Virus record (IMG/VR): IMGVR_UViG_3300046617_000092
Coordinates: 1 to 28,860 of that record
Length of the DNA stretch: 28,860 nucleotides
Source: a virus
Strand: one strand, 5' to 3'
Under the pieces are notes generated by a model. The model had not been told where the DNA came from. It did no database searches and was given only the letters and a program-made list of their open reading frames with translations. Made by a program: the position numbers and the translations under genes. This document shows positions 1-28,860 of this stretch, one piece after another; the first letter of the stretch is position 1; each line of letters starts with the position of its first letter.

Positions 1-309
1 ATGAGTGAGCCATGGCGCGATCACCACATTCCGAAAGGCCCGTGCCCATTCTGTGGGTTCTTGCTCACCGGCGCCAGCGAACCGGGCGGCAGCGCCCCGA
101 CTCCCGGCATGGCGAGAATCTGCGTGGAGTGTGGCGAGTTGTTTGTCTTCGGCGCGGATCTCCGGCCGCGCGTTATGACGCCGGAGGAATTGCTCGACTA
201 CCAGACCAGTGAGGCGTGGCCGCTGATCGAGCGCATGCGGCGGCGGGCCTGGCGGCTGTCGGTGGGCCGGGGCACCGCCGCCCCGCCCAAGCGGCCGCGC
301 GCCTGGTAG
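1..309 (+). CDS. Small zinc-ribbon protein, function unknown
   Basis: A 102-residue ORF starts with ATG at the first base of the window, so the start may be real or the gene may extend upstream. Two CxxC pairs are visible (Cys15/Cys18 and Cys41/Cys44) with a 22-residue loop, which is the pattern of a zinc ribbon binding one Zn. The C-terminus is Arg/Pro-rich and could bind nucleic acid. It is followed in the same direction by other small phage-type genes. Similar zinc ribbons appear in the minus-strand operon at 2574-4431. No family was recognised and a specific role cannot be given. Confidence 0.6.
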   Translation: MSEPWRDHHIPKGPCPFCGFLLTGASEPGGSAPTPGMARICVECGELFVFGADLRPRVMTPEELLDYQTSEAWPLIERMRRRAWRLSVGRGTAAPPKRPRAW

Positions 310-392
310 GCGTCGAATCTGCGGGCCTGGCGATGCGATTCTGAGAGCTTCCGCCCCTTCAATCCACCTATCCCCAAGGAGGCAGTATCCAT

Positions 393-683
393 ATGGCAGA
401 AGGCAAGACAGTAACGACGAAAGCTCCGCTCAATTTCCGGTTCGGCAAAAGCTGCAACTACAACGCGACCCAGATCGTGGGCTATCGCGAAGTGCCGGCC
501 GTGCCGGCGCACATCGAACTGCTCCTGGCGAACGGTGGCACGCACCAGGTGATCACCAGCGACGGGCAAAAGGATTTCCTGCGGCAGCGGCCGGAGATCG
601 ACAAGTGGCTGGCCACCCTCGAAGCGCGCAATATCGCGAGCGCGCCGGCCATGCGCGCCATGAGCGCGGGCAGCGGAAGTTAA
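393..683 (+). CDS. Small protein of unknown function
   Basis: This is a 96-residue ORF with a strong Shine-Dalgarno sequence (AAGGAGG at 376-382, 10 nt before the ATG), which fixes the start and is the best ribosome-binding site in the left part of the window. The middle of the protein looks like a small alpha/beta domain, with a run of hydrophobic beta-like residues followed by a charged helix near residues 60-80. The tail is Ala/Ser/Gly-rich. There is no signal peptide, membrane segment or Cys motif. No family was recognised. The neighbours suggest a phage accessory gene. Confidence 0.65.
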   Translation: MAEGKTVTTKAPLNFRFGKSCNYNATQIVGYREVPAVPAHIELLLANGGTHQVITSDGQKDFLRQRPEIDKWLATLEARNIASAPAMRAMSAGSGS

Positions 684-805
684 CCCGGGTTCCGCCGCGG
701 CTCACCGTCCGGCGGCGCACGCCAGCGCGGTCCGGGACCCGCCCACGTCTCCGGGCCGCGTCGTGTGAAAGTCTGCATTGATCGGTTTACGATGAAGTAC
801 ACACG

Positions 806-943
806 ATGAATCCAGAGTTCGTTACCTACGTGCGCGCCGACGTGGCCGTGCTGCTGGCGGTGCTGCCGTGGGTCGCCGTGCTGGGGGTGGTGTGCTGGCG
901 CGCCGTTAAGCGCTGGCGGCGCGAGCGTGAGAGGCAATGCTGA
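806..943 (+). CDS. Tiny single-pass membrane protein
   Basis: This 45-residue ORF has a soluble N-terminus of about 12 residues, a hydrophobic segment at residues 13-31 rich in Val, Leu, Ala and Trp, and a strongly basic tail (RAVKRWRRERERQ). That fits a one-helix inner-membrane protein with N-out/C-in topology. The stop overlaps the start of the next gene (ATGCTGA, 937-943), which implies translational coupling and supports both ORFs being real. Small proteins of this form in phages include holin-like and regulatory membrane peptides, but nothing here decides between them. Confidence 0.5.
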   Translation: MNPEFVTYVRADVAVLLAVLPWVAVLGVVCWRAVKRWRRERERQC

Positions 944-1116
944 GCGTCGAGCAACGGCGGCGGTATTACCGCGACGTGGTGCGATTCCCCAAGCGCCATT
1001 ATCTGGACCGCTGGCGCAAGCCTGGCTGCGTGTGGAACTGGCACGGCCCGCTGCCGTGGTGGGCCGATTCCCGAAAGACCGTCCCCTGCGGGGAGCGCGT
1101 AGTGCCGCCTCGCTGA
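937..1116 (+). CDS. Small basic Trp-rich protein
   Basis: This 59-residue ORF starts inside the stop of the preceding membrane peptide (ATG at 937, upstream TGA at 941-943). It is rich in Arg, Tyr and Trp (five Trp in about 18 residues in the middle) and has two Cys, at positions 31 and 51. There is no membrane segment. The stop/start overlap and high third-position GC support coding. No family was recognised. Its size and basic character fit a small phage protein binding nucleic acid or a protein partner, but that is only a guess from composition. Confidence 0.45.
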   Translation: MLSVEQRRRYYRDVVRFPKRHYLDRWRKPGCVWNWHGPLPWWADSRKTVPCGERVVPPR

Positions 1117-1187
1117 AGTTTCCGGGGGGCCGCGCTCCATGCGCCCAGCGCAGCCCCCTGCACCTGAAGGCCGGCGAGGGCCTGCAG

Positions 1188-1544
1188 ATGCAATCCGAAT
1201 ATACCACTGAATGGCTCAGCGTACCCGAGGCGGCGCGATTCCTGCGCGTGCGCGCGAAGGCCGTTCGCGGCCTGATCCTGGAAGGCACCCTCAAGGCCAA
1301 CGGTCTGGCGATAGAAGCTCGATCCGTCGAGCAGTACATGCGCGTACGGCGCCGCATGACCGATGCCGCGCCCCAGCGGCTCGAGCAGATCCGCAGCTCC
1401 GTAATCGAGGCGGTCCGCCCCAGTGAAGAAGCCATAGCGGAATTCCGGGAGATGCCGGCTGAAGAGTGGCCTTCACCCTTTGTCCGAACGACCGCGCCCT
1501 GGCGGAACTCGGCACGTATACCCAAGATCGACTCCGCGCGCTGA
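1188..1544 (+). CDS. Excisionase/MerR-like helix-turn-helix protein
   Basis: This is a 118-residue protein if started at the ATG at 1188. Residues about 8-50 read as a winged HTH of the HTH_17/excisionase type: a Trp-Leu-Ser-Val-Pro-Glu-Ala-Ala opening (the usual 'yLTveEAA'), a recognition helix, then a short wing and 'RSVEQYM'. Such proteins bind DNA as recombination directionality factors or small regulators. A serine recombinase lies next to it on the other strand, so an excisionase role is possible. The reading frame stays open upstream to 927, but that part is Arg/Pro/Ala-rich and lies over the 937-1116 gene, so it is left out. The last 20 or so residues look unlike coding sequence, and a better-looking frame takes over near 1466. 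Confidence 0.65.
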   Translation: MQSEYTTEWLSVPEAARFLRVRAKAVRGLILEGTLKANGLAIEARSVEQYMRVRRRMTDAAPQRLEQIRSSVIEAVRPSEEAIAEFREMPAEEWPSPFVRTTAPWRNSARIPKIDSAR

Positions 1545-1567
1545 TCTCTTCGCGCGCGCACGCGTAG
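1466..1567 (+). CDS. Possible small ORF or shifted C-terminus of the HTH gene
   Basis: A 33-codon frame begins at GTG 1466, directly after an in-frame TGA at 1460-1462, and ends at TAG 1565-1567. It lies over the end of the HTH gene in another frame. Its sequence (CPNDRALAELGTYTQDRLRA in the centre) looks like a normal amphipathic helix, and its third-position GC is higher than that of the HTH frame in the same stretch. It could be a separate tiny gene, or show that the HTH protein really continues in this frame after a frameshift. Both readings are uncertain. Confidence 0.25.
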   Translation: MAFTLCPNDRALAELGTYTQDRLRALISSRAHA

Positions 1568-1696
1568 AGGTGTGTCTTATCGTGCGTGGCGCTGGCCACC
1601 GCGCGCGCGTTCCCGACCGCGAAAGCTGCAAAAACAGGCCGAGCTACGCCAGCTTCCTGCAACAATCGACCGCATACCGCAGGCGCAAATAGGCCT

Positions 1697-2371
1697 CTAG
1701 CGCGTTTTCGTTTTGATGAACTTGCGGCCAGGCTTGGAAGGGGATTGTTGCAGGGGCCGTTTTATTGGCTTTCGCGCGCGTTCGAATGTCTCCACGCGTT
1801 TGACCGCGTTCCGGATCGACGACTGGCAGATTCCGTATTTCTTCTCGAGCGCCGACCAGCTCAGGCCGCGCTTGCGATCCTCGTATATGCGGCCGCGCGG
1901 GATGACACTCCACGGGCGCCCGAGCGTTTTACCCTTGGCGCGGGCCGTGGCCAGGCCTGCCTTGGTGCGCTCCGAGATCCGAATGCGCTCCTGCTCCGCG
2001 ATCCAGGCGAAGATCGCGATCACCAGCTCACCGACCGGGCCCGTGGTGCGGAAGTAGGGCTCGGTGTACGACTCGATCTCCACGCCATACCCACGGAGCA
2101 TTTTGATGTGCTCGAAGGTCTTCGAGACACCCTCGCGCGACAGCCGGTCCAGGGCCCAGATCAGCACGACGTTAAACTCGCGCCGGCTGGCGGCCGCGAA
2201 CATCGCCTGGAGCTGCGCCCGGCCGGCCGAGGTCTTCCCGGTCTCGTGGTCCACGTACTCCACGCACTCCCAAGCGCGCTCCGAGGCGTAACGACGGAGC
2301 TGGGCGAGCTGGTTCTCCACGTCCTGCCCCTTGTCTTTCGTGCTCACCCTGGCATAAATCGCCGCTTTCAT
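1697..2371 (-). CDS. Small serine recombinase (resolvase/invertase family)
   Basis: This 224-residue protein carries the resolvase N-terminal domain. It opens with a beta strand and YARVSTKDKGQ, in which Ser10 is the expected nucleophile that forms the 5'-phosphoserine bond with DNA. Later come the conserved GKTSAGRAQL stretch, WALDRLSR with the catalytic-pocket arginines, and the long E helix around residues 120-145 (AEQERIRISERTKAGL). A short HTH_7-like C-terminal domain follows (LSWSALEKKYGICQSSIRNAV), then a basic tail. The size matches small resolvases and invertases, not large serine integrases. Likely roles are dimer resolution, DNA inversion or integration/excision. The gene lies 202 nt downstream of the zinc-protein operon, on the same strand. 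No clear Shine-Dalgarno precedes the ATG. Confidence 0.92.
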   Translation of the reverse strand: MKAAIYARVSTKDKGQDVENQLAQLRRYASERAWECVEYVDHETGKTSAGRAQLQAMFAAASRREFNVVLIWALDRLSREGVSKTFEHIKMLRGYGVEIESYTEPYFRTTGPVGELVIAIFAWIAEQERIRISERTKAGLATARAKGKTLGRPWSVIPRGRIYEDRKRGLSWSALEKKYGICQSSIRNAVKRVETFERARKPIKRPLQQSPSKPGRKFIKTKTR

Positions 2372-2573
2372 ACAGAGTCAGTGTAGCCGTTCCTGGTAGA
2401 ATCTCAGTGTCCATCGAAGAGGGGCGCGAAGGCCACCATGCGGCTGAATCCAAGCCGGAAGCTGTCGAACTAACGGGCCGTCATGCGCTCGTTTGCGCCC
2501 CTTAAATTCTTTGGATGAAACGCTTCGCTTGCTTCCGTCGAATTCCCCCGGTGCGTTTGGGGATGAGGAAGAC
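2372..2573 (-). other. Gap of 202 nt before the recombinase gene
   Basis: No convincing gene lies here. On the minus strand a -10-like TACACT (plus coordinates 2380-2385) ends 8 nt before the recombinase ATG, which would make a nearly leaderless start like those at 4431-4693. No good -35 at 16-18 nt was found, so this is a weak candidate promoter. The palindrome seen at 4447-4675 is not present. Confidence 0.25.
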
Positions 2574-2804
2574 CTACGGACGCAAATTCGGCGCCGCCCT
2601 CCAGGCCACCTGCAGCGTGACGACTTCTTTGCCACATCGCACGCAACGCAGCTCCGCAATGCCCGCTGCCTTGCGGTATGTGACCTCCACGCCAGCCCGC
2701 GGGTGACATCGCGCGATCATCACCAACTCGTCATCGTGCGCGTGATCGCAGCCCGGCGTCTCGCACTGCCCTGCCACCAAATCGTCCCGGTACAACGGCC
2801 TCAT
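2574..2804 (-). CDS. Small zinc-finger protein, last gene of the operon
   Basis: This 76-residue protein starts at the ATG in the ATGA overlap (2801-2804) with the HNH-like gene. Potential metal ligands are Cys14, Cys19, His21/His23, Cys33-His34, and the CVRC pair Cys54/Cys57, a layout that could hold one or two zinc ions. The C-terminus is short and basic. A longer frame extends upstream to 3080, but that part is an Arg/Pro-rich shadow of the HNH-like gene. The function is unknown. Position and coupling suggest it works with, or is made in ratio to, the other small zinc proteins encoded upstream. Confidence 0.6.
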   Translation of the reverse strand: MRPLYRDDLVAGQCETPGCDHAHDDELVMIARCHPRAGVEVTYRKAAGIAELRCVRCGKEVVTLQVAWRAAPNLRP

Positions 2805-3187
2805 GCCTGCCTCCTGGCCTTCTCTCGAAACCATAGACCATTTAACCGCCGGACCAGCTCGTCGATGTCGATCGAATGCCGGCATTCGAATTCCAGGTAT
2901 CCGAGGACGTGGTAAGCCGCTGGGCCCGTCGTGTGGCAGGAAGGGCATAACGGGATGCACGAGTAATCGCTGGACTTCTGCCGGAGGCCTCCATCGTCGC
3001 CCGTGTGCGCCGCTTCGCCGCATGGCTCGAGTCCACAGACGGCGCAGGGGAGAGATCGGATCCACAATCGGTAGCGCCAATTTCTTGCCGGTCCGGCACG
3101 TTCTCGCCGCGCTGGTTTGCGGGGGATCTCTATGCCGTGGACTTCCTTCATGAGCCAGCGGGTGAGTTGGTGCGTGGTGCGCGTCAT
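2801..3187 (-). CDS. HNH/DUF968-like zinc nuclease candidate
   Basis: This 128-residue protein has a basic first third and then the layout of the DUF968-type HNH family: RLWIRSLPCAVCG (Cys48, Cys51), a conserved 'AAHTGDDGGLRQKSSD' stretch with His61, and PLCPSCH (Cys81, Cys84, His85). In these phage proteins the Cys residues bind structural zinc, and the AH...KxxD...PLCxxCH signature is taken as the nuclease or DNA-binding core. The last part is a charged helix. The gene starts in an ATGA overlap with the upstream membrane-protein gene and ends in another. The best-known DUF968 genes occur in lambdoid phage recombination and replication regions, so a DNA-processing role is reasonable. Activity is not shown by the sequence. 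Confidence 0.75.
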   Translation of the reverse strand: MTRTTHQLTRWLMKEVHGIEIPRKPARRERAGPARNWRYRLWIRSLPCAVCGLEPCGEAAHTGDDGGLRQKSSDYSCIPLCPSCHTTGPAAYHVLGYLEFECRHSIDIDELVRRLNGLWFREKARRQA

Positions 3188-3522
3188 TGCTGGGCCGCCC
3201 CTTTCCAGAGGATGAAAGTTGCGAGGCCGATGAGTCCGAACTTGAACCAGCGCCGGTAGTATTGTTTCTTAGGCCGAAACGCCTGTATCATCGCTCCGAG
3301 CATGATCGCCGCCAGCCCCAGGTTTTTCAGGCCGTAATTGCTCGCCTCGTACAGATTGACCTCTGCCAGCGGCTTGTCCCAAGGGTTGGGGGCCCCGAGG
3401 CACAGCATGACGCTCCCGGCTGCCACGCCCGCGTAGAACAGAAAGCGGACAAGGCACCCGACCATCTCGTCGTACGCCAGTTCCTCGGCTTTTTCGTCCG
3501 GCACCACCCTGATTAGATTCAC
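3184..3522 (-). CDS. Small multi-pass membrane protein
   Basis: This is a 112-residue protein. A soluble, acidic N-terminus of about 20 residues is followed by hydrophobic stretches at about 22-43 (CLVRFLFYAGVAAGSVMLCL), 65-80 (LKNLGLAAIMLGAMIQAF) and 92-107 (FGLIGLATFILWKGA), so three membrane helices are likely. A basic loop (RPKKQYYRRWFK) lies between the last two, which by the positive-inside rule should face the cytoplasm. Both ends overlap neighbours by 4 nt. It is the only membrane protein in this operon. It could be a holin-like or exclusion protein, but no family was recognised. Confidence 0.6.
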   Translation of the reverse strand: MNLIRVVPDEKAEELAYDEMVGCLVRFLFYAGVAAGSVMLCLGAPNPWDKPLAEVNLYEASNYGLKNLGLAAIMLGAMIQAFRPKKQYYRRWFKFGLIGLATFILWKGAAQQ

Positions 3523-3890
3523 CGTCTGCCCCCATTCGTCTTATCGGCCATGGATCCCGGAATTGCCGGCACGATGAAAGTCCCATCCTTCTGCTGGCCC
3601 ATCCGTAGCGGCGCCCTGTAAACCCGCCAGCGCGCCGAAGCCGCATAGCGGTCTCCATGCCCCTGGAAGGTCTCCAGGCAGATCAGGATCGGTTCCCCGG
3701 CGTCGATGCCCAGCCTGGCCAGCTCGCGGACCAGCTCGTCGGCCGAAGGCTCCGGCAAGTAGAAGCGCCGGCCGCCATCCGCCAGGAAAATCCGTTGCGC
3801 CTGTTTGCCTGGGCGGGTGAAGCGCGCGCCCGTGGTGGTCTCCAGAATCAGGTCGATGGGCACATTGCGGGAAAAACGGATGGTGGTCAA
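3519..3890 (-). CDS. Conserved-looking protein of unknown function, TTG start
   Basis: The gene encodes 123 residues. The frame is open up to 4211, but the upstream part is an Arg-rich shadow of two other genes. The likely start is TTG at 3888-3890: it overlaps the upstream TGA as TTGA, and a GGAGG lies 7 nt before it on the minus strand, a near-ideal ribosome site. The protein begins with beta-strand-like repeats (TTIRFSRNVPIDLILETTTG), then a charged helix near residues 50-65 and a basic C-terminus. It has no membrane segment or Cys pairs. No family was recognised. It sits among DNA-type zinc proteins and is translationally coupled to them. Confidence 0.6.
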   Translation of the reverse strand: MTTIRFSRNVPIDLILETTTGARFTRPGKQAQRIFLADGGRRFYLPEPSADELVRELARLGIDAGEPILICLETFQGHGDRYAASARWRVYRAPLRMGQQKDGTFIVPAIPGSMADKTNGGRR

Positions 3891-4102
3891 TGGGAGGCCT
3901 CCAGGGGCAGAAGTTCCTGCCCGTCCTGGGCCTTCACGTACGCCTCGCACTCCGCGCACAGATTCGCGCCTTCGCTCTTCCGACCGCACAATTCGCACTT
4001 CCGCGGCTCGATATCGCCGATCTCGTAAGCCACCGCGCGCAGCTCGCGCAGGCGTTCGGACATCGACTTGGGGCGGTCTGCATCCACCTTGCGTATCCTC
4101 AT
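3887..4102 (-). CDS. Small zinc-ribbon protein
   Basis: This 71-residue protein has a basic N-terminus (MRIRKVDADRPK), a helix rich in Arg and Glu, and then a compact zinc ribbon, CELCGRKSEGANLCAECE, with Cys36, Cys39, Cys49 and Cys52. The treble-clef-like spacing is typical of short DNA- or protein-binding zinc domains. It starts in an ATGA overlap with the 110-residue protein upstream and ends in a TTGA overlap with the next gene. Phages often encode such proteins as small transcription or anti-host factors, but nothing here identifies a target. Confidence 0.65.
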   Translation of the reverse strand: MRIRKVDADRPKSMSERLRELRAVAYEIGDIEPRKCELCGRKSEGANLCAECEAYVKAQDGQELLPLEASH

Positions 4103-4431
4103 GCCGCAACCTCCCGGACCGCCGGCGCCGTCTCGCTGTGCGGGCGGATCCCGATGGCCGCTGGGAAGGGGCCGATGCTGGCGCAGTCTTCGGCATCGCC
4201 CACCTTGCCACAGGCCCGGCAGTGGTACATTTCGCCGGAGTCGTTATAGCCCGTCTCGGGGTCGGTCTGCGCGTAGTTGTATGCGAAGTCCAGGTCCTCG
4301 CTCATGCAGACCGGGCAGGTCGTCGAGACTTCCGGCTCTTCGGCCGAAGGCTCTTCGCAGAGTTCCTCGGGGCTGAATTCGAGGGCGTACATCTCCTCTT
4401 CGGTCATGGGTTCCAGGCAGTGTGTGCTCAT
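4099..4431 (-). CDS. Acidic zinc-ribbon protein, first gene of the operon
   Basis: This 110-residue, strongly acidic protein begins with a Glu-rich segment (residues 7-35). A zinc ribbon follows, with CPVC (Cys39/Cys42) and CRAC (Cys70/Cys73) separated by a 27-residue loop; Cys5 and Cys25 are extra. No Shine-Dalgarno is seen before the ATG. A TTGCTA/GACAAT promoter puts the transcript start at or next to the ATG, so translation is probably leaderless. A copy of the palindromic operator lies within that promoter. The acidic stretch could mimic nucleic acid or bind a basic partner, but the function is unknown. It overlaps the next gene by 4 nt. Confidence 0.65.
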   Translation of the reverse strand: MSTHCLEPMTEEEMYALEFSPEELCEEPSAEEPEVSTTCPVCMSEDLDFAYNYAQTDPETGYNDSGEMYHCRACGKVGDAEDCASIGPFPAAIGIRPHSETAPAVREVAA

Positions 4432-4436
4432 GATTT

Positions 4437-4465
4437 ATTGTCCCATCCTACCGCTAGGATAGCAA
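4437..4465 (-). promoter_or_regulatory. Promoter of the minus-strand zinc-protein operon
   Basis: On the minus strand, TTGCTA (plus 4460-4465) and GACAAT (plus 4437-4442) are separated by exactly 17 nt. The -10 ends 5 nt before the ATG at 4431, so the transcript start falls at or within a base or so of the ATG. The hexamers are imperfect (4/6 each), but the layout repeats that of the two plus-strand promoters nearby. Operator copy O1 begins 1 nt after the -35. Confidence 0.5.
4447..4458. promoter_or_regulatory. Operator copy O1
   Basis: CCTACCGCTAGG differs by one base from the perfect 12-bp palindrome at 4664-4675. It lies in the spacer of the minus-strand promoter, where a bound repressor would block RNA polymerase. 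Confidence 0.6.
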
Positions 4466-4483
4466 GGAAAAAAGATACCTAGT

Positions 4484-4512
4484 TTGCAATTTCCTAGCGC
4501 AAGGAGTATGAT
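4484..4512 (+). promoter_or_regulatory. Promoter of the 4519 gene, leaderless
   Basis: TTGCAA (4484-4489) and TATGAT (4507-4512) are separated by exactly 17 nt. The -10 ends 6 nt before the ATG at 4519, so transcription should begin on the A of the start codon. Operator O2 lies inside the spacer, 3 nt after the -35. The -35 is back to back with that of the minus-strand promoter, 18 nt away. Confidence 0.6.
4493..4504. promoter_or_regulatory. Operator copy O2
   Basis: CCTAGCGCAAGG differs by one base from the palindrome CCTAGCGCTAGG at 4664-4675. It is inside the spacer of the plus-strand promoter at 4484-4512. Confidence 0.6.
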
Positions 4513-4518
4513 TGTCGC

Positions 4519-4668
4519 ATGCCGAAAGATCGAGCAGCGGTGGCGATGGGAAAAAAACGGTGGGCCGACAAATCCGATGAAGAAAAGCGCGCGCATGCGG
4601 AAGCGATGAACCGCGCGAGGTGGGGTGGGAAGGCAAGAACGAAGAGGAAGAAAAGCGTTGAATCCTAG
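4519..4668 (+). CDS. Small basic protein of the Lys/Ala/Arg-Trp phage type
   Basis: This 49-residue protein is very basic: MPKDRAAVAMGKKRW, then a charged helix, then ARWGGKARTKRKK. The pattern resembles the widespread small 'GKKGG...SPEERSEIARKAAKARW' proteins of phages and bacterial genomes, whose function is not established. The predicted transcript start coincides with the A of the ATG. An AAGGAG at 4501-4506 would be upstream of that start and so not used. The stop codon (4666-4668) lies inside the operator O3 palindrome, so this gene and the next promoter overlap. Confidence 0.55.
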   Translation: MPKDRAAVAMGKKRWADKSDEEKRAHAEAMNRARWGGKARTKRKKSVES

Positions 4669-4686
4669 CGCTAGGAATGCTATAAT
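4658..4686 (+). promoter_or_regulatory. Strong promoter of the 4693 gene, leaderless
   Basis: TTGAAT (4658-4663) and a perfect TATAAT (4681-4686) are separated by exactly 17 nt. The -10 ends 6 nt before the ATG at 4693, so transcription should begin on the start codon. The palindrome O3 begins directly after the -35 and fills most of the spacer. Confidence 0.75.
4664..4675. promoter_or_regulatory. Operator copy O3, perfect palindrome
   Basis: CCTAGCGCTAGG is a perfect 12-bp palindrome within the spacer of the 4658-4686 promoter. Two one-mismatch copies lie at 4447-4458 and 4493-4504 in the same position within two other promoters. Dyad symmetry and placement indicate a binding site for a dimeric repressor. 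Confidence 0.7.
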
Positions 4687-4692
4687 CGAATC

Positions 4693-4917
4693 ATGAACAA
4701 CACGCAGCTATACTTTTCCGTTGGGCTCCCGGTTCTCCTAAACGCCGGGCTCGTGGGGATCTTGATTCTGTATTTGAACTCCAGGCTGGATGCCGTGAAT
4801 ATCCGGCTCGACGCCATGACTTCAGGCTTCCGCGAAACCCGCGAAGACATCCGCGAGATCCGCTCCGATGTGAAGTTGCTGACTGGCAAGGTTTACGAAA
4901 TGATGGGGCAGAAATGA
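4693..4917 (+). CDS. Membrane-anchored coiled-coil protein A
   Basis: This 74-residue protein has an N-terminal membrane helix (about residues 8-28, FSVGLPVLLNAGLVGILILYL). A short heptad region follows with conserved spacing (SRLDAVNIRLDAMTSGFRET, then REDIREIRSDVKLLTGKVYEM), typical of a parallel coiled coil on one side of the membrane. It starts at the predicted transcript start of the TATAAT promoter. Its stop overlaps the next gene as ATGA (4914-4917). Paired helix-plus-coil proteins of this size occur in acidobacterial genomes without a known role. Here they are under the same operator as the zinc-protein operon. A spanin or exclusion role is possible but unproven. Confidence 0.65.
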   Translation: MNNTQLYFSVGLPVLLNAGLVGILILYLNSRLDAVNIRLDAMTSGFRETREDIREIRSDVKLLTGKVYEMMGQK

Positions 4918-5213
4918 AGCCCGAACAATTTCAACTGATCGCCATGGCCATCGGTCCGGTGGCCACTTTAGTTGTGGTCTTCCTGGGCGTGCTGTTTCAA
5001 AACAGACACGTGGATACGCGGATCAGCGATCTGACGCGCGCGATGGATCAAAGATTCGCGGACACCAAGGACCTGCTACGGGCAGAGATGCGGGCGGATT
5101 TTGCCGAGTTGCGGGCACTGATCGAAAGGAACCATTCCGAGACGCTGGCTAAATTTGTGGAATTGGACACGCGGCTATCGCGCCTCGAAGGCGAGCGGAG
5201 AATCGTGCAGTGA
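4914..5213 (+). CDS. Membrane-anchored coiled-coil protein B
   Basis: This 99-residue protein has one N-terminal membrane helix (about residues 9-29, AMAIGPVATLVVVFLGVLFQ) followed by a long amphipathic coil to the end (DTRISDLTRAMDQRF ... AELRALIERNHSE ... LSRLEGER). It is built like the upstream protein A and overlaps it by 4 nt, so the two are likely made together and may form a heteromeric coiled coil at the membrane. The layout also resembles the bdr-type or spanin-like small proteins, but no specific motif or lipobox is present. Function unknown. Confidence 0.65.
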   Translation: MKPEQFQLIAMAIGPVATLVVVFLGVLFQNRHVDTRISDLTRAMDQRFADTKDLLRAEMRADFAELRALIERNHSETLAKFVELDTRLSRLEGERRIVQ

Positions 5214-5259
5214 TCCCGCAATTGATCTGGTAGGATTGAAAACGAAAGGGAGAATCAGC

Positions 5260-5337
5260 ATGAAACCGAAAACGAAACCGGCCACCGAGACGAAGCGGAA
5301 GACGAAGACGAAGGCAAAACCGGCCGCAAAGAAATAA
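5260..5337 (+). CDS. Lysine/threonine-rich peptide, doubtful
   Basis: This 25-residue ORF consists almost wholly of Lys, Thr, Ala and Pro (MKPKTKPATETKRK and on). A GGGAGA lies about 8 nt before the ATG. Lys-rich peptides of this type occur in high-GC bacteria and may bind nucleic acid, but the ORF is so short and simple that it could be chance. A hairpin begins 4 nt after the stop. Confidence 0.35.
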   Translation: MKPKTKPATETKRKTKTKAKPAAKK

Positions 5338-5341
5338 ACCG

Positions 5342-5369
5342 GGCGCGGCGTAGATCCGCGCGCCGCGCC
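5342..5369. terminator. Hairpin between convergent operons
   Basis: GGCGCGGCG (5342-5350) pairs perfectly with CGCCGCGCC (5361-5369) across a 10-nt loop. It lies after the plus-strand genes and downstream of the last well-supported minus-strand late gene. On the minus strand it is followed by a fairly T-rich stretch (GGTTTATTTCTTT); on the plus strand the T-tract is poor. It could serve as a bidirectional terminator, with the minus direction better supported. Confidence 0.55.
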
Positions 5370-5429
5370 TTCCTGCCACAGATCCCGTCTATCCCCACCA
5401 GGTCCTCGTCGTCCCAGAATTCCAGCATT

Positions 5430-5615
5430 TCACGCCTCGACTTTCGGCTTCGGCGAGCGGAACGACACGAAGGTCTTTCCAGCCAGCGCCATCCACCTGT
5501 AAAGCCAGCCAGGCACAGCGCGCAGATTCGCCGGCGGCTCGTCGGGCATGGTGACGATGAAGGCCAAGGCCAGCAGACCCAGTACCGCCCCATGGTCGGA
5601 CAAGAAGTGCAGCAT
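5430..5615 (-). CDS. Small single-helix membrane protein (holin-like candidate)
   Basis: This 61-residue protein has a short soluble start, one hydrophobic segment at about residues 8-23 (HGAVLGLLALAFIVTM), a Pro/Glu turn (PDEPPAN), a second weakly hydrophobic Trp-containing segment (VPGWLYRWMALAGKTF) and a basic end. It is the last well-supported gene of the late operon, 2 nt after an exported protein. Size, position and topology would suit a small holin or antiholin, but no lysis partner was found nearby, so this is inference from context. Confidence 0.5.
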   Translation of the reverse strand: MLHFLSDHGAVLGLLALAFIVTMPDEPPANLRAVPGWLYRWMALAGKTFVSFRSPKPKVEA

Positions 5616-5617
5616 GG

Positions 5618-5956
5618 TTATCTCAGTTTGGAATTACGCAGCGCGATCGCGCCGTACACTCCCGCCATGCCGCAGTTGGCAATCGCCGGGATGGCGCGTG
5701 AACGATGGCGGGTTGCCAGCCAGCCGATCCCTGCCGATGCGCCCACAATGGCGGATTTGATGGCGATGCCGCGCGCGCCGAACGTTCCGCCTGGAGAGCG
5801 CAGCGCCGGATTCGATTCGCCCTTGCCCAGCGACGTGGCTGCATCTGCTATGGAGGCGGCCGCCACGGCTGCGACGGAGGCGCGGTAGGCCTTCGTTGTC
5901 CAGCGGGACTCCGCGGAGAGGCTCAGGGCCATCAGGAGAGCCAGGAACAGGCGCAT
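5618..5956 (-). CDS. Exported or membrane-associated small protein
   Basis: This 112-residue protein has an N-terminal hydrophobic leader (MRLFLALLMALSLSAES) of Sec type and an Ala/Gly-rich body. A Gly/Pro turn region (ESNPALRSPGGTFGARG) is followed by hydrophobic stretches at about 64-80 and 92-106 that could enter the membrane. It follows the fibre-like exported gene by 9 nt and precedes the holin-like gene by 2 nt. No family was recognised with certainty. The run of exported and membrane proteins at the end of the late operon suggests action at the cell envelope late in infection. Confidence 0.55.
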   Translation of the reverse strand: MRLFLALLMALSLSAESRWTTKAYRASVAAVAAASIADAATSLGKGESNPALRSPGGTFGARGIAIKSAIVGASAGIGWLATRHRSRAIPAIANCGMAGVYGAIALRNSKLR

Positions 5957-5965
5957 GTTTCTTTT

Positions 5966-6916
5966 TTACAACTGCTGTACCGTCGCGCCCAGGAAAGTCA
6001 CTTCATTCGCGGTGCCGCTCGAGTTGTCGAGCCCTGAAAACACGACAGCAATGGGGGTCGTCGGATCGAGCGTCACGGGGTTGTCTGTGGCGGCTTGGTT
6101 GATGTAATTGTATATTGTCGCCATTTGATCGTTCCAATAAACCAGAAACGTGGTGGGCGTGAGCCGCACGACATCCAGAACCGCACGCGCCGGCACGTTC
6201 GCCTGTGTGTTGCCCCCGAAGCTGACTTGCTTCCCGCCAATCGCCAGATAGCGGTATTTTAGGTCCGCGCCGGCGTTCGCTTGATAGTAGATCGTGACCC
6301 GTACGGCTTTGCCGTTGGCGTTTAAAGTGTTGGCCGGAATCGAGTAAGCGAACAGCGTGTCCTGCGAACCCTGCACGTTGCTGTTCCCCGGAGCCGTGAG
6401 GGTGGCTATGGAAACCGTCGCGCCGGTTCCCGTTCCGCCCGTGGTGGCCAGTCCGCTCGCGACAGAATGCCCGAACCCGCCGTATTGCAGGGCCGAAGTT
6501 TGAATCACTCCCCCGGACACGGTGAGCACTTTGATCCTCGCACCCACGACGGTTCCGCCGTCGCTTCGGGTTTGCACCACAGAGAGCACGTCGTTGGCCG
6601 AGTAGCTCCCTCCTCCGGTTATGGTGTAGGTGGCGATGGCGCTCGATCCGACGTCGGAATAGAGCATCGTCGACGAGGCCGTGCCGGTGACGTTGCCGAT
6701 GACGTTGCCGGTGATCCCGCTAGCCGCCTGCCAGCATCCGTTCGCAGTCGAGTAGGTCAATAGCTGTGTGTTGGTGGGTGTGCCCGTGCAGATCTTGATG
6801 CCTTGCAGTTGGGTGGCGTTCGATATTTCAGAAGGTCCATCCGGGTAGTAAGGAGTCGGAAGTTGACCGAAGAGAGGCAGGCATAACAATGCCAGAAGAA
6901 TGCAAATGTTTTTCAT
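5966..6916 (-). CDS. Exported tail-fibre-like protein
   Basis: This 316-residue protein begins with a clear Sec signal peptide (MKNICILLALLCLPLFGQ; cleavage expected near FG-Q). The middle contains Gly-rich beta repeats of the kind found in phage fibre or neck proteins: GGGSYSANDVLSVV, then VSGGVIQTSALQYGGFG, then TTGGTGTGATVSI. The C-terminal half is a beta-rich domain. Two Cys lie near residues 43 and 61. The gene ends 9 nt before the next exported protein. Fibre-type repeats at the end of a virion operon would suit a receptor-binding or tailspike-like part, but an N-terminal export signal is unusual there, and secretion is an alternative. Confidence 0.65.
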   Translation of the reverse strand: MKNICILLALLCLPLFGQLPTPYYPDGPSEISNATQLQGIKICTGTPTNTQLLTYSTANGCWQAASGITGNVIGNVTGTASSTMLYSDVGSSAIATYTITGGGSYSANDVLSVVQTRSDGGTVVGARIKVLTVSGGVIQTSALQYGGFGHSVASGLATTGGTGTGATVSIATLTAPGNSNVQGSQDTLFAYSIPANTLNANGKAVRVTIYYQANAGADLKYRYLAIGGKQVSFGGNTQANVPARAVLDVVRLTPTTFLVYWNDQMATIYNYINQAATDNPVTLDPTTPIAVVFSGLDNSSGTANEVTFLGATVQQL

Positions 6917-6935
6917 GGGTGGGTCCTTTCACTGC

Positions 6936-9900
6936 TTACTTTTGCGGGAAAGCCGCATCGAAGGCCTCGTCCGGAGTGGGAGCGGCGCCGAATATCCCGT
7001 TCTTGCCTTCCGATGCGAAACGGGCGTCTTGCGCATAGGTGCGCATGGCCTGGGCCAGCTCCGTGGGCTTGGCCGATTGCAACTGCTTGGCGAGCGCCAC
7101 CACGCGCGGCGTGTACTCCTGCGCGCCCAGCAGGCCCACCTGGTTAACCGCGTCGTCGAGATTCGGCAACCCATGCGCCCTGGAGGCCTCCAGGAGATCG
7201 AGCGCTCCCTGCACCGTGGGAGTCAGAGTCCAGGCCGGATCGTTCTCCACTTTAGTCAGCGAGGGAGCGATGCGCGCCAGGCGGTTCCGGATCTCCGGGG
7301 GCGTGGTGTCCACCTGCATGGGATCGCGGAAGAAGCGCCCGAGCAGAGCCTGGTTAATGCGCGCCTTGCCCGCCGGCGTGAGATCGCCCTTCGCCGCATA
7401 GGCGGCCACTTCCTGCGAGTTGATGGCGCCATCCTGGATCATGCGCTGCAGCACCTCGACGCCGTCCTTGCTGGCCATCACATCCGCCAGCGTGGCCTGC
7501 GGGCCCCTGGCGTCCAGACTCCCGCCGATATAGTCCAGCGTGGACTGAGACACCCGACGCGAATCCGCCACCGCTCTCTCGGATGGCCGCAGCTCGGCGG
7601 TGGCGTCGTCGTTGAAATCGGTCACCGCGGTCTGTTTCGTTTTGCCGCCGGTGAATTCGGAGTCTGCAATCTCGCGCGTTAGGACCGGCTGCTTCATGCG
7701 GCCGACGTCTGCCGGATCGATGCCAAAGTGCGAGGCGTTCTGAGTCAGTAGATCGCGATAAGCCTGCATCCCCGCGGGATTGAGCGCAGCCACCCGTTGC
7801 AGGATCATGCCGCGGCCATTGCCGCCGATTGTATTACCCTGCTCGTCAACCGGAGGCGGTCCCTCGGTGGCGTCGGGGTTCGTATTGATCAGGCGCCGCG
7901 GGTCGAACTTGGCCGGCGTGGCGCCGTTGAAGACCTTGGCCTGGTTCTCGGGCTTGGTGTAATCCCGATCATTCACCAGGCCATAGTTCTCGTTGGGACC
8001 GAATGTCAGACCGTTGTGGGAAGTCTGGAGGTCGGCCAGCTCCCGGAGTTTGTAGTTGGCCTGGTATGTGCGGCCGGAATCGTTTGATACCGGGATGCTG
8101 GTCTGAGTGCCCGTCGTGGGGGAGGTCGCCGCCGACGGCGCAGGAGCCGCTGGCCCTTCAATCCCGATCGCGTCGTTAGACGCGGGCGATTGCCATGCAG
8201 CATTGGGCCGCATCCACGCCCGTGGGTTAGCCGCTTTGTCCAGGCCTGGAGGAATGTTTGGATTGGGTGGTCCTTGCAGGGGTGGCTGGTCGCCTGGAGG
8301 CATCGGTGCGCCCGATCCCCGGTAATCGTCCGCTGACTGCCCCATGCGTGCGCCTCCGGATGGGGGCGTGGATGGAGGCGAGCCACCAGGTGGGATCGGA
8401 GTAACGTCGTCGTCGCCTGCGATGCGCAGAATTTGGGACGCGCGCAGCGCCGCGGCGCCGGGGTTCTCTGGTTTCAATCCGCCTGTAAGCAGGCGCACGC
8501 CTGCGGGGGAGTAAAGCAGTTTAGCCACCGCTCGGCCCCCAAGAACGTACAAGCCCTCCCCTGCCAGGGCTGGCAGCCCGAGGTGAGGCGCGTATAAAGA
8601 CAGACCGATGGAACCGGCTATGCCGGTCGCTAGCGAGCTCGTCTGCGCCACCAGAGCCGTGCCGCTGGGGTTTGGGTTATCGGCCACCATCTTGGCGCCC
8701 AAGAAGAATTTGTCCAGTGAGGCGCGCAGCGCGGGGTTGGGATACAGCAGTTTTTTCGTCTCGCGGCCCAGATTGTCCCACTGGTTGGAAATGCTTTGCG
8801 AATGCGAGAAGCCACCCTCCTGGGTCGCGGTGTCGAATAATTTCTGGATGTAAGCCCGACCAACCTGCGGCAGCACATCGGGCGCCTGCCCCTGGATTTT
8901 ACGCAGGAAGTCGATGCCAGTGTCGTTCTTCCAAGTCAGTTGATTGAATGCCTGGACCGGCTCGTCGCGCAGTTTGTCCGCCAAGTCGGCCACATCCATT
9001 TTGGTTGCATGCGTGGCGCGGCCCTTTTGCAGGCTCGCAAGGTTATCGGGTCCCAGCTTCGCCACAGCCGCGTTGATCCCCTCCGTTAAATCCGGGATGA
9101 TGCCGGCCGCCATACCCTGCGAGGTGTTCCGTAAGTTCGGGTTGTCGACCCGCCCCATGGTTAGAAGGCCGCTGCGCCCCTGCTCCGCGGCTTGCGCCGG
9201 GATGAAATCCGGCCCCTTCAGAATGTTGCTGACCGCCTGATAGCCCGCGCTCGATGCGCGATCGCTGGCCGGCATCCACTGCAAACTGTCGTAGACCGGC
9301 TGCAATTGCTGCTTGATGCCGCGGACATCCACCGGGGCCTGGACGTTTGCCATCACCGGGACGCTCTCGGTCTTTCCGGTCGCCCTGCCGACGTTGTCGG
9401 TGATCGGCCGCTGCATCGTTTTCACCGGCACGCTAACCGTGTTGGCCGGATCGTCGGCGCCTTGCCACGCGCCGGAATAGGCCGCGTCTTCCTGGAGCTT
9501 GAGGCCCGCGATGTTGCTGTCGAGCTTCGCGCCCGCAGCCGCTCCTGCGGACTCGGGAGTCGCGGGAGTGGGGCTGGCCTGCGCCGCCAGACTGCCTGCA
9601 GTGCGCTGCAGCGCCCCTTCCGTAGTGCGTGCCGCGTCTGCCGCCACGCCGGCGCCCATGGGCGATGTAGCCGCCAGCTTTTGCACGCCCTGCACAAACT
9701 TGTTGCCGGTGAGCGTGCCGAGCGGGAGATTTGCGCCTTGATCTTGCAGGTAATCGACGGCCACCTGTTGCGTTGGATTTAGTGTGCTCTTGATCGTCGG
9801 CCGCGGGATGTTCCCCGCCATATCGCGCAGCGTAGCGCCGCCCTCAGGACTCCCTGGGCCTCCCGCGAAAACACCCATGGTGGTGGCATGCGCTATCGCC

Positions 9901-10742
9901 GTGGCGTTGTCTGCGCCATTCAGGCGTGCCTGCGCATAGGTCATGGCCGCCGCGCCCGCCAGACGCACGGGACGCGAAGCCGGACCCATCACAGTTAGTG
10001 CGCCGCCGGTTAACGCGCCTTCCGCCGCGGCCTTCAATGCATCTGGCCATCCCTTGTCGGATTCCTGGACGGCTCCCAGCGCTGCGAAACCAGCTACAGG
10101 GCCGCCCACGTCCGCGGCGATTGCAGCCGTTGGAAGGGACGCCACGCCCTGAGTCACTCCCCGGTATAACTGACTCGGCAGATCGGTGCGCCCTCCGGAG
10201 AGTCGCTGCGCCTGCTGTTCCTGCTGTGCCGACGCCCCGCGCGCCCAGTCCGCGATTTGCTTCAACGCGGCGACCTTATTTGTTCCCGTGACGGAAGCGA
10301 TGCCGTCGGCCGCTTTGTCGAGGAGATCGAAAACGTTGGCTGTCAGATGATCGGTTGCAGCCGATGCGCCTTCAAAGCCCGCTGCCACCTGGCGGGCGGG
10401 ATTAACCACGGCTTCATGCCAAAGATTCGACAGGAAGCCGGGTGTTTTCGGGGATTGGTTCTGCGCGTGGATCTGGTCGAAGATATCTCCACCCGAGGCG
10501 TCGATGCGGGGTCCTGGCAGCTTCGACACATCCACAGGCTGCTGTACGGCAGTCTGCGCTTTGGAGGCTAACGAATCTGTTTCAGGATCTCCGGTGACGC
10601 TGCCCCCATACCCGCTGCCGTCTCCCGCGCCGCTGCCGCTGATGCCGATCCTGGTCGGGCCAGTGCTAGAGAGTCCGGTGTCCGCGGGGCTTGGCTGGCT
10701 CTGCTGCGCGTGAATCTGGTCGAAGATATCTGCCATTTTCAA
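6936..10742 (-). CDS. Giant (1268 aa) virion/ejection-type protein with C-terminal ddrB-like ParB domain
   Basis: The N-terminus carries the motif DIFDQIHAQ twice (residues about 5-13 and 86-94) within a low-complexity Gly/Ser/Pro linker. Residues about 100-330 are Ala/Gly-rich with several hydrophobic stretches. A helical core follows, then a Pro-rich linker at roughly 760-880. The C-terminal part from about 885 matches the ddrB-like ParB nuclease type: 'YKLRELADLQTSH', 'GLVNDRDYTK', and the GNGR signature near residue 975. In phage P1 a related domain is in DarB/DdrB, which is injected with DNA and protects against restriction. Position after other ejection-protein candidates suggests this protein travels into the cell with the genome. 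It overlaps the 634-aa gene by 4 nt. Confidence 0.75.
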   Translation of the reverse strand: MKMADIFDQIHAQQSQPSPADTGLSSTGPTRIGISGSGAGDGSGYGGSVTGDPETDSLASKAQTAVQQPVDVSKLPGPRIDASGGDIFDQIHAQNQSPKTPGFLSNLWHEAVVNPARQVAAGFEGASAATDHLTANVFDLLDKAADGIASVTGTNKVAALKQIADWARGASAQQEQQAQRLSGGRTDLPSQLYRGVTQGVASLPTAAIAADVGGPVAGFAALGAVQESDKGWPDALKAAAEGALTGGALTVMGPASRPVRLAGAAAMTYAQARLNGADNATAIAHATTMGVFAGGPGSPEGGATLRDMAGNIPRPTIKSTLNPTQQVAVDYLQDQGANLPLGTLTGNKFVQGVQKLAATSPMGAGVAADAARTTEGALQRTAGSLAAQASPTPATPESAGAAAGAKLDSNIAGLKLQEDAAYSGAWQGADDPANTVSVPVKTMQRPITDNVGRATGKTESVPVMANVQAPVDVRGIKQQLQPVYDSLQWMPASDRASSAGYQAVSNILKGPDFIPAQAAEQGRSGLLTMGRVDNPNLRNTSQGMAAGIIPDLTEGINAAVAKLGPDNLASLQKGRATHATKMDVADLADKLRDEPVQAFNQLTWKNDTGIDFLRKIQGQAPDVLPQVGRAYIQKLFDTATQEGGFSHSQSISNQWDNLGRETKKLLYPNPALRASLDKFFLGAKMVADNPNPSGTALVAQTSSLATGIAGSIGLSLYAPHLGLPALAGEGLYVLGGRAVAKLLYSPAGVRLLTGGLKPENPGAAALRASQILRIAGDDDVTPIPPGGSPPSTPPSGGARMGQSADDYRGSGAPMPPGDQPPLQGPPNPNIPPGLDKAANPRAWMRPNAAWQSPASNDAIGIEGPAAPAPSAATSPTTGTQTSIPVSNDSGRTYQANYKLRELADLQTSHNGLTFGPNENYGLVNDRDYTKPENQAKVFNGATPAKFDPRRLINTNPDATEGPPPVDEQGNTIGGNGRGMILQRVAALNPAGMQAYRDLLTQNASHFGIDPADVGRMKQPVLTREIADSEFTGGKTKQTAVTDFNDDATAELRPSERAVADSRRVSQSTLDYIGGSLDARGPQATLADVMASKDGVEVLQRMIQDGAINSQEVAAYAAKGDLTPAGKARINQALLGRFFRDPMQVDTTPPEIRNRLARIAPSLTKVENDPAWTLTPTVQGALDLLEASRAHGLPNLDDAVNQVGLLGAQEYTPRVVALAKQLQSAKPTELAQAMRTYAQDARFASEGKNGIFGAAPTPDEAFDAAFPQK
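10461..10488. repeat. Direct repeat copy 2 (in-frame, DIFDQIHAQ)
   Basis: These 28 nt match 10704-10731 at 27 positions. The copies are 243 nt (81 codons) apart and in the same frame of the 1268-aa gene, and each encodes DIFDQIHAQ. Confidence 0.85.
10704..10731. repeat. Direct repeat copy 1 (in-frame, DIFDQIHAQ)
   Basis: These 28 nt lie at the very start of the 1268-aa gene and match 10461-10488 at 27 positions, in the same reading frame. Confidence 0.85.
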
Positions 10743-12643
10743 AACTTCCAGCCGCTCCGTTGAGCGAGGGCGCGAGCTTTCACTGGATCGTTGCCGGCGG
10801 CTTGGTAAAACTGCTGCGCCGTGGCTGGGTCGATGGTTTTACCGCCGCCGTTAGGCAATGTCGGACTCTGGCCACCAGGCGCCTGCCGATCCTGCACTGT
10901 TCCACCCTGCCCGATGCGCCGCTGGATATCCCCAATCTGCTCGTTGTAGGCTTGGTGCCGATTCGCCATGTCCTGCCGCAGAACCTGCGCCACATGGATC
11001 GTCTGCGCCATTGTGGCATTCGCCGGGTTGAAGGCCTCCACCTCGTGCCGCGCCGAGTCGGAGAGCGAGCCAGACAGCCCAGGATTGCTGGTCACCTTGG
11101 CTACCTCGTTCACCGCCACCTGGCGAGCCGCGTTGTAAGCCGCTACGTTGGCATCGCCGAATGCGTTCGATGCCAGACTGCGCAACGGCTGATTGAGCAG
11201 CGGGGATCCCGTGTCCATAACGCCGCGCGCTTGCGAGAGCAACAGGTCGAGGTTCTTGCCCGCCGTGTTTTCAAATGCGGTCACCGAGTCGCGCTGCTTG
11301 ACCAGGCCCGTGAGAGATGCCGTGTTGGCTTTGAATGCCGCCCCCTCGCTCGCGATATCCAGCGGACCCTTGGCCGCCGCGGCGTCGATCACCTGGCGCA
11401 TCGCGTAGGCGTTGCGCATCCCCATGGCCGGCATTTGCCCGGTCTTGCGGTAGGAATCCGAGAGCATGTCAATGGCGTCCGGAGTGAGTCCGGACTGCGC
11501 GTTCTTGGCCGCTTCGACGCCCGAGGCTACCGAGATTTTGACCGGCACGGTGGCCTTGGCTTGCGCCACTGAAGCCGTCGTTCTGCCGACTCGGTCCGAC
11601 GAATCGGTGAAGGCCTTGTTCACCGCCGCTGTGCCCAGCGGGATGGCCGCGTTAGCCTGTTGCTCCGCGGTCTGGCCTTCCTGGGTCACCATGGCCTTCA
11701 TGGCCGGATCGGAGTAGTTGTCCGGGTTGAACATCGCCACCGCCCGCGCGTGGATGGTTTGCGGGGTGATGCTGCTGGCGTTCTGGAATTCCAGATTCGC
11801 CATGCCATATTTGGGCTGCTCCGCGACGGGGACCTGCGAGCCGATGAACTGCTTGGACCCGACCGCCGTGGTGGGGAACGCGATATTGGGATGGTCTTGT
11901 TTGAGCTTGGCCACGGCGGCGGGATCGTCCACTACGCCGGTGGCGGGGTTCAGCGCCGTCTGGAATTCCTCGATGGCGCTCTTGCGGTCGAGGTCCGACG
12001 TTTGTGCCTGCGTCTTGGCTGTTTCGGCTTCTTTGGCGTTTTGGTCGTTTGCCACGGAGATCAGGCCCAGCGAACCGACGTGCGCTTTGAATGCGACCGG
12101 ATCGGCTGGCCAGGCGGCGATGACCGGGTAATTCTTCGGGCCGCCCTGCGCATAGAACTGCTGATTCGCAGCGTCCAGGCTCGGCTGATCGGTAACGCCT
12201 TTCACCGAGTTCTGGTAAAGATTGGTGTACGTCTCCTCGTTTTTGTTCTGCTCCGCGGTCTGCGCCAGCGAGGTCGTTTTCAAACCCTGGTAGAGTTTCA
12301 CCAGTTCCGCGGTGTGAGCCGGAAGCACGCCGGGGATAGACGGCAGCGTGCCATTCGCCGCGGCCTGGGAGAGAACCTGGCCCGCATTGTTGGCAGGGTC
12401 CGCAAGGAAAGCCATGGAGTTGCGCTGGCTCTGGAGCATCAACTGCTTGGACTGGTTGTCGGTGGCCAGGTCCTGCACCTGTTGCTGCGCGAGTTGTGTC
12501 TGCTGGCCCATCAACTGGCGTTGGGCCGCACCTGTGGCGAGTGAGTTCAGTTGCGTGCCGGTATCCGGCGCCTGCTGTTGGGGCGGGATGATCTGCGGGA
12601 GATTGCTGAAACTCGTTGGCGGGGCCATGGGTGACCAGGGCAT
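10739..12643 (-). CDS. 634-aa helical phage protein, ejection-protein candidate
   Basis: The protein opens with a Pro/Gln-rich tail (PPQQQAPDTG) and a long Gln-rich helix (residues about 35-75, QQTQLAQQQVQDL). A mostly helical body of Ala, Gln and Asn follows, with few Cys and no membrane helix. The end reads 'YQAAGNDPVKARALAQRSGW'. The composition and position, after the Ala/Gly-rich repeat protein and before the giant ParB-tailed protein, correspond to P22 gp7/gp20/gp16 ejection proteins, which cross the envelope to carry DNA in. No sequence family was recognised. It ends in an ATGA overlap with the 1268-aa gene. Confidence 0.65.
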   Translation of the reverse strand: MPWSPMAPPTSFSNLPQIIPPQQQAPDTGTQLNSLATGAAQRQLMGQQTQLAQQQVQDLATDNQSKQLMLQSQRNSMAFLADPANNAGQVLSQAAANGTLPSIPGVLPAHTAELVKLYQGLKTTSLAQTAEQNKNEETYTNLYQNSVKGVTDQPSLDAANQQFYAQGGPKNYPVIAAWPADPVAFKAHVGSLGLISVANDQNAKEAETAKTQAQTSDLDRKSAIEEFQTALNPATGVVDDPAAVAKLKQDHPNIAFPTTAVGSKQFIGSQVPVAEQPKYGMANLEFQNASSITPQTIHARAVAMFNPDNYSDPAMKAMVTQEGQTAEQQANAAIPLGTAAVNKAFTDSSDRVGRTTASVAQAKATVPVKISVASGVEAAKNAQSGLTPDAIDMLSDSYRKTGQMPAMGMRNAYAMRQVIDAAAAKGPLDIASEGAAFKANTASLTGLVKQRDSVTAFENTAGKNLDLLLSQARGVMDTGSPLLNQPLRSLASNAFGDANVAAYNAARQVAVNEVAKVTSNPGLSGSLSDSARHEVEAFNPANATMAQTIHVAQVLRQDMANRHQAYNEQIGDIQRRIGQGGTVQDRQAPGGQSPTLPNGGGKTIDPATAQQFYQAAGNDPVKARALAQRSGWKF

Positions 12644-12644
12644 G

Positions 12645-13025
12645 TTACTCTGCCTCCATTGCGCCGGTATCCGATGCCGAAGGACCTGCCGCGCCCGGCT
12701 GCGTGGGATATCCGAACTGCTTGCTTTGCGTGTCGTAGCTGGTTGCGCCTGGCGCGGAATTCCAGTTGACGTTCGCCCCTCCGGTGAAGAAATTGCCGAT
12801 GTTCTGCGCCATCGACATTACGTTGCCGCCGATGTTCTGGCCCATCTGTGCGAGCGTCATCGGCTGCTGCTGCTGTTGGGGCTGCTGCTGCATGCCTTGC
12901 GGCCCCATCGCCAGCGCGTTGGGCTGCTGCCGCTGCTGCTGCTGCTGGGGCGCGAACCAGCCGCCGCCCTGCTGCCCCTGGCCCTGGCCCTGCATCGGCG
13001 GGCCGACCATATTCCAGCCGCCCAT
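12645..13025 (-). CDS. Gln/Gly-rich low-complexity phage protein
   Basis: This is a 126-residue protein. The first half is nearly all Gln, Gly, Met and Pro, with several poly-Gln runs coded mostly by CAG. The middle has an amphipathic or weakly hydrophobic helix (GQNIGGNVMSMAQNIGNFF) and the end is polar. The start overlaps the previous stop by one base (TGATG at 13025) and the next gene follows after 1 nt. Low-complexity proteins of this type accompany ejection proteins in podoviruses. The poly-Gln DNA looks like a simple repeat but is fully coding. Confidence 0.55.
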   Translation of the reverse strand: MGGWNMVGPPMQGQGQGQQGGGWFAPQQQQQRQQPNALAMGPQGMQQQPQQQQQPMTLAQMGQNIGGNVMSMAQNIGNFFTGGANVNWNSAPGATSYDTQSKQFGYPTQPGAAGPSASDTGAMEAE

Positions 13026-13927
13026 CAGAAGCCTCCCATGGCGAGTGCGTTGACGCCAGATCCCACTTGCCCCAGCCCCGCATTCCAGGCATTCGCCGCT
13101 CCGATGTCACCTTGCGCCTGCGCTTGTCCCGCGCCGATCTGGGTGTTACCGAGGTAGTTTGCAGCGCCCATGGTGTTCTGCGCCGTCAGATCTTCGGACT
13201 GCATCCCCGCCGTGCCGGCGTATTGCTCCGCGCCCGTGTTCAACGATCCGCCGTACTCGCTGGCTTGGGTCCCTTGCGAGCCTGCGTATTGCGCCGCCTG
13301 GGTCCCCGCGGTACCGGCGTATTCCGAAGCCTGTTGGCCCATGCCTGCTGTCGTAGCCAGACGGTTGAAGGTGTTCTGCTGTTGGGTCTGGTACTGGTTG
13401 AAAGCGTTGTTGTAATCGCTGGCTGCCGTGTTCTGGCTGTACTGATCGAGGGCTTTCGCCGTGCCGCCGGCGTTGAGCGATCCCCCCGCGGCCGCGGCGC
13501 GCTGCATGGCCTGCTGGCCTTGCTGCATTTGGAACTGGTAGCCGGGATCGTTCTGCTCCATCATCGTGGCGTTGAACGGCGTGTTCAACGATCCACCGGG
13601 AGCCAGGCCGGTCGCGAGCTGATTGGCTGCTTGCGCGCCCACCCCGGAATAGGGACTGACTCCCGCGCCGGCAGCTTGCCCGGCGGTGACCGCGCCCGCG
13701 CCGGCAGCGCCCGCGGCTGTATTGGCATTGGTAGCCGCTGTGCCCGCCGCGCTTGTGACTCCAGCGCCGGCAGCAGCTCCGGCAGCGGTGATGCCGGGGT
13801 TGACCTGGTTGGCCGCGTTAGTAACCGTCTGGCCAGCCGTGTTGTAGCCTGCGGACAGGGCGTTGGCTGCGTTGTGAGCCGCGGAGGCGGCCTGGCCCGC
13901 GCCGATCATTCCAAAGATTGCTGACAT
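13025..13927 (-). CDS. Ala/Gly-rich DNA-transfer/ejection protein candidate
   Basis: This 300-residue protein is very rich in Ala, Gly, Gln and Asn. The first 100 residues are small-residue helix with a weakly hydrophobic start (MSAIFGMIGAGQAASAA). A conserved-type block follows at about 125-195 (DPGYQFQMQQGQQAMQRAAA, then TAKALDQYSQNTAASDYNNA), a pattern I associate with phage 'DNA transfer protein' annotations. Residues 200-243 contain four exact 11-residue repeats of the form AxEYAGTxGTQ. Such hendecad repeats form right-handed coils. Position and composition indicate a protein that leaves the virion with DNA, like P22 gp7/gp20, but the assignment is by type and not by a catalytic motif. 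Confidence 0.65.
   Translation of the reverse strand: MSAIFGMIGAGQAASAAHNAANALSAGYNTAGQTVTNAANQVNPGITAAGAAAGAGVTSAAGTAATNANTAAGAAGAGAVTAGQAAGAGVSPYSGVGAQAANQLATGLAPGGSLNTPFNATMMEQNDPGYQFQMQQGQQAMQRAAAAGGSLNAGGTAKALDQYSQNTAASDYNNAFNQYQTQQQNTFNRLATTAGMGQQASEYAGTAGTQAAQYAGSQGTQASEYGGSLNTGAEQYAGTAGMQSEDLTAQNTMGAANYLGNTQIGAGQAQAQGDIGAANAWNAGLGQVGSGVNALAMGGF
13199..13330 (-). repeat. Four 11-residue (33-nt) tandem repeats in the ejection-type protein
   Basis: The residues read ASEYAGTAGTQ, AAQYAGSQGTQ, ASEYGGSLNTG and AEQYAGTAGMQ (200-243), with no gaps. They are diverged at the DNA level. Confidence 0.8.
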
Positions 13928-13937
13928 TTTAGTTTTC

Positions 13938-14462
13938 CTATGCGGGCTTGCTCACGCCCATATCGATCAAGTCGTGCAAGATGCCGCCGGTCATGAAAGC
14001 CTTGGTGTTGCGCCCGTACTGAGTCATACCCATGTACTTCGGCAGGAAGCGCAAGACGCGCTCGTTCCAGGCCGGGACGTGCGCCACCAAGCGCCGGCAA
14101 GGCGTGTTCGCCCAGAGCCACCCCGGCAGTTCGCGCCCGACGTCGTGAGACTTGCCTCCCCAGGTGTGCGGCAGCAGCGCGAAATGCAACTGCCAGCACA
14201 CGACGTTCTCCAGATACAACGGGACCAGGCCGAGCAGCTCGTCCCCGTCGAAGGCCAGCAGATACCAGAAGCGCGGATCGGTGGGGACTTGGTACTGTTC
14301 GACCGGGGGAATATAGTCGTCGCCCATCCTCGGATAAAGTTGCGGGTGGGTCAGGATGCGCCGCACCAGCTCGAAGTCGAAGGTCCGCTCAAATCGCAAA
14401 ATTGCCGATCCCCGCCGCCCCGCCCGGAATGGTCGGAGGACTTGAGCCCTGGTCGCACTCAT
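13938..14462 (-). CDS. GNAT-fold acyltransferase-like phage protein
   Basis: The longest frame gives 174 residues. The recognisable part starts at 'LRFERTFDFELVRRILTHPQLYPRMGDD', followed by a central beta strand (FWYLLAFDGDELLGLVPLY) and a helix after 'LPGWLWANTPCRRLVAHVP', the plan of GNAT/DUF2824-like proteins found in podovirus virion operons. The ATG at 14462 has no good ribosome site and overlaps the upstream gene by 74 nt. A TTG at 14397-14399, 11 nt before the end of that overlap and just ahead of the conserved part, is the better start and would give 153 residues. The substrate is unknown. It lies 10 nt before the ejection-protein gene. Confidence 0.6.
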   Translation of the reverse strand: MSATRAQVLRPFRAGRRGSAILRFERTFDFELVRRILTHPQLYPRMGDDYIPPVEQYQVPTDPRFWYLLAFDGDELLGLVPLYLENVVCWQLHFALLPHTWGGKSHDVGRELPGWLWANTPCRRLVAHVPAWNERVLRFLPKYMGMTQYGRNTKAFMTGGILHDLIDMGVSKPA

Positions 14463-15672
14463 CCGGCCACGGCACTAACGCGCTATCCCCGAGAACGACG
14501 CCCGTGCGCAGGAACAGCGACGCGCCCGGCTGAGTGAGCATGCAGATCCATTGCTGGGAGTCGTAGCCGATCAGCGTGCCCAGCGTGTACTGCGCGGTCA
14601 CTACGATGGCGTCCCAAAGCCACCCCACCATCCACATGCCGCCGCCATACGGCAGACCCAGCCGCGCAGCCATGACTAGCGGCACGCTTCCCACGCCGGC
14701 GACAATCGGATCCACCGCCGCCTTGCCGTCCAGCTCGTAGGCACTCTCGTTGGGGCAAGCCACCGCGAAGGGGTTGGGCGTCGAATAGATAACGCCATTC
14801 CACTCTGCCGCCCCGTTGCCCGACTGCGAAAGCAGCGTGCGGAGTGGATCCCAGGTGGTGAAGGCCGGCCAGTAGGCGGGAGGCACCAGATACTCCACCC
14901 TGCAATCGCGCGAGACGCCCGAGTAGATGAAGTCGCGCCCGTTGGGCACGCCCACGTCCACCGTGCCCGTCATCCACAGGCACATCGAATAATCGTCGGC
15001 CCAGAAATTCCAGCCGCCGGAACAGTTGCACCAGCACACGGTCGTTGGCTGCGGGATCGCGCCTGGGTAAGTGGTGGTGACCACCAGATAGACGCCGCCC
15101 TCGTAGCCCGGTGTGTAGGCCGCGAGGCTCACGCCGATCCGCTCGCTGTTGATCGACAGGGCACTGAGCCAATTCACCGCGCCGCCCCAGGGGACGGTGC
15201 TCAGCACGCAATACGCCTCGTTGCAGACGATCACTGAGCCATTCGGGCCCGTGCCGGGTGTCTTGGCCGTCAGGTTGAGAGTGAACGACGATGCGCCCGT
15301 CATCACGACGGCCGCGTTCCACTGCGAGAACAGCGTTACGGCTGCCGCAAAGAGATTCGCCGTTACCGTGTCGGCCAGGTCGCCGCCAAGGGGGATGGTT
15401 ACCGCGCTGCCCAGAATGGTCGGGCTGCCCGGAGTGCCGCCGCTCACCGCGGTATACGAGATGCCGTCGATGGAGAGATACGGCTCCGCGCTCACACCGC
15501 TCGGAAACTGAATGGTGGCCGTCGCCGGCACGCCGCCCGAGGCCGTCCAGCCGGCATCCGCCAGCCAGGCTGTAATCTGAGTCACCGCCGCGGCCGTCGA
15601 GCCGCCGTAGTCCATGGCGAACGCCGCCGGCGACATCTTGACGTGGGGGGCGTAGTAGGCGACGCTGCTCAT
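14389..15672 (-). CDS. Virion structural (tail/fibre) protein candidate B, 427 aa
   Basis: This protein is beta-rich and strong in Trp, Gly, Tyr and Thr, with little charge, typical of a virion surface protein. An N-terminal domain (about 1-130) includes ITAWLADAGWTASGG. The C-terminal half contains GWLWDAIVVTAQYTLG and ends near LTQPGASLFLRT. These pieces line up with the 324-aa product encoded just upstream (ALESVGW; GQLWDAFLMS ... EAGLAALYLL), so the two are probably diverged tandem paralogues. There are several Cys in the middle and no signal peptide. The gene follows its partner by 1 nt. The exact role (tail hub, fibre or needle) is not known. Confidence 0.6.
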   Translation of the reverse strand: MSSVAYYAPHVKMSPAAFAMDYGGSTAAAVTQITAWLADAGWTASGGVPATATIQFPSGVSAEPYLSIDGISYTAVSGGTPGSPTILGSAVTIPLGGDLADTVTANLFAAAVTLFSQWNAAVVMTGASSFTLNLTAKTPGTGPNGSVIVCNEAYCVLSTVPWGGAVNWLSALSINSERIGVSLAAYTPGYEGGVYLVVTTTYPGAIPQPTTVCWCNCSGGWNFWADDYSMCLWMTGTVDVGVPNGRDFIYSGVSRDCRVEYLVPPAYWPAFTTWDPLRTLLSQSGNGAAEWNGVIYSTPNPFAVACPNESAYELDGKAAVDPIVAGVGSVPLVMAARLGLPYGGGMWMVGWLWDAIVVTAQYTLGTLIGYDSQQWICMLTQPGASLFLRTGVVLGDSALVPWPDECDQGSSPPTIPGGAAGIGNFAI

Positions 15673-15673
15673 G

Positions 15674-16648
15674 TCAGTACGCCAGATTCCCCGGAAGCGA
15701 CTGACTCGCCACCAGCAGGTACAACGCAGCCAGGCCCGCTTCGAGGGTGAAATTCACCCAGTAGGTGCCTTGGCCCATCAGCAGGATCTCCTGATCGGTT
15801 CCCACGGGTCCCTCTCTCGCGCTGTTGGGAGGCCCGCTCATGAGGAATGCGTCCCACAACTGCCCTCTCACCTTCGGCGGGTAGCCGGTGAACGGGTAGC
15901 CTGCCGCGCAGTAGTCGCCCCACGCGATCAGCGGCTCGTAGAGGAACGGCTCCGTGTTGCCGTACGCCATGATCGTGTCGGCGCCGCTCAACCAGAGATC
16001 CACGCAATGCAGGGGCACGCCGCTGTTGTTCTGGACCAGCGCGTGAGTCGTCGGCTCACCCGGCCGATGGAAGTAGGCGGACCAGGCCGTGGGCCAGGAA
16101 GGGAGGCCCAACACGTTGCGCCAGGTCGCCGAGCCATATTCGACCGCATCGCCCATAGACCACCACACTTCATCCGGCAGCGCTCCGTCGGAATAGCTTG
16201 GATCCACCGGCGCGATGTACGGAATGCCGCCGGCGACCGTCGAGCCGTAACCCTCGAGTCCCGCCACATCCGGCTGCGAAATGAAAAACTGGCACGCCCC
16301 ACAGACGATCTGGAACATGCGCGCGGCCGCGCATGTGAGGGTATGGAGGTAGCCGGTGGCCGTGCCATGAAGCTGCAAGGTCACATAGGTGGAGGCCCAC
16401 ACGATATCGAGTGACACGGTGAGATCGAGCGCCGTCTGCGGGCTGGTGGCCTTCAGAGTCACTCCGCTTGTCAGTGTGGCTGTCTCGACCCATCCGACTG
16501 ACTCCAGCGCGCCCACGATGGCCGCGCCGAGCACCGCGCCGCTCGATCCGTCGAGAGAATACCAGACCGGGACGGCATTCGAGAACGCCAGGTCTCCGGG
16601 GATGGTATTGTCGCCGGTCAGAACGAACTTGGGAATGTAAACGCTCAT
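15674..16648 (-). CDS. Virion structural (tail/fibre) protein candidate A, 324 aa
   Basis: This is a beta-rich protein with an N-terminal domain including VGALESVGWVETATLTSG, a central region of Trp, Pro and Tyr (GLPSWPTAWSAYF), and a C-terminal block GQLWDAFLMS with GQGTYWVNFTLEAG. It shares this plan with the 427-aa product encoded downstream. It starts in an ATGA overlap with the 183-aa gene upstream. Composition and place after the gp10-like protein suggest a tail-tip or fibre component. No precise family was recognised. Confidence 0.6.
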   Translation of the reverse strand: MSVYIPKFVLTGDNTIPGDLAFSNAVPVWYSLDGSSGAVLGAAIVGALESVGWVETATLTSGVTLKATSPQTALDLTVSLDIVWASTYVTLQLHGTATGYLHTLTCAAARMFQIVCGACQFFISQPDVAGLEGYGSTVAGGIPYIAPVDPSYSDGALPDEVWWSMGDAVEYGSATWRNVLGLPSWPTAWSAYFHRPGEPTTHALVQNNSGVPLHCVDLWLSGADTIMAYGNTEPFLYEPLIAWGDYCAAGYPFTGYPPKVRGQLWDAFLMSGPPNSAREGPVGTDQEILLMGQGTYWVNFTLEAGLAALYLLVASQSLPGNLAY

Positions 16649-17196
16649 TGCCAGGTCAGACAGAATGAGGCCACGCCGTTGGTGTCCGTCGACCCGTCCG
16701 AAGATACGACGGCGAACGAGAAAACGTCATTGGCCGCGATGGCGCCGGCGGTCAGGAACGTACTGTAAGTGAGCACCGTATCCGGCTTGGTGGTCTGGTT
16801 CACTGTGCAGGTGATCAGCGGCGCGCCGTTCTGGTTCACCGTCACGACCAGGTCGGCCGAGATCGCCTTGCGCAAAACGGCGGTGACTTGCTGCGCGGTG
16901 CCGGAGGCCTGCGCGGTCACATGCGGGGCGATATCGGCGCCCGCCGCTAGGTTGAACAGCACGAGGCGCGCCCACAGCAGATCGGGATTGGCGGCCTGGG
17001 CGAGCTGCTGGAAGAACAATAACCAGGTGGCTGTGATCTGCCCGCTCCAGCCGCTGGGCCAGGACGAGAAGAAATCCGTCTGGACTGGCACGGCGGTGAC
17101 ATCCGACGCGGAGCTGGGCGTGTAGTTCGTGGCCGCCTTGCCCAAATCAGGCCGTCCCTTGAATGGCTTCGATATATGCGTTCGCGACGCAGACAT
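16645..17196 (-). CDS. Phage structural protein of unknown function, 183 aa
   Basis: This protein has a polar N-terminus (KPFKGRPDLGKAATNYTPS), an amphipathic helix around 45-70 (GQITATWLLFFQQLAQAANP), and a C-terminal beta domain of alternating small and hydrophobic residues ending in GVASFCLTWQ. The ATG at 17196 overlaps the gp10-like gene by 50 nt. A TTG at 17143-17145, directly after that gene's stop, is an alternative start. The position after gp10 is where P22 has its tail needle (gp26), but this protein lacks the long coiled coil of a needle, so it is not called that. Confidence 0.55.
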   Translation of the reverse strand: MSASRTHISKPFKGRPDLGKAATNYTPSSASDVTAVPVQTDFFSSWPSGWSGQITATWLLFFQQLAQAANPDLLWARLVLFNLAAGADIAPHVTAQASGTAQQVTAVLRKAISADLVVTVNQNGAPLITCTVNQTTKPDTVLTYSTFLTAGAIAANDVFSFAVVSSDGSTDTNGVASFCLTWQ

Positions 17197-18844
17197 CGAC
17201 GCCCACCGCCAGCGTTTGCGTGGACCTGGTCAGCCAGGTCTGGGCGCGCGTGTCGCTCCAGGAGAACGAGAGAGAGACGCCCGTCGATGCCGTCTGATGA
17301 CTCACCAGTTGCCAGATTCTGTCCCGCCCCTTGCCGCAGCGGTTCCAATACACCCGCTGCTTGGCCGTTACGTCGCAGTCGAGTTCAAAGCGCGAATAGA
17401 AGCGCCACAGGTTCTCGGTCGTAAGGTGCGGGGCGCGGCGCATACGGTAAATCGCGACGCCGGCGTCATCCAAAAACGCTTCGCTCTGGATGTAGATCTT
17501 GCCCGACTGCGAGCCGCCCACGTAATGCTGTTCGGTCTCGGTGAACGCCACTACCGCGTGGAACTGCTGGAGGCACATGCCCCAGACCGGGAAGCCATTC
17601 GCGTCAAAGGTCCCTGCCCAGTACCCGCGCTCGTGCCATAGACCGGTGGTCAGATCGTAGACCCAGGTGGCATTGCCTGAGGGGAAATTCAAGACCCAGA
17701 ATTGGTGGCCCCGGTCGATGTAGGTGTAACCGATGGCATCTTCCACCGTCGAATAAGCGGCCCATGCCGTTTCCACCGCGGCCGTCGAAATCTTCTGCGG
17801 CCGGAATCCGACCTCGAGGAACGCCACGCGATCGCCGCGGCGCACGTCGCCGCCGATCCAGGCGAGGCCTTCGCCCAATCGGCACAGGCTCCAGGGAGCC
17901 ACGCAGCCGTAGTGCATGATGGCGCCGGGATTGGGGGCCCACGGCACCATGGGATTCGTTGCGCCTTGATCCTGGAAGACTTCGGAGGCCTCCAGGTCGC
18001 CGAAGACGTAGAGCTGCTCATGGTCCGCCTGCATGGCCGCCACGTTATCCGGGTAGGTTTCCTTGTCGAAGTAGTCCAGCGGATTCCATTGCGTGCCGTC
18101 GCCGGGGGCCGAGAAGTAGATGGTCTTGCCGTTGGGGACGGCCGCGAAGAAATACGTATCGAGGAACGCGCCCATGGAGGCCGTCACAAAGGTGTCCAGC
18201 CACTCGATCCCCATGCCTCCGGAAGATCCAGGCGTGCCCCAGCTTGTCGTGCCGGTGGCTTCGCCAAGGCCTGGGCCGGGGGTGGTATTCACCCCCGCGA
18301 TGACGTTCGATCCGGCGATGAAGCCCATGCCGCTCTGGATAACGACCGTCTTGCCCACGTCCGAGAGTTCGAAGGGTCCGCCCGTGCCGGCCGTCAGTGT
18401 AAATCCCGTGGCGTCTGCCGGGTCGATCACCAGGTCGGTGAGCGAGATTGAGAACTGGCACTGCTCCACGCCCGAGCCGGTGTCGATGTAGGCGTTGCCG
18501 GCGGAGACCACAAAAAGTTGGCCACCATTGGCGAAAAACTGGACCGGGTTGCCGTCGTTGCCCACATTTCCATGCGGGGTGTAGGTGGGAGGCGATCCTG
18601 GAATGACTTCGTAGAGGATCGCGCCGCCGACCGCGAAGAGTCTCTGCTCGCCGGGCCAGAGACCGCGCAGCGGGCCGGTAGGCAGGGTGCCGTATAGCGT
18701 CAGCCCTGGCGTGCGAGTCAAGGCCATCGGCCCTTTCTCCTGGCCTTCAATCGCTTCGCCGTACCAATTCACACACCTCTCGCTCGATGCCGCGATGCTG
18801 GCAAGAGTGCTGCTGCGTCCGGAGGTGAACGCATCGAAACGCAT
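17147..18844 (-). CDS. Packaged DNA stabilisation / tail hub protein, P22 gp10-like
   Basis: This protein of 565 residues (P22 gp10 has 472) has a start of the family type: 'SGRSSTLASIAASSERCVNWY' followed by 'PGLTLYG'. It is built from repeated beta-propeller-like segments such as GLWPGEQRLFAVGG, FFANGGQLFVVSAG, AMQADHEQLYVFGD, GLAWIGGDVRR and FWVLNFPSGNATWVYDL. Near the end, 'FSWSDTRAQTW' matches the family's 'SxDxGxTW' element. In P22, gp10 binds under gp4 to form the tail hub and closes the portal after packaging. The gene follows the gp4-like genes by 3 nt, the same order as in P22. Confidence 0.85.
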   Translation of the reverse strand: MRFDAFTSGRSSTLASIAASSERCVNWYGEAIEGQEKGPMALTRTPGLTLYGTLPTGPLRGLWPGEQRLFAVGGAILYEVIPGSPPTYTPHGNVGNDGNPVQFFANGGQLFVVSAGNAYIDTGSGVEQCQFSISLTDLVIDPADATGFTLTAGTGGPFELSDVGKTVVIQSGMGFIAGSNVIAGVNTTPGPGLGEATGTTSWGTPGSSGGMGIEWLDTFVTASMGAFLDTYFFAAVPNGKTIYFSAPGDGTQWNPLDYFDKETYPDNVAAMQADHEQLYVFGDLEASEVFQDQGATNPMVPWAPNPGAIMHYGCVAPWSLCRLGEGLAWIGGDVRRGDRVAFLEVGFRPQKISTAAVETAWAAYSTVEDAIGYTYIDRGHQFWVLNFPSGNATWVYDLTTGLWHERGYWAGTFDANGFPVWGMCLQQFHAVVAFTETEQHYVGGSQSGKIYIQSEAFLDDAGVAIYRMRRAPHLTTENLWRFYSRFELDCDVTAKQRVYWNRCGKGRDRIWQLVSHQTASTGVSLSFSWSDTRAQTWLTRSTQTLAVGVDVCVANAYIEAIQGTA

Positions 18845-18847
18845 AGC

Positions 18848-19588
18848 CTAATCCGTGTTCCTCAGGCCGCTCAGGTAGTTGTACATGCCCGCGCCAGACC
18901 GCACCTCGTCCGCTTGCAACCGCGGACAATTCAGCGCGGTATTTACGATACCCAGCGCGCGCTGCGCCTTGTCGAAGACTCTCTGCACCGCGTCGGGAAC
19001 CGGCAGCCCGTGCATGGATGAAAGCCGGATGGCCAGGCCGTTCAGCCAGTACTCCGCGTAGCCGGGTGGGAACGCGATCGGCGTGGTGAGTGCAGACGGC
19101 GCCACGTTGGAGGCCCAGGAGAACGTCTCGATCATGTACGCCCCGTCCGGGATGGGTTCCAGGTACACGTTGGCCGCGCCCACAGTCCCATCCAGGGCCT
19201 TGTTGGCGTAGTCGCAGTACATTCCCTCCGGGTAGGTATAGATCGCCTGCAGGGCGATATCGGCCCACTGCTTGCGGCTCCAGACTTTCATCGGGCGGCG
19301 AATGGTGGGCGACGTCGGCATCAGGAAATTCGCCTGCGTGATGCGGACCGGGCGCGGGGCGTTCCAGGTTCCTCCCGTTCCCCAAGAGTAGGTCTGCTGC
19401 TGGTTGACCGTGGGGAACTGGTTCTCGACCTCGGAGAAGATCATGCTCCGGGTCGCGTTGCTCGAGTCCACCATGTTCTGGAAGACCAGCAGGCCGCGCG
19501 TCATCTCGCTGGGCGAGGCGGCGCGCCCGGCAGCCTTCAGGTGGCCGATGAGCATCAGGGCGAGGTTGATGTGGTCGGAGGCGAGCAT
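18848..19588 (-). CDS. Head-tail adaptor, P22 gp4-like (long paralogue)
   Basis: This 246-residue protein has an N-terminus with the gp4 pattern: 'ASDHINLALMLIGHLKAAGR', 'ASPSEMTRGLLVFQNMVDSS', then beta segments around 'QTYSWGTGGTW'. The C-terminal helix pair ends 'WLNGLAIRLSSMHGLPVPDAVQRVFDKAQRAL', matching the family's conserved 'LAxxLAxxYGxP'. P22 gp4 (166 aa) forms a ring between portal and gp10 and is the first tail factor added after DNA packaging. Here an extra middle region makes the protein longer. The gene follows a shorter paralogue by 3 nt and precedes the gp10-like gene by 3 nt. Confidence 0.8.
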   Translation of the reverse strand: MLASDHINLALMLIGHLKAAGRAASPSEMTRGLLVFQNMVDSSNATRSMIFSEVENQFPTVNQQQTYSWGTGGTWNAPRPVRITQANFLMPTSPTIRRPMKVWSRKQWADIALQAIYTYPEGMYCDYANKALDGTVGAANVYLEPIPDGAYMIETFSWASNVAPSALTTPIAFPPGYAEYWLNGLAIRLSSMHGLPVPDAVQRVFDKAQRALGIVNTALNCPRLQADEVRSGAGMYNYLSGLRNTD

Positions 19589-19591
19589 GGG

Positions 19592-19975
19592 TTAAACCGT
19601 GGGGGCCGGGCTGCCGGCGGGTGAAGTGATGATCTCGGCCTTGCTCGACTGCGCCATCATGACGAGCGTTTGCGTGGCTGGCTTGCCGTACGGCTCGAGC
19701 AGATCGAGCGCGAGGTTAAAGCCCAGCGCCCGAGGCCAGCCGTTGGGCAGCGTCAGAGTGTCGGCCAGATTGACAGTGACAGCCACCGGGACGAAGGTAT
19801 AGACCGAGGGGTCGTAGTTGGCGGCGAGGGACTTTTTCAGCGCCGCATTCCACGAACCGATGAGGTTGTTCAGGAAGATCTGCGAGAGGGTGTAATCCTC
19901 CTCCGCCGGCGTTTCCCCGGCAGCGACGGCGTCGATGATTTGCAGGCTTACGGTGAGGAGATCGGAGACAAGCAT
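19592..19975 (-). CDS. Head-tail adaptor, P22 gp4-like (short paralogue)
   Basis: This 127-residue protein has the same plan as the next gene's product but is about half its length: 'VSDLLTVSLQIIDAVAAGET', 'SQIFLNNLIGSWNAALK', a short beta region ('PSVYTFVPVAVTVNLAD'), and a C-terminal helix 'FNLALDLLEPYGKP'. The common gp4/head-completion pattern is clear by eye, though identity is low. Two such genes in a row suggest two stacked adaptor rings or one that replaces the other. It starts 76 nt after the small 76-aa gene. Confidence 0.7.
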   Translation of the reverse strand: MLVSDLLTVSLQIIDAVAAGETPAEEDYTLSQIFLNNLIGSWNAALKKSLAANYDPSVYTFVPVAVTVNLADTLTLPNGWPRALGFNLALDLLEPYGKPATQTLVMMAQSSKAEIITSPAGSPAPTV

Positions 19976-20051
19976 AACCGCCGAAAGCGCCAGACCTCCG
20001 CGCGAGGAGCGGGGACCTGGCCTTCAGGCGGTCTCGGTTTTTGGTGGCGGC

Positions 20052-20282
20052 TTAAGCTGGCCGCGCTTTGCGTTTGCCGGCTGCCGGTGCGGGAGGGTCG
20101 GTTTCCTCCGGCAGGTTGGCCACGATACGGGGATCCGGAATCTTGCCGGGGGCCGTCTCAATACCGAAGGCCGCGGGGGTGTCTTCCCAGCCTTCCTCTT
20201 CCTGCTCCGGCGAGTCGATGATTCTGGCCGGCTCGGTGCGGTGATAGCGCGTGGTCGGGTAGGTCGGTTTCGTGTCTGCCAT
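20052..20282 (-). CDS. Small polar phage protein, 76 aa
   Basis: This short protein has a Thr/Tyr/Arg-rich start (ADTKPTYPTTRYHRTEPARI), a Glu-rich middle (SPEQEEEGWEDTP), a Pro-rich stretch and a basic end (AAGKRKARPA). It has no Cys, membrane segment or predicted stable domain. It lies between the exported protein gene (4 nt) and the first gp4-like gene. Small disordered proteins between coat and adaptor genes are common in tailed phages and can act in head completion, but nothing specific was seen. Confidence 0.6.
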   Translation of the reverse strand: MADTKPTYPTTRYHRTEPARIIDSPEQEEEGWEDTPAAFGIETAPGKIPDPRIVANLPEETDPPAPAAGKRKARPA

Positions 20283-20286
20283 GGCC

Positions 20287-21012
20287 TTAGTACTGCGGGT
20301 AGAACTTCCCGGTGTGGGCGTCGTAAGTCCAGCAGTCCAGCACCGAAACCACGCCTGTCGACGCCGCCGCGATGTTGTTGGCGGTGGTGGTGGTGAAAGC
20401 CCCGTCCGGGATGACGCAGAATCCGCCGTAATTGAATCCCAGCGGCAGAAGGAAGCCGGTTATCGCCGCCGTGCCGGTGATGTGAAACAGCGGCCCGGAA
20501 GGCGTGACCTGGCCGGCCGCCGAAGCTACCGCCGTGGTGGGCTGCGCGGGCACGGTTTTATTCTGCCAGCCCGCCACCCACGTTCCGGTGACCGTGGAGC
20601 ACAGCCATTGATTGCCGGTCACGATATTGACGAAGGGCGTCACGTAGGTGGTGGCCAGGACGCACGTCTCGTTAACCTTCGGATCTTTGTCGTAGAACTG
20701 GTTAGGCGGTCCCAGCAACAGGATGGCGCCGGAGTTGTGAGCGGCGGCGCCCCAGTGCCGATCCACCATGAAGCAAGTGGAACTGGCGCCGGCGCCGACG
20801 ACTTGCATGGTCTCCGCGCTGTCCACGAAAAACATCGTGCCGGGGCTGGAGATGGTCGGCGTGTTGATCCCGGTAGCCGAAGCCACGCACACCTGGGTAT
20901 CCGTCTTCAGGACGCCCGTGGCCAGGGTGGTGGTCGAAAGCGTGAACGTTTGCGCGCATGCGCAGACGGCGAAAAGGGCCGCAAGGGCCGCGGTCGAAAC
21001 TAGTTTCTTCAT
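20287..21012 (-). CDS. Exported protein between coat and adaptor genes
   Basis: This 241-residue protein, taken from the ATG at 21012, has an AAAGGA ribosome site 9 nt upstream; a longer frame upstream has no such site. A Sec signal peptide is clear (MKKLVSTAALAALFAVCACAQ; cleavage expected at ACA-Q). The mature part is beta-rich and has six Cys, an even number consistent with disulfides in the periplasm or outside the cell. It lies where other phages encode capsid decoration or head-fibre proteins, but a Sec signal would take it out of the cytoplasm where capsids form. It may be secreted, or the leader may not be used. It is preceded by a stem-loop at 21040-21072. Confidence 0.65.
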   Translation of the reverse strand: MKKLVSTAALAALFAVCACAQTFTLSTTTLATGVLKTDTQVCVASATGINTPTISSPGTMFFVDSAETMQVVGAGASSTCFMVDRHWGAAAHNSGAILLLGPPNQFYDKDPKVNETCVLATTYVTPFVNIVTGNQWLCSTVTGTWVAGWQNKTVPAQPTTAVASAAGQVTPSGPLFHITGTAAITGFLLPLGFNYGGFCVIPDGAFTTTTANNIAAASTGVVSVLDCWTYDAHTGKFYPQY

Positions 21013-21039
21013 GTTGATTGGTCCTTTCTCGGAGAGGAT

Positions 21040-21072
21040 GCTCTCAGCGATCCTTTCAAGACCGCTGAGAGC
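21040..21072 (-). other. Stem-loop after the coat gene
   Basis: GCTCTCAGCG (21040-21049) pairs with CGCTGAGAGC (21063-21072), a perfect 10-bp stem with a 13-nt loop, in the 76-nt gap between coat and exported-protein genes. No T-run follows, so it is not a standard terminator. A competing hairpin (GAGAG at 21032-21036 with CTCTC at 21041-21045) uses part of the same stem. It may process or protect the coat mRNA, or act as an attenuator. Confidence 0.5.
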
Positions 21073-21088
21073 CTTGGTCCTTGTTGGT

Positions 21089-22342
21089 TTACCCTTCGAC
21101 GCAGCACGCCATCTCGCGGTACAGCGGCGCAAAGTCGTACAGCACATCCAAGCGATTGATCTCCTTGCGATAGACCCCGTCGAACGCGCGAATGACGGAA
21201 ATGTTGAGGCCGGTCTCCGGGTCGTTGGCTTCGGTCACCAGCGCGCCCATGCCGGGCTCGGGGTTGTTCAGCTTCACGCAGACGAAGGCGAATGCGTTCT
21301 TATGCAGCAGCAGGGCTTGCGGAGACACCGCATTGGCCGCGCCGTCCATGGTGATGGCCGCGCCGTCTATTGGAATGGCGGTCACATTCTGGTACTGGCC
21401 GGAGGCCGTGAGGGCCGGAGCGACCGAGACGCCGCCCTTGCCGGTGCCATCGCTCGAGAAAGCCGCGAGCACCACGAACTGCTGCAGGTCGCCGGTCGAT
21501 TGGCGGGTCTGCGGATGCACGCTGTAGACGTTGGCGATGGTGAAGCGGTCGCCCTGGTTCAGGCGCGCGGCCGCCGCGGCGGTCCAGCCGCGGGTGGACA
21601 GGATCATGGTCCCGTTGTTGCCGCCGTCCGCGCTGACTACGCCGGTGACGGTGCCGGTGGCATCCACCAGCGGGGAGCCGCCCAGCGGTCCCACGGTCCG
21701 GGTGTAGATGGTCTGGTCGCGATAGACGTTGTAGCCCAGCGAGTCCACCATCTGCCCTTGCGTCCACTGCTTGCTGATCGCGCCGGTGGGGTTATACAGG
21801 GTCTTGACGCCGTGCACGAAGGTGCTCGAAAACTTGCGATTGACGATCAGGTTCAGCTCTTCGTCCTGCGGCAGGCCTTGCTCGATGAGCAAGTCGCCGG
21901 CTTTCAGATAGGGCTGTTCGTCGACCGGGGTCGTCGCCGGGGTGCCCACGGCGTTGAACGTGTTCCAGGAGATGTACTGCGCGCCCGCGGCGTTGATGTA
22001 GGACGCCAGGGCGAGGGCGGCGGGTTTGGAATACAGCTCGCGCGCTTCCCGGATGGACAAGGTTTTCTCCACCGAATCCCAGTCGAAAGCGACTTGGGCG
22101 ACTTGCGCGACCTTGACCGGGGTCACCTGGTCGGTGAGGGGCTGGGGATCGTACTTCAGCCCGGTGCTTACCGTGAAGCGGTACGGCTTGCGGACGTCGA
22201 CCGACGCGCCGACCTTCATCGCCTTCTTGGCGAATTCGGGAGTGACTGCGGTGCTCATATTGCGGCACACGTTGAGTGCGCCGCCCAAGTCCATGAGCAC
22301 GAGCTTGGCGAAGACTTGCGGAGTTACAACTGCGTTGGGCAT
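21089..22342 (-). CDS. Major capsid (coat) protein, P22 gp5-like
   Basis: This 417-residue protein (P22 gp5 has 430) has the coat pattern of the P22 family: a start 'TPQVFAKLVLMDLGGALNVCRNM', then 'FAKKAMKVGASVDVRKPYRF', 'FDWDSVEKTLSIREARELYS', and the end 'KEINRLDVLYDFAPLYREMACCV', which matches the conserved 'KLDVLYGxAxxxPELAxRI' tail. It should form the HK97-fold shell with the scaffold encoded upstream. AGGTG lies 7 nt before the ATG. It follows the scaffold gene by 34 nt and is followed by a stem-loop. The assignment rests on motifs and on neighbours in the correct order. Confidence 0.9.
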   Translation of the reverse strand: MPNAVVTPQVFAKLVLMDLGGALNVCRNMSTAVTPEFAKKAMKVGASVDVRKPYRFTVSTGLKYDPQPLTDQVTPVKVAQVAQVAFDWDSVEKTLSIREARELYSKPAALALASYINAAGAQYISWNTFNAVGTPATTPVDEQPYLKAGDLLIEQGLPQDEELNLIVNRKFSSTFVHGVKTLYNPTGAISKQWTQGQMVDSLGYNVYRDQTIYTRTVGPLGGSPLVDATGTVTGVVSADGGNNGTMILSTRGWTAAAAARLNQGDRFTIANVYSVHPQTRQSTGDLQQFVVLAAFSSDGTGKGGVSVAPALTASGQYQNVTAIPIDGAAITMDGAANAVSPQALLLHKNAFAFVCVKLNNPEPGMGALVTEANDPETGLNISVIRAFDGVYRKEINRLDVLYDFAPLYREMACCVEG

Positions 22343-22376
22343 TCTGGTTCACCTGTGCGCCCCTGTGGGACGCGGG

Positions 22377-23312
22377 TTAGTCGCGGCTGCAGAGCTTGCC
22401 CACCTCGCGCCTGAAAGAGCGCATGTCGCACTTTTCCAGATCGACGGTGGCCGGTTGGCCGGCGCCCACCGACGTGGGAGGTTTAGGCAGCCTTGCTTTT
22501 GCCGCGGGGGTGGTTGTGTTGGAAACCGGGGCGGAGAGTTGCGCTTCGAGCTTGCCGAGTTCGCGGGCCAGGGACACTTGCGTCTTGCACTGCCCCATGC
22601 GCGCGGCCTCTTCCGGATGCTGGTGGAGGTACAAAACCATCTCCGGGCCGACAGGCGATTCCTTGATCAGATCCGCTACGCCTGCCTGCGTTACCTTGGG
22701 GCCGATATTCTGGATGGCATCCTCGAAATCGGCGTTGTCTTCGGCGAAGGCCTTGGACTTTTGCTCCCAACTGCTATGCAGGGTCTGGGCCTGCGCCTGG
22801 CGCTCGCGGGTCTGCTGCGCACGCTCGCGTTCGCCGGCTTTCCAGTCGGTGAGCTTCTCGACGTAGTCCAGCTTGGCTGCTTCCAATTCCTCCCAGGTGC
22901 CGGTCCATTTGGAAGGGTCGGGAGGGGCGGGCTTGGTGGTAGCTGTGGCTGGTTGCGCTTCGGCGACGGGTTGGGCTGCTGGGCCAGGCGGCGTACTTTT
23001 CGCTGCCAGCTCCCGTTCGGCCTTTTCCGCCCTTTGACGCGCTTCGTCGCGTTGCGATGCGAGTTTGCGAAAACGTTTGTCGATCGCGCTCTCGTGCTTC
23101 TCTTCCGGTTTCTCTACTGCCGCTTCTGAGGCGGGCTTCGTTTCCGGCACGCCTTCGACGGTCTTTTCATCGGAGGCAGCCACAGGTGTATCGGTCGTTT
23201 CGGCTACAGGTTCCGCAGCCGGTTCCTCCGACGCCAGGAAGGTGCGCAGATCCGATATGGAGGGATCGGCGCTCAATGGCGCAGGAGTGCTTACAGTCGT
23301 TTCTTCAGTCAT
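22377..23312 (-). CDS. Scaffolding protein
   Basis: This 311-residue protein (P22 gp8 has 303) has an N-terminal third that is disordered and rich in Glu, Ala, Pro and Thr. A charged helix follows (DKRFRKLASQRDEARQRAEK), then a helical core with 'DNADFEDAIQNIG' and 'IKESPVGPEMVLYLHQHPEE', the conserved pattern seen in podovirus scaffolds. The C-terminus is short and partly basic (KCDMRSFRREVGKL); in P22 the basic C-terminal hairpin binds coat. It lies between portal and coat, as expected for assembly in ratio with coat. The start codon has an AAAGGA close upstream. Confidence 0.85.
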   Translation of the reverse strand: MTEETTVSTPAPLSADPSISDLRTFLASEEPAAEPVAETTDTPVAASDEKTVEGVPETKPASEAAVEKPEEKHESAIDKRFRKLASQRDEARQRAEKAERELAAKSTPPGPAAQPVAEAQPATATTKPAPPDPSKWTGTWEELEAAKLDYVEKLTDWKAGERERAQQTRERQAQAQTLHSSWEQKSKAFAEDNADFEDAIQNIGPKVTQAGVADLIKESPVGPEMVLYLHQHPEEAARMGQCKTQVSLARELGKLEAQLSAPVSNTTTPAAKARLPKPPTSVGAGQPATVDLEKCDMRSFRREVGKLCSRD

Positions 23313-23363
23313 GTTTCCTTTCGGGAATGGTGCTCTTTTCGGGGTTTTGAGAGCCCGCGCTCT

Positions 23364-25559
23364 TTACTGCTGAGGCTGTTGCTGAGGTTGCTGCTGCTGC
23401 TGCGCCTGTTGCGCGGCCGCGGCGGAGGCCTGCTGGTCGGACTGTTGAGTGAGTGCGTCCGCCGAGGCCTGGTGCTGCTGTAACGCGAATTCGTGGCTCC
23501 GGTCCATCTGGCTATCGACCAGGTCCCGGGTATGTTGGATGGCGCCGATTTCCTGCTCGAGGCGCGCGATGGCGCTCTTGACGCCGGCATTCAATTCGGC
23601 CACCCGGATCTCAGCCTGGATCTGCATCCGTTTGGTTTCTTCCTGGAGCTGCGCGATTTTCAGGCGCGCGTCCACCTCGGGCTGTTTCGACGCGAGCTGC
23701 TGCTGGAGGTCCAGGATCAGGTTGTGCTGCGTCACCGTCATCTGGTGCGCCGCGGCCATAGCCTGCTGTGCCTCGGGAGGAAGCTGCGCGCCGGGCTTCT
23801 GCGGCTGCAGCGCCGGCGGGAGAGACTTCTCATAGCGGTCGGCGATCTCTTCCGAGCCTGGCGCGTCCAGGTTGCGGAACAGGATGTCGCCGGCTCTCCC
23901 CATGAAGGTGGGATCCGCGGAAGCGATCTGCGAGTAAGTGTCGAAGGCCTCTTCCCGCTGACTCGTATAACTCGGTCCCGTGGACACCGCCGCGGCGTAT
24001 TCCCCCACGTCCATGCGGTGATGCACCGTCTCGCCGGTCTCCTTGTCGAGGTAGGGCTTGGCGGTGTTGACCCGCACCACGCGCGTCTTGCCGTCTTCGG
24101 TCCGGACCGGGACGTTCTTCTCGCCGCTGTCCAGTTTTTGGATGAGCGCCAGCAGGATGCGGCCTATCGTCTTCCGCGTCCTGGCTTCGTTGCCTTGGAA
24201 GTGATAGTTCGCGTTGTCGCTTTGTTTTTTGTTGCGCTCGATGGCGATGCCCGAAACTTCCTGATTTGCCGGCCTGCCCTGCGCCGGATCGAACATCCCC
24301 ATGCAGGCCTTCATGGCGTCGACCGCCTGGTTGTAGCCCATCACCAGGGCCTGAATGGGAGGCTCCACTGCCTCGCGCTCCGGCGGCGGGATAGGCCTGC
24401 CCTGCTCGTCGTATGCGTTGTACGGAACGACTGCCCTGGCTTCCTGGTTGATCTTTTCCCAGATCTCTTCCAGGCCGTCGATGGAACCCACCGGCGCTTT
24501 GTAAGGGTTCTTGGGCGCCGCGGCGATGAACTCGGCGATGTTCGAAATGTACAGGTTGATCAGCCGCTGCGGGTCCTTGGCCTGCCGGATGAGCGAGTAG
24601 GTGCGGGTGATCCCGTCCACCACCTGCTGATCGCCCCACTGCGGGACGATGCCGAAATAGGGGACCACCCATTCCGTCTCGTCCAGGATTTGCGCGCCGT
24701 CCAGGATGTACTGGTAGATCACGACGTCGTCCTCTTCCCACGGGTCGACGCTCTCGTCGACCAGCTCGGGGGCGGCTTCGTCTTCCCACCTGGTCTGCTT
24801 GTCTTTCAACTGCACCATGCGGCGGGGCTTGTGCTCTTTCTTCCAATACTCCGCGACCTGGACTTCCTCGCCCGCCTTGCCGGTGCCGAACCATTCCGGC
24901 GCGGGGCATTCGCCGCTCGAGAAAAAGTTAGCCTGGTTGGCCAGCGTGTCTTCGCCGTAGAGGCGCTTGTGCTCGTCCTTCGAAATGTTGGTCGTGACGA
25001 AGCAATAGTCCGCGTCCTGGCAGTCATAGCGCTTGGCCGGGCCAAAGAGCACGGAGAACTGGTTCTTGATCGGTTCCAGCCACGCTTCCTGCTCGCGCGA
25101 TTTCGGTTTGTACTTCGTGGTCACCCGGATGAAAGCGCGGCCCGAGGTGACCTGGTGCTTCCTGGCGGTATCGTAGACTTCGTCGGAATCCGACTCATAT
25201 TCGATGTGCCGGATGCGCCCCTGCAGCATGTCGGAGGTCTTGGGGTTGCCTCCGTCGAGCGGGGTGATCCGGATAGCCGGCTTATCCTGCCGGCCGCCAT
25301 TCACCACTTGCGCGATGAAGGTGGGCAGGCGGTTCTCGGTCAGGATGGGACGGTGCGCCGCCTTGCGTTGCTCCAGCGCGGCCTGGCTCCATTGCGAAGA
25401 TCCGCCGCCGTCGAGGGGCGTGGCTGCCGCGAACCTGAGATCGTCGAGAGCTTCCTCGCGGTCGATCTGGTCCGCCGCTAGGGCATAGGCGTGGCGCTCG
25501 CGCGCTTCTTTCAGGAAGTCGTCGAGCTCGGCGGGAGAAACGGTCGGGGATTTGAACAT
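23364..25559 (-). CDS. Portal protein, P22 gp1-like
   Basis: This 731-residue protein (P22 portal 725) includes characteristic stretches 'RQAKDPQRLINLYISNIAEF', 'APKNPYKAPVGSIDG', 'VSGIAIERNKKQSDNANYHF' (the family's 'GxAIxxRQxQGD'), 'TRKTIGRILLALIQKL' and 'VSTGPSYTSQREEAFDTYSQ'. The last 150 residues form a long Gln/Ala coil that matches the P22 portal barrel helix and end in poly-Gln. The portal is a dodecamer at one capsid vertex through which DNA enters and leaves, and it binds terminase and the gp4 adaptor. It follows a 51-aa gene by 4 nt. Confidence 0.92.
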   Translation of the reverse strand: MFKSPTVSPAELDDFLKEARERHAYALAADQIDREEALDDLRFAAATPLDGGGSSQWSQAALEQRKAAHRPILTENRLPTFIAQVVNGGRQDKPAIRITPLDGGNPKTSDMLQGRIRHIEYESDSDEVYDTARKHQVTSGRAFIRVTTKYKPKSREQEAWLEPIKNQFSVLFGPAKRYDCQDADYCFVTTNISKDEHKRLYGEDTLANQANFFSSGECPAPEWFGTGKAGEEVQVAEYWKKEHKPRRMVQLKDKQTRWEDEAAPELVDESVDPWEEDDVVIYQYILDGAQILDETEWVVPYFGIVPQWGDQQVVDGITRTYSLIRQAKDPQRLINLYISNIAEFIAAAPKNPYKAPVGSIDGLEEIWEKINQEARAVVPYNAYDEQGRPIPPPEREAVEPPIQALVMGYNQAVDAMKACMGMFDPAQGRPANQEVSGIAIERNKKQSDNANYHFQGNEARTRKTIGRILLALIQKLDSGEKNVPVRTEDGKTRVVRVNTAKPYLDKETGETVHHRMDVGEYAAAVSTGPSYTSQREEAFDTYSQIASADPTFMGRAGDILFRNLDAPGSEEIADRYEKSLPPALQPQKPGAQLPPEAQQAMAAAHQMTVTQHNLILDLQQQLASKQPEVDARLKIAQLQEETKRMQIQAEIRVAELNAGVKSAIARLEQEIGAIQHTRDLVDSQMDRSHEFALQQHQASADALTQQSDQQASAAAAQQAQQQQQPQQQPQQ

Positions 25560-25563
25560 CGAG

Positions 25564-25719
25564 TCACTGCCAGGTGGGACTGAAGACTAAGTACCAAGCG
25601 ATCTGCCTGCCCGCTTCCATGGCTGAGAAGCCCAGGGCCTGCAGCATGTCCGGGAGGATCAGCCAGTAGTAGCGGTCTCTGGCCACGTTCAAGTGATCCG
25701 CGATGAGACTATGCCGCAT
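25564..25719 (-). CDS. Small protein between terminase and portal, 51 aa
   Basis: A 51-residue protein begins at the ATG that overlaps the upstream stop as TAATG (25717-25721) and ends 4 nt before the portal gene. It is helical, with a hydrophobic face (HLNVARDRYYWLILPDMLQA ... EAGRQIAWYLVFSP). It has no Cys and no clear membrane helix. The tight overlap on both sides supports coding. No function is recognised. P22 itself has no gene here. Confidence 0.6.
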   Translation of the reverse strand: MRHSLIADHLNVARDRYYWLILPDMLQALGFSAMEAGRQIAWYLVFSPTWQ

Positions 25720-26012
25720 TACTTCTCTTTGGGCGGGTTCTCGTGCGCCGCCAACAGCGAAGCCACGTGAGCCGTCGCCCCCGCCGCGTCGGTAAACACG
25801 TTGCGCTGAGGCTCCGGGTACGCCGGGTTGGGATTCCCTTTGCTCGCCGCAACTGGCTCGTGATGCGCGGTCACCATATAGCCGTTGGTGGCCGGCTCGA
25901 TGCGCACGTGATCCAGGTCGCCGCGGGGAGAGAGCTTGGGGGCGTTCCCCTTCAGCGTCTTGGCCAACAGGGCGTTGGGCGATTTCAGAGTCGGAGGCAC
26001 GGTGACGTTCAT
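25719..26012 (-). CDS. Small protein downstream of terminase, 97 aa
   Basis: The start chosen is the ATG at 26012, which has AAGGA about 10 nt upstream; an ATG at 26038 would overlap terminase and adds ten Lys-rich residues. The protein has a basic N-terminal helix (SPNALLAKTLKGNAPKL), then a short beta part (DHVRIEPATNGYMVTAHHEP), a Pro/Asn-rich loop and a C-terminal helix with 'TAHVASLLAAHENP'. It looks like a small soluble alpha/beta protein. No family was recognised. Its place between terminase and portal suggests a packaging or head accessory role. Confidence 0.6.
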   Translation of the reverse strand: MNVTVPPTLKSPNALLAKTLKGNAPKLSPRGDLDHVRIEPATNGYMVTAHHEPVAASKGNPNPAYPEPQRNVFTDAAGATAHVASLLAAHENPPKEK

Positions 26013-26029
26013 TTTTTGTTTTTCCTTTG

Positions 26030-27340
26030 TCAGCCCATCCATGCGTAGGCGCCGGAGGACTGCGGCCGCTGCGCGCGCTGCGCTTCTTTCGGTTTCTGGG
26101 GAGGCTTCAGTGCCACGCCGGCATACCTGAATGCGTCTGCAGCGTGACTGGCGTCGTCGTGCAGCGGCTCGCGCGTGGCCGTGCCCAGCGTCTCGATCTC
26201 GCCGTACCTGTACCTGCGCAGGTACTGGATGCCCTGGTCGCACTTGCCGGCGTCGAACCAGGACTGCGGGAAGATGGTCCGGCCGGCGTTGATGCCGTCC
26301 GCGACGCTCAGCATCGGCACGATCTGTACCTTGCGGCCGGCGGCGCGCATCAGGTCCTCGATCGACTTGCCGGTGCCCAGCGACTTCGCCCGCGCGTCGT
26401 GCGGCAGCCAGTCCGTGCCGTACAGATAGGGCCTGTCCTGAAGCAGCTTTAAATAATGGGTCAGTGGCTCGTGCGAACCATCGACGAAGTCGATGAAGCG
26501 ATACTCAAACGGAAACCGCTGCACGAACCAGATCGCCGTATAATCGCCCCAGCCCAGATCCCAGAACGTCTCGACCGGGCGCGACGGATCGTAAGGCACC
26601 CTGCCGGTGAGCCGCCCTTCCTTCTCAGCGGCCGCGATCTCTTTACCGTAGACCGCGCCCTTCAGAGCCGACTGACAGGAACCTCCGTAAATGTGATCGA
26701 AGGTCTCCCGGTCGGTCACTTTCAGCAGCTCGATCTTGCGCCGCGACGTTTCGCTGAGCCAGAGGTTGTCTTCATAGCTGGTGCGCACCAGCAGAGTGCC
26801 TGGTGGAGGATTCAGCACCCACCGGGTGTACGTGTCGTCGCTTGGGAGCTGCGGGTTGAAGGTGATCCAGATCTCCGATCCTTCCGTGCGGATCGTGGGG
26901 ATCACCACCTCCCAGGAATTCTTGGAGACGTTTCCAGCCTCCTCGACCCACACTCCGTTCAGACCCTCGTACGACTTGATCTCAGCGACGTTGTGCCGCA
27001 GGCCCGCGAAGACGAACTCGCTGATGCCGGGCCGGTCGATCGACTGGCCGTACATGCCGAGCTGGTGCTGGACCGTGCCGATGATTCTGGCCTTCTCGAC
27101 CCGGTAATAGCCGCCCAGGTTGAGCCGCAGAATCTGCTCGCTCAGCAGATGGTGGACCGATTCCGCGATGGACTTCTGGGTCTCGCGCGCGCAGAGGAAA
27201 CGGACTTTATTCTGCGCGCCCAGCGCCAGCAATGCCTGCGCTACCGACCAGCTCTTAATGCCGTCGCGGCCGCCGAAAATGACTTTGTAATCGTGCGGGT
27301 CAAGCAGGCCGCGGAGTTTCTTCGGGAAGTCTACTCGCAT
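26030..27340 (-). CDS. Terminase large subunit
   Basis: This 436-residue protein has an N-terminal ATPase domain with a Walker A region GGRDGIKSW (residues 23-31, Lys29) and Walker B VWVEEA (130-135; Glu133 and Glu134), followed by 'WITFNPQLPSDDTYTRWV'. The C-terminal nuclease domain starts with ETFWDLGWGDYTAIWF (metal-binding Asp), continues with DWLPHDARAKSLG and ends with EPLHDDASHAADAFRY, the last conserved acidic motif. It pumps DNA into the procapsid and cuts the concatemer. The Walker A is odd: the usual Gly before Lys is Ile here. It overlaps the small-subunit gene by 41 nt. Confidence 0.92.
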   Translation of the reverse strand: MRVDFPKKLRGLLDPHDYKVIFGGRDGIKSWSVAQALLALGAQNKVRFLCARETQKSIAESVHHLLSEQILRLNLGGYYRVEKARIIGTVQHQLGMYGQSIDRPGISEFVFAGLRHNVAEIKSYEGLNGVWVEEAGNVSKNSWEVVIPTIRTEGSEIWITFNPQLPSDDTYTRWVLNPPPGTLLVRTSYEDNLWLSETSRRKIELLKVTDRETFDHIYGGSCQSALKGAVYGKEIAAAEKEGRLTGRVPYDPSRPVETFWDLGWGDYTAIWFVQRFPFEYRFIDFVDGSHEPLTHYLKLLQDRPYLYGTDWLPHDARAKSLGTGKSIEDLMRAAGRKVQIVPMLSVADGINAGRTIFPQSWFDAGKCDQGIQYLRRYRYGEIETLGTATREPLHDDASHAADAFRYAGVALKPPQKPKEAQRAQRPQSSGAYAWMG

Positions 27341-27764
27341 TCGATAAGCCGGTCGTCGCGTCCACGAAGACCAGCTCGAGCCTGCTCTCGATAGGCGCCC
27401 CGTCTTTGCCGGTCAGCTCCACCTTGCGTCCGTATTTTTCCGGCATGGCCCCGCGCAGCAGAAACTGACGCGCGCCCAGGTCGAAACGCCGCACGGCGCC
27501 GCAGGCTAGGCCCTGGTAGAAAACCGGTTCGAGCCAGCCTTCCACGGCACCTTCCACGGCCTTGGCCTCCAGGAAGCCGGCCGCCACCACCTGCGCCCGT
27601 TCGAATGCGGCCGCGTACTTGGGATATTTCTCCAGCCACACGTAATGGCGCCGGGGGCTGCAGCCCGCCGCCGCGGCCGCCTTGGTGATATTGCAGTTGG
27701 TGCGGTACGCCGCCAGGAAGGCCCGCGCCTTGATGACCGTGGCCGTGCGGGGCTTGTCAGCCAT
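27300..27764 (-). CDS. Terminase small subunit (DNA recognition)
   Basis: This 154-residue protein, taken from the ATG at 27764, overlaps the methyltransferase stop by 8 nt. An N-terminal HTH reads 'FLAAYRTNCNITKAAAAAG' followed by 'SPRRHYVWLEKYPKYAAAFE', the usual terminase small-subunit/phage HTH pattern. Further on come a helical oligomerisation region and 'FLLRGAMPEKYGRKVELTGK', again typical of these proteins. It would bind the packaging site and pass DNA to the large subunit. It lies directly before the large subunit, with a 41-nt overlap. Frame extension upstream of 27764 is a shadow of the methyltransferase gene. Confidence 0.82.
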   Translation of the reverse strand: MADKPRTATVIKARAFLAAYRTNCNITKAAAAAGCSPRRHYVWLEKYPKYAAAFERAQVVAAGFLEAKAVEGAVEGWLEPVFYQGLACGAVRRFDLGARQFLLRGAMPEKYGRKVELTGKDGAPIESRLELVFVDATTGLSNASRLPEETPRPA

Positions 27765-28860
27765 GCTTTCCGCGTTCCGCGGCCAGCTCGTCGAAGGCGC
27801 GGCCGTCGCCATCCAGGACCGCCTTCTTGCCCGAGATATCCTGCCAGCGACGCACCACCACGTCCACATACTGCGGCGAGATCTCGAGGCCGAAACAGGG
27901 CGCGCGCTTCTTGCGCACGTAGACACAAGCCTCGTGCTGGTCGGTGTAGTGAAACGCCTTCAGGACCGTCTGCCCTTCGAACGCGATGTCGGCCGGACTT
28001 TCGCCGGCGACGTCCCCGCCCAGCCAGGCGGCGCCGTCCTTGCGCACGTACCAGCACGGCTCATGCTGATACCAGTAGTGCGTGCGGGTGAGCACCGTGC
28101 GGCCCTTGTTCCAGATGATCTGCTGGGGATAGAGGAAGCCGATGCGCAGCAGCCCCTCCAGGACCTCGCGCGTGAACACGCTGGCGTGCCACACGTAAGC
28201 CACCTGGATGCCGGGAACCAGAGCGAAGGCCTCCGACCAGTCCGCCCGGGTGTCTCCCGAGATGGTGGTCTCTGTGTGGCCCTTGGTTCGCTTCTTCTTC
28301 AAATAGCTGGGCTGTGCAGGTCCGCAGCCGTTGAGCCCGGCCCGATCTCGCCACTCCGAATCCAGCGAAATGCCGTATGGCGGGTCGGTCACCATCAATA
28401 ACGGAACTTTCTGGCCCTCCAGGAGACGCGCCACAGCGTCCGCGCTGCAGGAGTCGCCGCATAAGACCCGGTGCCCGCCACAGAGCCACAGATCGCCAGG
28501 AACGCTAACCGGAACGGCCGGAGGCTCGAGCACCTGGTCCGGATCGCCCGTGCCAGTAGACTCGCCGGCGGCAGCCAGAAACTGGTTAATCTCGCGCTGC
28601 TCGAAGCCGGTGAGCTTCAGGTCGAGATCCATGGCCGAGAGGTCGAAGATCTCCGACGCCAGCAGCTCCTCGTCCCACTCGCTGTCGTCCTGGGAGCGAT
28701 TGTCCATCAGCCGGTACGCCTTGGCCTGCGCCTCGGTGAGATCCTTCGCCACATGCACCGGCACCTCGGTCAGACCGAGGGAGATGGCCACCTCGCGCCG
28801 CTTGTGGCCGGCCACGATTACCCCATCCTTGTCGACCACGATGGGCTGGCGCCAGCCGAA
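27757..28860 (-). CDS. ParB-like / DNA methyltransferase fusion, 5'-truncated by window
   Basis: The frame is open through 28860, so the start lies outside. The visible protein begins in a ParB-like domain (FGWRQPIVVDKDGVIVAGHK, then 'AKAYRLMDNRSQ'). After 'LWLCGGHRVLCGDS' comes a beta-class methyltransferase domain with DPPY near visible residue 159 and WNKG, HYWYQHEPCWY and 'FGLEISPQYVDVVVRRWQ' further on. The family transfers methyl groups from SAM to adenine or cytosine; here the usual FxGSGT SAM motif is missing. Its place directly before terminase is common in phages, where it may protect phage DNA or mark packaging sites. Activity is uncertain. Confidence 0.85.
   Translation of the reverse strand, partial: FGWRQPIVVDKDGVIVAGHKRREVAISLGLTEVPVHVAKDLTEAQAKAYRLMDNRSQDDSEWDEELLASEIFDLSAMDLDLKLTGFEQREINQFLAAAGESTGTGDPDQVLEPPAVPVSVPGDLWLCGGHRVLCGDSCSADAVARLLEGQKVPLLMVTDPPYGISLDSEWRDRAGLNGCGPAQPSYLKKKRTKGHTETTISGDTRADWSEAFALVPGIQVAYVWHASVFTREVLEGLLRIGFLYPQQIIWNKGRTVLTRTHYWYQHEPCWYVRKDGAAWLGGDVAGESPADIAFEGQTVLKAFHYTDQHEACVYVRKKRAPCFGLEISPQYVDVVVRRWQDISGKKAVLDGDGRAFDELAAERGKHG
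27910..27951 (-). repeat. Internal near-repeat, copy 2
   Basis: These 14 codons encode HYTDQHEACVYVRK, closely like HYWYQHEPCWYVRK at 28039-28080, and stand where motif I is expected in this methyltransferase family. Confidence 0.65.
28039..28080 (-). repeat. Internal near-repeat, copy 1
   Basis: These 14 codons encode HYWYQHEPCWYVRK, the normal family motif of this methyltransferase type. The second copy lies 129 nt (43 codons) downstream on the minus strand. Confidence 0.65.

Follow-up and report, generated by a model that had tools for sequence, protein, structure and literature searches.

A gp16-type protein of a P22-like podovirus carrying a DdrB-type cassette, a candidate cargo of the ejection apparatus

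The window analysed here, by which we mean the whole stretch of DNA, is the 28,860-base IMG/VR virus record IMGVR_UViG_3300046617_000092 (positions 1-28,860). Its genes follow the order known from P22: terminase large subunit (TerL), portal, scaffold, coat, gp4-like adaptor, gp10, gp7-like, gp20-position and gp16-type genes. Features given by coordinates below lie on the minus strand unless noted. The terminase large subunit (26030-27340; PF04466, E 1.3e-34), the P22-type portal (23364-25559; PF16510, E 1.8e-130), the P22-type coat protein (21089-22342; PF11651, E 3.4e-26), the gp10-like head closure protein Hc3 (17147-18844; phrog_578, E 1.9e-61) and the gp7-like DNA ejection protein (13025-13927; phrog_598 ‘DNA ejection’, E 1.3e-9) all matched known families. 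The 634-aa protein at the gp20 position (10739-12643) was assigned by its place; it had no match in phages, Pfam or NCBIfam and has an orthologue in the soil relative (L002) described below. A 126-aa ORF separates its gene from the gp7-like gene.

The third gene of this ejection cluster, behind the gp7-like and gp20-position genes, encodes a protein of 1268 aa (6936-10742). The ORF starts with TTG and residue 3 is an in-frame ATG. Gene order puts it in the place of P22 gp16, as an earlier note on this DNA had claimed, and a place beside virion genes is the late-gene context expected for a ddrB-ParB domain. No hdf, darA, ddrA, ulx or darB neighbours were identified among the scanned window genes, and PADLOC returned nothing. 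The window phage is a short-tailed P22-like podovirus, and its host is probably a soil member of the Acidobacteriota, which we infer because a related prophage sits in a Bryobacterales assembly.

The earlier note had proposed that the C-terminal part of the protein holds a ddrB-like ParB domain, and a Pfam profile search bore this out. PF18763 (ddrB-ParB) was the single Pfam family found in the protein by hmmscan, with 52.6 bits (E 6.2e-14) against a curated cut-off of 27.6 bits and a match spanning profile positions 2-119 of 121. The domain occupies residues 889-1024 (7671-8078) and was also detected by a DNA scan for PF18763, in which 14 control genomes were negative. A chance or composition-driven match was ruled out by the Pfam score and by the tblastn matches given below. 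The three motifs named in the note are present: LxxSH as LQTSH (residues 905-909), NDRDY (residues 924-928; 7959-7973) and GNGR (residues 974-977; 7812-7823), the last invariant in our alignment. The ddrB-like family has been described with a conserved active-site arginine (PMC5512222), and R977 of the GNGR motif is the putative pocket arginine, assigned by motif. The family's helix with a conserved tyrosine is present in the alignment and the model, where the invariant Y995 (7758-7760) falls within a helix. For the family's Asp/Asn at the end of strand 2 there are candidate residues, in a strand that is not alignable to the published figure. The note was mistaken in one respect, the attribution of the domain to P1 DarB. 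According to PMC5512222 the prototype of the family is P1 DdrB, another Dar protein, and DarB is a methylase with a SWI2/SNF2 ATPase; a DarB origin was rejected since DarB is a methylase-helicase.

The alignment has conserved blocks that continue well beyond the ParB domain. The conserved unit, which we call the cassette, runs from about residue 878 to 1265 (approximately 390 residues) and consists of the ParB fold plus a helical part (residues 1025-1265; 6948-7670) that is common to the DdrB of phage D6, to Piluca and to others, and that forms helices in the model. For this whole module, to about residue 1265, the earlier estimate of the ‘last third’ of the protein was right. A tblastn search of 50,697 phage records gave 14 with a match (best E 9e-11). 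Every match falls within the C-terminal part; some extend from about residue 890 to 1265, and one is the ddrB gene of the P1-like phage D6, adjoining darA and ddrA homologues. The helical part travels with the ParB domain, as the two are found together as a 388-aa unit inside another gp16 protein, that of the G496 prophage (see below). Residues 870-1268 were modelled with AlphaFold2 (mean pLDDT 80, pTM 0.58), and the model resembles predicted phage proteins of the DdrB-like and related kinds; its second- and third-ranked matches have query TM-scores of 0.71 and 0.69. Compared by fold with solved structures, the model had no significant match, the top one being a ParB N-domain (E 0.53). A sequence search of solved structures returned mostly designed helical proteins, which we judged to be artefacts.

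Outside its C-terminal part, the 1268-aa protein had no Pfam or PHROGs match, and no direct match to phrog_770, the P22 gp16 family. A weak match pointed to gene_40 of Sphingopyxis phage VSN-002, which occupies the equivalent place in a P22-like phage. We built a gp16 C-domain profile from the C-terminal regions of VSN-002, Pam1, Pam5 and Y1_10, the last of which matches phrog_770 (3.4e-13). This profile scored 33.5 bits with P22 gp16, 22.6 with the window protein and 21.8 with its relative L002, and 42.0 and 51.5 bits with the Bryobacterales and G496 prophage proteins; the highest scores in two shuffle controls, run with closely related profiles, were 6.9 and 5.2 bits. Judged by this homology, which was reached through intermediates (profile and hhalign), the body of the protein is a relative of P22 gp16. 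The earlier description of a long ‘Ala/Gly-rich body’ undersells it, as it has a middle region (residues 317-563; 9054-9794) that is conserved in L002, L274 and L287, and a conserved gp16-type C-terminal domain (residues 564-777, profile match 606-770; 8412-9053) whose limits are set by the G496 insertion. A Pro-rich linker (residues 778-884; 8091-8411), defined by composition (23% Pro in residues 776-884), dN/dS and alignment, leads to the cassette. VSN-002, Pam1, Pam5 and Y1_10 have their hydrophobic stretches in the domain that also holds the one of the window protein (residues 696-714). The membrane side of the cassette is unreadable from topology because the cassette precedes the gp16 C-domain in G496 but follows it in the window protein; a topology with a cytosolic cassette is not claimed, and L002 has no hydrophobic stretch above threshold.

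The ddrB-ParB domain was absent from all eight ejection-cluster-end proteins of P22 and six other P22-like phages. It was also absent from the 40 IMG/VR contigs fetched by a P22-type portal, 17 of which exceed 20 kb and many of which are fragments, perhaps short of gp16.

Close relatives carry the same fusion. The soil virus contig G001 has the same gene order and the same fusion (protein L002, 60% identity). A portal profile of this lineage led to the Bryobacterales (Acidobacteriota) assembly PMTT01000502.1, which contains a related prophage (portal 52%). Its gp16-position protein (L274 7949-11953; 1334 aa) has the layout of the window protein, with a C-terminal ddrB-ParB domain at 74.3 bits. 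In the window phage, the soil relative and this prophage, the cassette is C-terminal behind the Pro-rich linker, and in the Bryobacterales protein the linker is also the site of a GNAT-like insert (residues about 740-930; PEFRRQGLATAMYDAEKG) with a weak match to Pfam Acetyltransf_7, under cut-off at E 0.0094. The window protein has one recognized effector domain.

Searching 399 genomes from the class to which the Bryobacterales assembly belongs led to G496, where a 446-kb contig carries a P22-like prophage that has coat, gp4-like, gp10, gp7-like and gp20-position genes. Its gp16 is a single open frame of 1101 aa. BLASTP comparison with the window protein gave three main blocks: G496 residues 164-426 correspond to window residues 301-561 (32%), 472-855 to the cassette at 878-1265 (50% identity) and 885-1089 to the gp16 C-domain at 564-777 (43%). 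The cassette of G496 is internal to gp16, at a site flanked by the counterparts of window residues 561 and 564. The cassette, about 390 residues long, therefore behaves as a unit complete in itself, and so does the gp16 C-domain. From these alignments the cassette looks like a movable cargo, found at two positions in homologous gp16 carriers. In the open-access literature searched, we found no description of a ddrB-ParB domain in a P22-type gp16, nor of its two positions. The ddrB module was present in few of the searched acidobacterial genomes. Pattern scans (A1, A3) returned the known relative alone, and the ctype202 and Y11 queries and a whole-protein scan of the genome contigs returned nothing.

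The acidobacterial cassettes form a group of their own. The six sequences from acidobacterial phages make up one side of a fully supported branch in a 17-module tree. NDRDY occurs in the window, L002, Bryobacterales, G496 and G728 modules, and QPRDR in all 19 other modules of the alignment (A6). The window, G001, Bryobacterales and G496 sequences all retain NDRDY together with GNGR and the tyrosine. Between the window protein and L002, the ParB part and residues 523-700 of the gp16 part both have a dN/dS of 0.15, compared with 0.29 for the helical part and 0.48 for the linker (residues 781-884); these values are rough, with dS high and synonymous sites near saturation. Such ratios indicate that both the gp16 body and the DdrB cassette are under purifying selection, and the change to NDRDY looks like a retained variant, not decay.

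We compared the window protein with four known systems. Most of the window cassette is common to P1 DdrB, as seen through its D6 relative orf25 (about 25% identity over 299 columns); both have the ParB domain with the helical part, the GNGR arginine, the tyrosine and a virion-delivery setting. They differ in that P1 DdrB is a stand-alone Dar protein of the darA operon, whereas the window cassette is fused to gp16; in that the DdrB motif is ELQPRDR, whereas the cassette has NDRDY; and in that the cassette has no peptidase match, whereas a metallopeptidase is reported at the C-terminus of P1 DdrB (PMC5512222). Phage D6 also has the hdf, darA, ddrA and darB homologues that were not identified in the window. 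For P1 DdrB, our literature search turned up no biochemical mechanism that has been measured. P22 gp16 (phrog_770) shares operon place and C-terminal domain with the window protein, but is 609 aa long and has no cassette; likewise, gene_40 of VSN-002, a relative of the body at the gp16 position, ends soon past the gp16 C-domain and has no cassette. The cassette of the window protein does occur in a podovirus protein in Alcaligenes phage Piluca (gp047) and in Acinetobacter prophages (epsilon15-like, SLT plus ddrB-ParB), with a gene of the Piluca type placed between those for tail tubular and pilot proteins. The Piluca-type carrier differs from the window body: it is annotated as epsilon15 gp16-like and has a weak transglycosylase match, and no sequence link between the bodies was found; epsilon15 gp16 itself has no ddrB-ParB. 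Last, ddrB-ParB domains in phage late-gene proteins, some fused to a lysozyme domain, have already been described (PMC5512222). The polyvalent proteins of Iyer et al. (2017) resemble the window protein in having DdrB-ParB in a large product of a late gene whose delivery with DNA is supposed, but the described examples are multi-effector proteins, whereas here the carrier is a recognizable P22 gp16 and the cassette occurs at two positions.

Based on these comparisons, we propose, as the probable reading, that the window protein is a gp16-type ejection protein of a P22-like podovirus that carries the P1-DdrB-type cassette of about 390 residues as a cargo against restriction-type defence. By homology with gp16, the 1268-aa protein would be packaged in the virion. 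It would then enter the host together with the DNA or ahead of it, the cassette riding as cargo; P22 is reported to inject gp7, gp16 and gp20 (PMC8402733), and entry with the DNA, which the earlier note had also suggested, follows naturally from the place and homology of the protein. Early in infection the arginine pocket of GNGR may, by analogy with DdrB, bind or hydrolyse a nucleotide, act on DNA, or both, and the cassette could thereby blunt a restriction-type host defence as the DNA enters. We infer delivery with DNA from gp16, and an antirestriction or NTP/DNA activity from DdrB. The activity of the cassette may differ from that of other DdrB-like proteins because the window clade lacks the QPRDR motif.

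Other functions for the cassette were considered. It is unlikely, though worth weighing, that the cassette serves DNA translocation or head assembly, as a ParB-fold clamp for DNA or nucleotide that helps the ejectosome to grip or pull DNA, with no anti-defence role. The location of the cassette in gp16 in the window lineage would suit such a clamp, as would the replacement of QPRDR in this clade; the DNA-binding gp16-C of T7 is assigned to the cytoplasm (PMC8954989), and P1 DarA and Hdf have an additional part in head morphogenesis. However, P22 gp16 and the other tested gp16-position proteins manage without a cassette, the other P22-portal contigs show none (many of them being fragments), its position within gp16 is not fixed, and its homologues occur in unrelated late proteins of other phage types. 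Somewhat less probable again is that the cassette acts early as an enzyme, either one that cuts or nicks DNA or one that senses or depletes nucleotides, directed at host DNA, rival phages or signalling nucleotides without antirestriction activity. For DdrB-like ParB domains, Iyer et al. propose DNase activity regulated by NTP, or the sensing of NTP (PMC5512222), and the GNGR arginine is retained, but our literature search found no measured catalytic activity for any DdrB-like domain, and a nuclease that entered together with the phage genome would need some safeguard, of which none was identified. A functionless passenger decaying after a past recombination, to which the divergent motif, the few acidobacterial genomes with the module and the module split over two frames in one of them (G766) might point, is most improbable, since the low dN/dS of the ParB part, with synonymous sites near saturation, and the shared retention of GNGR, the tyrosine and NDRDY largely refute it already.

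Beyond the proposed role as an anti-defence cargo, we tentatively raise a broader idea, which we hold to be less likely than that role: the P22-type gp16 of acidobacterial podophages may be an all-purpose delivery vehicle that offers two or more docking sites, one internal before the C-domain and one at the C-terminal linker, where effector cassettes (DdrB, perhaps GNAT) are exchanged. If this is true, the ejectosome itself is an effector-injection system. Podovirus ejection proteins have mostly been studied as DNA conduits and DdrB as a head-packed protein; here the two are a single polypeptide. Together with the relatives that differ in cargo position, this fusion supplies natural constructs for learning which parts of gp16 are needed for passage, whether the cargo can be moved or replaced, and what DdrB does.

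Several minor observations were made on the searched genomes. In the acidobacterial genome G766 (contig C108, L290 7867-9830) the DdrB module is split across two overlapping frames, reflecting either a decayed prophage or a sequencing error. A 6959-aa open frame in G225:C14 matches the ddrB-ParB family and a 4053-aa frame in G764:C24 matches the gp16-DdrB alignment; both are probably giant polyvalent proteins.

Within the window protein, residues 393-522 (9177-9566) are 94% identical in amino acids to L002, with dS 0.65 compared with mostly more than 1 elsewhere, which could reflect recent exchange or extra constraint. At its N-terminus a short motif, DIFDQIHAQ..., is doubled (residues 5-17, 10692-10730; residues 86-98, 10449-10487; repeat reached by 0 of 300 shuffles). 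Short, lineage-specific doubled motifs are often seen in gp16-position proteins: the window protein, L002, L274, L287, Pam5 (L028), Y1_10 (L027) and ctNMl277 (L021) carry one, the motifs being DIFDQIHAQ, VNQFGDPI, DLFDQVHxEASAP, PPPPPGFRxV, LVPVDxDPFA, FDDLxPA and VDYAxLIAKHGGTAPE, with scores reached by 0-2 of 300 shuffles in each of the seven proteins. None was found in other gp16-position proteins such as those of P22 and VSN-002. A packaging or docking signal is a possible role.

Elsewhere in the window, the adjoining ORFs 19592-19975 and 18848-19588 both match the same adaptor-position proteins in other phages and are possibly tandem copies of the gp4-like adaptor; at the adaptor position of the Bryobacterales prophage (L270 15656-18669, plus strand) there is a row of four similar-looking ORFs. 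Upstream of the gp7-like gene, a 174-aa ORF (13938-14462) has a weak GNAT match (E 0.076), and several podoviruses have an annotated acetyltransferase gene near the corresponding place. Near the terminase gene, an ORF truncated by the contig end (27757-28860) matches ParB_N weakly (E 0.045). Read from a later start, it also resembles an N6_N4 methylase (weak match, E 0.19), and it is perhaps a ParB-methylase fusion. A tiny Lys-rich frame on the plus strand (5260-5337; MKPKTKPATETKRKTKTKAKPAAKK) was spotted by eye in the DNA.
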